Of a stretch of 64,000 bases of DNA, positions 1-64,000 are shown one piece after another (position 1 is the stretch's first letter; the number at the start of each line of letters is the position of its first letter). The DNA is from Blastopirellula sp. J2-11. GTDB lineage: Bacteria > Planctomycetota > Planctomycetia > Pirellulales > Pirellulaceae. The stretch covers positions 6,138,001-6,202,000 of the forward strand of contig NZ_CP097384.1 of NCBI RefSeq assembly GCF_024584705.1, written 5' to 3'. The notes beneath the pieces were generated by a model that saw only the letters and a program-made list of their open reading frames with translations, was not told the origin of the DNA and did not search any database. Made by a program: the position numbers and the translations under genes.

Positions 1-74
1 GGCGTTAGCCGCGGTTTCTTGACTCTAACTTTTCCGTCGGCAAAGTGTTCCTGCCAGAAACCGCGGCTAACGCC
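1..74. repeat. 19-bp perfect inverted repeat at window edge
   Basis: Bases 1-19 (GGCGTTAGCCGCGGTTTCT) are the exact reverse complement of bases 56-74, separated by 36 bases. There is no T-run after either arm, so a simple intrinsic terminator is not supported. The structure touches the window edge and may extend further left. It does not share the GTAGCCCG core of the other palindromes here, so it may belong to a different repeat family. Confidence 0.7.
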
Positions 75-523
75 GTGCGGCTGATGTTGATGTGGGCCGC
101 GCCCTGTCTCACCTCATTTCGCCCGAAAAAACGCGAGGACTCAGTCCCCACTCTTTCTGTCGTTGGAAAATCAAAATGGGTCAGCTAGCAGGAAAGCGCT
201 CTACACGTCTTCAGCGGCATTAACGGTGAGATTTTTCGCGCTGACCCCCATTCGGGGCGATATCCTGGATAAATTGCGCGTTTTAACCTCTTGTGGCGCT
301 GCGGGTTACGTCAATGGCCCACGTTGGGTGCTGACTCTCACTAGGCCCGTTGATACAATTGCCCGAACTGGAAATATCCCGTAGTGACGTAGGCTTTTAA
401 TTCCCTCGGCCCAATTGGGCCGGCCCTCACTTCTTTACAAGCGTCCTCGCCTACGCACCGGTTTCGCCATTGACGGCGAATGAAGATTACAAACATCATC
501 CTGACGCACTAGCTTCTAACTCT
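75..523. other. Spacer before rpe, no gene recognised
   Basis: A 73-codon open frame at 163-384 has no recognisable domain, no convincing ribosome binding site and arginine- and threonine-rich composition typical of chance frames. No RNA gene or repeat was recognised. The upstream part of the rpe frame (470-523) is treated as non-coding. Confidence 0.4.
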
Positions 524-1213
524 ATGTCACGTCGTGATCACCTTGCTCAGCTTCGTGAAGCTGCGCCTGTTATTTTGCCATCGCTGCTGTTGTGCGACTT
601 CGCCAACTTGGAGCGTGAGGTGGAGCGTTTGCTAGCTGCCGGCGTGAAAGCACTGCATCTGGATGTGATGGACGGCATATTTGTCCCAAACATCAGCTAC
701 GGGATGCCGATTGTCGCCGCGTTCCGAAAATTGACCGATCTGCCGCTCGACGTCCATTTGATGATCGAGAAGCCGCAGGACTACATCCGACAATTCCATG
801 AAGCGGGCGCCGACGTGATGACGATTCACGCGGAAGCTGTCGATGACGTCGCTAGCATCTTGCGTGAGATCAAATCGCTAGGCGCCGGCGCCGGCGTGGC
901 GATTAACCCCGACACTCCGCTTGAGACGATTGTGGACGCGCTTCCCGAGGCGGACCTCGCTTTGATGATGAGCGTCAACGCCGGTTTTGGCGGACAGAAG
1001 TTCAACCCAGTCGCCCTCGACAAAATTCGAGAAGTACGCCGGTTAGCGCCGGACCTACTGATTGAGATCGACGGCGGCGTCAATTTGGATACTATTGGGC
1101 GCTGCACGGAAGCGGGCGCAGACTTGTTAGTCGTTGGGTCGGCCATTTTCGGCAAACCTGACTACGTCACGGCTGTCCGCGAGCTGAACTCGGCCGCGGT
1201 CGCCGCCTCCTGA
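524..1213 (+). CDS. rpe: Ribulose-phosphate 3-epimerase
   Basis: This enzyme interconverts ribulose 5-phosphate and xylulose 5-phosphate in the cytosolic pentose phosphate pathway. The 229-residue product is a complete TIM barrel. The metal ligands are visible as H45 and D47 (HLDVMDG), H78 (DVHLMI) and D183 (EIDGGVN), and the phosphate loop VGSAIF is present. The usual SVNPGFGGQ motif reads SVNAGFGGQ, a Pro to Ala change. The ATG at 524 is preferred because it gives the normal family length; an in-frame TTG at 470 would add 18 residues with no family match. The next gene starts 22 bases downstream and may be cotranscribed. Confidence 0.93.
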   Translation: MSRRDHLAQLREAAPVILPSLLLCDFANLEREVERLLAAGVKALHLDVMDGIFVPNISYGMPIVAAFRKLTDLPLDVHLMIEKPQDYIRQFHEAGADVMTIHAEAVDDVASILREIKSLGAGAGVAINPDTPLETIVDALPEADLALMMSVNAGFGGQKFNPVALDKIREVRRLAPDLLIEIDGGVNLDTIGRCTEAGADLLVVGSAIFGKPDYVTAVRELNSAAVAAS

Positions 1214-1235
1214 ACTGCATAGGTGTAGCTTTTTT

Positions 1236-1820
1236 ATGTTGCGCGTAGCGCTCATTCGTCCCGGCTGTACCGATTACGACTTACAAGGCCGAATCCGCGG
1301 CGTGTTAAACGTTCCGCTGAGCGACCGAGGGGTCGAACAGGTCCAACATGCGGCGCACGAGATGGCCGATCTATCGATCGACGTCGTCTACTGCGGTCCA
1401 TGTCAACCGGCACAGCAAGCGGCCGAAATTATCGCCAAGATCCACATGGCCAAAGTGAAGCGAATCGATAAGTTTCGCAACTTGGACGTGGGACTCTGGC
1501 AAGGCAAACTGATCACTGAGGTCAAACAAAACCAGCCCAAGGTTTATCGTCAGTGGCAAGAGAACCCCGACGGCATTTGTCCGCCAGAGGGCGAGATGCT
1601 AGCGGACGCACGGTCCCGCGTTCGGAGTGCTCTCGACAAGATTTGCAAGAAGTATCAAAACTCCACCAAGGTCGCAGCTATCGTAACGCCGGAGCCGATC
1701 GCTTCGGTGATTCGCTGCGAATTGCTGCATCATGTGATCGGCGACCTGTGGAAAGCCGAAGAAGGTAATTGCGGTGGTTGGGAACTGATCGAGATCGCCC
1801 CGCAGCCTGCTCTTCGTTAG
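1236..1820 (+). CDS. Histidine-phosphatase-fold protein lacking catalytic histidines
   Basis: The 194-residue product follows the phosphoglycerate mutase/histidine phosphatase layout: an N-terminal strand, DxPLSxxG-like NVPLSDRG at 26-33, GLWQG at 86-90, PPEGE at 116-120 and a C-terminal VIR. The catalytic RHG signature at 8-10 reads RPG, and the second catalytic histidine (normally SHGG) is replaced in TPEP at 151-154. Both residues needed to form and support the phosphohistidine are therefore absent. Family knowledge says such a protein should not be a phosphatase, so a structural or binding role is inferred. It lies between rpe and accD on the same strand with short gaps, which suggests an operon. 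The reading frame is intact, so this does not look like a pseudogene. Confidence 0.75.
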   Translation: MLRVALIRPGCTDYDLQGRIRGVLNVPLSDRGVEQVQHAAHEMADLSIDVVYCGPCQPAQQAAEIIAKIHMAKVKRIDKFRNLDVGLWQGKLITEVKQNQPKVYRQWQENPDGICPPEGEMLADARSRVRSALDKICKKYQNSTKVAAIVTPEPIASVIRCELLHHVIGDLWKAEEGNCGGWELIEIAPQPALR

Positions 1821-1878
1821 ATTAAGATAGATAGAACAAACCGCCATTGACGGCGGCTCAAAGCCAGAAGGAAATCGC

Positions 1879-2739
1879 ATGTCGTCGACTACGCCTGAGT
1901 TCGCTGCCGCAGCGGCCGCCGCCGAAGGGGTCAAACGAGCCAAACGCGGAGTGCCCGAAGGACTGTGGCAACGCTGTCCCGGTTGCCAGGCGGTGATCTT
2001 CCGCAAACAAGCGGAAGAACTGCTTTCGGTATGTCCCGAATGCGAGCATCACTGGTACGTCTCGGCCACCGATCGGATCGAGCAAGTTCTCGACAGCGGC
2101 ACCTTCGAGGAGTGGGACGGCGAGCTGATGCCGACCGACCCCCTGCAATTCGCCGACAAAAAGGCATACGCGGATCGTCTGGTCGCCGAGCAAAAGCGGA
2201 CCGGACTGCGTGACGCCGCGCTGACCGGCTGCGGCATGATTCGCGCTCGCCGCGTCGCGATCGGCGTGACCGACTCGGCCTTTATCATGGGGAGCATGGG
2301 CTCGGTCGTCGGCGAACGCTTGGCGCGATTGATCGAACGGGCCGCCGACCAGAACCTGCCGCTGATCGTGATCAGCGGCTCAGGCGGTGGAGCTCGCATG
2401 CACGAAGGGATTCTCTCCCTGATGCAGATGGCCAAAGTCACCGCCGCGCTGGCCCGCTATCACGAAATGGGAGGACTGTTTATCTCGGTCCTGACCAACC
2501 CGACCATGGGCGGCGTCGCCGCCAGCTTTGCATCGCTGGGCGATTTGATCTTCGCCGAACCCAAAGCGCTGATCGGCTTCGCCGGCCCGCGCACCATCAA
2601 AGCGACCATCCGGATCGAACTGCCCGACGGCTTTCAGACCAGCGAGTTTTTGCTGGAACATGGCTTCGTCGATCGCATCGTCTCACGTGCCCGACTAAAA
2701 AGCGAAATCGCCCGCGCGATCGACTACTGCGGCAAGTAG
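1879..2739 (+). CDS. accD: Acetyl-CoA carboxylase carboxyltransferase subunit beta
   Basis: AccD joins AccA in the carboxyltransferase half-reaction that makes malonyl-CoA for fatty acid synthesis in the cytosol. The 286-residue product has the family's N-terminal zinc ribbon with Cys at 32, 35, 51 and 54 (CPGC and CPEC), followed by the crotonase-fold core with [23 protein letters not shown] and [15 protein letters not shown]. Length is normal. AGAAGGAA lies just before the ATG, supporting this start. accA is not in the window. It lies 58 bases after the phosphatase-fold gene on the same strand and may share its transcript. Confidence 0.95.
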
Positions 2740-2813
2740 TGCAGGCCGTGCCTGCTGCTCGTCTGATGGCGCCAACCATCGAGAACTTGCGACCGCATTT
2801 CCCTCGCTCGCGC

Positions 2814-3036
2814 GTTTTGAGGTTGCGCTATTTAGCAATTCAGGAAGTGTTGAACACGGGTGAAGCACGATCAAACAGGGTCCGAATCCACCGCAAATCG
2901 TCACACTAGTCCGCCAGCGCAAGCGAGGGAATAGAGTTGGCGATCCTAACACGGATTGAATTGGCGAGCCGTATTCCCTCGCTGGCGCTGGCGGGCTAGT
3001 GTTCGATTGATTCGAAATAGCGCAACTTCAACGATT
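2814..3036. mobile_element. MITE-like element nested in an older repeat arm
   Basis: The element is about 223 bp and non-coding. Near its ends are inverted repeats TTGAGGTTGCGCTATTT (2817-2833) and AAATAGCGCAACTTCAA (3015-3031), matching at 16 of 17 positions. GCGC flanks it on both sides, as expected for a 4-bp target duplication. It contains a second inverted pair (2904-3000). The copy at 48161-48348 has related ends and the same GCGC flanks. No transposase is encoded, so movement would need one supplied in trans; that is inferred. Confidence 0.55.
2904..3000. repeat. Inner palindrome of the MITE-like element
   Basis: The arms 2904-2931 and 2973-3000 match as inverted repeats at 26 of 28 positions. 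They carry the family core CCGCCAGCGCAAGCGAGGGA and end in ACTAG instead of the GTAG seen in other copies. The spacer is about 41 bases. There is no coding content. Confidence 0.75.
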
Positions 3037-3068
3037 GCGCTTCGGGCTACGTAGAGAAATCGCTGCTC

Positions 3069-3791
3069 ATGCACCAGATCGCCACGCGACCGTTGACCGA
3101 GCATGAGCGATCGATCGTGCAGGTTCACGCTCAAACCAACTTCGCCGCGTTTGGCTTTCTGACCGTGTTGCTGTTGGTCGTGCCGGTAGTGATTCTGCTG
3201 CAACTGGTCGGGCTCGCCGCCAACTCTCTCTCGCTGGTTCAGCTCGAAGCGCTGCGTCTGCTGGCGATCGCGATTCCGCTGATCGTTTATCTGGCGATCA
3301 TCCAGTCTTACTGGAAACGAGATCGCCGCCGCAGTCAGCGCGCTCAGCAAGACCTGGCCGACAATGTGGTCCAAGAGATTGCCGTCACGCCGTCGCGCGT
3401 TGGCGAAGTGACCAACAAGAGCGATCACCCGGCCCTGGCGTTTGAGATCGGCGACGAGAAGATCTTGCTCCTCTGCGGTGAATGGCTCTACTACGCCAAC
3501 ACCTATCAAGCGGAAGCGGAAAGCGGCGAAGTCGACCCCGACCACTTCAACGGGCTCTCTGGAGCAAGCGGTTTTCCCAGCACGCAGTTCACCGTCACGC
3601 GGCTGCCGCACTCCGGTTATGTCTTTGCGATCCGCGTCAGCGGCGAGTATCTTGATCCCAGTGCTGAGATCGCCACGAAATATAACGACAATCTGTTTCG
3701 ACACTCCGAAATCTTGGCTGGCTCGCTCGACAACATCAGCGAAGTCCTTGAGATCGAACAAGCCCAACGCCGGCGGGGTGACATGCTCTAA
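3069..3791 (+). CDS. Two-span membrane protein of unknown function
   Basis: The 240-residue product has a short charged N-terminus, two hydrophobic spans at about residues 24-47 and 61-82, then a basic stretch KRDRRRSQRAQQ and a soluble C-terminal domain of about 150 residues. No catalytic motif or known family was recognised. The positive charges after the second span suggest that the C-terminal domain faces the cytoplasm. It is bounded on both sides by palindromic repeats and looks monocistronic. The ATG at 3069 is the only reasonable start before the first span. Confidence 0.7.
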   Translation: MHQIATRPLTEHERSIVQVHAQTNFAAFGFLTVLLLVVPVVILLQLVGLAANSLSLVQLEALRLLAIAIPLIVYLAIIQSYWKRDRRRSQRAQQDLADNVVQEIAVTPSRVGEVTNKSDHPALAFEIGDEKILLLCGEWLYYANTYQAEAESGEVDPDHFNGLSGASGFPSTQFTVTRLPHSGYVFAIRVSGEYLDPSAEIATKYNDNLFRHSEILAGSLDNISEVLEIEQAQRRRGDML

Positions 3792-3802
3792 CCAATGTGA
3801 AC

Positions 3803-3955
3803 ACTAGCCCGCCAGCGCAAGCGAGGGGATGCGGCCTCCATGCGAATGACGAAGGGCGAATGTCGAAATCCAAATGTCTAATGAAGAACGATCCATTGCT
3901 TCTTTCATTCGACATTTTCTTGCGATCGCATTCCCTCGCTTGCGCTGCGGGCTAG
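3803..3955. repeat. Dispersed palindromic repeat, CTAG-ended copy
   Basis: The arm at 3803-3833 (ACTAGCCCGCCAGCGCAAGC, continuing GAGGGGATGCG) and the arm at 3927-3955 are inverted, with one indel and one mismatch. The spacer contains short direct GAATGTC/AAATGTC-like repeats. The copy lies between two convergent genes and could also act as a bidirectional transcription barrier, although it lacks T-runs. Confidence 0.75.
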
Positions 3956-3989
3956 TTGCGGTTAGCTCGCTTGGATACAACTCTTGTCC

Positions 3990-4952
3990 CTAGAGCACTT
4001 CCGGATTCCGTACATTCTCCGGCGTGCGTCCTTCCAGCAGATCGACTACCTGCTTGGTCGCGCGACCGCGAAGGTTTTCTAGCGATTCGACCGAGACGAA
4101 TGCGGCGTGCGGCGTGACGATCACGCGGGGGTCATTCATCGGCGGCTTGGTGAGATCGCACGGTTCCGGATCTTGCACATCGAGCGCGGCGCCGGCGAGT
4201 TGGTTCGCTTCCAGTGCGGCGGCGAGCGCCTCCTCGTCGACCAGCGCCCCGCGGGCGGTGTTGATCAGATAGGCGGTCGGCTTCATCTTCTGAAATTCTT
4301 CGGCGCCAAACATGTGTCGCGTTTCGGCGGTTGCCGGGATTAGCAGTGAGATGTAATCCGACTCACTCAGCACGCGTTCTAGATCGACCGTCTCGACGTC
4401 GGGCATCGTTTTGCCGCTGCGACTGGTCGCGATCACTTTCATGCCGAGAGCCAGCGCTCGCTGGGCCAGCAGGACGCCGATTTGCCCCAGACCGACGATG
4501 CCGAGCGTTTGTCCGCTGACGCGCCGCATCAGCGGTCCCGCTTGCAGATCGTACGTGCCGCTTTGCGTTTCGTGGTGGTACATCGCAATCTTCCGGGCAC
4601 ACGCCAACAGCAGGGCGAGCGTATGTTCGGCAACTTCGATCACGCAGTAGTCCGGTATATTGGTGACCGGGATTTTCTGCTGCGTGCAGTAAGCGACGTC
4701 AATGTTATCGAGTCCGATTCCCAACCGCGCGACGATCTTCAAATTGGGGGAAGCGGCGATCACTTTGGCGGTGACGTTGGCCCAGTTGGTCAGGATCGCG
4801 TCGACCTGATGTTCGGCGGCGAGCGTCGCGAGCGAGTTCTCGTCGGTATGCGTGGCGACGATCAATTCGACGTCGGCCTTGTCGAGCGTCTGGTGCTCGA
4901 TCTCCAGATCTTTCCAGGCAAAGTCGGTTAGCAGCGCTTTGTATTTTGGCAT
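3990..4952 (-). CDS. D-2-hydroxyacid dehydrogenase, CtBP/phosphoglycerate dehydrogenase type
   Basis: The 320-residue product is a full-length D-isomer-specific 2-hydroxyacid dehydrogenase. The NAD-binding GLGQIG loop is at 154-159. The catalytic Arg is R234 (NTARGALVDE), Glu E263 (QDPEP) and His H282 (TPHAAF). The order and spacing fit the C-terminal-binding-protein branch better than SerA, since no ACT domain follows. The substrate cannot be read from sequence. It stands alone between a palindromic repeat and a DUF1570 gene, so context gives no pathway. Confidence 0.88.
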   Translation of the reverse strand: MPKYKALLTDFAWKDLEIEHQTLDKADVELIVATHTDENSLATLAAEHQVDAILTNWANVTAKVIAASPNLKIVARLGIGLDNIDVAYCTQQKIPVTNIPDYCVIEVAEHTLALLLACARKIAMYHHETQSGTYDLQAGPLMRRVSGQTLGIVGLGQIGVLLAQRALALGMKVIATSRSGKTMPDVETVDLERVLSESDYISLLIPATAETRHMFGAEEFQKMKPTAYLINTARGALVDEEALAAALEANQLAGAALDVQDPEPCDLTKPPMNDPRVIVTPHAAFVSVESLENLRGRATKQVVDLLEGRTPENVRNPEVL

Positions 4953-5033
4953 CGGTCGGTCGCAACAGAGTCAGGAACGGGTAAGCGAACCCATTCTAGC
5001 GAATCGCGGCGGCCGATCCTACGCGGGCGACGC

Positions 5034-6131
5034 TTACTTCAGGGCTTGGATATAACGCAAGAACCGCGCCTCGAGCATGTTCCAATCGCTGCCGAAGACC
5101 GCTTCAAAATCGGCGATTCGCTGCGCCGCCGGATAAGCGGAGCCGGCAGGTCGCGCGGCGATGGTCGTCAGATATTGAGAGAAGCGGCGCGGATCGGTCT
5201 CGACCAGATAAAAGCAAAGCGCCCAAGATTCGCTGTAGGCGATATCGGGACGCCGAGCGAAGACCCGATCCGTTTCGATCAACGCTTTCAGTGATCCGGC
5301 GGCGCGCGATTTCGACGCGTAATCCTGGAACCAATCGAGACGGCCCCGATTGATCCGATCACTGGCGCGACGATAAACCGACGAGTTCCACACGCCGGGC
5401 GCTTCAAACATGGTCGCCAGCCCTTCGACGATCCACTTGGGTTGCTCGGCGGTTCGACTGTGGATGCCGGCGTTAAACGCCGTTTGATGCGTCGCCTCAT
5501 GAACCATGGTCGCTGCGTTCTCTTCCCAGAAGTTGTCTTCGGTGCGGCCTGCTGAAACGTCGTACATCAACACGCGATTAGTGCGTGACGAATAAAAGCC
5601 GACCATTCCCGGCGAAACGCGGACGCCTAGCTTGGCCGCATGTTTGGCGTATTCGGCGAAAGTAGGGAAGACGACCGCGACCAAGGGAAACTGGGCCGGA
5701 GCGACCCGAAAGCCGCGGCTGGTGAAATATCCCTGGAACGAGCGGTGGAGTTCTTCAAAGCGATTGGCCCACTGATCTCGCTGACCGGGGGGGTGAACCA
5801 CCAGATAATGCCCGGTGCCGGTGACTTCCATTTGGTTGCCGAACTCGCGGAGCAGCTCTCCTCGGACCTGCGATTGGCTCCAAGGAGTGAACCCGTCGGC
5901 GACTTTGGCGAAGTTTTCGGCCTCATGGGGTGCGAATTCCCAGATTTGGCCATCCACGCCCAATACCAGGACCTTCTCGGGCGAGTTGAATAAAGAGGTC
6001 CCCACCACTTCCTGGCCGTCCAGATCGAGCCGGAGGGTCCATGCTTGGGCTTGAGCCGAGTTTGCCGCCGCGCCGCAGGCAAAGAGCGCCAAAAGCATCA
6101 ACAGCCACTTATGGGGGAGAAGTTTTTTCAT
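5034..6131 (-). CDS. Secreted DUF1570-type peptidase-like protein
   Basis: The 365-residue product has an N-terminal signal peptide (basic MKKLLPHK, then a hydrophobic run ending near AQAQA). The zinc-peptidase motif HEATH is at 211-215, and a downstream EGLATMFE (Glu at 236) supplies the third metal ligand expected for a gluzincin. This layout is typical of DUF1570. The ATG at 6131 is preferred to 6182 because it places the signal peptide at the N-terminus. A role in extracytoplasmic proteolysis is inferred; the substrate is unknown. Confidence 0.8.
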   Translation of the reverse strand: MKKLLPHKWLLMLLALFACGAAANSAQAQAWTLRLDLDGQEVVGTSLFNSPEKVLVLGVDGQIWEFAPHEAENFAKVADGFTPWSQSQVRGELLREFGNQMEVTGTGHYLVVHPPGQRDQWANRFEELHRSFQGYFTSRGFRVAPAQFPLVAVVFPTFAEYAKHAAKLGVRVSPGMVGFYSSRTNRVLMYDVSAGRTEDNFWEENAATMVHEATHQTAFNAGIHSRTAEQPKWIVEGLATMFEAPGVWNSSVYRRASDRINRGRLDWFQDYASKSRAAGSLKALIETDRVFARRPDIAYSESWALCFYLVETDPRRFSQYLTTIAARPAGSAYPAAQRIADFEAVFGSDWNMLEARFLRYIQALK

Positions 6132-6303
6132 GAATTCTGGCTCTTGGGACTCGAAGAATGACCTTACAACTGTAGAATGCAAATTACCCCCTCGAACGGA
6201 GTCTTGGAAAACTGCTGGAGAATCGACTTGCCCCCCGCTATAATGCGAGGCAGTCCTCTCCTCTGCGTCACCTTCTCTTCCCCTCCTATTCGGACTTAAC
6301 TTA

Positions 6304-7611
6304 GTGCGCAGTATTCTGTTAGCGCTTGCAATTTTGGTTAGCTGCGCTCTCTTTGCGCAAGCTCAAGATGCTTCGTCGGCAGATCAGTCGCACGCGAACC
6401 TTTCCAAGCAGGTCGCCTATCTCATCCGTCAGCTGGATGCAGGAAGTTTGGCCGAACGGGAAGACGCCGAAGCGGCGCTGACAGAGTTGGGGCCGACAGT
6501 TCTTGACCATTTGCCCGAGATTACCGACCGTACGCCGGCCGAAGTCAAAGCGCGGCTCGAACGGATTACGGCAGTCCTTCAAAAGCAGCAAGCCGACAGC
6601 GTTACGCAGCCGCAGTTGGTGACGCTCGACTTTAAAGAGGCGCCGCTGAGCGAAGTCTTGGCCGCCATCGAAAAGCAGTCGGGCAATCGCATCGTCGACT
6701 TTCGTCCCAATTTCGGCCAACAAACATCGGATCCAAAGATCTCGATCCAATGCGAGAACATCCTCTTTTGGCAAGCGATTGATCGCGTCTTCGCTGACGC
6801 CGATCTCGCCGCCTACGCCTATGCCGGCGAGAAAAACGCGTTGGCTTTCGTCAATCGTGACGCGCCCGGCTTGCCGCTGAACCTGGCGAGCTATACCGGA
6901 GTCTTCCGCGTAGAGCCGACTCGGATCGAGATGCACCGCAATCTGATTCCGCCGATCTCGGATGGGATGCGAATCAATTTGCAGGTGACCTGGGAGCCGC
7001 ACGTTTCACCGATCTTGATCAAGTTTCCCTTTGACGCGCTGGTCGCGGCGGACGATCAAGAGACCGACCTGAAACTTGCCGACGGTCCCGTTTCGTACGA
7101 CGTCGCCGTCGACAGCGGTCAGACCTCGGTTGACTTTGTCATACCGCTCAATTTAGCGCCGCGCGGATCACAGTCGATTGAAAAGTTGCAAGGCAAGTTT
7201 GTTGCGCTGGTCCCCGGACGATTGGAGACGTTCCGATTTGATCGCCTGACCAATGCCCGTGGCCTGCGGCAAGAAAAAGGGGGCGTCCAAGTGGCGCTAG
7301 AGCAATTTCGGAAAAACCGCGACCTGTATGACGCACGCATTGTGGTCCGTTTTCCAGGTGGTTCTGAAGCTTTGCAGTCGCATTTGGGCTGGGTCGATTC
7401 CAACGAAGTTTATTTAGAGACCGCCGACGGTGAGCGCCTGGATCATGCCGGGATCGAGCGATTTCAAGAAGACTCCGACGCAATCGGCATCGCCTACAAA
7501 TTCATCCTTGAAGAACGTGAGCCAGCCGATTTTTCCCTGGTTTACAAAACGCCGGGTTCAATCGTCTCCTTGCCGGTCGATTTCCAGCTAGACGATATTC
7601 CGCTTCCCTAG
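6304..7611 (+). CDS. Secreted protein with STN-like segment, unknown function
   Basis: The 435-residue product begins with GTG and has a clear signal peptide ending near ALFAQAQ. Residues 30-100 form an amphipathic, HEAT-like helical stretch. Residues 105-200 (starting LVTLDFKEAPLSEVLAAIE) resemble the short secretin/TonB N-terminal fold that planctomycetes often place in secreted proteins. The C-terminal 230 residues look like beta-sandwich repeats with no recognised family. It is divergent from the DUF1570 gene and 55 bases upstream of a parvulin gene on the same strand, so a periplasmic folding or envelope role is possible but unproven. Confidence 0.7.
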   Translation: MRSILLALAILVSCALFAQAQDASSADQSHANLSKQVAYLIRQLDAGSLAEREDAEAALTELGPTVLDHLPEITDRTPAEVKARLERITAVLQKQQADSVTQPQLVTLDFKEAPLSEVLAAIEKQSGNRIVDFRPNFGQQTSDPKISIQCENILFWQAIDRVFADADLAAYAYAGEKNALAFVNRDAPGLPLNLASYTGVFRVEPTRIEMHRNLIPPISDGMRINLQVTWEPHVSPILIKFPFDALVAADDQETDLKLADGPVSYDVAVDSGQTSVDFVIPLNLAPRGSQSIEKLQGKFVALVPGRLETFRFDRLTNARGLRQEKGGVQVALEQFRKNRDLYDARIVVRFPGGSEALQSHLGWVDSNEVYLETADGERLDHAGIERFQEDSDAIGIAYKFILEEREPADFSLVYKTPGSIVSLPVDFQLDDIPLP

Positions 7612-7666
7612 AGCGCTGCATTAAACCGACATCCCACATCCTCGCTTCTTAGAGCGATTTATCCAT

Positions 7667-8776
7667 ATGACATTCCAAATCTGGCCGAGTCACATCGTAC
7701 AACTGGCAGTCGTATTCGGTTTGCTGATCTTTGCCGATACGCTCGGACGATCCGGGCATTCCGAAGGGGGAATCGACGAAGAGACCGGGTACATGGACCC
7801 ACGATTCGAATCGATGGATCGTCCTCCCGGCGTCGAAATCGAAGCATTCGTCAATAACGCTCCCATTTATGACGTGGATGTCGAACGCTCTGCCGCGAAA
7901 GCATTTGGCGCGGCCAGCAAAGGGGACCTGGATTTGCCGTTTGGGCTGAAGTCATCCGTTCTCAATCGCCTGATCGATCGCGAGTTGGCGCTGCAGTACG
8001 TCGAATCGACCGACTTCCGCCCTTCGAGTTCGGAGATCAATCGAGAGATCAGTCGCGTGAAGAAAGAACTAGAAGCTCGCGGCAAGTCGCTCGACGCCTA
8101 TTTGGCGGAAAACCATACCGACATGCGCATGTTGCGGCGACGGATCGCCTGGAATATCGCCTGGCCGCGGTATGCAGACGCCAGCCTGACCGACGACAAC
8201 CTGCGTCGCTATTTTGAGCTGCATCGTCGTGACTTTGACGGCACCCAACGCAAGCTCTCGCAGATCTTGCTCACGACCAACGACACGGAACCAAGCCAAG
8301 TGGTGGAACGCCAGCGTGACATCGCCGCGCGTCTGCGTGTTCAGATCAAACGGGGCGAATTCGCGTTTGAGAAAGCAGCACGCAGCTATTCCAATGCGCC
8401 TTCCAGCGAGCAGGGTGGATTGGTCGGTTGGATCGGTCGTCACAACCAACTTCCCGAAGAGATACATAACGCCGCGTTCGACGCGCCACTGGGCGAAGTG
8501 GCCGGGCCAATCCAAACTTCGTTCGGTATCCACCTGATCTGCGTGACGGAAGAAAAGCTGGGCGAGACCCCGTGGGAAGAGGTCAAGCATGAAGTCCGCG
8601 AAGCGGCGGAACGATACTTGTTCTCCTATACCGCCGATCGAGGACGTTCTCAGGCGGATGTGAAATACCGAAACTCTTACGAGTATCCCGAAGAATACAG
8701 GGACTACATGTCGCCCTATCCCGAACCGCGCCATATGGCGCCCTCTTCCACGATGGGCCATAGCGGCGGCATGTAA
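7667..8776 (+). CDS. Parvulin-type peptidylprolyl isomerase, SurA/PrsA-like
   Basis: The 369-residue product has an N-terminal hydrophobic anchor (about residues 5-25), a helical SurA-like chaperone segment (about 60-180) and a PpiC domain (about 190-285). The PpiC signature is clear: GGLVGWIGR, LPEEIHNAAFDAPLGEVAGP and TSFGIHLICV. The first conserved histidine of the domain (usually in a HIL motif) is replaced by Gln in LSQILL, so isomerase activity may be reduced. It probably acts in the periplasm on exported proteins. It follows the 435-residue secreted protein by 55 bases. Confidence 0.85.
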   Translation: MTFQIWPSHIVQLAVVFGLLIFADTLGRSGHSEGGIDEETGYMDPRFESMDRPPGVEIEAFVNNAPIYDVDVERSAAKAFGAASKGDLDLPFGLKSSVLNRLIDRELALQYVESTDFRPSSSEINREISRVKKELEARGKSLDAYLAENHTDMRMLRRRIAWNIAWPRYADASLTDDNLRRYFELHRRDFDGTQRKLSQILLTTNDTEPSQVVERQRDIAARLRVQIKRGEFAFEKAARSYSNAPSSEQGGLVGWIGRHNQLPEEIHNAAFDAPLGEVAGPIQTSFGIHLICVTEEKLGETPWEEVKHEVREAAERYLFSYTADRGRSQADVKYRNSYEYPEEYRDYMSPYPEPRHMAPSSTMGHSGGM

Positions 8777-8838
8777 GCGGGTGATGCGGATGCAAAGCCA
8801 AATCGAAAACGCAAAACCAAACCACAGCAGGCGATCTC

Positions 8839-9090
8839 TTAGCCTGCTTTGTTCTTTTCTTGCAGCTCGCGCAGTTCTTTTCGTCGCAGTTCTTCGTTGT
8901 GGCGATTCGACGCATAGCAAACGGCCATCACGCCCAGGGTAACGAACAAGGAGACGAGGATATAGTTCAGCACCCAGCCGCCGCCAGGCGCGGGCTCCTC
9001 TTCTCCATCTTGGGCGAACAAAATGACCGCGGGCGATAGGACGAACAAAACGGTCAGATAGGTCCAAGCCAAGCGAATTCGCGAGATCAT
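8839..9090 (-). CDS. Small membrane protein, unknown
   Basis: The 83-residue product has a signal-peptide-like start (ISRIRLAWTYLTVLFVLSP), an acidic and proline-rich linker (DGEEEPAPGGG), a second hydrophobic span and a highly charged tail ending NEELRRKELRELQEKNKAG. The start at 9090 places the hydrophobic segment at the N-terminus; a start at 9108 is also possible. The layout of a lumenal loop, one span and a cytoplasmic coiled tail is common in small planctomycete proteins. No function is assigned. Confidence 0.6.
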   Translation of the reverse strand: MISRIRLAWTYLTVLFVLSPAVILFAQDGEEEPAPGGGWVLNYILVSLFVTLGVMAVCYASNRHNEELRRKELRELQEKNKAG

Positions 9091-9390
9091 CGGCGGTCTA
9101 TGCGGCATACGAGGAGCGAAACAAGAGATCGCGTCAGCGGCGATTCCGCATTGCGAGCGAATCCGCATTGTACTCTGACCAGCCGCCCTCGGACAAATGC
9201 GCCCGGTCACAAGTGACGAAAAGCCCGCAAAAAAACCAAGTCACCGGATTGGCATATTCCGTCGTCTCAGGCGAAGTCGAGCAAAAATTCTCAATAACGC
9301 CAAGGAAAAACTCCTTGTCGTCGGCGGTGGATTTATTAGGCTGAACCGTTTGCCCCCGCCCCCATCTTTTCCGACAGAGCGTCCGCCCCC

Positions 9391-11076
9391 ATGGATACGT
9401 CGATCACGATCGTTTCTTTCGTCTTCTTCACCGCGCTGGTCGGCGTCATCACCTGGTGGCTGACCCGCGGCGATCAGCATGGCACGTCGGCCGGTTACTT
9501 TTTGGCGGGCCGCACGCTGACCGGCGGATACATCGCCGGCTCGCTGATGCTGACCAACCTGTCGACGGAGCAATTGGTCGGGCTGAACGGCGCGGCATAC
9601 AAAGATGGCATTTGCGTGATGGCGTGGGAAGTGGTCGCCGCCTTGTCGCTGGTGATTATGGCTCTCTTCTTTTTGCCTCGCTATTTGAAAAGCGGGATCG
9701 CGACGATTCCGGAATTTTTAGAGACGCGATTCAACGAAAGAACGCGTTCGATCACGTCGTTTATCTTTATTTTCGCCTACGCGGGCATCCTTTTGCCGAT
9801 CATCTTATACACGGGCGCGACCGGCATGATTGGGATTCTCGATCTGCAAAACATGCTCGGTCTGGGAGACGTTCCAACCGTCCTGGGAATGGAAACCGAT
9901 TGGTTCCTGCTGTGGGTTGTCGTGTGGTTGATCGGCATCATCGGTTCGATCTATGCAATCTTCGGAGGACTGCGGACCGTCGCCGTTTCGGACACGCTTA
10001 ACGGCTTCGGCTTGTTGGTCGGCGGGGCGCTGATCGTTTGGTTCGGCTTGGCGGCGATTAATGACAAATTCGGCTTCGATGCGCTGAGCAACAACCCCGT
10101 TACGGCGATCGAAACCTTGAAGACGGCGAACCCCGAAAAATTTAACTCGATCGGCGGTCTCGACAGTTCGGTGCCGTTCTCGACACTCTTTACCGGCGTG
10201 CTGCTGCTCAACTTGTTTTATTGGAGCACCAATCAGCAGATCATTCAGCGGACGTTTGGCGCATCGAGCCTGAAAGAAGGGCAAAAGGGAGTGCTGATGG
10301 CCGGATTTTTGAAGATCCTGGCTCCGCTCATCTTGGTGCTGCCTGGCATTATCGCGTATCACCTGTATCACGAAACGCTGCCGATGGAGTCCAAAGACCT
10401 GGCCTACGGCAAGCTGGTGCAGCAGGTGCTGCCGACTCCGCTGGCCGGCTTTTTCGCTGCGGCGATTATGGGGGCGATTCTCAGCTCGTTCAACTCAGCG
10501 CTCAACAGCACGGCGACCCTGTTCAGCTTGGGAGTCTATCAGCACATGATCCGTCCGAGTGCGACCGAGAACGAAGTGATCCGCTCGGGCAAGTGGTTCG
10601 GCACGATCATCGCCGTCACGTCGATGACGGTCGCGCCGCTACTGGCGGGACAGGACAGCATCTTCGGCTATCTGCAAAAGATGAATGGGCTCTATTTCAT
10701 CCCGATTTTCTCGGTCGTTCTGATCGGCCTGTTGACCAAGCGGGTGCCGGCGATTGCGGCGAATATCGCGTTGGTGGTCGGGTTCATTGCGATCGCACTT
10801 GGCTACTTTGTGCCGACGTTGGCCAACTTGTTGGCAGGGCCATTTCGCGAATTTCACTTCCTAGGGGTGGTCTTCGCGTCGTTGATCGTGATGATGTTAA
10901 TCATCGGAGCGATCAAGCCGATGAACACGCCGTACGAACAACAGGATAGCGGCGCGGTCGACATGACCAGCTGGCCACTCGCGTGGCCGGTAGGGATTGG
11001 CTTGATCGTCATCGTGCTGGCGATTTACGGTTACTTCGCCGATTTTAGCGTGCTTTGGACTGCAGCGAGTAACTAA
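9391..11076 (+). CDS. Sodium:solute symporter (SSS/SLC5 family)
   Basis: The 561-residue product has about 14 hydrophobic spans. It shows the SSS hallmarks [20 protein letters not shown] near the N-terminus and [19 protein letters not shown] in the middle, which belongs to the conserved sodium-site region. Length and pattern resemble the SglT-like sugar transporters, but the substrate cannot be assigned. Its stop codon overlaps the start of a small cupin gene by one base (TAATG), so the two are translationally coupled. A sugar or sugar acid is a reasonable guess. Confidence 0.88.
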
Positions 11077-11438
11077 TGGATATCTACAACCTAGACGAGG
11101 TTCCGGCCTTTACGACGAAAGATGGCTCCGAGATTCGCGAGCTGCTGTCGCATCGCAACTCGGCGATTCGACTGCAGAGTCTGGCGGAGGCCCGAATCCC
11201 CATCGGTCGCCAGACGATCGCGCATTATCACAAACGGACTGAAGAGATCTACTACATCACTCAGGGGACCGCCGAGATGAAAATCGACGGCGAAGTCCGT
11301 AACGTGACGGTCGGCGACGCGATCGCGATTCCGCCTGGCGCGACGCATCAGATCACCAACATCGGCGCGGTCGAGCTACGATTGCTCTGCTGCTGTGCGC
11401 CGCCCTACGAAGATCATGATACGATCCTAATGGAATAG
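11076..11438 (+). CDS. Cupin-domain protein
   Basis: The 120-residue product is a single cupin barrel with HYHKRTEEIYYI (cupin motif 1: His, His, Glu) and PPGATHQI (motif 2 His), giving a complete metal site. Three consecutive cysteines (LLCCCAPP) lie after the barrel. Overlap with the symporter gene suggests it acts on or senses the transported solute, as an isomerase or dioxygenase-like enzyme; that is inference. Only this ATG fits the overlap and family length. Confidence 0.85.
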   Translation: MDIYNLDEVPAFTTKDGSEIRELLSHRNSAIRLQSLAEARIPIGRQTIAHYHKRTEEIYYITQGTAEMKIDGEVRNVTVGDAIAIPPGATHQITNIGAVELRLLCCCAPPYEDHDTILME

Positions 11439-11720
11439 AACTGGGCGTCTCACTTTGTAGCCAGCCGTAAGAGGCCTCAGGACCAACCTCACCGTTCCTG
11501 GTGCGCAGGCCGCCTCTTCAAACGGGATGGTAAGCAGCCGATTTTAGACGCATTGCAGAGCGATGCCTCTTACTGACTCTGTCGGCCCCGACAGCGGAGC
11601 TATCGCGGCCAACCCGGGGAAATATCGCAGCTTCAAAGCTCGCGCCTCTGGCTACGTTGGGAAAGAGATTCAGCCGTTGCGGATGATCGATCAGGCTTTG
11701 ATCGGATGGCTCGACTGGGG

Positions 11721-12083
11721 CTACTCCGACGCCTGGGTCAGCGCATCTGCGGCCGCTTGCAGCGATTTCATTTGCGACTTCAAAGCGTCTTTGTCCGCTT
11801 TCTCTTGGTACATCGATTGAAGCTTCAGCGCTTCATCGCGCACTTTGGCGAAACCTTCCCCCCGATCAGATGCGCCTTCGAGAGATTCCAGCATCAAATC
11901 AAGATTCCCTTTGGCGGAACGGGGTGATTTCTCCGCAACGTTAACAAAGTCGGTGACCTGATCATGAACGGACTGGGCGACTTCTGGATTGGTTGTTCCA
12001 ACGCCTTGGCTACCTGGACCGCTGGGGCAACCAGTGCAGAACAGCAAGCAGGCGGCAATAAGAGAAAAGCTGCGAATGAACAT
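11721..12083 (-). CDS. Small lipoprotein, helical
   Basis: The 120-residue product has a lipoprotein signal peptide with the lipobox-like FCTGC near residue 19, then a low-complexity linker and a predicted all-helical C-terminal part rich in Lys, Glu, Gln and Ala. It should be anchored to a membrane facing the periplasm. It lies downstream of a DUF1559 gene on the same strand (137-base gap), a pairing that recurs in planctomycetes. Function unknown. Confidence 0.7.
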   Translation of the reverse strand: MFIRSFSLIAACLLFCTGCPSGPGSQGVGTTNPEVAQSVHDQVTDFVNVAEKSPRSAKGNLDLMLESLEGASDRGEGFAKVRDEALKLQSMYQEKADKDALKSQMKSLQAAADALTQASE

Positions 12084-12219
12084 AGATATACCTGGAATCA
12101 GCGAAATAGCCCAACAAAAAACAAACAGGGCAGCCCGAAGCGAATCGGCAAGCCCATCTGCCTACGTGAAATGGCAGATGGGTCTGAGCAGAACTAACTT
12201 GGAGGATTTAACCTTTGGG

Positions 12220-13179
12220 CTACGGCAGCGTGGTGACGTTGCCATCGGCGATCGCCAGCGCGTTGGCGTAGGTCGTCTGATCGATCGTTTCGGCGACAAA
12301 GCGGCAACTCGCATCGCCCAAACACATGATCACGCCACCGGGATGAAAGCTACGAGCGGCGACTCCGCCGTTCCAGTGCCTATCGGGATCAGAATTTTGG
12401 CCGAAGACCGCTTGATCGGTCTCATTCCCCGAGTAGCTGCTCGCATCCATTCGCTGCTTGGTATTCGGCGTGATGATCATCTCGGGCGAACTGGAAAAAC
12501 TGCGACCCGTGAAAGTTGGACCAGCGGCAAAACCCCACGCGCCGCGATCATCGCCGCCATGGTTCAGAATCATGATCTCGCTAAGAATTATCGAGTTCGA
12601 CGTGCCATCGGTCATGTCACGAAACTTGGCGCCATATTGACCATTCACGTTGAACGCGCCTTTGCGTGCATTGTTGGTGAAGTCATCCGCTTCGTACAAT
12701 AGGCAACCACCCTGGCTGACCGCATAGTTCACCTTGGCGAAACCATTAAAATCTTGCGTCAGAAACGTCGTGACCGCGGGATGACTAGGACACAGAAACG
12801 CATCGGGACGTTGCCGAGTGACTTGGTTATTGGTGGTATTACGAGCCACAACTCCAAAATCATATAGGTCATGCAAGTTCGTTTGCTCCAGGAACGGCAA
12901 GAGCATCAAAGCCCAAGTTGCTCCCCAGTCATCTTCACGCGCAGTTTCGGGCGCGTCCCCAGTTCCTAGCCAAACCGCAGCCGGCGGGAACGAGCCGAAC
13001 GTATCGTGATAGTTGTGCATCGCCAGACCGATCTGCTTTTGCTGATTGGTGCAAGTCATGCGACGAGCCGCTTCGCGGGCTTGTTGAACAGCCGGCAGCA
13101 GCAAGGCAATCAAGACGCCGATGATGGCAATTACTACCAGCAACTCCACCAGGGTGAACCCAGCTCGTTGTTTTTGCAT
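12220..13179 (-). CDS. DUF1559 protein with type IV prepilin N-terminus
   Basis: The 319-residue product starts with a short basic leader cut at GFTLVELLVVIAIIGVLIAL, a textbook prepilin methylation site with the +5 Glu and hydrophobic helix. NYHDTFGSFPPAA and the C-terminal FHPGGVIMCLGDASCRFV are the DUF1559 hallmarks. Such proteins are probably processed by a prepilin peptidase and assembled as pseudopilins, but their function is not established. Two more copies lie at 36665 and 49596. The start is fixed by the prepilin leader. Confidence 0.92.
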   Translation of the reverse strand: MQKQRAGFTLVELLVVIAIIGVLIALLLPAVQQAREAARRMTCTNQQKQIGLAMHNYHDTFGSFPPAAVWLGTGDAPETAREDDWGATWALMLLPFLEQTNLHDLYDFGVVARNTTNNQVTRQRPDAFLCPSHPAVTTFLTQDFNGFAKVNYAVSQGGCLLYEADDFTNNARKGAFNVNGQYGAKFRDMTDGTSNSIILSEIMILNHGGDDRGAWGFAAGPTFTGRSFSSSPEMIITPNTKQRMDASSYSGNETDQAVFGQNSDPDRHWNGGVAARSFHPGGVIMCLGDASCRFVAETIDQTTYANALAIADGNVTTLP

Positions 13180-13836
13180 GAGAAGACTCCAGAAAGATGA
13201 GAAAAGAAAAACGAATCATTCCAAGAGCCGCCATAGGAAGTAGGGAATGGGCGGCCGGTTGCGCAAAGTAGTCCCTTATTGTATCGACATTCCTGAGAAT
13301 TGTTGCGAATTCGATTGGAAGATGTTCGGATTTTGCTGTAACCCGTGAAATTTCAACCGCTGGTCAATCTATTTGCGCCCGAAAGGCAAGTAATCTCACA
13401 TTGACCCTCTGAGTTTTTTTACGGACAAGCCACCTGATTCTGCCTTAATTGACTGATTGGGAAGAATAGAAGGCCCGAAAGGACATCGCAACACCTACTT
13501 TTCGATTTGAGTTGGCGCGAGCGAGCTTGGGTTTGCTGACCCTGGCTGCACAGCCTCGTTAACCGGCCCACGAAGGGGGGTTAATCACCCCATGGGACAA
13601 ATCGCCGCCGACGCTAGGATCGCCTGTGGAGTGGCGACTTGCGCCGAGAAGTCGAAGTGTTGCGCCAAGCCAAACTTTCGGCTGCAAATTATTTGTTCCG
13701 TAAATTCGTCCGAAAACACCAGCCCGAACTTGGGATTCTGACGCACCCCGAGCGCCCTAATTGGCCCCCGATTACCGCAGCCGTATCATGAGGTCTCACT
13801 CCGCAGATACGAACTTCACCTTCTGGAGATTTCCCG
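13180..13836. other. Long divergent spacer, no gene recognised
   Basis: This 657-base region lies between the divergently transcribed DUF1559 and dps genes. It must hold both promoters. No open frame with a recognisable domain, no RNA gene and no copy of the palindromic repeat was seen. GGAG a few bases before 13837 supports the dps start. Confidence 0.4.
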
Positions 13837-14280
13837 ATGAGCGATCATGGCGCCGCGAAAGAACTCGGCAAGCTGTTAGCCGATTACTCCGTCTTCTACC
13901 AAAAGTTACGCGGCTATCATTGGAACGTCGTTGGCAAAGAGTTTTTCCCGCTGCACGCCAAGTTTGAAGAGTTGTACAACGACGCGGCCGAAGGGATCGA
14001 CACGTTGGCCGAACGTATTCGGGGGCTCGGCGCCAATCCGCCGGCTACGTTTGGCGAGTTTCTCCAATTGACGACGATGACCGAAGACAGCTCACAGCCG
14101 TCGGCCGAAGCGATGGTCGCTAATCTGCACGCCGACATGGGCAAGCTGAACGAACATGTCAAAAAGGTTCACGCTTACGCCGAAGAGATCGGCGACACCG
14201 GCAGCGTGATCATCTTGGAAGACTTTATCGTCGGTCTGGAGAAAGAACGCTGGATGCTCAGCTCTTACCTGCAGGCGTAA
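13837..14280 (+). CDS. dps: Dps-family DNA-protecting ferritin-like protein
   Basis: Dps forms a 12-subunit cage that oxidises and stores iron using peroxide and protects DNA in stress. The 147-residue product has the ferroxidase ligands H28 (GYHWNVVG), H40 (FFPLHAKFE), D55 and E59 (GIDTLAERI), all in the expected helices. The N-terminus is short with one Lys, so strong DNA binding through a tail is not obvious. Length is typical. GGAG precedes the ATG. It appears monocistronic. Confidence 0.9.
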   Translation: MSDHGAAKELGKLLADYSVFYQKLRGYHWNVVGKEFFPLHAKFEELYNDAAEGIDTLAERIRGLGANPPATFGEFLQLTTMTEDSSQPSAEAMVANLHADMGKLNEHVKKVHAYAEEIGDTGSVIILEDFIVGLEKERWMLSSYLQA

Positions 14281-14583
14281 CGCCGCGGCAAGAAATGGAA
14301 AAAGGCGATCCAGCCAGCGGGGGCAAACATCGGGGGAATTGCCGGCTGAGATCGCCTAAAGCGGGGGACACGTCGAATTTCGAAATCCACCGTCGTTCGG
14401 GCAAACAAAATAACGATGGAGCTTCTCACTCGACACCTAAATTGTTCGTGTGCTCACGAAAGAAGTCCACCGCTGCCGGATGTGGTTTTCCGTATTCGAG
14501 CCGGTGAACCAGCCGCAAATGTGGGAGCGAACCACCAAGAGGACGGCGATAGCTTGCGCCATCCGTACAATCGGCGATCGCCA

Positions 14584-15375
14584 TTACTCGGCGTGGGGGA
14601 CCAGTTGCCGCAGGTACTCAAGCGATTGCTCGATTTCTGCGCGGGGCGACTGAGGATTTTCGCGCACGACTGTAAGAAAGCCGTTGTAGCCGGCGTCGTC
14701 GAGGATCGCCAACAACATCGGAAAATCGGCGGAACCTCGTCCTAGTTCAACTTCGATACCGCGACCGATCGCCAGATCGCGAACTCCATCTTTCGCGCGA
14801 ACATGCCGCACATGCTTGATCAGCGCTTCTAACGACTCGCGCGCCGAGAAACCGTTGACGATGAGTGCGCCTGGATCAAACTCAACGCCCAACAGTCCGT
14901 CCGGCAACACATCGAGCAGGCGGTTGAGATCTGCGGCCGATTCTGGCCCTGTTTTGGCGGTCATAAAGACTCCCTGCTGATGCGCGTAACGGCCGATCTC
15001 GGACATCACGTCGCGCAGCAGCGTGAAGTTTGGATCGGTTTCTTCCGCCGGAACGCGACCGAGATGATTGGTCAGCACCGGAGCGCCCAGTTTGTAGGCG
15101 CAGTCAATCGCCTCTTTGGTCGCCAGAATGCGGCGGTCCAGATCTTCCGAGTCGTAATAGCCGCGGCGCGTCGGATAGGTCGCGGCGCAAACCTTGAGAT
15201 TCAAGTCTTCTAGCAGTTTGCGAAATTGCCGCACGCCGGTTTGCGACAGTTCACGCGGCGCGATTTCGTGGCGCAGATCGATTTCGACGCCTCGAGCGCC
15301 TAGTTCCGATGCGACCTGCAACGCTTTGCGGACCGGAAGACGAAGGGAACGAAGTTGAACTCCAAAACGAAACAT
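14584..15375 (-). CDS. TIM-barrel sugar phosphate isomerase/epimerase family
   Basis: The 263-residue product is an AP-endonuclease-2-like barrel: ELGARGVEIDLRHE in strand 2, APVLTNHLG in the middle, GVEFDPG near the sixth strand and HVRAKDGV with metal-ligand-like His and Asp near the end. This fold is shared by inositol and sugar isomerases and many uncharacterised planctomycete enzymes. The ATG at 15375 is preferred because the 15 extra residues from 15420 do not fit the first barrel strand. It is divergent from the large secreted protein gene at 15544. Confidence 0.75.
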   Translation of the reverse strand: MFRFGVQLRSLRLPVRKALQVASELGARGVEIDLRHEIAPRELSQTGVRQFRKLLEDLNLKVCAATYPTRRGYYDSEDLDRRILATKEAIDCAYKLGAPVLTNHLGRVPAEETDPNFTLLRDVMSEIGRYAHQQGVFMTAKTGPESAADLNRLLDVLPDGLLGVEFDPGALIVNGFSARESLEALIKHVRHVRAKDGVRDLAIGRGIEVELGRGSADFPMLLAILDDAGYNGFLTVVRENPQSPRAEIEQSLEYLRQLVPHAE

Positions 15376-15543
15376 AACGGTTGTCGCGATTGTCAGGGTT
15401 GTCGGGTGGGGGGCGTCCAAGCGACGGCTAGTCGATGACGCGTCCGTCTGGCTTTATCCGTGGAATAAGCAACGTTTTCAAGTACCTTTGCGCGCAGCAA
15501 GCGCTCGCGTCGTTGATTATTGTCCCTTTGCGTCCCCTGCGAT

Positions 15544-18210
15544 ATGACCTCGCTTCTGTTATTGCCGATTCTGATTGCCGCGATGCCGCAGGCCGATGCG
15601 CCCATCGAATCGCGTCATCCAGAGGCGATCGAGCTTTACCATTGCGATTTTTCGCAAGACTTTGATTTGAACTACGACGAGTGGCCCGATCAATGGACGC
15701 GACGCGGGGGAGTTGGATATCCGCGCTATCTAGATATCAAAGTATCGGAAGAAGACGCCGCCGTCGGCGATCGTTCGTTGAAAATCGCACTCGATGGCGG
15801 AGCGGCTGCGATCTATAGCCCGCCGATCGAAGCACGGGAGATTTTCAGCTATGTCTTGGAAGCGCGGATGCGCACCGAGGGGCTGACGTACGACAAAGCG
15901 TTTCTCTCGATTACCTTTTTCAACGCCCAAGAACAGCCGATCGAGACTTTCTATTCTGAGCAATTTCGGGAGACCGGCGGTTGGATCAAGCTACGCGTCG
16001 GACCGGTAGCGCCAAGTTCGTCCGATGTCGCCATGGTGGTGATCGGACTGCATGTCGAACCAAGCGGCAAGATTGACGAAGACCTCACCGGCGCCGCTTT
16101 CTTCGACGATATCTGGTTTGCGCGGCTGCCAAAGATGATGCTCGCGACTCCTGATAATAACCATGTCTTTTCCGATCCCAGCCAGATCGAGATCATCTGC
16201 GAAATCACCGGCATCGTCGAACGCGATCCGCGAATCGTCTTTGAACTGGTCGACGTCGGTCGCCAATCGTTGGCCAAGATGGAAAGCCGCTTGAACGGCA
16301 GAGTGGTGGCGCGCAAATCGAACCTGGCGTCTGAGTTGTTTGGCAAACAAGCGCAGGCGACGGTGAATTGGGATGTCGGCTACGCCGGCAAGATGCAATG
16401 GAAGCCGCCGATATCGCAGTTCGGCTTTTACGAAGTGCACGCCACCATGATCGGCAGCACTGGGCTCATGCATCGCCGTGTGATTTCTGTGGCGGTCGTG
16501 CCAGACGAACCTCCGCCAACCTCCGGCGAGTTCGGCTGGTCGCTGCGCGATGCGGAAACGCCGCTCGACATGACCAACATGGGCAACCTATTGACCAAGG
16601 TAGGCGTGAACTGGGTCAAGTTCCCGGTTTGGTACGGCGAGAACGAAAAAGAGCGGGCCAACGAAGTAGCTCGATTCGCCGAGCGTCTCAAGAAGAACCA
16701 TATCGAAATGATCGCGCTGGTCGACAAGCCGCCGGCCGATATTCGCTATCTGTTTGGCGAAAGTGAGAATTTGTTGGTCGCCAGCATCTTCGCCGAACCG
16801 ATCTTGTGGCGCCCTTATCTCGAACCGGTGATGACTCGCCTGTCGTTGAAGGTGCGGTACTGGCAATTGGGATCTGACGAAGACGTCAGTTTTGTCGGCT
16901 ATCGGAACTTGATCGAGAAACTATCGCAAATTCATGCCGAACTGAAAAAATCGGGACAGGACATTCGACTCGGCGTGCCGTGGCGCTGGATGGCCGAAAC
17001 TCCTGCGGCGCGCAAACTCCCCTGGGACTTTCTCGCCTATTCGATCATTCCGCAAAACGGCGACGTGAATGAAGTGATTCCGTTAACCAAGAATGAACTC
17101 GCTTCGTACCTGGATCGATCGGCTGGCGCGACGCAGCGATTTGTGACGATCTATCCCTTGGCGCGCTCGAAATACACGACCAACGAACGTGCCCGCGATT
17201 TGCTGGAAAAGATGTTGGCCGCCAAAATTCATCATGCCGAAGCGGTGTTCATTCCTCGGCCGTTTGATCGTGAATACGGATTAATGAACGAAGACGGTTC
17301 TCCCAGCGAACTGCTGCTCCCTTGGCGGACGACGGCGCAAATGGTCTCTGGCGCAACGTACTTGGGGCAGCTTGAGCTTCCCCAGGACAGCAACAATCAT
17401 GTGTTTACGCGCGACGGGGCGACAACGATGGTGATTTGGAACGATCGCCCTGTCACCGAAACTTTGTACCTGGGGGACAGCGTCGAAGTGGTCGATCTCT
17501 GGGGACGCCGCGTGACGCCGACTCAAGAGGAGCATCGCCAGGTGATTGAAGTCGGCCCGATCCCGATATTTGTGGTCGGTATGAACGAATCGGTCGCCAA
17601 GATGCGAATGAGTTGCCAGTTTGACCCCAACGTCTTGAGCAGCAATTTCGGCATTCCTCAGCGTTTGAAGTTATCGACGAAAAATGAGTTTCCGCAAAGT
17701 TTGAGCGGAGTCATCCGCATTGTCGGCCCTGACGTTTGGGAGATTACGCCCGACGTGACTCCGTTCAAATTGTCACTCGGCGGCGAGTACGTCAACATGC
17801 TGAGCATCTTGCTGCGGAACGACGCTTCGAGCGGCTACCAACGCGTGCGGCTGGATTTTGAAATTGAAGCCGACAAAACTTACAAGTTTAGCGTTTATCG
17901 GCGGATCCTGATCGGCAGCGGCATGCTCAGCGTCGAAGCGTCGAGCCGATTGGATAAAGCGACCGGCGATTTGATTGTCGAAGCCGAACTGTTGAAGCAA
18001 GATGACGAGTTCTCGACCTTCGACTGCATGCTGTTTGCACCAGGAAGAAAGCGTATGCAACTGCGCGTGACCAACATGTCGCGTGGACGAAAGTTGATCA
18101 CTTATCGCATTCCACAAGGCTCTGATTTGATTGGCGCGAACCTGCTGTTGCAGATTCGTGAAATCGGCGGGGTTCGAATCTTCAACCACCGCATCCTCGC
18201 CGAATATTAG
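15544..18210 (+). CDS. Large secreted protein with glycoside-hydrolase-like barrel
   Basis: The 888-residue product has a signal peptide (TSLLLLPILIAAM then ADA). An N-terminal beta-rich part (about 30-300) resembles a carbohydrate-binding jelly roll. A central TIM-barrel-like part (about 320-620) contains VGVNWVKFPVWYGENEKER and VRYWQLGSDEDV, which resembles the strand-4 position where clan GH-A enzymes carry NEP. The typical NEP is absent, so catalysis is uncertain. A beta-rich C-terminus follows. The ATG at 15544 is preferred over 15520 because it starts the signal peptide. Polysaccharide binding or cleavage is inferred. Confidence 0.7.
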   Translation: MTSLLLLPILIAAMPQADAPIESRHPEAIELYHCDFSQDFDLNYDEWPDQWTRRGGVGYPRYLDIKVSEEDAAVGDRSLKIALDGGAAAIYSPPIEAREIFSYVLEARMRTEGLTYDKAFLSITFFNAQEQPIETFYSEQFRETGGWIKLRVGPVAPSSSDVAMVVIGLHVEPSGKIDEDLTGAAFFDDIWFARLPKMMLATPDNNHVFSDPSQIEIICEITGIVERDPRIVFELVDVGRQSLAKMESRLNGRVVARKSNLASELFGKQAQATVNWDVGYAGKMQWKPPISQFGFYEVHATMIGSTGLMHRRVISVAVVPDEPPPTSGEFGWSLRDAETPLDMTNMGNLLTKVGVNWVKFPVWYGENEKERANEVARFAERLKKNHIEMIALVDKPPADIRYLFGESENLLVASIFAEPILWRPYLEPVMTRLSLKVRYWQLGSDEDVSFVGYRNLIEKLSQIHAELKKSGQDIRLGVPWRWMAETPAARKLPWDFLAYSIIPQNGDVNEVIPLTKNELASYLDRSAGATQRFVTIYPLARSKYTTNERARDLLEKMLAAKIHHAEAVFIPRPFDREYGLMNEDGSPSELLLPWRTTAQMVSGATYLGQLELPQDSNNHVFTRDGATTMVIWNDRPVTETLYLGDSVEVVDLWGRRVTPTQEEHRQVIEVGPIPIFVVGMNESVAKMRMSCQFDPNVLSSNFGIPQRLKLSTKNEFPQSLSGVIRIVGPDVWEITPDVTPFKLSLGGEYVNMLSILLRNDASSGYQRVRLDFEIEADKTYKFSVYRRILIGSGMLSVEASSRLDKATGDLIVEAELLKQDDEFSTFDCMLFAPGRKRMQLRVTNMSRGRKLITYRIPQGSDLIGANLLLQIREIGGVRIFNHRILAEY

Positions 18211-18233
18211 CGCCAGCATAATCGCGGCGGCGC

Positions 18234-18665
18234 CTACTCCCAGTTCAAAGCGTCCAACGTCCGCGCCAGTCGCACCGCTTCACGAAATGGCGCCAGAGAC
18301 CATTGCGGCTTGTAGCGAATGGCGAAATAGAAGTCGATGTCGTAGTGCAAATTCACCACGGTCGACAAGTGGGTGCAATTGGTCACTTCGACGCACAAAG
18401 TTTGTCGAGCCCGTGATTCGGCGCCGATCAAGCTTCCCCAAAGATAACCGCGACGAAAGCGGAGCGTCGGCTCTCGTTCGATTTGGCGAAAACCTGCGGC
18501 CTGGAAAAAATCGACAATGCGCTGCTTCAAATTGTCGGCCGGGGTCACTTGAAATTGAAATCGATCGACGAAACCGCTCCAGATAAATCCCGCTGGACAT
18601 TCGGCGTGGATCAGTCGCCCAGATTCGGCTGCTTGCGGCGACGCGTAAGGATTCATTTCGGACAT
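18234..18665 (-). CDS. MNPYASPQ-type protein of unknown function
   Basis: The 143-residue product begins MSEMNPYASPQAAES, a proline-containing N-terminus repeatedly seen in small planctomycete proteins, often before a membrane or sensor part. The rest is a soluble alpha/beta stretch with no membrane span and no recognised catalytic motif. A second in-frame ATG at 18656 could be the true start. It converges on the large secreted protein with a 23-base gap. Confidence 0.65.
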   Translation of the reverse strand: MSEMNPYASPQAAESGRLIHAECPAGFIWSGFVDRFQFQVTPADNLKQRIVDFFQAAGFRQIEREPTLRFRRGYLWGSLIGAESRARQTLCVEVTNCTHLSTVVNLHYDIDFYFAIRYKPQWSLAPFREAVRLARTLDALNWE

Positions 18666-18927
18666 GCGAGTCGCCTATGGTTCAAACAAGAAGGGCGTCC
18701 TTGAATGATGGCGCGAATCGCCGATGACGACAAGAAAAATGCGCAAAACGCCGTTTACGACGAGCGGATGCTAGCAATGCCGGGAAGGCGGTTCGATTTC
18801 ATAGGCGCGGCTGGGGGGAGATCGCCCGCCATGCAGAGCCGTTTTACGCGGGAATCTACGCCAGGCCGCCAAGGGTGCTCATGCTGCGAAGATGCAGCAA
18901 GAGCGTGGCGTTCAACTCCTCGGATGG

Positions 18928-19605
18928 TTACTCTTTTTCACTGGATACCGAGGATGGGATTTCGGACTCGAGCGGCATCAAGGGAACGTCCGCGACAAGC
19001 TCACCCAATAAGCCGGTCGTTACCGCCAAGTCAAACAGACGCGACTTGGTCGTAATCTTGAGCTTGCGAAAGATACTAGAGCGGCGGAACTGGACGGTCC
19101 GCAAACTGAGTTGTATCTGATCCGCGATCTCTTGATTGGTGCGACCCGCGAGCATTAACCGCATCACATGCGATTCTTCTTTGGTCAAGCTTTTTAAGCG
19201 CGTGCGACCAGCGGCGTTTTGCTCAAGATGTTGTTTTCGAGAGTAAGCCGCGCCGACGGCGCTGCGAATCGCAGTGAGCAAGTCTTCGCTACGACATGGT
19301 TTTTGCAACACCGCCGAAGCGCCAATCTGCATCGCTTGCACGATAAGCGCTACTTCAGACGCATCGGTAAGAAAGACCGTCTCGATCGAAACGGGGAGCG
19401 TCTGGACGCGTCTCATCAGATCGAGATGACCGCTATTCAGTTTGAGCAACAGGCAACCGCAGGACCCTGGTGAAAGGAGGTCGAGAAGTTGATCGGATTT
19501 CAGAATCGAGACGAGTGGTAACGAGATCGATTCGACCAATCTTTGGAGCGAATCAATCACCGCAGCATCGTCATCAACGAGGTACAGCGAAGGGACGTTG
19601 GTCAT
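18928..19605 (-). CDS. LuxR/FixJ-type regulator with degenerate receiver
   Basis: The 225-residue product has an N-terminal receiver-fold domain and a C-terminal LuxR HTH (LTKEESHVMRLMLAGRTNQ then EIADQIQLSLRTVQ). The receiver keeps the acidic pocket DDD at 11-13, Thr at 80 and Lys at 102 (QKPC), but the strand-3 phosphoacceptor Asp is replaced by Lys at about residue 55 (CLLLKLNSG). Phosphorylation in the normal way is therefore not expected. No histidine kinase gene is adjacent. The start at 19605 is preferred over 19635 as it gives a normal receiver N-terminus. Confidence 0.82.
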   Translation of the reverse strand: MTNVPSLYLVDDDAAVIDSLQRLVESISLPLVSILKSDQLLDLLSPGSCGCLLLKLNSGHLDLMRRVQTLPVSIETVFLTDASEVALIVQAMQIGASAVLQKPCRSEDLLTAIRSAVGAAYSRKQHLEQNAAGRTRLKSLTKEESHVMRLMLAGRTNQEIADQIQLSLRTVQFRRSSIFRKLKITTKSRLFDLAVTTGLLGELVADVPLMPLESEIPSSVSSEKE

Positions 19606-20042
19606 GGACTTCCAGCTACGGGCAAAATGTCTCACGCCGCGCAGTTCTTCTGCGCTGCTTTCTATGCCGATAGTGTGCTGCCCATAGCTTTGTCATCTCT
19701 AGCATCATCGCTTTGTGCTCTGCATCAAGAACAAAATGTCCCCGATGCGATTCCCGGGCTTACCTGCTGTGCCTGAATCCTGAGCGATGAAACGCTGATT
19801 CTAGAGATGTGATCGAGTGCGACAAGTGGAAGGATTAATGAGACGAATTTTTGGAATGCATGACAACTATAGCATACGAACGCATCGGGAAAAAACCTTA
19901 AATTCGTTAAAAGTCGCCCCCTTCTTGCGCTACATGGGCAAAGTAATGGAGCATCTTTTGCCGAAACAGCGCAGGGGACGCCAAATTGCTTGGCCGAAAA
20001 TAAACAAACGAATTGTTTGGACGCCGGTTCATGTCAGCACAA
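19606..20042. other. Spacer left of the ilvB-tail insertion, no gene recognised
   Basis: An AT-richer stretch from about 19800 to 20042 lies next to the inserted element. Open frames here run into the ilvB-tail duplicate and show no family resemblance. No transposase or integrase fragment was recognised. Confidence 0.35.
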
Positions 20043-20149
20043 AAAGAAAAGCTGGTCAATTTGACCAGCTTTCTTTGCGATGTCAGTTTTTTGGGGACGC
20101 AGGTCGCTTACTCTTTAATGATGTCGTTGACCGTCATGCCGGACGGAAT
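20043..20149. repeat. Left copy of 107-bp direct repeat (ilvB 3' end)
   Basis: This block is identical over 107 bases to 21628-21734. It holds, on the minus strand, the last 13 ilvB codons (ending VNDIIKE), the stop codon and the terminator hairpin. It is cut off from the rest of ilvB, so it is a duplicated tail and not a gene. Sequence diverges abruptly at 20150. To the left a looser similarity (CAGCA-A) extends a few bases. Confidence 0.95.
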
Positions 20150-20181
20150 TGCAAACGACTCGAGATAAAACGGATCAATCG

Positions 20182-20211
20182 TTTCCAATCATTCACCCCC
20201 GAAAGTATACT
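20182..20211 (+). promoter_or_regulatory. Putative promoter of the GIY-YIG gene
   Basis: TTTCCA (20182-20187) and TATACT (20206-20211) are separated by 18 bases and lie 30 bases before the start codon. A GGGGGG run at 20231-20236 precedes the ATG at 20242 as a likely ribosome binding site. Assigned by eye to a housekeeping-sigma consensus. Confidence 0.4.
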
Positions 20212-20241
20212 GCGATCAAACTGCATATCAGGGGGGTCAAA

Positions 20242-21603
20242 ATGGCTATCTTATTTCTCGGCCTGTTTATCTTGGCAATGTTTGGCTGTGCTGGGCTTTT
20301 TTTTTATGCTCAACAAATCGTTGAAAAGAACCACTCTCTTGAGGATCGAATCGATGTCTTGAAAAAATACGAACCTATCGTAAATGTCGAACGGGAGTGC
20401 CAAAGAATTCACTCTGACGCCGTCGAATATGCTCGAACTACTGTTCAAGCGGCGAATAGTGAAGTCGCTGTGTTCCGGGCAGAAATAGAGCAAGCCAAGA
20501 TAGTGGCAGCGCATTACCAGCAGACGGCAGCCGCTATGCAAAATGTTATCGAAGGTTATGGCGCTCAGTATCTTGCATCACCGCATGAATTGCTTGATGA
20601 TCTCGCCACTCATTACGATCATACTTCGGCCGGTGCCGAGCTAAAGAAGGCACGCACCATCTCGAAAGAGATTATTCGAACCGGACGAGCTGCGACATCA
20701 AATGTCGGCGATCCCAATGTGAGGAAGTCCGCCATCGATTTCGTGACGGAAGTTTTCGTAGGAAAGACGGACGCTATCTTGTCTAAGGTCAAAAGCGATA
20801 ACTATGGAATACTGGTGCAGAAACTCGCCGATAGCTTCACGTTGGTGAATCACACTGGCGCAAATTTCGGAAATACTTTCATTACTCCTGAATTCTATGA
20901 AGCCAAACGTCAAGAATTGCAATGGGCGGTCGCCGTACAAGAATTCCGCCAACAAGAAAAAGAAGAGCAGCGACAGATTCGTGAGCAAATGCGAGAGGAA
21001 GAACGCGCGCGACGTGAATTTGAACGTGCTATTCGCGAAGCGGAGGATGAAGAACGGCGACTAAAACAGGCGATGGAACAAGCGAAGCGAGAGCTAGAAT
21101 CCGCTTCTATCGAACAACGTTCCGTCTATGAAGCGAGACTAGCCGAACTGGAGACGAAGCTCGCCGATGCCGAAGCGAAAGGCGAACGAGCAATCTCAAT
21201 GGCCCAGCAGACCAAGCAAGGGAATGTCTATGTCATCTCGAACATCGGTTCCTTTGGCGAAGATGTGTTCAAAGTTGGACTAACGCGACGTCTTGAACCC
21301 ATGGAACGAGTCAAAGAACTTGGCGATGCGAGCGTCCCCTTTTCTTTTGATGTGCATGCCATGATTCCAAGCGAAAATGCACCGGCGCTCGAAGCGGAAC
21401 TTCATCGGCGATTCGCCGCATATCAGGTAAACAAGATTAACTTCCGCAAAGAATTTTTCCGTATCAAAATCGAGCAAATCAAAGAAGTCGCTGAAGAGAT
21501 GGGATACAAGGTGCATTGGACGATGAAAGCATCTGCGGAAGAATATTACGAATCACAAAACATCGAGAATCAATCGGCCGTTGAAGATGTTATGACTATG
21601 TGA
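20242..21603 (+). CDS. DUF4041-like coiled-coil protein with C-terminal GIY-YIG (T5orf172) domain
   Basis: The 453-residue product has an N-terminal membrane span (about 1-24), a helical DUF4041-like region (about 40-230) and a long charged coiled coil (about 240-320, rich in EE, RR and KR). The C-terminal T5orf172/MUG113 GIY-YIG nuclease-type domain (about 327-420) shows VYVIS, FKVGLTRR and the Glu of LEAELHRRF, matching the GIY, YIG, Arg and Glu positions. The family occurs in phages and defence-related islands. It is the only gene of an insertion next to ilvB. A nuclease role is inferred; the membrane anchor is unusual. The ATG at 20242 follows a G-rich ribosome binding site. Confidence 0.8.
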   Translation: MAILFLGLFILAMFGCAGLFFYAQQIVEKNHSLEDRIDVLKKYEPIVNVERECQRIHSDAVEYARTTVQAANSEVAVFRAEIEQAKIVAAHYQQTAAAMQNVIEGYGAQYLASPHELLDDLATHYDHTSAGAELKKARTISKEIIRTGRAATSNVGDPNVRKSAIDFVTEVFVGKTDAILSKVKSDNYGILVQKLADSFTLVNHTGANFGNTFITPEFYEAKRQELQWAVAVQEFRQQEKEEQRQIREQMREEERARREFERAIREAEDEERRLKQAMEQAKRELESASIEQRSVYEARLAELETKLADAEAKGERAISMAQQTKQGNVYVISNIGSFGEDVFKVGLTRRLEPMERVKELGDASVPFSFDVHAMIPSENAPALEAELHRRFAAYQVNKINFRKEFFRIKIEQIKEVAEEMGYKVHWTMKASAEEYYESQNIENQSAVEDVMTM

Positions 21604-21627
21604 TTTGAAAAAATTGCGTGCAGCAAT

Positions 21628-21661
21628 AAAGAAAAGCTGGTCAATTTGACCAGCTTTCTTT
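21628..21661 (-). terminator. ilvB intrinsic terminator
   Basis: A 10-bp stem (AAAGCTGGTC and GACCAGCTTT) with loop AATTT is flanked by A-rich and T-rich runs, so it can work in both directions. It lies 32 bases after the ilvB stop and 24 bases after the stop of the opposing GIY-YIG gene. An identical hairpin exists at 20043-20076 in the duplicated tail. Confidence 0.8.
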
Positions 21662-21734
21662 GCGATGTCAGTTTTTTGGGGACGCAGGTCGCTTACTCTT
21701 TAATGATGTCGTTGACCGTCATGCCGGACGGAAT
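21628..21734. repeat. Right copy of 107-bp direct repeat (native ilvB 3' end)
   Basis: Identical to 20043-20149. This copy is continuous with the intact ilvB gene: 21693-21734 encodes the IlvB C-terminus and 21628-21661 its terminator. Confidence 0.95.
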
Positions 21735-23456
21735 CATCGGCAACACTTGTTCTTGGTACGGGACTTGGACGTCCAGCACGTAAGGCCCGTCGTAATTGAT
21801 CATCTCTTCGATTGCGGCCCGCAGTTCGGACTTGCGACTGACCGTCGCGCCGCCGCAGCCGAAGCCTTTGGCGATCATCACGAAGTCCGGGTAGCGTTCA
21901 GCGGCGTAACGTTCGTTACCATCGCCGGTCGCTTCCGGATGGTGAACCGGGCCCAGATAGGTGTGGGCGCGGTTGCCGGACATGAAACGATCTTCCCACT
22001 GCACGACCATGCCGAGATGCTGGTTGTTGAGCAGCATCACTTTGACCGGCAGTTTTTCGCAGAAGCAGGTCGCCAACTCTTGGATGTTCATCGTGAAGCT
22101 GCCGTCCCCTTCGATGTCGATGCACAACGCGTCAGGGAATGCGACCTGAGCGCCCATCGCGGCCGGCAGACCGAAGCCCATCGTCCCCAGGCCGCTACTG
22201 CTGAGCCACGTGCGGGGCTGCTTGAACTTGTAGAACTGCGCGGCCCACATTTGATGCTGGCCGACGCCGACCGAGATGATCGTCTCACGCTCTTTGCAAA
22301 TCGCGTTCAACTCGGCGATCGCATGTTGCTGCAGGATACCGTCAAACGACGTATCGTACTTCAACGGCTCGTCTTTCTTCCACTTGGCGCACTGTGCGAC
22401 CCATTCTGAAATGTCTTCCGGCTTCTCGACAATATCGCACAGCATGCGCAGCGCCGGTTTCAGGTCGCTGACGACCGGGAAGTGAGCCAGCTTGTTCTTG
22501 TTGATCTCGGACGGATCAATGTCGATATGGATGATCTTCGCTTGCTTGGCGAACTCGGCCAGTTTGCCGGTCACGCGATCGTCAAAGCGAACGCCCAGCG
22601 AAATCAGCAAGTCGCAATTTTGCACCGCGTAGTTCGCGTAAACCGTACCGTGCATCCCCAGCATGTCCATGCTGAGCGGATCGTCGCCGGGAAAGCTGCC
22701 GAGCCCCATCACCGTGGTCGTGATCGGAATGCCGGTCTTTTCGACCAACTCTCGCAGCTCTTCCGAAGCGCCCGAGGTGATGATGCCGCCGCCGGAGTAG
22801 ATCATCGGACGTTTGGCCCGCTTGATCGCCGCGGCGATTTGCTTGATCTGTTCCGGCTTGGCCGTACGGACTTCATAGTTGTAGCCCGGCAGATTCATCG
22901 GACAGTCCCAATCAGGAACAATCTGCTCTAGCTGGACATCTTTCGGAATGTCGATCAACACCGGACCAGGACGACCCGTCGAAGCGATATGGAACGCTTC
23001 TTTCATGATCCGGGTCAAGTCGGCAATGTCGGTCACTAGGTAGTGATGTTTGGTGATGCCGCGACAAACTTCGACGATCGGCGTTTCCTGAAACGCGTCT
23101 GAACCGATGACGGCTCGCGGCACTTGAGCGGTGATCGCGACCATCGGGATGCTGTCAAGCTTGGCGTCGGCGATCGCCGTCACCAGATTGGTTGCGCCCG
23201 GTCCGCTGGTCGCCATGCAAACGCCGACTTTGCCGGTGGTGCGCGCGACGCCTTGAGCGGCGAAACCGCCCCCTTGTTCGTGCCGCGGCAGGATCGTGCG
23301 GATCTTGTCTTTGTAGCGCGTCAGCGCCTGGTGCAACGGCATGCTGCAACCGCCGGGGTAGGCGAAGATGACATCTACGCCGTGCCGTACCAACGATTCG
23401 ATCATGATGTCAGCGCCAAGCATCAGTCCCGTGTCGGTAGCGGTAGTAGCGTTCAC
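21693..23456 (-). CDS. ilvB: Acetolactate synthase large subunit
   Basis: IlvB condenses two pyruvates, or pyruvate with 2-oxobutyrate, using thiamine diphosphate, the first common step of valine, leucine and isoleucine synthesis. The 587-residue product has the N-terminal catalytic-Glu region ([15 protein letters not shown]), the central FAD-binding region and the C-terminal ThDP motif [15 protein letters not shown]. The GTG at 23456 is preferred: it gives normal length and has GGAG upstream, whereas the open frame reaches back to 23606 without family similarity. The small subunit ilvH is not adjacent. The terminal 13 codons are duplicated at 20108-20149. Confidence 0.95.
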
Positions 23457-23482
23457 CTTTTTCAACTCCGTAGCAGTAACAG

Positions 23483-23511
23483 AAAAAAATGGGATCGCCC
23501 CTGGCGATCCC
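23483..23511 (-). terminator. Terminator hairpin just upstream of ilvB
   Basis: On the minus strand a perfect 9-bp stem (GGGATCGCC and GGCGATCCC, 3-base loop) is followed by ATTTTTTT, 26 bases before the ilvB GTG. If transcription starts at the promoter near 23691-23720, this is an attenuator in the leader. It could instead end the upstream dehydrogenase transcript (stop at 23728). Confidence 0.65.
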
Positions 23512-23690
23512 GGCGGTATTTCTCGCAACGTATAAGGATAGGCGAGTCGCCCGCCAGGTTCAACCAATTGTCGAACTTCTCCGACGCCCGAAATCACCGC
23601 TCCCATGCGCTCTCCCGCCTAATATCGGCGGGCGACAGGCGATAATTCAAAGATCGACCAGCCGGCAGGGGTAGGCCGTTTTTGCGGGAA

Positions 23691-23720
23691 ATTTAACTTC
23701 CGCCGCTTCTGTCAGGTCAA
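23691..23720 (-). promoter_or_regulatory. ilvB: Putative ilvB promoter
   Basis: On the minus strand TTGACC and TTAAAT are separated by 18 bases. They lie just after the stop of the upstream dehydrogenase gene and about 235 bases before the ilvB start, which would give a long leader containing at least two hairpins and the terminator at 23483-23511. Confidence 0.4.
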
Positions 23721-23727
23721 CCACCGC

Positions 23728-24645
23728 TTATCGGTTTCGCCAATCGACGCCGCTGAGCTGACTGAGGGCAAGAAACAACGCCTGAGTTCCGTCGCGGCCA
23801 TGCCCTTGGGACTTCACCCCCTGATAGAGCTGCTCGGCCAGGGCCAGCCCCGGTAAAGCGATTCCCATTCGCCGCGCTTCGGCCAGTGCGATCCCCATAT
23901 CCTTGATAAAATGCTCGACAAAAAATCCAGGATCAAAGTTGTTGTTAATGATTCGCGGGGCCAAATTGGTCAGCGACCAACTACCGGCCGCTCCGGATCC
24001 GACCGATTGCAGAACCGTTTCGAGGTCGAGCCCTGCTTTGTAACCGTACAGCAGACCTTCGCAAACTGCGACCATCCCCGATGCAATTAACGTTTGATTG
24101 ACCATCTTGGTGTGCTGCCCGGCGCCGGGCCCCCCTTGGCGAACGATCGTCTTGCCCATCGTTTCCCAGCAGGGCTGCAGCGCGGCGACGACCGCTTCGT
24201 CGCCGCCGATCATGATCGATAGCCGTGCCTCTTTGGCGCCGATGTCTCCGCCAGAGACCGGCGCGTCAACGCTCGAAACTCCTTTTTCGGCCGCCATTTC
24301 GGCGATTTCAATCGCCAACGAAGGTTGGCTAGTCGTCATGTCGACGATCACATTGCCTGCTTTCGAGCCCGCCAAAACCCCATCGTCCCCCAAGATCACG
24401 GCACGTACGTCGGTCGGAAAACCGACGATGGTGAAAACGACATCGCTCTGTTGGGCGACGGCTTGCGGCGTTTCGCCCCACGCGGCGCCTTGATCTAGCA
24501 GGCGTTGCGCTTTCGCTTTGGTGCGGTTGTAGATGGTCGCCGAGAAGCCTGCGTCGATCAGGTGCCCGCACATGCTGGCGCCCATCACGCCGGTACCGAT
24601 CCAACCAATCTTCGTTTTGCCGGGGGTAATCGAAAGCGGGGGCAT
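23728..24645 (-). CDS. NAD(P)-dependent beta-hydroxyacid dehydrogenase
   Basis: The 305-residue product belongs to the 3-hydroxyisobutyrate dehydrogenase/tartronate semialdehyde reductase family. It has the nucleotide loop [12 protein letters not shown], the substrate motif [14 protein letters not shown] and the catalytic Lys in QHTKMVNQ. The exact substrate (hydroxyisobutyrate, tartronate semialdehyde or another) cannot be decided from sequence. The ATG at 24645 is preferred to the in-frame TTG at 24660 because the usual family N-terminus begins shortly after it. It lies upstream of ilvB on the same strand, so a link to branched-chain amino acid metabolism is possible. Confidence 0.85.
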
Positions 24646-24757
24646 GTCACTGTCTCGCAATGGGGGCGATTGGGAAGGGGAAAAGCGGTTTGCGGCGTGC
24701 GCAACTTAAAACATCAGCGGCCGAAAGTACAGCAGCGAAACCGGCCTGAAAGGAACG

Positions 24758-25216
24758 TCAATCGAGCAGTCGACAACGCGTCTGTTCGTCACAAACGCCG
24801 CAGGCGACTTCCTCGCCGCGACAGCGAGCCAGGCAGACTTCGATCCTCTCGGCCATGATCTCGGCCATTTTTTGATGCAGACCAAGCGGTGCGGTCACCA
24901 AATGACGGACGCCGGGGTGTTGCGCGGCCGCTTGGGCCGCCAGACGCGGGATATCTTGGCTCCAATGCCGGCCCGGCGAGAGAAAATAAGGATGAACGAT
25001 GACCAAACCCGCGCCTTGCTCGACGCACCGGGCGAAAGCGTCAGCGATCGACGGTTCGGCCAATTCCATATGAGCCGCTTCGACAATTGGGCGCCCCGTC
25101 GTTTGGCGGAAGAGCTGCACCACGTCTAACAGCAAGTCGTTGCTGGCGGCACGTCGGCTCCCGTGATCCACCACGACAATGCCGATTGTTTCGTTGTTGG
25201 ATGTTTCGCTCTGCAA
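24758..25216 (-). CDS. CbiX/SirB-like sirohydrochlorin chelatase family protein
   Basis: The 152-residue product resembles single-domain CbiX chelatases that insert cobalt or iron into sirohydrochlorin. It has the N-terminal VVVDHGSRR (metal-binding His) and VIVHPYFLSPGRHWSQDIP with a second His. A cysteine cluster ends the protein (CLARCRG and CGVCDEQTRC), which could bind metal or an Fe-S cluster. The only ATG in frame (25330) adds 38 residues that do not fit the family, so a TTG at 25216 with AAGGA upstream is preferred. It is divergent from the AEC transporter gene; no other tetrapyrrole genes are nearby. Confidence 0.72.
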   Translation of the reverse strand: MQSETSNNETIGIVVVDHGSRRAASNDLLLDVVQLFRQTTGRPIVEAAHMELAEPSIADAFARCVEQGAGLVIVHPYFLSPGRHWSQDIPRLAAQAAAQHPGVRHLVTAPLGLHQKMAEIMAERIEVCLARCRGEEVACGVCDEQTRCRLLD

Positions 25217-25347
25217 GCGAATTTCCTTCGTCTTATGGACAAAATGTTGCGTACGCCTGAAGTTTATCTTCGGCGGACTTCCACATGCTGGCAACCGCCA
25301 AGGCGCCGTTGTGAAGGGAAGAAAAGCCAACTATTCTGGCGAAAGTC

Positions 25348-26916
25348 ATGATCGACCAAATACCAACCATCCTGGGCCTGACCGTCGCCGTTTTTCTGGT
25401 GATGTCGATTGGGGGCTCGGCGCGGCATCTCGGCTGGCTAACTCGCGAAGCCGACGAGGGGATGCTGAAGCTCTGCATCCGCGTCCTCGTCCCGTGTCTG
25501 ATCTTTCGCTCCGTCGTCGGTAATCCGGCGTTCGATGACGCGACCAATATCTACATGCCGCCGCTGTTTGGTTTTGTCAGCGTCGCCGGCGGAACCTTGA
25601 TCGCGGCCTGGATCGCCAAAGCGACCGGTCGCTGGACCGGGATGCTCGACGCCAAGACCTTTAGCTCCTTCGGCGTCTGCGTCGGCATCTTCAACTATGG
25701 TTTTGTCCCGTTGCCGCTGGTCGAAAAACTGTTTGGTGAAGAGGCGCTCGGCGTTCTCTTTCTCCACAATGTCGGCGTCGAACTGGCGATCTGGACCGTT
25801 TGCGTCGGCCTCATCGCCGGCGGGCTGTCGAAAGGTTGGTGGAAGCATGTGCTGAACCCGCCGAGCATTACCATCGTGGTCGCGCTGTCGGTTAACTTTC
25901 TGGGATTGGGGCCGTACATTCCTGAGATGATCCAGCAGGTCATGATAACGCTCAGCGCAGCTGCCATCCCGATGATGATGTTGCTGATCGGGGCGAACTT
26001 CTTTGATCAGATCACCGGCGCTGATGACAGCAACGGCGAGAGTGAGAGCTTTTGGGGAACAGCGACATTGGCGGTGCTGCTTCGGTGCGGCGTCTTTCCG
26101 CTGTTCTATCTTACGGCCGCGGCGCTATTGCCGATCTCACGCGAATTAAAACAAGTCGCTGCAATCGAAGCGGCGATGCCGGCCGCTGTCTTTCCGATCG
26201 TGCTGACGCGACTTTACGGGGGCGAACCACGGATCGCGTTGCGAGTCACAATCGCGACAACGATTATCGGCCTAGTGACGATCCCCCTGTGGATCTCGTC
26301 AGCGATCGGAGTACTGGGGCTGGAAGATTCCTTGATTCACGGCAACGTGCAAAGCGAAAAGTCGCCTGCCGACGTCGAACCACCGAAAGCGACCGCTCCT
26401 CACACCAAAACGCCGGCGACCGTTCCCCCGGCCAATGCGCCAGCCAAAGATGCGGCCGCGCTCGGTCCAGAAGTGGTGGAGATCAACGCCCAAACGATCG
26501 CCGGATTAAAAGTACGCACCAACAACCTGAGCGAAACGAATTCGCTCACCGGCAAGATCAGCAACCTCTACCGGCGCTACTTCACGGAGAAGATCGCCGA
26601 CCTGCTGCCAAATCCTTCGCCACGCTACGCTGTCTATCACAACTATCAACAGCAGAGCCAAGGGGACTACGTCCTGCTGGTCGGCGGCGCCGTTAATCAG
26701 GTGACCAGCGATCAACTTGCAACGGCGACCATTGCGTCGGGCAAATACCTGAAATTCCGCGCTCACGGCAAACAACCGCAAGCCGTGATTGACGCCTGGC
26801 AAGAGATCGCCGCCTACTTCCCCAATAGCCCGCACCGCCGAGCCTATACGACCGATTTTGAGCGTTACGACGACCAATCTCCCGATATGGTCGAAATTTT
26901 CGTTGCGATCGAGTAA
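25348..26916 (+). CDS. AEC-family transporter fused to GyrI-like effector-binding domain
   Basis: Residues 1-325 form an auxin-efflux-carrier (AEC) permease of about ten spans. A Pro/Ala/Lys-rich linker follows (about 330-370). Residues 375-522 are a soluble domain resembling the GyrI-like/integron Cass2 effector-binding fold: VEINAQTIAGLKVRTNN, LYRRYFTEKIADLLPN, YAVYHNY, GKYLKFRAHGKQPQAVID, AYTTDFERYDD and VEIFVAIE. That fold binds small, often cationic molecules. Its fusion to a permease is unusual and suggests ligand-gated export or capture; this is inference. The frame is continuous with no sign of an assembly join. Which side of the membrane the domain faces is not determined. Confidence 0.8.
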   Translation: MIDQIPTILGLTVAVFLVMSIGGSARHLGWLTREADEGMLKLCIRVLVPCLIFRSVVGNPAFDDATNIYMPPLFGFVSVAGGTLIAAWIAKATGRWTGMLDAKTFSSFGVCVGIFNYGFVPLPLVEKLFGEEALGVLFLHNVGVELAIWTVCVGLIAGGLSKGWWKHVLNPPSITIVVALSVNFLGLGPYIPEMIQQVMITLSAAAIPMMMLLIGANFFDQITGADDSNGESESFWGTATLAVLLRCGVFPLFYLTAAALLPISRELKQVAAIEAAMPAAVFPIVLTRLYGGEPRIALRVTIATTIIGLVTIPLWISSAIGVLGLEDSLIHGNVQSEKSPADVEPPKATAPHTKTPATVPPANAPAKDAAALGPEVVEINAQTIAGLKVRTNNLSETNSLTGKISNLYRRYFTEKIADLLPNPSPRYAVYHNYQQQSQGDYVLLVGGAVNQVTSDQLATATIASGKYLKFRAHGKQPQAVIDAWQEIAAYFPNSPHRRAYTTDFERYDDQSPDMVEIFVAIE

Positions 26917-27088
26917 CTCGAAATCATCTCGATCCTCCGCTTGCGTCGATCTTCGGAGGGAAGACCTGTCTCTTGTGACTGCGTTATGACAGGAAGCCCA
27001 ACCAAAGGAGCATCACTGATCACCGCCGCTTCCGTAGCGGCAAGATGGCGCTCTCTTTGGCTCTGCTGAGCTAGTGGAGGAAATATCC

Positions 27089-27244
27089 TTGGACACTCTG
27101 ATTCTATTGCTCATCCTGGTTACCTTCTGCGCGATGCGAGGGCAGAAACGCTGGCAGGTTTATCTGCCGTTCTTCGCTTCTCTGATAGCGACGTTCCTGC
27201 TGTTTCTCGCCCATGCGTCGAGTTCGCTGGACCTCAACTTCTGA
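27089..27244 (+). CDS. DUF5993-family small membrane protein
   Basis: This 51-residue frame begins with TTG after a strong GGAGG (27077-27081). The product starts LDTLILLLILVTFCAMRGQK, has a second hydrophobic span and ends SSLDLNF. Two short spans with an RGxxR-like turn and a C-terminal LNF are the DUF5993 pattern. Members of this family usually sit directly before a DsbB-type gene, as here (13-base gap), so the two products probably work together in periplasmic disulfide formation. Function of the family is not established. Confidence 0.7.
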   Translation: MDTLILLLILVTFCAMRGQKRWQVYLPFFASLIATFLLFLAHASSSLDLNF

Positions 27245-27257
27245 CCGCAGAGTAAGC

Positions 27258-27848
27258 ATGTTCAAGTCGCTTGGATTCTGGATCGCGCATTTTAATGTAC
27301 TCGCCGTGAGCGCGGTCTTGCTTGGCGCCTTTGGCGTTCAGTTTGGAGAGCAAGAGATACCTTGTCCGCTCTGTATGCTGCAACGCATGGCCATGCTGTT
27401 GTGTGCCCTCGGATCGGCTTATGTCATCCTGCAGGCCCGAACCGGCGAGTTGTCGATCCCCCATTTTTCCGCCGGCTATGGCATGAGCATCTTGGCCGCC
27501 GTGTGCGGCGCTGCGATTTCGACACGCCAAGTCTTGCTACATATTGTCCCGCCGGACCCCGGCTATGGAGATCCCGTATTTGGTCTTCATTTGTATACTT
27601 GGGCGCTGGTTGTCTTTGTCGTAGTGTTGATCGATAGCGGCCTCAATCTGATGTTTGCCCGTGAACTTGTGACGAATCAGCCCTTGAAATTCGGCGTGGT
27701 TTCAAAAGGAGTGATCGGCTTGTTGGGAGTCATCATTATCGGCAACCTGTTGAGCGTATTTTGCCAAGAGGGGTTTCACTGGATTCTACCTGATGACCCA
27801 GCGCGATACGAACTGTTTTACGATCTCGGAATATTCAAAGCGAACTAA
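27258..27848 (+). CDS. dsbB: DsbB-type disulfide bond formation protein
   Basis: DsbB passes electrons from the periplasmic oxidase DsbA to quinones. The 196-residue product has four or five hydrophobic spans and the first redox pair C36-x-x-C39 (EIPCPLCMLQRMAM). The second periplasmic cysteine pair of classical DsbB is absent: the loop reads HIVPPDPGYGDPVFGLHLY. This variant is characteristic of DsbB proteins paired with DUF5993. The ATG at 27258 gives the normal N-terminus; the frame extends upstream to 27213 within the preceding gene. No dsbA is adjacent. Confidence 0.82.
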   Translation: MFKSLGFWIAHFNVLAVSAVLLGAFGVQFGEQEIPCPLCMLQRMAMLLCALGSAYVILQARTGELSIPHFSAGYGMSILAAVCGAAISTRQVLLHIVPPDPGYGDPVFGLHLYTWALVVFVVVLIDSGLNLMFARELVTNQPLKFGVVSKGVIGLLGVIIIGNLLSVFCQEGFHWILPDDPARYELFYDLGIFKAN

Positions 27849-27972
27849 TTTCCGCGATTCGCCCTCATAGATAATCGAGTCAAACCAGCTACAATACAGA
27901 AAACCTGGGCAAGCCTCGTCGGTTTCTTCCATAACCGCTTGAGACTGCTAGGCGAGCATTTTCACCACCACT

Positions 27973-28046
27973 GTCTCCGTGGCACAATTGGATAGCGCGT
28001 CGGCCTCCGAAGCCGAAGGTTAGTGGTTCGAATCCACTCGGGGACA
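27973..28046 (+). tRNA. tRNA-Arg (anticodon CCG)
   Basis: A complete 74-base cloverleaf is visible: acceptor GTCTCCG with CGGGGAC, a D-arm with AATTGGATA, an anticodon stem TCGGC/GCCGA with loop CTCCGAA (anticodon CCG, reading CGG), and a T-arm GTGG-TTCGAAT-CCAC. The discriminator base is A; CCA is not encoded. It is on the plus strand and is followed by a terminator. Its position directly beside the SIR2-STAND gene is typical of an island integration site. Confidence 0.93.
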
Positions 28047-28054
28047 CTTTCAAC

Positions 28055-28088
28055 AGCCATTAACTCGCAGGAGTCGATGGCTTTTTTT
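28055..28088 (+). terminator. Terminator after tRNA-Arg
   Basis: AGCCAT and ACTC pair with GAGT and ATGGCT (one internal mismatch), followed by seven T (28082-28088). It lies 9 bases after the tRNA. Confidence 0.75.
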
Positions 28089-28178
28089 GGCGATGGGCGC
28101 CATCAACGGTGGAGCAGTAAAGATACTCATTCGAGCCATTCCATAGGGCGGGACTGAAGCGATCGAGATTTTCTTGAA

Positions 28179-31100
28179 TCACTTCTTTCGTTGGAACTGC
28201 TGCTCAAATTCGGCAAATTCCCGTTTCAGGTTAACGATCGCCACGTGGAGGGGAGGCGTATTGTTTTCCTTATTACTTCTCCTTGATTTTGAATTGTCAG
28301 GAGCAAGAAAATCTTCAAGCTTCTTTTTCTTCGGCGTACCCTGCGCTTCTGCAAGTTGATACTTGTAATTGGATTCTACATCGACCTGAATTGCGAGCTG
28401 TTCCAGCGCCGACCTGGCGAGTGAATACGAATCCGGCAACCTGGTATGGGGTTCCGTCGAATCGCCCGGACCAGACGAGCTTTCAAAATCGATGTGCCAC
28501 TTGTTGGCGTGAAAGAAATACCGAATGGTTCGAAAGATGCGAATCGGGTTGGCCTGTGCGATTCGCAACGCCGCCTGGAAACTTTCGTAGATCCCTTGAT
28601 CCGACGATTGCTTTCGAAGAAGGATACTTTCCGCTGCCCGTTTTCCTAGCGGCTCAAGAAGTCCATATGCCCGTAGACGAAGCGTATGCAGTCGACTCCA
28701 CCAAAGACAGCTTTGCGAAGCGCCGCTCAAGCACTCTTCGGCCTGCTCTAACAGTGCAACCGCTTCGTCAATCAGGCTTGAATAATGGCGAATTATCGCA
28801 TCTTTGTCTCCTTTTGCAGCCGTGACGTCTTCGGGACTTGTGCGATACTTTCTATCCTTTCGCAGACATTCTGCGATACGCGCAGGGACGAATCGTATCG
28901 GTTCGTTCGGATATTTTTCTTTGAAATATTGGATCGCGTTCTCGACAACCAATTCAGACCAATCCCCCCCTGCCTGATCGCCGTCAATCAATATCAAATT
29001 TCTACCACCGAGTAGCTCGGCGAACTTGTCATAGGTGACAATTTGAAATTGGCGACTGCTAGACGTTTCGGCTTTTGGATTGATCGCCTCCGGATTGAGG
29101 AAGGGTCGCGTCCAAACGCATTCTGTAAGTAAAACCTCCGCGCGGCGCAGACGTATGGCCGCCAAGTCAGCGCCAGATCGGCTAGGAAGCTTGCTAAGCA
29201 GCGCTTGCGCCTCGTTGAGATGGCGAGAAGCCTCGAAGAAGCGGCCAATGTTCGCCAGATTCACCGCATACAAGGTATGCAGCTTCACCTTCGAATGTAG
29301 GTCGAACGCATGGAGCCAGGGAGGAAGGTGCTTGCAAAAATCGACGCCTAGGTTGCAAGCAATCGTCGCCCGAATCCAGTATTCCGTTTGGATTCGACCA
29401 TTAGCGTGATAAAGCAGCTTCGCCCGACGTAGCATCAAGTAAGAATACTCTCCAAGAAGCCAAACCATATGATGAAGCGCCATGGGATCTTGAGCAAAAT
29501 TGGCCTTCCATTTCGCTTTGCAAACAGACAGTTTGTTGACTGCTGGGTTGACTTGGTTCGATTGGTCGCTGGAGGTTTGCACGGCGGCATGGGCGATATC
29601 GATGGTCGCCTGCAAGATATCTAGAGCATCTTTGTCAGCTTGATTGTTCAGACACCCAAACGCTTCTTTAATTTTGCCCTCAAATTTTTGCGACGCCGAA
29701 ATGGGATCGTTGATCTCGCTCCAACCATGATCTAGCACCAGATCCCATTTGGGTTGAATGCCGGAAGATTCGATTTTCTCGACTTGTGGGAGCAGGGAGG
29801 AATTCACCGGAGTCGCCAAGGGAGATGTACTTCGCGACTCCGTCCCTCCTCCTTCCAGCCGAAGCTCGGAAGCCAATGCGTACAAGCCATCGTCAAAACG
29901 TTTGGCAGCCCTTTTCAAGCGACAACGAAGCTGAGCGCACTCTTCCTCGGCATCTTCGATATTCTCAAGGAGGCCGAGAATCGACAATTGTGACTCTTGG
30001 AGCTGGACTTGGATCTCTTGGCGATGCGCCTCGTCCAGCCAAGAGACTTTGATCGAACTGGCTTGCCAAAGTTTCAATGCTCGCCAGGCCATGTAGACTA
30101 GCTTATGGGCATCTGCGAGCGACGACTCGAAAAGCAGCACCCGATAGCGGACGAGGCTCCGTTTCTCTTCATCATCCCACAGCCGCTCATCAACATGATT
30201 TTGATTCCCTTTGTAGCTCGCAAACTGGGAATATGTCGCGGCCATCACACGATGATGAAGCGATTCTACGATCGGAGTCAAGTGGCCGCTGGAAGCAAAC
30301 GCCTTTTGATACCAGTCGCCAATCCAAAAGTGCAATCGTGCTCGTAACGAAGTAAGATTTCGATTCCCCTGTGGCGCCCGAGAGTTCCCCTTCTCCTCGC
30401 GGGTCTCTCCCGAAAACCTCGACAAATCAAGTTGTTCGAGAAAGTGCTGGATGGCGAGCCGGGTGTCGCGGTGCATCCAGAGAGAGCCTCCCGGTTTGTT
30501 AAAGAACAAGTGTTCATCACGCAGTTGCGAAATCCAGCGGATGACCTGTTCTGAACGCAGGAAGTCGTTGTCAACGGCATACGCATTGAAGCGGTATGGG
30601 CAATGAAAGACCGCTTCGGAGCAAAGGGCGTTAATATGCCGAGAATGACGAAACAACGTCACGGCGTAGAGAAATATTAACTCTCGATCTTTGACATCGC
30701 GTTGAATTTCCTGCGTTACGTCATCATTTTGAAACTTAAAGTATCTGCCTAGCGTCGCCTGAATCATATCACGAAAGAGGCTGCCCGATTGAGTCTTGTT
30801 ATCGCGCTCCGTTTGGGTCTTGTTCCAAGGCACAAAGGGATCGAAAGCCCATCGATCCCACTTGTCGATCTCCTTGCGTCTTGCATCCCAAGCCGCGTCC
30901 TCGCGTCCTACTGACGTTGTAATATTCCAATTCCAAGTTGCGGGGGCCCCCTTGCCATCGTCGGTCGCAAAATGATGCTTTCGTGCGGCTCTTAGCCTCG
31001 TCAACGGGAAATAGATCACCGTCAAGCCGGCTCTGCCCAGGGCGTCAATAAGGCAGTGGAAGCCGCGAAGTTTTAGGTTCTCTGGCTCGTCTTGTTTGGG

Positions 31101-33248
31101 ATCAAACCATGGTGCAGGAATGATGCCTGAGCAGGTTCCGTATGAGTCACGACCATACAGCATGACCACAATTTCCGTCGCATCCAGTCGGTATTCTGCG
31201 AGAACGCGTATAATATGATTGCTGATATCCTTCGCCCTTTGTTCCCAACCATCGATTTCCCGACTTTCGTAGCTGGACGGAAGCGTGATCAGCGACTCTC
31301 GCAATGGATGAAGAGTCACGTGACGCGACTGAAAGCTGCCGCATCGTACCGCCAGCGAGCGCAATAGATCGCGAAGCAGTCCATCGGCGTCCATATAGTC
31401 TTGCGTCTCCATCCAGAAGATGCGTTTGAAAGTCTTGGCGGTAATCTCGTCTGTGGCAAGCGCGGCGCCACGAACAATTCCGCCGGCCGTTTCGATCATA
31501 ATTGGAGGACGATTAACGCCGCTCAGCAACTCGTCGTATTCCTTACGCTTCCCCGAGTTCAATTGCGTCGTTCTGTCGTTGGCGCCTATGTTCTGTCGAT
31601 ATTTCGGAGTCCACAGTTCCGCTTTCGTCATTTCAGAACGCGATATCGGAGTGTAGTAGTCGTTCTCGTTGAAGAAATTGAGCTTTCCTTCGATAGCGTC
31701 GACAATCATTTGTTTCAATTCCAGAACGCCGGCGTCCCGCGCCAACCTTCTGGCCGAATTCTTGGAAGATGATTGCGAAAGCAGGACGCGAGCCGATTCT
31801 ATCGGATCCTCATGATTTCGGCAGTTTCCCAGGACGCTGTCCACTAAGCTCGGCTTGTAGTCGAACGCGTCTTGACGACGGGGTGGAACGACGTGTGAAA
31901 ACTCATAAGTCAAGCCGCCGGGCGGAAGGCAAAGCTGCAAGCGTTGATAAAGTTCGTGCAGGATTAAATCAGGTCGCGAAGATTGCGTTACGCGGACTCG
32001 ATTCTCATAGATGGATGAGCTAAACAGCGCATTTACTTTTTCGACATCCCATTGTGAGAAGCAGATCCAATACACAATCGGCTTTTCGACTCCCGATTCC
32101 AGCCAATTCTTAATCATTTGAACGCAACGATGGTCGGCGCCGGAATAGCCGACCACCAAAAGCCGCTTCGACTCAGAATTTGATCGAATGCGGCTTAGAT
32201 GTCCTGATCCGCGAGTCAGATAGGCGACGAAGTTCTCCTTATCGTTCTCGCTTGGCTCATCGTCGAGCGTAAGATCGGCCCGCGTATCTTGGACCTCTCC
32301 GTGCAATTTTACGATGCAGTTGCTAGATGCGACGGTTTGCGGTTCGGGCAAGCTCCCTTTTGAACTGACGGGCAGGACTCGTAGGGCCATATCATTGGCG
32401 GTAAACGCCGCTTCGATCAATCGGTCGAAATTCGTCGTCAAGATCGTTTGAATACGCATCGGCCCCGAAAGATGCGCCAGCATCTTGTGGCCGAGATTGG
32501 GTTGTTTGTCGCGAGTAATGAATGCATTAAAACGGTCGATAATCGAGTTATTGATGTCCGCGAGTATTGGACGATTGTCAACGATCTTTACCCGCGAAAG
32601 AAAAACCAACGTCTCTCGCCAATCGGAAAGGGACCGAATTCCAACTTCGGTCAATCGGTCGCGATACGAAGACCGAGTATCGGAAAGTATCTGATCGATC
32701 GCCGCACCCGTTAGGCTGTTCGATTCCGATGGCTTTCGAATCAAGAACTCACTAATTCGACGCACTCGATCGCGACGATTCACCGCCTCGTATGACAAGA
32801 GGATGCTTGGAATCCGAGGATGGACTAAGCTCTCGAGAAATTCATTGGAAGCATCCCCTTCCGGGTTATAGATAAGCGACTTAATGCGGTTTGATTGGTC
32901 ATATCCGAGATCGAGATCAAAGCGCTTGCAAAGCTGCTTAAACTCGGCATGAATCCATTTCTCCGCCAGTCCCACTTCCAGTCGGCTGGGCAGGGGAGGC
33001 CAGCCTTGGTGCTCCAAATCCCAATGAGCGCGAAGCCCCGCTTCGCCGTGAGTCCGAGGTCGGTCGGGTGGAGGAGCCAGGACAAGATATGTCGAGAATG
33101 CAAGATAGTTTGCAAATTCAATCCCCATAATAATGCCCGACGGACTCGATAGCCCACTACCTACGAATGGGACAAAGCTTCGACCGACATCGACGTCCTG
33201 GATAATTTGGCCGATAAACTCGGAATTCTCGAGGGGTTCTTTTCGCAT
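28179..33248 (-). CDS. SIR2-domain STAND-like protein, candidate anti-phage defence
   Basis: The 1689-residue product starts with a SIR2-like NADase domain (about 20-430): VPFVGSGLS at 26-34, TTNFD at 271-275, KLHG with the catalytic-type His at 316, and GYSGAD at 367-372. A middle NTPase-like part follows (about 580-800), with ETAGGIVRGAAL where a STAND P-loop would be, RIFWMETQD, and TEIVVMLYGRD in the Walker B position. The P-loop lacks its Lys. The C-terminal 800 residues are helical and TPR-like. This order fits Avs/SIR2-STAND phage sensors, which deplete NAD on infection. No partner gene is present. It is alone, beside a tRNA. Confidence 0.75.
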   Translation of the reverse strand: MRKEPLENSEFIGQIIQDVDVGRSFVPFVGSGLSSPSGIIMGIEFANYLAFSTYLVLAPPPDRPRTHGEAGLRAHWDLEHQGWPPLPSRLEVGLAEKWIHAEFKQLCKRFDLDLGYDQSNRIKSLIYNPEGDASNEFLESLVHPRIPSILLSYEAVNRRDRVRRISEFLIRKPSESNSLTGAAIDQILSDTRSSYRDRLTEVGIRSLSDWRETLVFLSRVKIVDNRPILADINNSIIDRFNAFITRDKQPNLGHKMLAHLSGPMRIQTILTTNFDRLIEAAFTANDMALRVLPVSSKGSLPEPQTVASSNCIVKLHGEVQDTRADLTLDDEPSENDKENFVAYLTRGSGHLSRIRSNSESKRLLVVGYSGADHRCVQMIKNWLESGVEKPIVYWICFSQWDVEKVNALFSSSIYENRVRVTQSSRPDLILHELYQRLQLCLPPGGLTYEFSHVVPPRRQDAFDYKPSLVDSVLGNCRNHEDPIESARVLLSQSSSKNSARRLARDAGVLELKQMIVDAIEGKLNFFNENDYYTPISRSEMTKAELWTPKYRQNIGANDRTTQLNSGKRKEYDELLSGVNRPPIMIETAGGIVRGAALATDEITAKTFKRIFWMETQDYMDADGLLRDLLRSLAVRCGSFQSRHVTLHPLRESLITLPSSYESREIDGWEQRAKDISNHIIRVLAEYRLDATEIVVMLYGRDSYGTCSGIIPAPWFDPKQDEPENLKLRGFHCLIDALGRAGLTVIYFPLTRLRAARKHHFATDDGKGAPATWNWNITTSVGREDAAWDARRKEIDKWDRWAFDPFVPWNKTQTERDNKTQSGSLFRDMIQATLGRYFKFQNDDVTQEIQRDVKDRELIFLYAVTLFRHSRHINALCSEAVFHCPYRFNAYAVDNDFLRSEQVIRWISQLRDEHLFFNKPGGSLWMHRDTRLAIQHFLEQLDLSRFSGETREEKGNSRAPQGNRNLTSLRARLHFWIGDWYQKAFASSGHLTPIVESLHHRVMAATYSQFASYKGNQNHVDERLWDDEEKRSLVRYRVLLFESSLADAHKLVYMAWRALKLWQASSIKVSWLDEAHRQEIQVQLQESQLSILGLLENIEDAEEECAQLRCRLKRAAKRFDDGLYALASELRLEGGGTESRSTSPLATPVNSSLLPQVEKIESSGIQPKWDLVLDHGWSEINDPISASQKFEGKIKEAFGCLNNQADKDALDILQATIDIAHAAVQTSSDQSNQVNPAVNKLSVCKAKWKANFAQDPMALHHMVWLLGEYSYLMLRRAKLLYHANGRIQTEYWIRATIACNLGVDFCKHLPPWLHAFDLHSKVKLHTLYAVNLANIGRFFEASRHLNEAQALLSKLPSRSGADLAAIRLRRAEVLLTECVWTRPFLNPEAINPKAETSSSRQFQIVTYDKFAELLGGRNLILIDGDQAGGDWSELVVENAIQYFKEKYPNEPIRFVPARIAECLRKDRKYRTSPEDVTAAKGDKDAIIRHYSSLIDEAVALLEQAEECLSGASQSCLWWSRLHTLRLRAYGLLEPLGKRAAESILLRKQSSDQGIYESFQAALRIAQANPIRIFRTIRYFFHANKWHIDFESSSGPGDSTEPHTRLPDSYSLARSALEQLAIQVDVESNYKYQLAEAQGTPKKKKLEDFLAPDNSKSRRSNKENNTPPLHVAIVNLKREFAEFEQQFQRKK

Positions 33249-33715
33249 GCGTGGGGCTCAAAGGGGGACAACGAGAAGGCGCAACGACAAGTGGGATAAC
33301 AATAGATATGATACACATGGGCAAATCAAGTCGGGATGATATATTTGCGCAACACAAATCTACTACGAGGGTTTCCCAGCAGATTCTCGATGCTCACTAA
33401 GCTTTCTTAGGCGAGGCAGGCGTCCTTGCCAACAGAGAATTCGGCTCTGTCAGAAAACGAAACTTTGACTTCTTCAGCCGAACTTTGAATGCTTGAAAGA
33501 GACGCATTCTTTTTTCACGCACAGAGGTTCTTCCCTTCGCAGGCTTATTGGGGGATCTTGAGCTTTCAGCTTCTTGTCTCCCCATTTACCTCCCCATACA
33601 TGCCATTGGGGATGTAACTTCCGTCTGAGCCATGTTTTCTTTGGCGACAGCCTGTACGGACTTTTTTCGAGGGATGGTTTTCCAGGCCATCTCCATTTTC
33701 GAGTCCGGATTTTTC
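33249..33715. other. Spacer between SIR2-STAND and GntR genes, nothing clear
   Basis: Two short minus-strand frames (33397-33585 and 33586-33786) are head to tail, basic and without a recognisable domain or ribosome binding site. No copy of the tRNA 3' end was found that would mark an island boundary. The promoter of the SIR2-STAND gene should lie just right of 33248. Confidence 0.35.
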
Positions 33716-33745
33716 TTGACTGAAAAAACAGTGTTTGTACACTGT
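33716..33745 (+). promoter_or_regulatory. Promoter and operator of the GntR gene
   Basis: TTGACT (33716-33721) and TACACT (33738-33743) are 16 bases apart. A perfect inverted repeat ACAGTGT-TTGT-ACACTGT (33728-33745) covers the -10 element. Its centre TTGTAC resembles the TnGTnnnACnA half-site pattern of GntR-family operators. Binding there would block RNA polymerase, so the regulator encoded just downstream is probably autorepressed. Confidence 0.6.
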
Positions 33746-33851
33746 GTCAACGAGGTGGGAGTATGTGGTTTGTCGATCGATGGCATTCGGCTCCTACCAT
33801 CATGCCTCCGATCAACTTTTGGCGCGAAGACGCCTTACCCCAGGAATTCCT

Positions 33852-34502
33852 ATGTCAATTTCGAGTCCCGCGCATGCTGCAACGAAAGCCCAACGTATCT
33901 TCCTCGATCTTCGCTCAAAGATCCTGTCGGGCGAAATTGAGTCAGAATCCCGACTGACCCTGCGCCCATTGGCCAGTGACTACGAAAGTGGAATCAACGC
34001 GGTGTCCGAAGCGATCAAGGCTTTAGCGGCGGAAGGACTTGTCAAACTGGAGGGCCAAGCAGGCGCCCGCGTAATCGCTCGAGACTTAAAACAGATTCGC
34101 GGCGAGTGCATCTTGCGAATTGCGATCGAATGCGAATCGGCGCGGCGTTGCGCCGAACGTGCTGATCAATCGCAATTGACTATCCTCGGCAATATGGCGC
34201 AACAAGTAGACCAGCTGTTTGAAGAGGGAGACAAATTAAAGGAATGCCGACAGGCCGATGTCCGTTTTCATTTGACGGTGGCTCAATTTTCCGGCGTACC
34301 GCAGCTTGAGGATTCGCTTTCGCCGCTGCTTGATCGCTTGGTCATGCTAGATCAGACCGAAGCTCAGTCCGACGATCACCCGGGCCAAAAACATCTGGAA
34401 GTATTTGACGGACTAAAAACTCGCAAGCCGCAGGTCGCTGCAGACGCGATGCGGCGTCATTGCGAACATTCGATGAATCTCTCACTCGCATTGCTGTACT
34501 AA
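33852..34502 (+). CDS. GntR-family (FadR/FCD) transcriptional regulator
   Basis: The 216-residue product has an N-terminal winged helix (about 8-75; LRSKILSGEIESESRLTLRP and SEAIKALAAEGLV) and a C-terminal FCD ligand-binding domain. FCD metal-ligand-type histidines are visible in DVRFHLTVAQ, QKHLEVFDGL and RRHCEHS. The ligand is probably an organic acid, but cannot be named. The ATG at 33852, preceded by AGGAA, gives the usual length; the open frame reaches back to 33735 through the operator. The ceramidase-like gene follows 137 bases downstream and may be its target. Confidence 0.87.
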   Translation: MSISSPAHAATKAQRIFLDLRSKILSGEIESESRLTLRPLASDYESGINAVSEAIKALAAEGLVKLEGQAGARVIARDLKQIRGECILRIAIECESARRCAERADQSQLTILGNMAQQVDQLFEEGDKLKECRQADVRFHLTVAQFSGVPQLEDSLSPLLDRLVMLDQTEAQSDDHPGQKHLEVFDGLKTRKPQVAADAMRRHCEHSMNLSLALLY

Positions 34503-34639
34503 CGATATGCCGAAACGGCGTTTCTAGCCCTCGCGCCAAACGCCGGAAAAGCGCAACTAGAGCCATCCTGCGAATCCCCCTTTCTCCTCATGCGGTATTC
34601 CACCAGAACAGCTGCCTACTAGCAAAAAGGTTGAAAGCG

Positions 34640-36124
34640 ATGATGAAACTTAAGCTGCGCCTACAGCGCACGATAATCCGACTGTTCGTCTTGATTGGCG
34701 TTATTGCTTGTTCGCAGCCGTTATTCTCCGGCGAACTATTTGTGGGAGCGGCGACTGTCAGCATTACGCCGGATAGTCCTGTCTCGCTCACCGGTCAACG
34801 TCATACGCGAATCGCCAAGAAGGTCGAATCTCTCTGCACGGCGACCGCAATGGCGATTGAAACGCGCGACGGCGATCACTCCTTGGATCAAGTTGTTTTT
34901 GTTTCCTGCGACTTGGTCGCTATCCGCGGAGATGGCGGATTAAAAAATCTGGTGCTTGCAGAATTGGGCGAAGCGCTCGACGGTTTTTCTGGTGAAAAGT
35001 TAATTCTGAACGCCACCCATACGCATACCGCGCCCACGCTGATCGATGGGCGGTATGAGCTTCCGAAAACGGGAGTCATGCTGCCGAAGCAGTACCGCGA
35101 ATTTCTAGTCAAACGTCTCGCCGCAATCATCACCGAAGCCTGGAATAAACGTGAGCCCGCCCAAGTCGCCTGGGGACTGGGGCATGCCGTGATCGCCCAA
35201 AATCGCCGCGCGGTCTACAGCGATGGAACCGCGCAGATGTATGGTGCGACGAACAACGCCAAGTTTCGCGGCCTGGAAGGAAATGAAGATCACGGAGTGG
35301 AGATTCTCTATTTTTGGAACCAAAAAGACGAACTGATCGCCACCTCGATCAATGTCGCGTGTCCTTCTCAGGAAGTGGGAGGACGAAGCGCCGTCAATGC
35401 CGACTTCTGGCACCCGGTGCGCGAATCTTTACGGAAAAAATATGGCGAACAGCTCATGATCCTCGGCTGGACGGGCGCCGCCGGCGATCAAGTATCGCGT
35501 CTGATGTATCGCAAAGACGCCGAGGAGCGCATGCGGAAGCTGCGTGGGATCGATCGCTTGGAAGAGCTGTCTCGTAGGATTGTGGCAACATGGGAAGACG
35601 TCTATCAAGTGGTGAAAGCAGATCGTCACAACGATGTTCAGCTTGAGCATGAAGTCAAAGAAATCTTGCTTCCTTATCGCAAAGTCACCGCCCAAGAGGC
35701 CGAGCAAGCAGCTCGAGAGGTGGAGAAGATGACCGCCCCGAAAGAGGTCTGGAATCGCCGCTGGCACGGCCAAGTAGTGGAGCGCTATGAAACGCAGCGC
35801 AAGAAATTGCCGAATTATGAAATGGAACTTCACGCCGTTCGACTTGGCGATGTCGTCATCGTGACCAACGATTTTGAACTGTTCACCGATTTCGGCGTGC
35901 AAATCAAAGCTCGTAGCCCCGCGCTGCAGACCTTTATCATTCAACTCTGCGGCCCAGGCTCTTACATTCCAACGACCCGTGCCGTCGCCGGCGGAGGCTA
36001 TAGTGCTGTCGCCCAAAGCAGCGTGGTTGGTCCTGTAGGAGCTCAAGTTCTCGTCGATGAAACGAGCCTATTGATCGACAGTCTCTGGCAGCCGAAACAA
36101 AAAGTCACACTGGCTGATCCTTAA
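34640..36124 (+). CDS. Secreted neutral/alkaline ceramidase-like protein
   Basis: The 494-residue product has a signal peptide (basic MMKLKLRLQR then a hydrophobic run ending near LFSG). The N-terminal ceramidase-like domain shows ATVSITPDSPVSLTGQRH, VSCDLVAIRG and NATHTHTAPT, where the His residues match the zinc-binding site of the family. It is shorter than true ceramidases (about 650-700 residues) because the C-terminal beta domain is missing. In planctomycetes such shortened proteins are common and probably hydrolyse other amides or esters. AAAAGG precedes the ATG. It follows the GntR gene on the same strand. Confidence 0.78.
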   Translation: MMKLKLRLQRTIIRLFVLIGVIACSQPLFSGELFVGAATVSITPDSPVSLTGQRHTRIAKKVESLCTATAMAIETRDGDHSLDQVVFVSCDLVAIRGDGGLKNLVLAELGEALDGFSGEKLILNATHTHTAPTLIDGRYELPKTGVMLPKQYREFLVKRLAAIITEAWNKREPAQVAWGLGHAVIAQNRRAVYSDGTAQMYGATNNAKFRGLEGNEDHGVEILYFWNQKDELIATSINVACPSQEVGGRSAVNADFWHPVRESLRKKYGEQLMILGWTGAAGDQVSRLMYRKDAEERMRKLRGIDRLEELSRRIVATWEDVYQVVKADRHNDVQLEHEVKEILLPYRKVTAQEAEQAAREVEKMTAPKEVWNRRWHGQVVERYETQRKKLPNYEMELHAVRLGDVVIVTNDFELFTDFGVQIKARSPALQTFIIQLCGPGSYIPTTRAVAGGGYSAVAQSSVVGPVGAQVLVDETSLLIDSLWQPKQKVTLADP

Positions 36125-36664
36125 AGCTCTGGGGGATCTTGGTCTGAAGATTCATGCGGAAAAAATGTTGTTACTTGACGAGCCCAGTATCGTTGGTGCG
36201 TTGATCCAGCGATGCTGGGTCGCAATTGTCGTATGTTGCCCGTGCGACGGATTCGCCCTATCGATAGGAGAGACCGTATGTCGCTTGTTCAATATTGAAT
36301 CTTGCCGTTATTGGCCGTGGCGGCGACGCTGTCATGTCTCGGAGAATTCCGTCATGCGGCGACCGACGAGACAATTTCTACCGTGGCAAAAGCACGCGGT
36401 CTTTCGATTCGGCAAGTTTCGCTTTGCTAACGGCGCTGCGAAGAGCCGAGCGGCTCTTTTATTGAGTGATTCGCCATCGCCAAATATGGATCTTGGCGCT
36501 GGCTTTCCGACACCAGCTTTGCGAAGGGCGCAGATGGATTGATTTTATAACCGATTGCTTGTGAGGTAACGCCGCCTGTTCTTATAAGCTCGCCTACGCC
36601 ATCGCCTGGAATCGATTTAGATTGTGTCGAAAACCGTCTTCTTATCTAAACAGGACTTATCGCC
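36125..36664. other. Spacer upstream of DUF1559, possible terminator inside
   Basis: No supported gene. A 7-bp hairpin AAGAGCC-GAGC-GGCTCTT (36441-36458) followed by TT may end the upstream transcript, although it lies over 300 bases after the ceramidase-like stop. A frame at 36165-36542 has no recognisable domain. Confidence 0.35.
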
Positions 36665-37591
36665 ATGCGTATTCGAAAAAAGAACGCCTGTCTCGGTTTC
36701 ACGCTCGTCGAATTGCTAGTTGTCATCGCCATCATCGGCGTTCTGATCGCGTTGCTGCTGCCCGCGGTCCAGCAGGCCCGGGAATCGGCGAGACGAATCT
36801 CGTGTAACAACAATCTCAAGCAACAAGGCTTGGCCATCCACAACTATCACGACACGCTGCTGTCGTTTCCACCGGGGCACATGCTCAGTTCGACGTTGTC
36901 GGACCGCATGACGTTCGTCGGCTTTCTTTGGCCCTATCTTGAACAGAACGCGTTGTACGAAGAAATTCCGGCGCCTAAGTATCCTGACTGGGGCGGTTGC
37001 GGCAACGCCACGCAATCGGCCCTGCTAGGGACGGTCCTCAGCATGTTTCAGTGCCCATCTGACGGCCCTAGTTTATTCGGGCATTCCTGTCGCTCGCGCA
37101 ATAGCTATGTCTCCAATGCGGGCATTGGGCTTCTGAAAAAAGAGTCGGTTCCCAGCCATACGCGCGGGGTCTTTTATCAGAACAGTAGTGAGAAGATGCG
37201 CGACATGCTGGATGGGACGACCAACACCATCGGCGTTTCGGAGACGATCAAAGTGGAGTCCGGTAAGCGTGGCGATTATCGCGGCGTTTGGAGTTATCCA
37301 GAAGGTTCGCATTACCAACATGACAACACGCCGAACTCGACCGTCCCTGATGAGGTTCGGACTTCGTGGTGCGACTCCGCAGATACTCTTGACCCGCTTG
37401 CTCCCTGCATTGGGACTTACGCCGCACATGACTCGCGCGCCATCAACATGGCGGCGCGAAGTCGGCACCCCGGAGGCGTTCTGGCGATGATGATGGACGG
37501 CTCCGTGCGGTTTGTCAGCTCCACCATCGATCTCACCACTTGGCAAAGTTTGGGGACGCCGCGAGGGCATGAAGTGATCGGCGAATTTTGA
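36665..37591 (+). CDS. DUF1559 protein with type IV prepilin N-terminus
   Basis: The 308-residue product has a short basic leader, then GFTLVELLVVIAIIGVLIAL, and the DUF1559 markers NYHDTLLSFPPGHM, DGTTNTIGVSE and RHPGGVLAMMMDGSVRFV. It is likely cleaved by a prepilin peptidase and exposed outside the cytoplasmic membrane. It is followed by a lipoprotein gene on the same strand (157-base gap), a common planctomycete pair. It is one of three such genes here. Confidence 0.92.
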   Translation: MRIRKKNACLGFTLVELLVVIAIIGVLIALLLPAVQQARESARRISCNNNLKQQGLAIHNYHDTLLSFPPGHMLSSTLSDRMTFVGFLWPYLEQNALYEEIPAPKYPDWGGCGNATQSALLGTVLSMFQCPSDGPSLFGHSCRSRNSYVSNAGIGLLKKESVPSHTRGVFYQNSSEKMRDMLDGTTNTIGVSETIKVESGKRGDYRGVWSYPEGSHYQHDNTPNSTVPDEVRTSWCDSADTLDPLAPCIGTYAAHDSRAINMAARSRHPGGVLAMMMDGSVRFVSSTIDLTTWQSLGTPRGHEVIGEF

Positions 37592-37748
37592 AATTTCATC
37601 ATCGCCGCGATCTATTGACGCCTGCGCTGGCAATCCAACAGGGGCGACCAACGGAAGCCCCGGAATTCGTGGCAGATCGGTTCGACAGAATATTGGATTC
37701 CGTGCGCAGACATCAATAAGACGGCCTTCTTATAAAGTGATTCATAGT

Positions 37749-38195
37749 ATGGAAAGAAATTTATTGTATTCGTATCGGTGGGCGATGACGGCCCTTCTTT
37801 TGCTACTCGGTTGCGACAGCGGAGATCAGGGGCTATCTCGCGCCAGCGTCTCTGGCTCTGTCTATGTCAACGGCGAACCGCTGCAAACGGGGCTAATCGC
37901 CTTCAAGCCGACGCAAGGTACGCCTGGGCCGTCAGTCGGGGGAAACATTGTCGGCGGCGTTTTTAACATTCCGCAAGTCGATGGTCCCTGCCAAGGTACG
38001 CATCGCGTGGAAGTTCGCGCGATGCGAGCTACCGGCCGGCGATCCAAGGAAGGATCAGGAAGCGAGACGCCAGACCGAGTGGTTGAAGAAATTGCGCAAT
38101 ATATCCCGGAGAAATACAACCGCCGCAGCGATTTGGTGGCCGAACTTACCACCTCGAAGGTCGATGGGCTAACGTATGAGCTGGAGGTGCCCTAG
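37749..38195 (+). CDS. Lipoprotein with carboxypeptidase-regulatory-like fold
   Basis: The 148-residue product has a lipoprotein signal peptide with lipobox LLLLGC near residue 22. The mature part begins with ASVSGSVYVNGEPLQTGLI and AFKPTQG, the small beta-sandwich seen in many planctomycete lipoproteins encoded next to DUF1559 genes. It ends with LTYELEVP. The ATG at 37749 is chosen; a GTG 12 bases upstream is in frame. Function unknown. Confidence 0.75.
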   Translation: MERNLLYSYRWAMTALLLLLGCDSGDQGLSRASVSGSVYVNGEPLQTGLIAFKPTQGTPGPSVGGNIVGGVFNIPQVDGPCQGTHRVEVRAMRATGRRSKEGSGSETPDRVVEEIAQYIPEKYNRRSDLVAELTTSKVDGLTYELEVP

Positions 38196-38250
38196 AGCGC
38201 TTTCTTTCCCCGAAGGCTGTTGCGTCTTCAGCGTCTTGACCGGCGCCTGT

Positions 38251-38280
38251 TCTTCTTCGTAGCCCACTGCACGAGCGAGA
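38251..38280. repeat. Degenerate single arm of the palindromic repeat
   Basis: TCTTCTTCGTAGCCCACTGC followed by ACGAGCGAGA matches the left-arm consensus TTCGTAGCCCG..GCG.GAGCGAGGG with several changes. No matching right arm lies within 200 bases. It is probably an old, decayed copy. Confidence 0.4.
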
Positions 38281-38407
38281 CGACAGCTAAATTTTTCTAT
38301 TGCGCAAATTCAAAACGCGCTTCCCGCTCCGAATTCATCCGCGGCGACAAGCGTGAGCCGATAAACGTCTCACTCCTGTCGCGGCGATGAATTACGGATA
38401 ACGCTCG

Positions 38408-39115
38408 CTACGCTGCCGACGCGTTCCCCCAGGTCGCTGCGTTGATTTCAGCACCATCAACAAGGGCGCCATCCACCAAAGTCAATCGTCGCGTCGCTCT
38501 CTCGGCGACGCTAGGGTCATGCGTGACCACGACCAACGTTCGACCTTGTTGATGGCATTCGTCGAAAATTTTCAGCACGACTTCTTTGCTCGTCGGATCG
38601 AGATTTCCAGTCGGTTCGTCCGCAAGAATGATTTGCGGATCATTCACCAGAGTGCGCGCCAATGCGACGCGCTGTTGCTGCCCGACGCTTAGCTCGGCTG
38701 GCCGATGGTGGAGTCGCTCGGACAGACCAAGATCGACGAGCAATTCGGTTGCGCGCTGCTGTTGGGCTTGCGCCGTTAGCTTCGCAAAGCTGAGCGGCAC
38801 TTGAACATTTTGCAGCGCGGATAGATAGGGGATCAGATTGAAGCTCTGGAACACAAACCCCATCTTCTGGCCACGGATGGCCGAGCGCGCCGCTACCGAC
38901 TGATCGTAGAGCGAGACATCGTCAACGAACACGCGACCGGTCGACGGAGAGAGCATTCCTCCCAGCATCGACAGGAGCGTCGTCTTGCCGCTTCCGCTTG
39001 GCCCGACGATCGCGACGTATTCGCCGTCTTCAATTTTCAGCGCCTCGCAGCGAAACGCCGTCAGCTTCTGGCTGCGTCCCGAGTACTCTTTGGCGATGGT
39101 TTCAAGTTGAATCAT
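38408..39115 (-). CDS. ABC transporter ATP-binding protein, MacB/LolD type
   Basis: The 235-residue product is a complete ABC ATPase: Walker A GPSGSGKTTL, signature LSVGQQQRVALARTL, Walker B IILADEPTGNLD and switch His in VVVTHD. The sequence is of the LolD/MacB/FtsE class, whose members drive mechanotransmission or lipoprotein and substrate release, not classical import. It starts 2 bases after the stop of the permease gene on the same strand, so the two are one operon and one complex. Confidence 0.9.
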   Translation of the reverse strand: MIQLETIAKEYSGRSQKLTAFRCEALKIEDGEYVAIVGPSGSGKTTLLSMLGGMLSPSTGRVFVDDVSLYDQSVAARSAIRGQKMGFVFQSFNLIPYLSALQNVQVPLSFAKLTAQAQQQRATELLVDLGLSERLHHRPAELSVGQQQRVALARTLVNDPQIILADEPTGNLDPTSKEVVLKIFDECHQQGRTLVVVTHDPSVAERATRRLTLVDGALVDGAEINAATWGNASAA

Positions 39116-39117
39116 TT

Positions 39118-40344
39118 TTAGACCTCACGAAAGCAAATACAGGGATCGAGTTGCGCCGCGCGTCGTGCTGGCCACCAGGCGGCGATCAATGCGACAAACG
39201 TCGCCAACAGAACTGCCAACAGAGAAGTTCCGCCCAACGGCGCGACGCTCACGCCAGCCCAAACAGGGCCGACGATCAATGCGGCGCTTACGCCGAGCAG
39301 ACAGCCGATCGCGCCGGCCGCTAGTCCTAAGATCAACGCTTTACCCAGAAACAACTGCTGGATGTATCGCGGCGTCGCTCCTAAGGCCATCAGAGTTCCG
39401 ATCTCGCGCCGTCGCTCCTGCACATTTGAAGAAATCGCGCCGGCCAGACCTGCGCCGCCGACGACCATCATGACCGCCAGGACGATCCAAGAGGTTTTCG
39501 CCATCAGTTGATTGACGCCCACTTGGGTTTGCACCACCTGCGAGATCGTAACGATCTTCGCGTTCGGCAACAGGTCTTGAAGTTGCGGAACCAACGAACC
39601 GGCGGCATCCTCGCAGCAGCCGACGATCTCGATCGCATTGCACGTAGCGCCGCTTTCCGAAAGCCGTTGCACTTCGTGCAGATGGGCGAAGACTCGACCG
39701 TCGTCCACGGTTCCCGTGGTGGGCAAAATGCCGAGCACGGTGAATTGCTCACCAAAGAGTTCGACATGGTCTGCAACTTTGCATCCCAACTTCGCGGCGA
39801 TGTCCGCCCCCACGACGATCGCATTCTTGTCGAGTTCTTGAATCGCACGATGTTCGATCAGCGCCTGCGGACTGGCCAACTGTTGGGCGCTGACGACATT
39901 GGTTCGCTGACAGCATCCCGTGTCGGTCGTATTCATAAACATGGTGGTCGCCTGCCAGGTGGCCAAGGCCTCCACTTCCGATTGCGGCAAGATGCCGGTC
40001 ACCGTGACCTGATGCTCATTGGCCGTGGTCGCGACGTTTAGTCGAGGCGAGACTTGCTCGACTCCCGAGAGTCCCGCAAGATAGATCTCGGCGACATGTT
40101 CTTCGGGGAGCGAACCCCCATTTTGATCGGCGGCATAGTAGTTTTGGAGCGTCGCTTCCTTCGGTAACACCAAAATATTGGCGCCAAGATTGGAAAGCTG
40201 CTTTGAGACCTCTTTCTCGGAATGAACCGTGACATGGCGAATCGCCACGAGAGCCGCAACTCCCAAGAGAATGGTCAGGCTATTGAAAATGACGGCACTC
40301 GGTCGAGACTTCAACTCCTGCCAAATAATCGAGCGAAGATTCAT
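39118..40344 (-). CDS. ABC transporter permease, FtsX/MacB type
   Basis: The 408-residue product has one N-terminal span (about 17-37), a large extracytoplasmic domain (about 40-270) and three C-terminal spans with AMMVVGGAGLAGAISSNVQE and RRREIGTLMALGATPRYI, the hallmark of MacB-type permeases. The outer domain contains two vicinal cysteine pairs, DTGCCQRT and IVGCCEDA, which are not usual in this family and could bind thiophilic metal. It is followed by its ATPase and preceded by a Cys-containing thioredoxin-like protein. Confidence 0.85.
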   Translation of the reverse strand: MNLRSIIWQELKSRPSAVIFNSLTILLGVAALVAIRHVTVHSEKEVSKQLSNLGANILVLPKEATLQNYYAADQNGGSLPEEHVAEIYLAGLSGVEQVSPRLNVATTANEHQVTVTGILPQSEVEALATWQATTMFMNTTDTGCCQRTNVVSAQQLASPQALIEHRAIQELDKNAIVVGADIAAKLGCKVADHVELFGEQFTVLGILPTTGTVDDGRVFAHLHEVQRLSESGATCNAIEIVGCCEDAAGSLVPQLQDLLPNAKIVTISQVVQTQVGVNQLMAKTSWIVLAVMMVVGGAGLAGAISSNVQERRREIGTLMALGATPRYIQQLFLGKALILGLAAGAIGCLLGVSAALIVGPVWAGVSVAPLGGTSLLAVLLATFVALIAAWWPARRAAQLDPCICFREV

Positions 40345-40372
40345 GTTATCTCCTTCTTCTCAGGCTAGGGTT

Positions 40373-41161
40373 CTATCGACGAACAGGAGTCGACTGCGAC
40401 GCTTCCGCCGACGCGGCATGCTTACAATTGGGATCCTCACAGCACTTGCCGGCCTTATGAATCGCGGCCGCGATCTGATCGGCGGTCGAAGCGCTGTTGA
40501 AATGCCCCACGAGTACTCCAGGCGGCGCAATCAGCGCTGCATACGGCCCTTGGACCTGGTCCGCGCTCACCTTCAATTGCTGCATCAACTTGGTCTCGGC
40601 AGCGTCTTCTACGTTCAGCCCGATCAAAGCGATCCGATCTTTGAACAAGGGATCCAGTTGCATGGTGCGAACGCCGGTTGGAACCGACGCTTGTTCGGAT
40701 CGAGTCAAACAGACGAACACCAGCTTTTGATCTTGCAGTTGCTTCATGCACTCCATCATCACCGGAGGAACGATCGCCGCATCTAGCCCGGCTTTGGAGA
40801 CCTGACGCGAAAAGAGACCGGTTACGGCGCCATTCGGAGCGACGGCGACTGTCATCGGCATCGGCGCACGGCTCACGCGGAACTTTTCGGCCATTGCTTG
40901 CCCAGCAGGAGACATCACATTGGCCGTGGCGATCGTCACTTGTTCACTACGCGCTGCGAGGGTTTGATTCACTACATTCAGCATTTGCTGAGTTTGCGCC
41001 GCATTGTCGCGATAAAACAGAACGAAGGTGAATTTCCCCGCTTGCTGCGACTGTTGCAGAGTCGCACTAAGGTCCGACTCTTGCGTTTGAGCGAAGCTGC
41101 TGCCCACAGCGGCAGTCAGCAGACAGGCCCAAGCCAAGGATGCGCGAATGATCGTTTTCAT
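40373..41161 (-). CDS. Secreted thioredoxin-fold-like protein without CxxC
   Basis: The 262-residue product has a signal peptide ending near GSSFAQ. Two tandem segments (about 30-130 and 140-235) look like thioredoxin folds: KFTFVLFYRDNAAQTQQML, then PMPMTVAVAPNGAVTG, and again KLVFVCLTRSEQ and PYAALIAPPGVLVGHF. Neither has a CxxC redox pair. A C-terminal KCCEDPNCKH could bind metal. It is the first gene of the ABC operon (28 bases before the permease), so it may act as a periplasmic partner. Function is inferred from context only. Confidence 0.6.
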   Translation of the reverse strand: MKTIIRASLAWACLLTAAVGSSFAQTQESDLSATLQQSQQAGKFTFVLFYRDNAAQTQQMLNVVNQTLAARSEQVTIATANVMSPAGQAMAEKFRVSRAPMPMTVAVAPNGAVTGLFSRQVSKAGLDAAIVPPVMMECMKQLQDQKLVFVCLTRSEQASVPTGVRTMQLDPLFKDRIALIGLNVEDAAETKLMQQLKVSADQVQGPYAALIAPPGVLVGHFNSASTADQIAAAIHKAGKCCEDPNCKHAASAEASQSTPVRR

Positions 41162-41367
41162 ATTGGATTCCTTGCGGATTTAACGCGTTATGTACAAAGC
41201 GAATTCGTTGGCGAGCTGACTATACTTTCAGCGGGCTAGCCAAAGGTAGACAAGATTGTGCTTGGCCCGAAGACCAACACGTGCAAACCTTATCCATTCG
41301 ATGAGATTCGCGAGCCCTTCCCCTGCAATGCCAGGAAGCGCTCGTCGACGATGCGAAAGACGCCGCT

Positions 41368-41841
41368 CTAAAGAATGAGAACGGCAAGATAAAGATGAAG
41401 TCGCTGCTGTGCGCCGACAAGATACAGACTCGCATTCCGATGGACCAACGTGTTTGGCTTTACCGGACTGCCCGTCAAAACGGGAGATACGCTCCACACA
41501 GCGAAGTAAGCTGGTAGATCGGTAATTTCAAGCCGCCCTTCCGTGGAAGGCTCGCTGAGGATGAACGCACACTTGGGCTTGCGACATCCATCGCAATGGC
41601 GTCCATGCTGAGAAGCCGGTTCCACGCGATTGTCAGATTCGGCGAATGTCAGGACCGGCTGGCAACATAGATCTGCGACCTCATCCCGCTCGTGGCAATC
41701 ACAGCAGGCGCAGCAACTCGCGAAACTCTTCTCGGCTGCAGCGCACTCGCAAGCGTTGACGCAACAAGCGCAACAACAGCCAAAGACGCCGTGAATCATC
41801 ACTGCGAAGACTGCTATCACCGATGTCGCCTGGCGAGGCAT
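41368..41841 (-). CDS. Cysteine-rich exported protein
   Basis: The 157-residue product has a hydrophobic N-terminal segment (TSVIAVFAVMIHGVFG) and then a very Cys-rich part with CCCACC, NACEC, SCCACCDCHE and DLCCQ, followed by CDGCRKPKC. More than 20 cysteines lie in the first 100 residues. This composition suggests binding of soft metals. It is upstream of the thioredoxin-like/ABC operon on the same strand (206-base gap) and divergent from another Cys/His-rich gene at 42108. The coding call rests on codon use and composition; no family was recognised. Confidence 0.6.
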   Translation of the reverse strand: MPRQATSVIAVFAVMIHGVFGCCCACCVNACECAAAEKSFASCCACCDCHERDEVADLCCQPVLTFAESDNRVEPASQHGRHCDGCRKPKCAFILSEPSTEGRLEITDLPAYFAVWSVSPVLTGSPVKPNTLVHRNASLYLVGAQQRLHLYLAVLIL

Positions 41842-42107
41842 GTGCTATCACAACCCAGAAAAACGGTCGAAACGATCCCTTTGATTTATCGTCCCTCGCT
41901 CCACCATCTTTGAACGAATATCGAGAGAGCCTCCAAAAGAACTGGAATTGCTGGTGAATTCAAAAGGAAGCGATCGAGAGGTGGATTGACAAGTAATTTG
42001 CCGGGCCCTGGAGAGTTCAAAGATCCGATCTGGCTTGAATCGGGACCCTCTGTCACCTATCATTCAAGCGTAGGAGTCTACTTGCCTTCCTCAATTTAAC
42101 GTCCGGC

Positions 42108-42554
42108 ATGAGCCACTTCGTCGCGCTGCTGATTACCTTCCGAATCATTTTCTGCCCGCTGTTTTGCGGTGTACAGGGAGATGGTGCGCAAGTGCAGGCA
42201 GCGTTGGAACAAACGGCGTCGGATGAGCGTCAGGAGGGAGTTAATCACCGCTCGACGCATTCGTGTTGCAGCCATTGCACTTCCGAACCGGAACCAACGC
42301 GCGATGTTCCCCATCAAGACGCCCCTAGCCACTCTTGTCCCGACTGCAATTGTTTCTGCAATCCGTCGGTAATCGCCGGGGTAAAAGTCGATGTCGATCA
42401 TGATTTGTACGCGTGGGAATCTTCTCTGCCGCTCAGCGATCGATTGCTGGCGTCTGATGTTCCGAATCGAATCGACCTAAACGCTTACACGCGACCGCCT
42501 GGGATACTCTCAGGCCGCTTTATGCGCGTTGTTCTTGCTTCTCTGCTGATCTAA
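42108..42554 (+). CDS. Cys/His-rich exported protein upstream of the RND pump
   Basis: The 148-residue product starts with a hydrophobic segment (VALLITFRIIFCPLFCG) and has Cys/His clusters HSCCSHC and HSCPDCNCFC in the middle, then a featureless C-terminus. It has the look of a small metal-binding periplasmic protein. It lies 149 bases before the RND adaptor on the same strand and may be the first gene of that operon. No family was recognised. Confidence 0.6.
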   Translation: MSHFVALLITFRIIFCPLFCGVQGDGAQVQAALEQTASDERQEGVNHRSTHSCCSHCTSEPEPTRDVPHQDAPSHSCPDCNCFCNPSVIAGVKVDVDHDLYAWESSLPLSDRLLASDVPNRIDLNAYTRPPGILSGRFMRVVLASLLI

Positions 42555-42703
42555 AGCAACTGCCGTTCTCTGGTTGTGCTTCAGGACCATCGGAATGCGT
42601 TCGCTAAATTTGCGTGCGGACGCTCCTTGGATTCGTCCGCGAATTCTCGCTGTCCTGACAGGTTTTCCCTGCTGTCACTCTCCTCGTTGCGGGAGTTCTG
42701 AAA

Positions 42704-44383
42704 ATGAGTCCATCGTACGTCGATAATCCCCATCCAAGTGCAGGCGGCGATCCGGCGAAACTCGGTGTCGCCGAGCCAGCTTCAACCACCAAGGCCGCCC
42801 AGGTCAGCCACAATCAACCGCCATCCTTCAGGCGGCGCGTGGTTGGATTTGTCTTGGGCAGCGCCGGCCCGCTTGGCGTATTGCTGGCGCTGGCCGGGGT
42901 ATTCGCGTTGGGGCACTTCACCGATTGGAAAATGCCCAAATTCGCCGCGCTAACCGGTCATGCTCAACCGGCCGTGATTGATTGGTGCGACGAGCATAGC
43001 GTGCCGGAATCGATCTGCGTCGAGTGCGATGACAGCCTCATGGCCAAGACTCCGGACTTCGGCTGGTGCGCGAAGCATGGGATCCACAATTGCGTTTTGG
43101 ATCATCCGGAACTTGCTCAACTCGATCAAACGCCGGCGATTTCGCCAGAGGATCGTAAGCGGGCCGAATTGGCGCTGTCGATGCCGGTGTCAAAGGTCAA
43201 CAACAGCGGTTGCACTACCTATCTAAAACGAATCCAGTTCGCGTCGGTCGAAGCCGTGATGCAAGCCGGCGTCGATGTAGAATTGGTCGAGCGGCGACCG
43301 ATCGAACAATCGGTTTCCGGCAGCGGAGAGATCCTCTATGATCCAACGCGCACGGCCAGCTTCGCAGCCAGAGCGCCCGGCAGCGTTTGGCGCGTGGAGA
43401 AAAATGTCGGCGATCAGGTCGAAGTGGGAGAGGTGCTCGCCCTGGTCGAAGCGGAGCAAGTTGGCGATCTCAAGACACGGCTGATCCGGGCATTAGCGGA
43501 ACGATCGCTGCAGGACCAGAATGTGAAGCGACTGCACATCGCCCGCAACGCGGTGGCCGGCATTCGACTATTGGAAGCGGATGCCGACTTGGCCAAATCG
43601 GAAGCCGAGATTTTGAGCATTGCTCAATCGCTGGAGAACCTCGGGCTTTCGCCTGATATCGAGTCGCTGCAACAGGTCTCAGAACGCGAAGCGTTTGAAC
43701 AGCTCCGCTTTTTAGGAATTCCCGAGTCGCTTGGCTCTCGTTTGAAATCGGAGGTCTCTACCGCCAACCTGCTGCCGGTTCGCTCTTCTATTTCCGGCGT
43801 CGTTGCTGAGCGCAACGTCACCCAGGGGGAAGTCGTTGATACGCATCATTCCCTGTTTCGCATCGTCAGCGCCGACCAGATGTGGCTGATGCTGGATATT
43901 CCGCTAGAAGATGTGGAACAAGTCGTCGTCGGACAAAAGGTCCGTTTTCAAGCCGACGGAAGTGCGCATGAGGTTGTCGGCCAAGTGGACTGGATCAGTA
44001 CGACGGCCGATCCTCAAACGCGAATGGTGAAAGTTCGCGCGGTGCTGGCCAACCCCCAAGGTCGATTGCGAGATAAAACCTACGGAATCGGTTGCATCGT
44101 GTTGCGGGAAGAGCCCAACGCCATCGCGATTCCCTCCACTTCAGTCCACTGGGAAGGATGTTGCCGGACGGTCTTCATCCGCGACAAAAACTACTTCGAC
44201 AGTCCCGAAAGCCCCAAGGTTTTTCACGTTCGCTCGGTGCGACTAGGAGCGTCTCATGGCGCTTACGCCGAAGTAATCGCCGGCGTACTGCCGGGCGAAG
44301 TGATTGCGACAACCGGTAGCGACGTGCTGCGAGCCCAACTGTTGAAAAACGGTTTGGGCGCCGGCTGCTGCGTGGAAGAATAA
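42704..44383 (+). CDS. RND efflux periplasmic adaptor with N-terminal Cys/His module
   Basis: The 559-residue product is a CzcB/CusB-type membrane fusion protein. After one span (about 50-72) comes a Cys/His module at 94-134 (WCDEHSVPESICVEC and WCAKHGIHNC), then the adaptor core: the barrel-sandwich halves around GSGEILYDPTRTASFAARAP and SSISGVVAERNVTQGE, a long coiled-coil hairpin between them, and a beta-barrel (MWLMLDIPLEDVEQV). Extra cysteine pairs occur in WEGCCRT and at the C-terminus (GAGCCVEE). It works with the pump encoded 12 bases downstream. The Cys/His module recurs in the lipoprotein at 47638. Confidence 0.87.
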   Translation: MSPSYVDNPHPSAGGDPAKLGVAEPASTTKAAQVSHNQPPSFRRRVVGFVLGSAGPLGVLLALAGVFALGHFTDWKMPKFAALTGHAQPAVIDWCDEHSVPESICVECDDSLMAKTPDFGWCAKHGIHNCVLDHPELAQLDQTPAISPEDRKRAELALSMPVSKVNNSGCTTYLKRIQFASVEAVMQAGVDVELVERRPIEQSVSGSGEILYDPTRTASFAARAPGSVWRVEKNVGDQVEVGEVLALVEAEQVGDLKTRLIRALAERSLQDQNVKRLHIARNAVAGIRLLEADADLAKSEAEILSIAQSLENLGLSPDIESLQQVSEREAFEQLRFLGIPESLGSRLKSEVSTANLLPVRSSISGVVAERNVTQGEVVDTHHSLFRIVSADQMWLMLDIPLEDVEQVVVGQKVRFQADGSAHEVVGQVDWISTTADPQTRMVKVRAVLANPQGRLRDKTYGIGCIVLREEPNAIAIPSTSVHWEGCCRTVFIRDKNYFDSPESPKVFHVRSVRLGASHGAYAEVIAGVLPGEVIATTGSDVLRAQLLKNGLGAGCCVEE

Positions 44384-44395
44384 AGGGGAGAACGG

Positions 44396-47300
44396 ATGCT
44401 TAACGCGTTAATTGACTTTTCACTGCGCAACCGCGCGCTGGTGATTCTGGCGACCATCGTATTTGCGATCGCCGGCGTCTTTGCGCTCCAGCAGCTTGAC
44501 ATCGACGCTTTTCCGGACACGACGCCGGTTCAGGTGCAAATCAACACGACGGCGCCTGCTCTCTCTTCGGAAGAAGTCGAAAAGCAGATCACGTTTCCCG
44601 TCGAACAGAGCATTAGCGGTCTGCCTGGGCTGACGGTGATGCGATCAATCTCGAAGTTTGGTCTCTCTCAGGTCGTCGTGACCTTTGAGGACGGTATCGA
44701 TATCTACTTTGCCCGGCAGCTGATCAACGAGCGGGTCGGCTCGGTGCAATTGCCGGCCGGCATCGAGCGTCCCCAGATGGGACCGGTCTCCACCGGTCTA
44801 GGAGAAGTCTTTCACTATGTGTTGACCTACGAAGGGGTCGACTTCTCGCAGGTCAGTGATGCGGATCGCATCGCTCGTTTGACCGAGTTGCGGACGCTGC
44901 ACGACTGGGTGGTGAAACCACAGTTGCGATCGGTCCCCGGCGTAGCCGAGGTCAACAGTTGGGGAGGCTATGAGAAGCAGTACCAGATCCGGCTCGATCC
45001 CGATCAAGTGATCAAACATGGCTTGACCTTTGAAGAAGTAAGCGACGCCGTTCGCGCCAACAACGAAAATGTGGGAGGGGGCGCAATCACCGACGGCAGT
45101 GAAATGCTGCTGGTTCACGGCGTCGGCCGCACCGTGAGCGTCGATCAAATCCAAAACATCGTCATCAAGGCCAAAGATGGCGCTCCCATTCGCATTCGTG
45201 ATGTCGCTGAAGTCAAAATCGGCCATGAAATACGTCGCGGCACGGTAACGGCGGATGGTCAAGGAGAGGCAGTGCTCGGGCTCGGCTTCATGCTGATGGG
45301 GGAGAACAGTCACCAGGTGACCTGGGCGCTGAAGGACAAACTAGAACAAGTACGAAGCACGTTGCCGGCAGGCGTCACCATCAATACGGTCTACGATCGA
45401 ACGGAACTGGTCGACCATGTGATTCACACGGTGCAAAAGAACTTGTTCGAAGGTGGTTTGCTGGTGGTCGCCGTACTGTTTATCTTCCTGGGAAATCTGC
45501 GAGCAGGCTTTATCGTCGCTTTGGCGATTCCGCTCTCGATGCTGTTCGCTTTTTCTGGAATGTTGCAGTTTGGTATCGCCGCCAGCTTGTTGAGCTTGGG
45601 CGCCATCGATTTTGGCCTGGTGGTCGACAGTTCGGTGGTGATGATCGAGAACTGCGTTCGCCATTTGTCGCACGACACGCAAGGGCGAAGTCGTCTAGAG
45701 ATCATCCGTGACGCGGCGGTCGAGGTTCGCAAGCCGACCATGTATGGCGAACTGATCATCATGATCGTGTACCTGCCGATCCTGACGCTGGAAGGCGTGG
45801 AAGGCAAACTATTTCGCCCGATGGCGATGACCGTCATCATGGCTTTGGCCGGGTCGATGATGTTGTCGCTGACCTTGATGCCGGTGCTGGCCAGCTTTCT
45901 GCTGCCTCGTAACCTTACCGAAACCGAACCGCTGTTGATTCGTTGGCTCAAACGGCTCTACGTTCCCATTCTGCGCTACACGATGCACAACAAGTTTGTC
46001 GTGATTGGCGCAGCGCTCTGCATCTTCGTGGCCGTGTTTGGACTGATCGCTCCCAACCTTGGTTCTGAATTTGTCCCCCGTCTTTCGGAAGGGGCCATCA
46101 CGTTGAACGTGGTCCGGCTTGCTGGAACGGACCTGGAAGAATCGATCCGCTACAACACGCGGATGGAAAAAGTGCTGCTGGAGAAATTTCCTCACGAGAT
46201 CGCCCATGCTTGGAGTCGTGTGGGAACCGCCGAAGTCGCGACCGACCCGATGGGGACGGAATTGACCGACTTGTTTATCACGCTACGGCCGCGCGAACAG
46301 TGGAAACGCGCTGAATCGCAGGAAGAGCTGACGGTGCTCATCCAAGAAGAACTGCGTGATCTGCCGGGACCTCGTTTGGCCATGTCGCAACCGATCGAGA
46401 TGCGGATGAACGAGATGATCTCAGGCGTCCGGTCCGACGTCGCGGCGATCCTGTATGGAGACGATCTGGATGTAATGGCCAGCAAGGCGGCGGAAATTGA
46501 GCAAGTTTTGAAAACCATCGATGGCGCCGCCGACGTCAAAGTAGAGCAGGTCACCGGCCAACCGGTGCTGCAAATCAAGATCAAGCAGGATCAGATTGCG
46601 CGGTACGGCGTGCCAGCGAGCAACATCATGAACCTCGTGCGTTCGTTGGGGAGCCATCATGTGGGAGAAGTTTACGAAGGCCAGCTCCGCTTCCCCCTGA
46701 TCATTCGGCTGCCCGAAAGAGTGCGAGCCGACCCCGCCGCCATCGCCGATATTTTGGTGGCGACGTCCTCAGGACAACGCATCCCGCTCTCTCGCTTGGC
46801 GTCGATCGAACGTGTGGAAGAGCCCAACACGATCAAGCGAGAGTGGTATCAGCGGCGAATCACGATTGAGTCCAACGTCCGCGGACGGGACATGGGGAGC
46901 TTTGTCGCGGCAGCTCGTCAGGCCGTCGTTGACCAAGTCGCGCTGCCGCCCGGTCGCTACCGCGTCGAATGGGGCGGGCAGTTCGAAAATCTACAGCGCG
47001 CCCAAAAGCGGTTGATGATTGTCGTTCCGATCGCGCTGCTGATGATCTTTGCGTTGCTCTACATGACCTACCGCAACTGGATCGATTCGTTGCGCGTCTT
47101 CACCGGCGTTCCCTTCGCCTGGATCGGCGGCGTCGTCGCGCTCTGGATTCGCGACATGCCGTTCTCGATCTCGGCGGCGGTTGGCTTTATCGCGCTTTCC
47201 GGCGTCGCCGTGCTAGACGATATGTTGTTGGTTTCGACCATCCGTCAACTGCGGCGGCGCGGGCGAAACCTGGACGAAGCGGTCGAAGAAGCGGCGATGA

Positions 47301-47599
47301 CGCGACTGCGCCCCATTCTGATGACGACGCTGGTCGCCAGCTTAGGCTTTGTACCGATGGCGTTCAGCACCGGCATGGGCGCCGAAGTGCAGCGCCCCTT
47401 AGCGACGGTCGTGATCGGCGGCGTCTGCAGCGCGATGGTCATGAGCTTGCTAGTCCTGCGCGTTCTCTACGTCGTGTTTAATCTGCCGGCCGAACAATCG
47501 AGCTCGGGCGGCGACGACGATGATGAGGGAGAGTTTGAATCGGAAGAACAGCCGATCCAGCCTGATTCTGGACAGAAGCCAGAGGTTGTGTCGGTTTAA
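44396..47599 (+). CDS. CzcA-type heavy-metal RND efflux pump
   Basis: The 1067-residue product is a full RND proton antiporter with twelve spans and two large periplasmic loops. It opens ALIDFSLRNRALVILATI and has the family motif DAFPDTTPVQVQINT. The proton-relay span reads DFGLVVDSSVVMIENC, retaining the two Asp and the Glu of heavy-metal RND pumps; DFG-x-x-VD favours the divalent-metal (Czc-like) groups over the Cu/Ag group, but the metal is not certain. The C-terminus is acidic (SGGDDDDEGEFESEEQ). It is in an operon with the adaptor and the lipoprotein; no outer-membrane channel gene is nearby. Confidence 0.92.
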   Translation: MLNALIDFSLRNRALVILATIVFAIAGVFALQQLDIDAFPDTTPVQVQINTTAPALSSEEVEKQITFPVEQSISGLPGLTVMRSISKFGLSQVVVTFEDGIDIYFARQLINERVGSVQLPAGIERPQMGPVSTGLGEVFHYVLTYEGVDFSQVSDADRIARLTELRTLHDWVVKPQLRSVPGVAEVNSWGGYEKQYQIRLDPDQVIKHGLTFEEVSDAVRANNENVGGGAITDGSEMLLVHGVGRTVSVDQIQNIVIKAKDGAPIRIRDVAEVKIGHEIRRGTVTADGQGEAVLGLGFMLMGENSHQVTWALKDKLEQVRSTLPAGVTINTVYDRTELVDHVIHTVQKNLFEGGLLVVAVLFIFLGNLRAGFIVALAIPLSMLFAFSGMLQFGIAASLLSLGAIDFGLVVDSSVVMIENCVRHLSHDTQGRSRLEIIRDAAVEVRKPTMYGELIIMIVYLPILTLEGVEGKLFRPMAMTVIMALAGSMMLSLTLMPVLASFLLPRNLTETEPLLIRWLKRLYVPILRYTMHNKFVVIGAALCIFVAVFGLIAPNLGSEFVPRLSEGAITLNVVRLAGTDLEESIRYNTRMEKVLLEKFPHEIAHAWSRVGTAEVATDPMGTELTDLFITLRPREQWKRAESQEELTVLIQEELRDLPGPRLAMSQPIEMRMNEMISGVRSDVAAILYGDDLDVMASKAAEIEQVLKTIDGAADVKVEQVTGQPVLQIKIKQDQIARYGVPASNIMNLVRSLGSHHVGEVYEGQLRFPLIIRLPERVRADPAAIADILVATSSGQRIPLSRLASIERVEEPNTIKREWYQRRITIESNVRGRDMGSFVAAARQAVVDQVALPPGRYRVEWGGQFENLQRAQKRLMIVVPIALLMIFALLYMTYRNWIDSLRVFTGVPFAWIGGVVALWIRDMPFSISAAVGFIALSGVAVLDDMLLVSTIRQLRRRGRNLDEAVEEAAMTRLRPILMTTLVASLGFVPMAFSTGMGAEVQRPLATVVIGGVCSAMVMSLLVLRVLYVVFNLPAEQSSSGGDDDDEGEFESEEQPIQPDSGQKPEVVSV

Positions 47600-47637
47600 C
47601 GAGAATTCTGTTTTTAAATTGAACAAGGAGAAACTTG

Positions 47638-48030
47638 ATGAAGTCGATGTTTGGTTTTTCAAGCTTGGCCGTCGCCCTGCTGGCGGTTGCTGCGTTATCG
47701 TTTGCCGGTTGCGGTGCTAGTGAGACCGCGATGGGCGAACATGATGCGGAGCACCATGACCACGAGCATGGTGATGAACACGACCATGTTCACGGCGAAT
47801 GGTGGTGCATTGAACATGGCGTTCCAGAAGAAGTTTGTGCGCAGTGCGATAGCAAGCTGATTCCTGAGTTCAAAGAAAAAGGGGATTGGTGCGAAGATCA
47901 CAACTGCCCCGCGTCGCAATGCTTCGTTTGCTCGCCCGAATTTTTCGATAAGTTCGCCGCTCGTTACAAAGCCAAGTACGGCGAAGATCCCCCCAAGCCG
48001 GAAACCCTGGAGTCGGAAACCGACTCGTAA
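47638..48030 (+). CDS. His/Cys-rich lipoprotein, probable metal chaperone
   Basis: The 130-residue product has a lipoprotein signal peptide with SFAGC (Cys 25), a His/Asp/Glu run at about 34-52 (HDAEHHDHEHGDEHDHVHG) and a Cys/His module at 56-98 (WCIEHGVPEEVCAQC and WCEDHNCPASQCFVC). The module matches the one in the N-terminus of the RND adaptor. It begins 38 bases after the pump gene, with AAGGAG before the ATG at 47638. A role in delivering metal to the pump or buffering it outside the cytoplasm is inferred. Confidence 0.82.
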   Translation: MKSMFGFSSLAVALLAVAALSFAGCGASETAMGEHDAEHHDHEHGDEHDHVHGEWWCIEHGVPEEVCAQCDSKLIPEFKEKGDWCEDHNCPASQCFVCSPEFFDKFAARYKAKYGEDPPKPETLESETDS

Positions 48031-48116
48031 GAGGATGACTTCCCCGCGTTTGGCGCGACGGTTGACTGCAGCTTATTGCAGTCGACCGTCGGCCGACGTT
48101 TTTTGGACCAACGATT

Positions 48117-48754
48117 ATGAATCACGGCCCGGAACGATCCCAGCGCCTGATCCAGCGCGCGTATTTTGAAGTTGTGCATTTGGAAAACTTGGCGGGTACT
48201 TCTCTTCGTAGCCCGTTGCGCCAGCGAGGGAAATGCGGTTGGCTACTTCGTTCCGCGTTTGAATCGCCGAGCGATTTTCCCTCGCTGGCGCAACGGGCTA
48301 CGAAGAGAAAAAAGTGGGCTGCGATTTCCCAGAACACAACTTCAAAATGCGCACCCTGGATTGGTCTGCTGAGCCTGTTTATGGCCGCGATCGCCGGATG
48401 TGTTCGCAGTCCCGATCCAACATCGGGCCTAGATCCTGTTCAAGAAGAACATCTCCATCTGCGGCTGGTCACCGACGAAAGTTTTGTCCGGGAAGTGCTG
48501 GAGTATCCCGAACCGGTTGTCGTGCTGATGGGAAGCCGCTGCTGCAGCGTTTGGAACAGCAGTACGCCGGACAGGTTCGCTTTTGCGAGGTCGACGTCGA
48601 GAGCAATTTGTTCCTCTCTCAGAAATACGACATCTCGCAATATCCAACGCTGGTCGTCTTCCGCGCAGGGGAAGAACAAGACCGGCTGGTCGGGACATCT
48701 CAACTTGCGACTTTGGCAAGACGTCTGGACGAAGTCTTAAACCGCTTGAAATAG
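48117..48754 (+). pseudogene. Thioredoxin-like lipoprotein gene, broken twice
   Basis: Two lesions are visible. A palindromic element (48161-48348) sits inside the signal peptide. Removing 48161-48352 restores MNHGPERSQRLIQRAPWIGL then LSLFMAAIAGC, a standard lipoprotein signal. Further on, the frame reads YPEPVVVLMG and then must shift near 48531 to reach KPLLQRLEQQYAGQVRFCEV and SQYPTLVVFRAGEEQDRLVG, the C-terminal half of thioredoxin. The segment that should hold WCxxC is missing, consistent with loss of about 30 bases and a frame change. The ancestral protein was probably a membrane-anchored thioredoxin. Confidence 0.72.
48161..48348. mobile_element. MITE-like element inside the thioredoxin-like gene
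   Basis: The element is 188 bp. Its ends are inverted: ATTTTGAAGTTGTG (48163-48176) and its complement (48335-48348), 14 of 14. GCGC flanks both sides (48157-48160 and 48349-48352). Inside is a perfect 34-bp inverted repeat, 48200-48233 and 48276-48309, holding the core GTAGCCCGTTGCGCCAGCGA. The insertion adds 192 bases, a multiple of three, so the frame stays open. Perfect inner arms suggest recent arrival or strong constraint. No transposase is present. Confidence 0.65.
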
Positions 48755-48906
48755 GATACGCTGATCCTTGCCGGCGCGTCATGTTGAGATTTCTCCCTCC
48801 CGTTTTTCTCGGCTGCAACCAGAAAGTGGAACCGAGCGAAAATATCAGCTACGCTGCGCAGTAGAGAGTCCAATCCCCAAGCGAGGGCGGAACTACTCCG
48901 TAGCAA

Positions 48907-49599
48907 GTGGAACAGACAAACGCTTTCAATCTTCGCAGCCAACTACCAAGGCTCGCCGTTGCGGCGACCACCCTGCTGCTGGCGAAAGTATTGATCGCGA
49001 TCGTCTGGGAATATCGCCGCTACTTTCCCGCTGACTTCAGCGCCAACTTTTTGCTCGGCCGTGAAGATTCGTTCGTCGGTTGGTATCGCATCACGTTTTA
49101 TATCCACATCATCGCCGGCCCGCTGTCGCTGCTGCTTGGTTCGTTCTTGATGTTCAGCGGACCACGCTGGCGTCAGCATCAACTCCATCGCTGGGCAGGC
49201 CGATTGCAGATGCTCGTCCTCTTCGCTGCGCTCCTGCCCAGCGGCCTGGTGATGGCGACCGAAGCGCTGGCCGGGCCGATCGCTGGTTGGGGTTTCGCCA
49301 CGTTAGCGCTGGCGACCGGAGTAACAGCCGCCGCCGCGGTTTACTATGCGGTGCAGCGAAAGCTGACGCTCCACCGGCAATGGGCGACTCGTACCTATCT
49401 GTTACTAATTTCGCCGCTGCTGTTTCGTATCGCGAACGGTCTGCTGATCGTCATCCAGCAAGACACCGATCAGGCGTATCGCGTGAACGCCTGGCTCAGC
49501 TGGTTGATTCTGCTGGCCGCCTTCGAAGTCTGGCGCTATTGTCATGCGACTGCTTCCCATCCCGAAACGAACTCCCTCTTCCCCGAGACATTCTCATGA
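48907..49599 (+). CDS. DUF2306-like integral membrane protein
   Basis: The 230-residue product has about seven hydrophobic spans and the DUF2306 signature: FYIHIIAGPLSLLLGSFLMF, HRWAGRLQMLV, LHRQWATRTYLLL and RVNAWLSW. Conserved histidines in the second and fourth segments may bind heme or a metal, but the function is unknown. It starts with GTG. Its stop overlaps the start of the next DUF1559 gene (ATGA at 49596-49599), so the two are coupled in translation. Confidence 0.82.
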   Translation: MEQTNAFNLRSQLPRLAVAATTLLLAKVLIAIVWEYRRYFPADFSANFLLGREDSFVGWYRITFYIHIIAGPLSLLLGSFLMFSGPRWRQHQLHRWAGRLQMLVLFAALLPSGLVMATEALAGPIAGWGFATLALATGVTAAAAVYYAVQRKLTLHRQWATRTYLLLISPLLFRIANGLLIVIQQDTDQAYRVNAWLSWLILLAAFEVWRYCHATASHPETNSLFPETFS

Positions 49600-50663
49600 A
49601 CATCGGTCGACATCGTGGATTTACGCTGCTCGAACTGTTGGTCGTGATCGGCATTATTTGCCTGCTGATTGCGTTGTTGTTGCCGGCGACTCGTAGAGCC
49701 GGCGGCGCCGCACGGAGAGCAACTTGCGCCAACAACCTCAAGCAACTCGGTTTGGCGCTGCACAACTATCATGACACCTATGGCCATTTTCCGGCAGCGG
49801 CCGGCGGAACCGATTCGGCCGATGACCCGCTGCAAGGCAACGCCAATCGGCTGAGCGGCATGGTCGCTCTCCTGCCGTTTATCGAGCAGAATGCGCTGTA
49901 CGATCAGATCACGGCGCCGCTGAATGTGGGAGAGACGCTTTATCCAGCGATGGGTCCGGCTCCGTGGATCGCCGACTATCCTCCCTGGAAAATAGAGCTG
50001 AACGCATTGGAGTGTCCCAGCGCAATACGCGACTCGGTCGAGTTCGGGCAGACCAACTATGCATTTTGCATCGGGGACTTGGCGCGCGACATCAACCAGC
50101 CGGCCGTATCGCGAGGCGTGTTCGCCGGTCGCCGGACCACGCGTTTGAAAGAGATCACCGACGGAATAAGTAACACAATCATGCTGGGGGAAATCGGCAC
50201 GCCACACGATCGCCTGGTGATCGGTCAATTCGCCACTGAGCAGTCTCTGGGCATTTTGGAAACACCTCGCTTTTGCTTCAAAACGGTCTCGAGTTGGGAC
50301 CCGAAGTACTACGACAATACGGTTCCACTAAGCACGTTGGGCCGCGGAGGACGCTGGGCCGACGGTTCGCCTGGCGATAGTTTGATCAACACGATTCTGC
50401 CCCCGAACAGCCCGAGTTGTGCCGTTGGCGGAAGGGACGCCGCTGACGGTCTTTATACGGTCAGCAGCTATCATTCTGGCGGCGTTCAGGTTTTACTGGC
50501 CGACGCTGCAGTTCGCTTCATTGCGGAGACAATCGACGCCGGCGATCTGACTCAACCGACGCTCACGCCGCAGCAAATGACCGAACCAGGAGTTGCGAGT
50601 CCTTATGGCGTATGGGGCGCATTGGGGACAATCGATGGCGGCGAAACGATCGGCGATTATTGA
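49596..50663 (+). CDS. DUF1559 protein with type IV prepilin N-terminus
   Basis: The 355-residue product has the short leader MNIGRHRG, then FTLLELLVVIGIICLLIALL, and the DUF1559 markers NYHDTYGHFPAAAGG, DGISNTIMLGEIGTP and SYHSGGVQVLLADAAVRFI. The prepilin leader fixes the start at 49596, although the open frame extends to 49080 inside the DUF2306 gene. Coupling to a DUF2306 membrane protein by a 4-base overlap is unusual for this family and hints at a functional link. The last of three copies in the window. Confidence 0.9.
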   Translation: MNIGRHRGFTLLELLVVIGIICLLIALLLPATRRAGGAARRATCANNLKQLGLALHNYHDTYGHFPAAAGGTDSADDPLQGNANRLSGMVALLPFIEQNALYDQITAPLNVGETLYPAMGPAPWIADYPPWKIELNALECPSAIRDSVEFGQTNYAFCIGDLARDINQPAVSRGVFAGRRTTRLKEITDGISNTIMLGEIGTPHDRLVIGQFATEQSLGILETPRFCFKTVSSWDPKYYDNTVPLSTLGRGGRWADGSPGDSLINTILPPNSPSCAVGGRDAADGLYTVSSYHSGGVQVLLADAAVRFIAETIDAGDLTQPTLTPQQMTEPGVASPYGVWGALGTIDGGETIGDY

Positions 50664-50732
50664 GCGACGAATCTTTCCTTGGTTCTGCGCACGATTCAAA
50701 AGCGTTAGAATGAAGACCAAGAATTCTTCTTC

Positions 50733-50826
50733 GTAGCCCGAAACGCGAGCGAGGGAAAATCGCTCGGCAATTCGAATGCGGCTTGAAGTATCCAAGCGCA
50801 TTTCCCTCACTCGCGCTGCGGGCTAC
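50733..50826. repeat. Dispersed palindromic repeat, GTAG-ended copy
   Basis: The left arm 50733-50758 (GTAGCCCGAAACGCGAGCGA, then GGGAAA) and the right arm 50801-50826 are inverted repeats with three mismatches over 26 bases. The copy lies in the short space before the secreted protein at 50894 and probably overlaps its promoter. Terminal repeats like those of the 48161 copy are not obvious. Confidence 0.75.
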
Positions 50827-50893
50827 AAAGAGGTAAGCGGTGCATTCGCGGTTTCCTCTGACATTGCACAACTTCCCAACTTGGAACCACGTT

Positions 50894-51379
50894 ATGATCT
50901 CTACGCTACTCGTCGCTGCAGCATTGCTCTCGGCCGATCCGGCGCCCAAACAAGCGCCGCTTTCGGTAACGGTTGGCCGTGAGAAAACCCACGTCCAAAT
51001 TCTTACCGAAGAGAAGCAGACGATCCTGGATGTCGTCTGCCCGTTTGGCATTGATAAGGCGACCGTAAAACGAACCACCGGCAAGTGGCCGAGCCCGCTG
51101 GTGGTGCGGTTGCATCTGAAAGGGCTCGAAGCGTTTACAATTGGCAGAGTGACTTGGTCAGTCTCCAGTTCCGGAGAGTCGCTGGTCTCCGTCTCGGTAC
51201 CGGATGGTGGGACCGTCCATCTTGGCAATAACGCTTACGCCAGCGTTGTCCGGATCGTTAACAGCGCGGAAAAAATTCCGCTCGAAGCCGAGGGCTACTT
51301 TGAACTGACGCTCCCCGCCAAACTGTTTGAAGGCAATCCCGCCGAGCTGAAGCTGGCATGGGTCGACTTCTATCGCTGA
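50894..51379 (+). CDS. Secreted protein of unknown function
   Basis: The 161-residue product has a short signal peptide (ISTLLVAAALLSADPAP) and a beta-rich mature part with no cysteine pair, catalytic motif or recognised family. The ATG at 50894 is chosen because it opens the signal peptide; the frame reaches back to 50840 next to a palindromic repeat. A DUF1643-like gene follows 15 bases downstream and may share its transcript. Confidence 0.65.
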   Translation: MISTLLVAAALLSADPAPKQAPLSVTVGREKTHVQILTEEKQTILDVVCPFGIDKATVKRTTGKWPSPLVVRLHLKGLEAFTIGRVTWSVSSSGESLVSVSVPDGGTVHLGNNAYASVVRIVNSAEKIPLEAEGYFELTLPAKLFEGNPAELKLAWVDFYR

Positions 51380-51394
51380 ATCAAGGAAGAGTAG

Positions 51395-52096
51395 ATGAAA
51401 CCGTTTCTGCCGGCCGCGGATTTGAAGACAACGTACGATATCTTCGGCCATTTCTACACGGTGGCGCTCGCGTCGCAAGAAACCGCGTCGTGCCGCAGCG
51501 TGCTGGAAATCATCGACAAGAGCTGCACGCCTGCGGACGTCGATAAGATTTCCGACCGCCAGCCCGATGCAGTCTTCATCATGATGAACCCTGGTTCGTC
51601 GCAACCGCTGGTCGAAGTCAACAATTACATCGCGGCCGATCAGATCGGTGAGCTCTCGATTTCGCTCGTCCCCACCAAGCCCGATACGACGCAGTACCAA
51701 GTGATGCGGGTAATGCGCTATTGCGATTGGCGACACGTCCGCGTGTTGAACCTCTCGGATCTGCGCAGCCCGAAAAGCCCCGAATTCATCAAGACGTTTA
51801 CACGGTTGGAAGCGGAAGCGAACTACGACGCTCACTCGATCTTCTCACCGGCGCGAACCAAAGAGTTAACCAAAAAACTTCCTCGCAGTCGCCAAACGCC
51901 GCTGGTCTATGCATGGGGATTGAGCGAGAAACTAAGCCCGCTGATCGAGCGCTGCCTGCGGACGATCCCTCGCAAGCAGACGTTCACCGGGCTGTTGGCC
52001 GAAGGAACCGTCGACAAATATCGTCATCCGCTGCCGACGCTGCAAAAAGACAAGCTGATCTGGCTTGATAACATGGTTCGCCAGTGCGAAGCTTAG
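51395..52096 (+). CDS. DUF1643-like protein
   Basis: The 233-residue product contains DAVFIMMNPGSSQPLVE, HVRVLNLSDLRSPKSPEF, TPLVYAWGLSEKLSPLIERC and a terminal YRHPLPTL. The order NPS-like loop, VVNL-like strand, WG-like strand and C-terminal HPL matches DUF1643, whose function is unknown. No signal peptide or span. It ends 22 bases before a bidirectional terminator shared with the convergent oxidoreductase gene. Confidence 0.62.
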   Translation: MKPFLPAADLKTTYDIFGHFYTVALASQETASCRSVLEIIDKSCTPADVDKISDRQPDAVFIMMNPGSSQPLVEVNNYIAADQIGELSISLVPTKPDTTQYQVMRVMRYCDWRHVRVLNLSDLRSPKSPEFIKTFTRLEAEANYDAHSIFSPARTKELTKKLPRSRQTPLVYAWGLSEKLSPLIERCLRTIPRKQTFTGLLAEGTVDKYRHPLPTLQKDKLIWLDNMVRQCEA

Positions 52097-52117
52097 CGCA
52101 TTGCCCTAGGCCGATAA

Positions 52118-52143
52118 AAAAGGCTCGCCGAAGCGAGCCTTTT
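52118..52143. terminator. Bidirectional terminator
   Basis: GGCTCGC-CGAA-GCGAGCC with A-run before and T-run after (stem extends to 11 bp). It serves the plus-strand DUF1643-like gene and the convergent minus-strand oxidoreductase gene. Confidence 0.88.
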
Positions 52144-52168
52144 GGTTTTCATTGCACGGTCGAATCAA

Positions 52169-53308
52169 CTACACGTTGATCCATTGACGGGTCTTACCAC
52201 TTTCTAGAACCGCGTCGCAGACTTTGGCGGTTTCGAGGGCCGACTTGAAGGTCGGTTCGCACGGCTTTCCTTCTTCGAGCGATTTCAGGAAGTCGGCGAC
52301 CTGGTGGACGAAGCTATGTTCGTAGCCGATGCTGAGGCCCGGCACCCACCAATGGCTCATGTAAGGATGATCGCCGTCGGTGACGTGGATCGACTTCCAG
52401 CCGCGCTGCGGACCATCGTCCGCGTGGTCGTACATCTCTAAGCGGTTCAGGTCGTGCAAATCCCAGCGCAGCGAAGCGTCGGCGCCATTGATCTCCAGCG
52501 TGTAAAGCGCCTTGTGACCGCGAGCATAGCGGGTCGACTCGAACAGGCCGAGCGAGCCGTTGGCGAAGTGGCACATGAACGCACAGGCGTCATCAATGTT
52601 GACCTTTTCCATCTTGCCGGTCAGCTGGTGCATCCGCTCTTTGACAAAGGTCTCGGTCATGGCGCTGACGTCGCTGATGCCGCCGTTGAGCCAGATCGCG
52701 GTGTCTATGCAGTGCGCCAGCAAGTCTCCGGTGACGCCGGAGCCGGCCGCCGCCGCGTCCAATCGCCAGAGACCAGCGCCTCCTTGCGGAAGTTCGGCAT
52801 TGATCGTCCAGTCTTGCAGGAAGTTGGCGCGATAGTGATAGATCGTGCCGAGCTTGCCGCTGTCGATGATCTGCTTGGCCAAGGAGACCGCCGGCAGACG
52901 GCGATAGTTGTACCAAACGGTATTAGGGACGCCGGCCTTTTCGACCGCGTCGACCATCTCTTCCCCTTCGGCCGTCGTGCGCGAGACCGGTTTCTCGCAT
53001 AGGATCATCTTGCCGGCCTTGGCGGCGGCGATCGAAATCGGAGAGTGCGTATCGTTCGGCGTGCAGACGTCGATCGCATCGATATCATCCCGCGCGATCA
53101 GCTTTTCCCAGTCGGTCTCGTAAGACTCATAGCCCCACTGCTCAGCAAAGGCTTTCGTCTTTTCTTCACTACGCCCGCAGACCGCTTTGAGGACCGGGGT
53201 GTAGCTAAGGTCCGGAAAAAAGTCGGCGACGCGTTTATAACCATTCGTATGGGTCCGGCCCATAAAGCCGTAACCGACGAGGCCGATGTTGAGAGGCTTT
53301 TTTGACAT
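52169..53308 (-). CDS. Gfo/Idh/MocA-family oxidoreductase
   Basis: The 379-residue product has the N-terminal Rossmann loop [16 protein letters not shown] and the family's [10 protein letters not shown] and CEKPVSRT, with the catalytic-type Lys in EKP. These NAD(P)-dependent enzymes oxidise sugars, inositols or their acids. With a TIM-barrel isomerase, a cupin and a DUF4432 protein nearby, a role in sugar or polyol breakdown is likely. The substrate is not predicted. No signal peptide is present, so it is cytoplasmic. Confidence 0.9.
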
Positions 53309-53428
53309 GAATTGTTAACCTTTTTGAAGGGCTTTGTTGGTTGGTAATGGAGGATTGAAAATGACTAAGATCTAAGGACGAATGTCTAAGGACGAATGTC
53401 TAAGGAAATCCGAAGATCGAATCCTTTA

Positions 53429-53815
53429 TTAACTCTTGCGGAAGATTGCGGCGAATATTAGGTGTAGTTCTTTCGCATCCTGCCACAGTTCGCGGCATTC
53501 GTCTTTTTGTTCAGGAATCGCCGTAGCCAGCATGCGGTGCCAATGCTTCGTTTCCCGTGTCTCGCGTTTGCATACGCTAATACGATATTTGAACTCTTTT
53601 TTGGTTCCTGCGTCATCCGCCTCGCAATAGTTGGCGCCGATGCTCGTTGCTGACCGTACTGCCTGTTGAATAAGCGGTCGAGTTACCGAATTCTCGGGTA
53701 AGGCTCGGAGAAAACGAACTACCGCTTCTCCAAATCGAGCCGTCCGTTCTTCCAAGTCAAATGCACGCTTGGATGAAGAACTCTCGTCATTCGGCATTCG
53801 ACTTTCGTCATTCAT
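53429..53815 (-). CDS. Four-helix-bundle protein (23S rRNA IVP-like family)
   Basis: The 128-residue product matches the small four-helix-bundle family first noted in 23S rRNA intervening sequences: ERTARFGEAVVRFLRALPEN, IQQAVRSATSIGANYCEADD and FKYRISVCKRETRETKHWH. The function is unknown. The N-terminal MNDESRMPNDESSS is encoded by a short repeated GAATG/GACGAA-rich DNA stretch and may not be translated; an ATG at 53797 is an alternative start. A short tandem repeat (AAGGACGAATGTCT twice) lies downstream near 53370-53400. It separates two sugar-metabolism genes and looks like an inserted cassette. Confidence 0.8.
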   Translation of the reverse strand: MNDESRMPNDESSSSKRAFDLEERTARFGEAVVRFLRALPENSVTRPLIQQAVRSATSIGANYCEADDAGTKKEFKYRISVCKRETRETKHWHRMLATAIPEQKDECRELWQDAKELHLIFAAIFRKS

Positions 53816-53839
53816 TAGACATTAGGTTTTAGACCTTCG

Positions 53840-54874
53840 TCATTTCCAGCCATGGGCGCTACGTACCTTCACCATCGCGTCCAAAATCGTGTTCCAAGTC
53901 GCGCTCTGTTCCAGCATTTCGTTCGGGAACATGCAACCGTCCCAGCAAATGTGTTTCACGCCGCGTTCTTGGGCTCCTTCGAGCCAGTAGCCAGAGCATT
54001 TCACGATGTCGACTTTGCCGTTCGGGTCATCGGCAGGGCAGTGACGGCCTGTCTTATCGTGGGCGCCGGTGCCGTGGACGGTGCCGTCGTTTTGGGCGAC
54101 GTGGAAGTCGATCGTCCAGGGGCGCAGCGCGTCGGTCATTGTTTTGTAGGCGGCCCAGAATTCTTCGTCGCTGTAACCTTCTTTTAGCAGCGCATGTTCG
54201 GGCGCGTTGTAGCCCATCAGATAGAGATAGGTATGCGCCAAGTCGGCTTGGAATCCAACCGTCTGCGGCATGTCGACCGCTTCCAGCAGGTTCAGCACGT
54301 CGCGCCACGAGTGCATGCCAGCCCAGCAGATTTCGCCTTCGGCGGCCAAACGTTCGCCGTGATCGGCGGCGATCTTGCCGGCTTCTTGGAAGGTGGCGGC
54401 GACCTTGGCGGTGCTGGCTGCCGGATCTTCAAACCACTTCTCGGTTCCTTCGGCCGAGTCGATCCGAATCACGCCGTACTCGCGAACTCCATGATCGTTA
54501 AAGATCTTGGCGATGCGGCAGGCCTTTTCGATCGCCAGTTTGAACTTCGCTTGATCTTCGCTAGAGCCCATCGCCGATGCGCCGACTGTGCCGGGCCAAA
54601 CCGGCGCGACCAGCGAGCCGATCTTCAAACCACGCGCGGCGACTTTGTCGGCCAAAATCTTCAGATCGTCTTCCGACGCGTCGGGATCGGTGTGGGGGTG
54701 AAACAGGAAGCAGTCGATTCCCTCAAACTTTTGACCGTTCACTTCGGCGGCGGCCGTCAGGTCCAACATCTGTTCAAAGCTGATCGGCGGGTGATCGGTA
54801 CCCTCTTCTTTGCCAACCAGGCCGGGCCACATTGCGTTGTGCAGCTTGGGCATCGTGTGCGTGGGGTCGCTCAT
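53840..54874 (-). CDS. TIM-barrel sugar phosphate isomerase/epimerase
   Basis: The 344-residue product is a xylose-isomerase-like barrel: [40 protein letters not shown] (Glu and His at the metal site), [16 protein letters not shown] with Asp and His, and [19 protein letters not shown]. Four metal-ligand-type residues are present, so it should be active. It is on the same strand as the neighbouring oxidoreductase and cupin genes. Interconversion of a keto-sugar or inositol derivative is inferred. Confidence 0.85.
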
Positions 54875-54929
54875 ATTCGGGTCCCTTTACGGTACAGGTA
54901 AAGATAGGGTTGGTGTCGGCGAACCGACG

Positions 54930-54961
54930 AAAAAGCCCCGGGCGAAAGCGACTCCGGGGCT
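54930..54961 (-). terminator. Terminator of the cupin gene
   Basis: On the minus strand AGCCCCGG and CCGGGGCT pair around a 12-base loop and are followed by five T. It lies about 20 bases after the stop of the gene ending at 54982. Confidence 0.8.
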
Positions 54962-54981
54962 GAGCGGATCATTAACGGGCC

Positions 54982-56229
54982 TTACGCTTGGCGGAACGCG
55001 CCCATCGCAGGCAGATTGCTATGCACGTCCGGGCCAAAGTAGCGCAGGCCGACCAGCGGTTCGCTGCCGGTATTTTCGATCTCGACGCCGGCCGTCGCCG
55101 CTTCGTACGAGATGAAGACTTCATCTTCGGTCTCGGCGCCAAAGCGAATCATCGCCGGGGTTTGCAATTTCAGCTTGCCCATGCGGCCGCTTCCCTGCAT
55201 CGTGATCCAGCCGCTCGCGCCGGGGTCTTTCAGCGTGCACTTGGCGCCGGGCTCAATGGTCAGTTCTTTCGAGCTGAACATCTGGGCTCCATCCACCGTG
55301 CCGTAGACGATCCAACGATCAGTGTAACCCTTGCCGCTGCGCGACTCGTCGGCGATCGGCTCGAGGTAGTTGTTGGCTTTGAAGTTAGGATCGACGTTCT
55401 TCTCCCAATCCAACTGCCCGATGATGAAGTCGAGATCTTGATGCTTCTCTTTCGGCATATCTTTGACCAGCAGCGACCAAGGGACTTCGCGTCCTTCGAC
55501 CAGCGACTGGAACATGCCGAACACGTCGCTTCCCCACTGCGGCTCGTAGGTGCAAAGCGAACCGGGAGCATGCAGCACGCCTGGCGGAATCAACCAGCCG
55601 GTTCCCCGCTTCAGGCGATGCGCTTGCGATAGATAGGTGACGCCGTTGTCTCCCTTGTGCCAATCTTCCAGACACTTGCGCAGCTGGGCCTTGGTCGTGT
55701 CGGGGGTCAGACCCATGAAAGTGTAGGCGAAGTTGTTATCGACGTTATTCAACTGCGGTGGGAAGTAGTAGCTTTCGGGCTTCCCTTCCTGGCCGACCAA
55801 CGCGGCGTCTTTGGCGCTTTGATGGAAATGATGCGGAATCGGTCCCATGTTGTCGAAGAACTTCGAGTAGACCGGCCAGCGATCGTACTTGCTGAACATT
55901 GGTTTGCCGATCAGGCGTTCGCCCGCTTCAGCGACCGCGTCTTTCAGCAGGAAGTGCTGGCCTTCAAACAGGCCAAAGCTTTGTCCTTCGTACCAAACAC
56001 GGCCCTCGTTCGCAGCGTCGGTGGTGCTGGCGAACCAACGTTCGTCAATGCCGCCGCGGTGAGCTCCATAGGCGTACCAATCCTCTGGATGCAGCTTGAT
56101 TCGCTTGCCGGGATGCAAGAAACTTCGCGGCACCCAGTTCGGCGAGAGTCTCAACAGACCTTCGCCAGCATCCATAGCACGATCCAAGATGGGGGCGACG
56201 CTGTCCCCTTTCACCACGTTTTCGATCAT
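54982..56229 (-). CDS. Cupin-type, phosphomannose-isomerase-like protein
   Basis: The 415-residue product has metal-site histidines in GPIPHHFHQSAKD and in GTGWLIPPGVLHAPGSLC, and a second cupin-like half near GAKCTLKDPGASGWITMQGS. The layout resembles class I mannose-6-phosphate isomerase and related cupins. No signal peptide is present. It neighbours the TIM-barrel isomerase (gap 107 bases with a terminator) and is divergent from the DUF4432 gene at 56518, supporting a role in the same sugar pathway. Exact reaction unknown. Confidence 0.75.
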   Translation of the reverse strand: MIENVVKGDSVAPILDRAMDAGEGLLRLSPNWVPRSFLHPGKRIKLHPEDWYAYGAHRGGIDERWFASTTDAANEGRVWYEGQSFGLFEGQHFLLKDAVAEAGERLIGKPMFSKYDRWPVYSKFFDNMGPIPHHFHQSAKDAALVGQEGKPESYYFPPQLNNVDNNFAYTFMGLTPDTTKAQLRKCLEDWHKGDNGVTYLSQAHRLKRGTGWLIPPGVLHAPGSLCTYEPQWGSDVFGMFQSLVEGREVPWSLLVKDMPKEKHQDLDFIIGQLDWEKNVDPNFKANNYLEPIADESRSGKGYTDRWIVYGTVDGAQMFSSKELTIEPGAKCTLKDPGASGWITMQGSGRMGKLKLQTPAMIRFGAETEDEVFISYEAATAGVEIENTGSEPLVGLRYFGPDVHSNLPAMGAFRQA

Positions 56230-56517
56230 CGCGTTCGTATCTCTCTGTGTAAGATGGAGCGCCTCGTGGGGCGATTTCCCAATGTCAGGGGCGGATAAAA
56301 GTCCATTGCCAATGCCCGCGTCGCTCGGACTACCTCAGCCCCCGGGGGGCGCATCGGCGATACCGCGCGAAACGCCTGTTTTAGCAGGTTTTTTGGCGGT
56401 CGCAAGTAAACGTCGCGCCCTTAACGCGGGGGCAGTGCTGGATTGGATGGCTTTAGCGCGATATCGTGAATCACAAAAATAATCGGAGCCTTTACCAACC
56501 CCTTCGGGAGCCCCGCG

Positions 56518-57681
56518 ATGACCAGCATGGTTTGGACGCTGCTAGATGCTGAAAACAATCTTGCCCTGGAAACGCTCGATGGCGATGTCGCCAGTTTGGC
56601 CCGCGATCCGTTCAGCGATGTCTCGATCCGTAAATGGACGTTGCTGGGCGGACTCTCGCAGGGCGTCGATGTGGTGGAAGTGACTAGCGGAGGTTTTCGT
56701 CTGCGGATCTTGCCGACGCGCGGCATGGGCATCTGGGACGCCTATTGCGATGGAGAGCGGATCGGCTGGAACTCGCCGGTCCCGGGCCCGGTTCATCCAC
56801 AGTTTGTCCCGCTCGGCGAGTCCAGCGGTATCGGCTGGCTTGACGGTTTTAACGAACTGCTCGTCCGCTGCGGACTAGAAAGCAACGGCGCGCCGGAGTT
56901 TGACGCAACGACCCATCGCCTGACCTATCCGCTGCATGGCCGCATCGCCAACAAGCCGGCGCAAAAGGTGACCGCCGAAATCACTGACGATGGCGAAGTG
57001 ATCATCCGCGGCGAAGTCTACGAAACCCGCTTCCTGGTCTACAATCTGAAACTGACGGTCGAATATCGCATTGCCCGCGGGGAGAACGGCTTTCGGCTGA
57101 AAGATACGATCACCAATCTTTCGGCCAAGCCGACCGCAGCCCAACTGCTGTATCACATCAATTTGGGAACGCCGGTATTGTCTGAGGGAGCCCAGGCCGT
57201 GATTCCGGCCAAGAAAATTGTTCCCCGCAACGATCACGCGGCCGGCGATGTCACCCACTGGGATTGCTACAGCCGGCCGCAGGAGGGTTTCGAGGAAATG
57301 GTCTATTTTTTCGAGTGTGCCGCCGATGCCGCAGGCCGAACCCCAACGATGCTCAAAAATGCCGCAGGCGATCGGGGAGTCTCGGTGACCTTCGATCCGC
57401 GGCAGCTCCCCTGTTTCTCACTCTGGAAGAACACGGCGGCCGAAACCGACGGATATGTGACCGGGCTCGAGCCGGCGACCAATTTCCCGAATCCCCGGTC
57501 GTTTGAAGCGCAGCATGATCGCGTGGTCAAACTGGCGCCCGGCGGCGAGGTGAATTTCGAGATTCAGCTCGCCTATCACTCGACTCCCGACTCAGTCGCC
57601 GAGATGGAAAAGTCAATCCGCAATTTGACGCCGCAACCGGCGCAGTTGCTCGATGCGCCGCATCCGTTATGGTGCTCGTAA
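56518..57681 (+). CDS. DUF4432 aldose-1-epimerase-like protein
   Basis: The 387-residue product has the galactose-mutarotase-like beta-supersandwich layout of DUF4432: DVVEVTSGGFRLRILPTRGM, GIGWLDGFNELLVRCGLESN, YPLHGRIANKPA with a His, QLLYHINLGTPVL and GLEPATNFPN. These proteins bind or epimerise sugars and commonly sit in catabolic clusters. The region between it and the divergent cupin gene (288 bases) should hold both promoters. GGGAG precedes the ATG. Confidence 0.85.
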   Translation: MTSMVWTLLDAENNLALETLDGDVASLARDPFSDVSIRKWTLLGGLSQGVDVVEVTSGGFRLRILPTRGMGIWDAYCDGERIGWNSPVPGPVHPQFVPLGESSGIGWLDGFNELLVRCGLESNGAPEFDATTHRLTYPLHGRIANKPAQKVTAEITDDGEVIIRGEVYETRFLVYNLKLTVEYRIARGENGFRLKDTITNLSAKPTAAQLLYHINLGTPVLSEGAQAVIPAKKIVPRNDHAAGDVTHWDCYSRPQEGFEEMVYFFECAADAAGRTPTMLKNAAGDRGVSVTFDPRQLPCFSLWKNTAAETDGYVTGLEPATNFPNPRSFEAQHDRVVKLAPGGEVNFEIQLAYHSTPDSVAEMEKSIRNLTPQPAQLLDAPHPLWCS

Positions 57682-57693
57682 TCGCTTGAGCGG

Positions 57694-58548
57694 CTATTTG
57701 GTCGTAAAAGTCAGCGTGGTCGTCACTGGGCAATGATCCGATGGATAACGCCCTGTATCGCTTTTCCAACGATCGATGGTCGTATCGGTCGCTTGGAAGC
57801 CTTGGGAGTGGAAGATCCAGTCGATGCGCGCTCCCTTGGTTGGTTCGCTCCAGCCGTTGAAAGTCCAAGCCGAGCCCGCCCATTTATTCTTATTCCACGA
57901 ATCGGTGAGATACGTGGCCAACGCTTGATGCGGCGGCGAGCCTGCATCAGCATTAAAATCGCCGGTAAGTAGAACCGGCCCGCTGTCGGACGCCGACTTC
58001 ATTTGTTTCACCAACAGTTTGGCCGCTTCTTCGCGAGCCTGCGATCCGCGATGATCGAAGTGCGTATTCCAAAAGGTGAACGTGTGGCCCGACTGCTTGT
58101 CACGCAGCTTGACCCACGATGCGATCCGCGGCAGCGATGAGTCCCAACTGACCGATCCAATTTTCTCGGGGGTCTCGCTCAGTGCGATGCTTCCCTGGTC
58201 GAGCAGTTCAAACCGCGACTTGCGATAGAAGATGGCGCATTCTTCCCCGGTGGTTCCTTCCCCTTCGCGACTGACCGCATAGCAGCCGTACTGCGGCAGC
58301 TTTTCGCGGATATACGCCTCTTGAAACGGCAGGCACTCTTGCGTCCCCAGCAGGTCGGGATCGTAACGCTCGATTGCTTCGATCACCAGCGTTTTGCGGT
58401 TGTTCCAGTGGTTTTCGCCATCTTGAGCCGATCCATAGCGGATGTTAAACGTCATCACACGCAGCGACTGGTCGGGGGCAGCGCTCATCGCAAATGCAGG
58501 AAAAAGAGGCGATAACGCGAAACAGACGAGGGAAAAAAGTCGTAACAC
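57694..58548 (-). CDS. Secreted endonuclease/exonuclease/phosphatase-family protein
   Basis: The 284-residue product has a signal peptide (LFSLVCFALSPLFPAFA) and a complete EEP fold: VMTFNIRYGS, LLGTQECLPFQ (metal Glu), FWNTHFDHRG, LLTGDFNADAGS and the final SDHCPVT with the catalytic Asp-His. Secreted members cleave phosphodiesters in nucleic acids, sphingomyelin or inositol lipids; sequence does not separate these. It converges on the DUF4432 gene with a 12-base gap, and both may be part of the sugar/phosphate neighbourhood. Confidence 0.87.
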   Translation of the reverse strand: MLRLFSLVCFALSPLFPAFAMSAAPDQSLRVMTFNIRYGSAQDGENHWNNRKTLVIEAIERYDPDLLGTQECLPFQEAYIREKLPQYGCYAVSREGEGTTGEECAIFYRKSRFELLDQGSIALSETPEKIGSVSWDSSLPRIASWVKLRDKQSGHTFTFWNTHFDHRGSQAREEAAKLLVKQMKSASDSGPVLLTGDFNADAGSPPHQALATYLTDSWNKNKWAGSAWTFNGWSEPTKGARIDWIFHSQGFQATDTTIDRWKSDTGRYPSDHCPVTTTLTFTTK

Positions 58549-58768
58549 AGGCGGGAACTCCGGAGGTGGGGCGAAGCCAACGACTATCTATAAGAACAGC
58601 AAGTTGCCGGTTGGGCAAACTGGGCGGCGAAAAATGTGGGGGAGAGCCCCCCAAAAAAAGCTTGATGGTTATCAATCGACGCCGCCCGCGATAGAATCGT
58701 CATTGTCTGCCGCGGCGTAGCTCTCGCCGCTCTGAAGGAACGCCACTCTTTTCGCCTGGGAGGGAATG

Positions 58769-61700
58769 ATGAGCGATCGCCGCTTCGTCCACCTGCACTG
58801 CCACACGCACTATAGCCTCCTGGATGGAGCGGGGTCGATTCCGCGATTGGTCGGTCGGGCGAAAGATCACGGCATGAACGCTCTGGCGATCACCGACCAC
58901 GGCAATCTGCATGGTGCGCTGCAGTTCTATCGCGCGTGCAAATCAAACGATATCAACCCGGTAATCGGGTACGAGGCGTACATCGCCCCCGGCAGCCGGT
59001 TTGAGAAGTCAGGCAGCCAACGCGACTCGAATTATCACTTGACCCTGCTTGCGCAAAACAAGATTGGTTTTCGCAATTTGGTCAAGCTGTCGTCGGCGGC
59101 GTATCTCGAAGGTTTTTACTTCAAGCCACGCATCGATAAAGAGCTGCTCGAAAAATATAGCGAAGGAATCATCTGCCTCAGCGGTTGCGTCAGCAGCGAG
59201 TTCTCCAAAACGATCTTGCGCGGAACGTCGACCGAAGAGTTGGAAAAAGAAGGCGCGAATGTCGCTTCATGGTTCCAGCGCGTCTTCAAAGATCGCTACT
59301 TTGTCGAGATCATGAACAACGGCCTCGACATTCAGCGGATGCAGTTGGAAGGCGCCGTCGATATCGCCAATAAGATCGGCGTGCCGTTGGTGGCGACCAG
59401 CGATACGCACTACGTCGACCAAGAAGACGCCGAAGCGCAAGACGTGATGTTGTGCATCAATACCGGCAAATTCCGGACTGACACCAACCGGATGCGGATG
59501 GAGAACGACCAGTTCTTCTTGCGCTCGCAAGAGCAGATGTACGCCGACTTTCCCCGACTAGAACACGCGGTCGCGCGCAGTCAGGAAATCGCCGATACGG
59601 TCGACCTCGACCTGGAGTTAGGCAAGCGTCACTTTCCGACATACACGTTGCCTCCCGAGAAAACGGCCGATGGTTATCTGCGTGAGCTCTGTATTCAGGG
59701 GCTGAAAGAACGATATGAGGGAAACGAAGAGATGCTCCCCGGCGGCGAACTGTCGGAAGTGGTCATGGCCCGCTTGGATCGCGAACTGGGCGTGATCAGC
59801 CGGCTCGGGTTCCCCAACTACTTTTTGATCGTGTGGGACTTTGTGGTCGAGGCCCGCAAGCAAAACATTCCGGCCACCGCGCGTGGTAGCGGCGTCGGCG
59901 CGATTGTCTGCTATGCGCTTTATATGAGCCATGTTTGCCCGATCAAGTATGACTTGCTGTTCGAGCGGTTTTTAGATGAGAACCGCCTGGAAGCGCCGGA
60001 TATCGATATCGATTTTGACAAAGAGCGCCGCGGACTCGTCATTCGGTACGTAAAAGATAAGTACGGCGAAGACAACGTCGCACAGATCGGCACGTTCGGA
60101 ACGCTGGCGGCTCGCGCTGCGATCAAAGACGTGGGGCGTGCGCTGGGTCTGCCTCTGGATCGCGTGAATGCGATTACCGGCATGGTGCCGGAGACGCTGG
60201 GCATCAAGCTGAAGACGGCGATCGAAACCAGTGAAGAGCTAAAGCAGGCCTACGAAAACGACGGTGAAGCGCGCGAAGTTTTGAGCCTGGCGATGAAGAT
60301 CGAGGGCCTGGCTCGCAACGTTGGTACGCATGCCGCCGCGGTGGTGATCGCCGATCGTCCGCTGACCGAATATGTTCCTCTATGCCGCGTGACCGGCAAA
60401 GAAGACTTGATCACGCAGTGGTCAATGAACGACGTCGAAGACGCCGGTCTGTTGAAGATGGACTTCCTAGGGCTGCGCAACTTGACGATCTTGCGCAACG
60501 CGATCGATCTGATCGAGGCACGAGAAGGAAAGCCGTTCGACATTCATAAGATGCCGCTCGACGATGAAGAGACGTTCGCGCTGCTGCGCCGTGGTGAAAC
60601 CAAGGGTGTGTTCCAGCTCGAAAGCGGCGGTATTCGCGACCTGCTGCGGCGCATGAAGCCCGATAGTTTTCTGGACATCATCGCGACCAATGCGCTGTAC
60701 CGTCCCGGTCCGTTGGAAGGGGGCATGGTCGATGAGTACATCGAAGTGAAAAACGGTCGCAAAGCGGCTGAGTACAAACACGAAGTGTTAGAAGAGATCT
60801 TGGAAGAGACCAACGGGGTGATGGTCTACCAGGAACAGGTGATGCGGATTTTGAATCGTCTCGGCGACATTCCGCTCGCCAAAGCGTACACCTGTATTAA
60901 GGCGATCAGCAAAAAGAAAGAGTCGCTGATTCAGCAGAACCGCGAACAGTTCATGATCGGCGCGGTCGAGAAAGGCTTGACGAAGAAAGAGGCCGAAGAA
61001 TTTTGGGAGATGATCGTCAAGTTCGCCGGGTACGGCTTTAACAAAAGCCACTCGACGGCCTATGCGCTGGTCGCCTATCAAACGGCTTACTTGAAGTCGC
61101 ATTATCCCAAAGAGTTTATGGCGGCTCTCCTCTCGGGCGACATCTCGGGGCGCAATTTCAAGACCAAAGATTCGCTTGTCGAGCATATGGAAGACTCGGA
61201 GCGAATGGAGATCGAGGTCGTTGCGCCGGACGTGAACACTTCGGATGTTCAATTCGCGGTCGTCGAAGGCAAGATTCCGTTTGCGCTGAGCGCCATCAAA
61301 GGCTGCGGCGGAGGCGCCGCCGAAGCGATTGTCGCCGCCCGGCGCAAAGATGGCCCCTTCACTGACATCTTCGACTTCTGCGAACGAGTTGACGCCTCTC
61401 AATGCAATCGAGCCGCGATCGAAACGTTGATCAAGGCCGGCGCCTTTGACTCGATGTCGCAGAACCGCGCGCAGCTTAGTTCGGTCTTGGACAAGGCGAT
61501 CCAGTCAGGCGCCGCGGCGCTCGCTGATCGCAAAGCGGGCCAGAAGAATCTGTTCGCCGCCATGGAAGAAGCGTCGGGGGCGGCGGCCAAAGCGGTGAAG
61601 CTGCCCGATGTCGAAGAATGGAACGAACGCGAGAAACTGCTTTACGAGAAGGAAGTGCTCGGCTTCTTTCTCACCAGTCACCCGCTGGCCGAATATGGAC

Positions 61701-62314
61701 AATCGTTCGCGATTTACTGCACCCATACGACGACTGACATTCCGCAGATGAAGGACAAGCAGGATGTGGTGATGGGGGGAATGATCACTTCGATCAAGCT
61801 GGCCCACACCAAACGCGCTCGGCCAGGCAGCAACAATACGAAGTACGCCAACTTTGACCTGGAAGATGTCAACGGCGCGATCCGCTGCATCATGTGGCCG
61901 GAACAATACGCAAATTTGGGAGATCTCGTAAAAACGGAAGCGGTATTTATTATCGAAGGCCGAGTCGACAAACGGGGGGGAGGGGACGACGAGGCGAACT
62001 TGATCGTCAACAACCTGGTTCCGATCGAAGACGCCCACTCGCGCTACACCAAAGGAGTCCGAATTCGGATCGACGAAGCACACCACGGCGCCGAGATTTT
62101 ACCCAGTTTAAACGAGATTTTACGGGCCTATCCCGGCGATTGCGACTTGCAATTGGTGCTGCAATTAAGCGATGGGCACGCGGCGCTGCTGCGGACATCT
62201 CGCCGCGTCGACGTCTCACTCGAGATGCGAGATCGGGTCGATCAGCTACTGGGAGAAGGAAACTTCAAACTGATCACCGCTCCGCCGAACTCTCGGCGGC
62301 CGAGCAAAAATTAG
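58769..62314 (+). CDS. dnaE: DNA polymerase III alpha subunit
   Basis: DnaE is the replicative polymerase catalytic subunit. The 1181-residue product starts with a PHP domain (FVHLHCHTHYSLLDGAGS at about 6-23). The polymerase catalytic Asp residues are in APDIDIDFD near residue 410 and LLKMDFLGLRN near 563. The tandem HhH region (SAIKGCGGGAAEAI) and the C-terminal OB fold (DVVMGGMITSIKLAHTKRA) follow. Length is normal for DnaE1. Two consecutive ATG codons (58766, 58769) follow GGGAGGGA; the second has better spacing. It is monocistronic. Confidence 0.96.
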   Translation: MSDRRFVHLHCHTHYSLLDGAGSIPRLVGRAKDHGMNALAITDHGNLHGALQFYRACKSNDINPVIGYEAYIAPGSRFEKSGSQRDSNYHLTLLAQNKIGFRNLVKLSSAAYLEGFYFKPRIDKELLEKYSEGIICLSGCVSSEFSKTILRGTSTEELEKEGANVASWFQRVFKDRYFVEIMNNGLDIQRMQLEGAVDIANKIGVPLVATSDTHYVDQEDAEAQDVMLCINTGKFRTDTNRMRMENDQFFLRSQEQMYADFPRLEHAVARSQEIADTVDLDLELGKRHFPTYTLPPEKTADGYLRELCIQGLKERYEGNEEMLPGGELSEVVMARLDRELGVISRLGFPNYFLIVWDFVVEARKQNIPATARGSGVGAIVCYALYMSHVCPIKYDLLFERFLDENRLEAPDIDIDFDKERRGLVIRYVKDKYGEDNVAQIGTFGTLAARAAIKDVGRALGLPLDRVNAITGMVPETLGIKLKTAIETSEELKQAYENDGEAREVLSLAMKIEGLARNVGTHAAAVVIADRPLTEYVPLCRVTGKEDLITQWSMNDVEDAGLLKMDFLGLRNLTILRNAIDLIEAREGKPFDIHKMPLDDEETFALLRRGETKGVFQLESGGIRDLLRRMKPDSFLDIIATNALYRPGPLEGGMVDEYIEVKNGRKAAEYKHEVLEEILEETNGVMVYQEQVMRILNRLGDIPLAKAYTCIKAISKKKESLIQQNREQFMIGAVEKGLTKKEAEEFWEMIVKFAGYGFNKSHSTAYALVAYQTAYLKSHYPKEFMAALLSGDISGRNFKTKDSLVEHMEDSERMEIEVVAPDVNTSDVQFAVVEGKIPFALSAIKGCGGGAAEAIVAARRKDGPFTDIFDFCERVDASQCNRAAIETLIKAGAFDSMSQNRAQLSSVLDKAIQSGAAALADRKAGQKNLFAAMEEASGAAAKAVKLPDVEEWNEREKLLYEKEVLGFFLTSHPLAEYGQSFAIYCTHTTTDIPQMKDKQDVVMGGMITSIKLAHTKRARPGSNNTKYANFDLEDVNGAIRCIMWPEQYANLGDLVKTEAVFIIEGRVDKRGGGDDEANLIVNNLVPIEDAHSRYTKGVRIRIDEAHHGAEILPSLNEILRAYPGDCDLQLVLQLSDGHAALLRTSRRVDVSLEMRDRVDQLLGEGNFKLITAPPNSRRPSKN

Positions 62315-62584
62315 CGCAAGTCATTTCTCTGAATAGGGTTGCGCCGGAAACGCATCCAATCCTGGCTGATTGCCAAGAAAATCGGCACAGTCGGAGCCTT
62401 TTTTGACGATTGCTTGCCTTCCCTATTTTCCCAAATTAAGATCAAAGGGACAGCTTACTTACGGCAATTTGCCCGTAGGTTTGTTGTAACGGCATTGCCG
62501 GCTCATCTTTCGTCGCTTGCACCAAAAGCGGCGAGCAATTCGCGCCTACCCTTTCTTGCTGCGTATTTGGACCAAGGATCAGAC

Positions 62585-63976
62585 ATGGAATTCCGCTCGA
62601 CCCGGCTGTATCACCTGCTGCTGGCGACATTCGCCGTCGGATTATTGGTCGCCCCGGCTGCGGCTCAAAACAACGGCGGTAACGGCAACAACAACTTCCA
62701 GCAGTCCGGCGTTTACGTCGACGCGCAAGGCGTGTTGCGAATGCAACGTGCCGCTGACCCCTCGGGACAATTGATGCGTCAACGTTTGGCTGCAGCCAAC
62801 GCATCGCAGTCTCCTGAACTAAGAAAAGCGAGCGGTCTGCGTAAGATCTCGCTGAATCGTCTCGAAAAAGAGCTGGCCAAAGCGACCGATCAAAACAACA
62901 CGATTCCGGAAGAGATGAAAAATCTCGCTGGCCTCACGCAACTGAAGTACGTCTTCTTCTACCCCGAGTCAGGCGACATTGTGATCGCCGGTCCGGCTGA
63001 AGGCTTCGTCACCGATCTCACCGGCCGAGCAATCGGCACAAGCACCGGTCAAGCGGTACTTTCGCTGGACGACTTAATCGTTGCGATGCGAGCCTATGCT
63101 CCTGACACCAAGGGAGTCAACTTCGTCGGCGTCTCGATCGATCCGACCGAAGAAGGCTTGAAGAACTATCAACAGTATCTCGCCAGCGTCGGCAGCAACC
63201 TCGCCAAGATCAATGTGGCGACCCTGATCCCAGGAATGCAGCAAGCGTTGGGCAAGCAAGATGTAACGGTCACCGGCATTTCGCCAAAGACTAACTTCGC
63301 GAAGGTCCTGGTCGAAGCCGACTATCGCATGAAACTGATCGGCATCGGGCTAGAGCGACCTCCGGTTCGCATTCCGAGCTACACCGAAAACTCACGCGGC
63401 GGTTCGCGGAACGCTTTGCAGCGTTGGTTTTTCACGCCGAACTACGAATGCGTGAAGATGAGCGACGACGGACTGGCGATGGAACTGGTCGGCGAAGGCG
63501 TTCAATTGATCGGCGAAAACGAAATGGTGACCCGTGAAGGGGGTCGTGTCCAAGCCGGCGGCGAAAGTCGCGCCAGCTACATGTTCACGTCGACCTTCAC
63601 CAAAAAGTACCCGGAACTCGCGAAGCGTTCGCCGGTTTACGCCCAACTGCGTAACCAGATCGACATGCTGATCGCGGCTGCTTACATCCAAGAGTACGAC
63701 CTGTACGGTCAAGCGAACTGGAACCTGGGGGTCTTTAACGACGAGAGCCGTTACCCGGTCGAAGTCTACAACGCTCCGACTCAGGTTGAGACGGCGGTCA
63801 ACGCCGTCTGGAAAGGCTCAAAGCTAGTCACCCCGATCGGCGGCGGCGTCTCGATCAAGCCGAAGTTCGCGCTGTTGCCGGAACGTCAGGTGCCCGACGA
63901 GAACGGCGCTTTGGAGAAGGAACGAGCCGAAGTGACCGTGCCGGAATTAAAGCCGGGCCAATGGTGGTGGGACTAA
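62585..63976 (+). CDS. Secreted DUF1598-like protein
   Basis: The 463-residue product has a signal peptide (TRLYHLLLATFAVGLLVAP then AAAQ), followed by a low-complexity NNGGNGNNN stretch. The main part contains LAGLTQLKYVFFYPESGDIV, SIDPTEEGLKNYQQYLASVG, DYRMKLIGIGLERPPVRIPS and DLYGQANWNLGVFND, characteristic of planctomycete DUF1598. No catalytic site is known. The ATG at 62585 is chosen as it opens the signal peptide; the frame extends to 62339. The stop lies 24 bases from the window end. Confidence 0.78.
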   Translation: MEFRSTRLYHLLLATFAVGLLVAPAAAQNNGGNGNNNFQQSGVYVDAQGVLRMQRAADPSGQLMRQRLAAANASQSPELRKASGLRKISLNRLEKELAKATDQNNTIPEEMKNLAGLTQLKYVFFYPESGDIVIAGPAEGFVTDLTGRAIGTSTGQAVLSLDDLIVAMRAYAPDTKGVNFVGVSIDPTEEGLKNYQQYLASVGSNLAKINVATLIPGMQQALGKQDVTVTGISPKTNFAKVLVEADYRMKLIGIGLERPPVRIPSYTENSRGGSRNALQRWFFTPNYECVKMSDDGLAMELVGEGVQLIGENEMVTREGGRVQAGGESRASYMFTSTFTKKYPELAKRSPVYAQLRNQIDMLIAAAYIQEYDLYGQANWNLGVFNDESRYPVEVYNAPTQVETAVNAVWKGSKLVTPIGGGVSIKPKFALLPERQVPDENGALEKERAEVTVPELKPGQWWWD

Positions 63977-64000
63977 CGCTCCTTGGCAAAGCTCTAGAAA

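Follow-up and report, generated by a model that had tools for sequence, protein, structure and literature searches.

A SNIPE homologue between identical copies of the ilvB tail in Blastopirellula sp. J2-11, and how it may have arrived there

The ilvB 3′ end and its insert

The locus described here lies in the genome of Blastopirellula sp. J2-11 (GCF_024584705.1), in a window (the whole stretch of DNA that was analysed) of 64,000 nt spanning positions 6,138,001-6,202,000 of the forward strand of NZ_CP097384.1. Within it, the 3′ end of a gene that we take to be ilvB, for the large subunit of acetolactate synthase, is present twice, as two direct repeats of 107 bp (20043-20149 and 21628-21734) that are 100% identical, have a spacing of 1585 and enclose an insert of 1478 bp with one gene (Table 1). 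On the minus strand, the final 13 codons of ilvB and its stop (42 coding bases) form part of each copy, the remainder being downstream sequence with a palindromic, terminator-like hairpin. Copy 2 runs on into an intact ilvB and copy 1 is a detached tail. The initial annotation had described this anatomy (two identical 107-bp repeats, each with 13 codons, stop and terminator, around a 1478-bp insert with a single gene), and it proved exact to the base. The enclosed gene, a homologue of the anti-phage nuclease SNIPE, has 92 bp of insert before its ATG and 24 bp from its stop to copy 2; an alternative, longer frame is listed from a TTG at 20149.

Since the match over 107 bp is exact and the second-longest exact repeat within the window is just 22 bp, the repeat pair is not due to chance. 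Nor is the 107-bp sequence a dispersed repeat, as it is present twice in the genome, its own palindrome apart. No further copy of the unit was found in this genome (a single contig of 6.43 Mb) at E ≤ 0.001, the other matches being those of the hairpin on its own reverse strand only. The composition of the insert is foreign to this genome and AT-rich, with a GC content of 47.2% versus 56.9% in the sampled genome and 1 of 1081 sampled windows equally low. Rfam gave no match at gathering scores across 19600-21800. Two further signals, a CAGCA match close to the left junction and extended pairing between the repeat and the right end of the insert, were judged to be chance.

Table 1. Features at the ilvB 3′ end of Blastopirellula sp. 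J2-11 (positions are those of the window)
Feature	Position	Strand	Basis or remark
Left neighbour, LuxR-type response regulator	18931..19602	-	Context
Repeat copy 1, detached ilvB tail (last 13 codons, stop, terminator)	20043..20149	.	100% identity to 21628-21734
Palindromic bidirectional terminator-like hairpin, copy 1; outer edge = left edge of the repeat	20043..20076	.	34-bp inverted self-match, 91%
Insert, 1478 bp, missing from three same-genus genomes	20150..21627	.	Genome comparison, GC
Weak match to a sigma-70-like promoter, leader of the insert	20182..20211	+	9/12; 3 such in the region versus 2.0 expected, not significant
SNIPE (PD-Lambda-1) homologue, 453 aa from ATG	20242..21603	+	N-terminal hydrophobic segment, DUF4041, GIY-YIG (MUG113/T5orf172), E384
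Repeat copy 2, tail of the intact ilvB; starts 24 bp past the SNIPE stop	21628..21734	.	Repeat match, empty-site comparison
Terminator-like hairpin, copy 2; SNIPE and ilvB converge on it	21628..21661	.	Inverted self-match
Intact ilvB (start codon provisional), 99% identical in aa sequence to that of G002	21693..23459	-	TPP-enzyme domains by Pfam

The insert gene

Judged by its sequence, the insert gene is a homologue of the SNIPE/PD-lambda-1 anti-phage nuclease, and its product, whose function is of a known kind, is cargo and not a mobiliser. The protein matches the PADLOC PD-Lambda-1 profile PDLC03976 (E 8.3e-111) over residues 26-446 of 453 and contains DUF4041 (PF13250, 33.4 bits, cut-off 27) and a GIY-YIG domain of the MUG113/T5orf172 kind (PF10544, 59.2 bits, cut-off 20; PF13455, 66.4 bits, cut-off 22.3). 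Residues 3-21 are strongly hydrophobic by hydropathy only (Kyte-Doolittle mean 2.57). The gene had been annotated as a membrane-anchored DUF4041/T5orf172 GIY-YIG gene, which agrees with these domain scores and with the N-terminal hydrophobic segment. The protein is 34% identical to PD-lambda-1 of phage PhiR26_1, and none of the solved structures matched the protein by sequence. Residue E384 aligns with the catalytic E414 of SNIPE, a glutamate that is invariant in 8/8 aligned sequences; the numbering is that of the 500-aa PhiR26_1 protein (in which residue 414 is E), assumed to be equivalent to the 500-aa protein of the SNIPE paper.

PD-lambda-1 has been renamed SNIPE. It is described as a nuclease bound to the membrane that cleaves phage DNA as this is being injected, and it is toxic when its membrane segment is missing, a result that its authors interpret as cleavage of the host's DNA (PMC13190303). 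The insert protein would be expected to sit in the membrane and to cut phage DNA at entry. SNIPE matches are patchily distributed, being found in 9/59 other relatives (E ≤ 0.001) and in 24/392 genomes across the phylum, J2-11 among them (E ≤ 1e-40).

Empty sites, recombinases and flanking repeats at other loci

Three other genomes of the genus (G001, G002 and G003), whose ilvB products are 93-99% identical in amino acid sequence, each have one copy of the ilvB tail at the site, and a SNIPE match at E ≤ 0.001 is present in 0/3. These empty sites come from other species, one genome of the J2-11 species having been analysed. The closest of them, G002, aligns across the site, such that the DNA left of copy 1 continues directly through the tail into ilvB, with no loss of sequence visible at the insertion point by this comparison. 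The earlier reading of the locus as an insertion with a duplicated gene tail is thus upheld by single-copy empty sites in all three. Both 107-bp copies differ from the G002 tail at 12/107 positions, and since these differences are common to the two copies, the source of the extra copy was the same lineage or a conspecific rather than some distant donor. With 0 differences between the copies in 107 bp, versus 12 expected at the age of the G002 split, the insertion would fall in the last quarter of that time, a date on which we do not rely because recombination between the copies can keep them identical.

A search with the whole unit across 241 genomes of the family, own included (best 2 candidates per genome), gave as other matches the SNIPE coding part (65-74% identity over at least 90 bp; 80-86% over two stretches of 36-69 bp) or ilvB tails. 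In 20 relatives, the ilvB tail had no second copy within the 11-19 kb of downstream DNA available for each, the only matches being of 24-25 bp (in L191); hence ilvB finds no support as an integration hotspot. Separately, in G001 long exact repeats that look intergenic are present as three copies in ~3 kb, ~9 kb before ilvB (L251, G001:C3:1001-21000, positions 7240-10464).

The unit itself has no recombinase gene, and that no integrase is seen in it had been noted at the outset: its one ORF, the SNIPE homologue, fills the 1478-bp insert, in which there is no integrase remnant either. Among the Pfam matches of the seven proteins encoded at 15.5-26.9 kb of the window, ilvB included, there is likewise no recombinase. 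In the same part of the window, a single open frame (25348-26913, plus strand) joins a Mem_trans transporter domain to a GyrI-like/Cass2 effector-binding domain. The genome-wide search, which covered Phage_integrase and Resolvase domains, found seven Phage_integrase genes, the nearest ~94 kb from the unit, and two Resolvase genes, both >1.5 Mb away. Around all seven Phage_integrase genes, nothing like the 107-bp repeat was found, the unit itself apart; the best match outside the unit (E 0.005) lies within ilvB itself and the next has E 0.037 over 19 bp. An attachment site common to the unit and the genome's other integrases was therefore not seen around these seven. Capture by Ku-dependent (classical) end joining is unlikely, as a Ku gene was not found in this genome. 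The genome also holds a CRISPR-like array (G000:C1:3515486-3519049, L253) with the repeat GTCGCTCCCTGCGCGGGAGCGTGGATTGAAAC.

Flanking repeats of at least 50 bp and at least 83% identity were sought at other SNIPE loci. A first set of 80 loci, less 16 duplicates and 3 that were too short, left 61, window included; to these were added 8 plasmid or phage loci (9 less the duplicate L272, from a sample of 15 records taken from 185 plasmid and 37 phage records) and 8 further loci, making 77 distinct loci, 20 of which have one flank of <1 kb, in which a repeat could escape detection. At this threshold 73/77 loci have no flanking repeats, and the four that do are the window, a Marinomonas locus (L045, 65 bp, 97%), a Tenacibaculum locus (L048, 76 bp, 86%) and L097 (54 bp, 83%). 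Shorter repeats are found at L275 (46 bp, 85%), at L046 (26 bp, 96%) and at seven others (15-28 bp). By comparison, parts of three genomes were sampled for ORFs of 300-700 aa, SNIPE genes excluded, and 7/594 have such flanks, the four in the J2-11 genome being a paralogous pair, two internally repetitive regions and a mosaic region. Enrichment at SNIPE genes is not significant (3/76, window excluded, versus 7/594; one-sided Fisher P 0.094), and BLAST word size and E limit differ between the two sets. The initial annotation had proposed a look for other DUF4041-T5orf172 genes bounded by repeats; among the other SNIPE loci, 3/76 are of this kind, one of them clean (Marinomonas). At L097 (1414-2226), what lies between the repeats is a truncated SNIPE homologue of 270 aa that lacks its N-terminal part, and the repeat may be a dispersed one. 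As a separate observation, a mosaic region of the J2-11 genome (G000:C1:1029248-1041283; L132, L133) holds a 745-bp perfect duplication in which a gene for 115 aa lies, together with a 150-bp repeat present three times and a transposase-like gene, presumably IS4-like.

In Marinomonas, the SNIPE gene lies between two 65-bp hairpin repeats, which were found only there in its genome (best 12 of 17 candidates), and the unit sits between a gene that is presumably a chemotaxis receptor and a tRNA cluster. This tRNA-Leu/Cys/Gly cluster is itself duplicated in tandem beside the unit (L045:7681-8317 and L248:10452-11093). A second Marinomonas genome (G665) is arranged in the same way, and its two repeat copies are identical. 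The two genomes have different bases at one position, where the copies within each genome nevertheless agree, and this one informative site suggests that the copies recombine with each other. The insertion was matched in 2/48 genomes, both occupied. In Tenacibaculum, terminator-like repeats that resemble one another are found in six positions, for the most part following successive single genes, one of which is SNIPE (L109, G645:C7:90000-109000, positions 7556-12933). Strong matches to them are confined to that region (genome-wide, best 40 of 74 candidates), and the genome of L048 holds many intergenic repeats. Because of this repeat series and the repeat-rich genome, the case is ambiguous.

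In both the window and Marinomonas, the repeat starts exactly at the outer stem edge of the hairpin that follows the SNIPE stop, and 3/5 further copies in Tenacibaculum align from that same edge. It is conceivable, if doubtful, that hairpin-bounded capture of single genes is a general integrase-free route by which defence genes enter chromosomes, in which the insertion of single genes and the duplication of the terminator would be due to some yet unnamed activity or to replication that stalls at hairpins. We treat this as just a lead because two exact edge coincidences are few and one of them is at a weak hairpin, that of Marinomonas (z -1.49; 12/200 shuffles fold equally well).

Origin of the unit and comparison with known systems

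In light of the unit having no recombinase of its own, how might a foreign gene have come to lie between two copies of a host gene tail? The explanation that we favour, to which we give an even chance, is that the SNIPE gene and a short leader were captured at the ilvB 3′ end by integrase-independent recombination, for example by template switching during replication or repair, in an event that duplicated 107 bp of resident sequence. A switch 107 bp backwards while copying would give exactly the observed product, although a specific signature of such a switch is absent here. The duplication would keep ilvB and its terminator intact while supplying the SNIPE gene with a terminator. In support of capture, the repeat is an exact copy of the lineage's own tail and the flanks are continuous with the G002 empty site; the foreign composition of the insert and the patchy occurrence of SNIPE matches speak for it as well. 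Once in place, the unit would be removable by homologous recombination between the identical 107-bp arms, which would restore the empty site, and the same arms could allow it to be re-inserted or exchanged between cells of one species. We infer excision because the arms are long enough and because a locus of like build in Salmonella excises.

The main rival, which we consider unlikely though it deserves to be taken seriously, is a non-autonomous or decayed integrative element, where a tyrosine recombinase acting in trans, or since deleted, used an attachment site in the ilvB 3′ end. Integrative elements usually duplicate the tail of the gene they enter and leave that gene intact, and this footprint is what the attL/attR-like repeats and the intact ilvB resemble; moreover, the near-perfect palindrome in the repeat could be a core site, and, besides its seven Phage_integrase genes, the genome contains one clear example of such an element, at tRNA-Val. 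Against these points, the insert is drawn tightly around one gene, without a recombinase or a remnant of one, nothing resembling the repeat accompanies the seven integrases, and the 20 ilvB tails give no sign that relatives reuse the site. The same observations leave the satellite or cargo moved in trans, and the excision remnant, that had been offered initially without anything pointing to them. For the Salmonella locus, too, an integrase is still possible according to the passage on its mechanism, in which identical direct repeats such as ours (107 bp, 1.5 kb apart) are, by extension, expected RecA substrates (PMC12074656). This last expectation, the excision seen between similar repeats in that same account and the homogenised look of the Marinomonas copies all speak against a one-off accident, in which the duplication would have arisen at insertion and the unit become fixed in the strain with no later mobility. 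Such an accident, though improbable, fits with most SNIPE loci having no repeats and with the rarity of comparable pairs: in 864 kb of this genome other near repeats with both copies non-coding occur only in one repeat-rich mosaic region, and a further 400 kb has, as exact repeats of at least 36 bp, only a CRISPR-like array and one 37-bp pair.

Two other explanations are rejected. T5orf172-type GIY-YIG domains are found in homing nucleases, and mobilisation of the gene by its own product had been put forward in the initial annotation. This is very improbable, given that the match to SNIPE spans most of the protein and that only 4/77 loci are bounded by repeats of at least 50 bp, so that the gene is not regularly flanked by a duplicated target; SNIPE, moreover, acts on phage DNA and is toxic in its membrane-less form, as cited above. 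Least probable of all, to the point of being negligible, is an integron cassette bounded by attC sites, whose core motifs are GTTRRRY and RYYYAAC. A single gene between hairpin-bearing repeats has the look of one, and the Marinomonas repeats do hold GTTRRRY (GTTGAAT, GTTAGGC), though no RYYYAAC on the same strand; however, both motifs are absent from the window repeats and 20 bp to either side on both strands, and the repeat is a host coding tail.

What is already known, then, is SNIPE and, separately, repeat-bounded single-gene units; what is new is a defence gene in such a unit, with a repeat that consists of a host gene tail and its terminator. Among the matches listed in a search of titles and abstract openings, with subscription papers and preprints outside its scope, none described an integrase-less defence gene between duplicated gene tails. 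The unit bears on a wider question, namely by what means a lone defence gene travels when no gene for mobility is in sight, and it makes this question testable, as it has one such gene in 1.5 kb, its identical arms are long and the empty site in sister species is clean.

The insert gene shares with SNIPE/PD-lambda-1 the N-terminal membrane segment, DUF4041 and the GIY-YIG domain with its catalytic glutamate, but known SNIPE genes, as far as these sources describe them, are spread over many clades and phages, whereas this one is a repeat-bounded unit; the term "direct repeat" is absent from the main text of both sources, and no repeat-bounded unit is described there under that name (PMC13190303, PMC9519451). 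Phage morons are also comparable, such as gp19 of phage ES18, a SNIPE homologue annotated as a "possible moron" with a putative terminator after it. It is likewise a single-gene unit that ends in a terminator and has no recombinase gene of its own, but the window unit lies in the chromosome, between direct copies of its target, a repeat that ES18 does not have. Within the J2-11 genome itself, the element at tRNA-Val (gac) (G000:C1:269066-279025; L258, L259) resembles the ilvB unit in having a duplicated gene tail at both ends and an intact target gene. It differs in having its own tyrosine integrase (at 270084), a length of ~10 kb and 46-bp direct repeats, versus no integrase, 1.5 kb and a 107-bp repeat at ilvB.

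The nearest precedent is wzy (rfc) of S. Typhimurium, where the relevant passages report a 2558-bp deletion between identical 113-bp direct repeats, attL and attR; excision is precise and attL-dependent, the circle was detected by PCR and reversion was seen in co-culture (PMC12074656). The mechanism is not known to its authors, who found no matching site-specific recombinase target and name RecA as a possible mediator (PMC12074656). In view of this locus, the suggestion in the initial annotation that the ilvB unit could be an undescribed minimal element was too strong: both consist of one cargo gene (in a 2.6-kb unit at wzy) between identical direct repeats of ~110 bp, with no recombinase identified and with relevance to phage. 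The differences are that the repeat at ilvB is a gene tail with terminator, that the window unit is known from sequence alone whereas excision and circle were seen at wzy, and that the cargo there is a phage-receptor gene, whose loss protects, and here a defence gene. If units such as this one pop in and out, defence would be reversibly gained and lost in a population, as a counterpart to the reversible loss of the wzy receptor gene in Salmonella.
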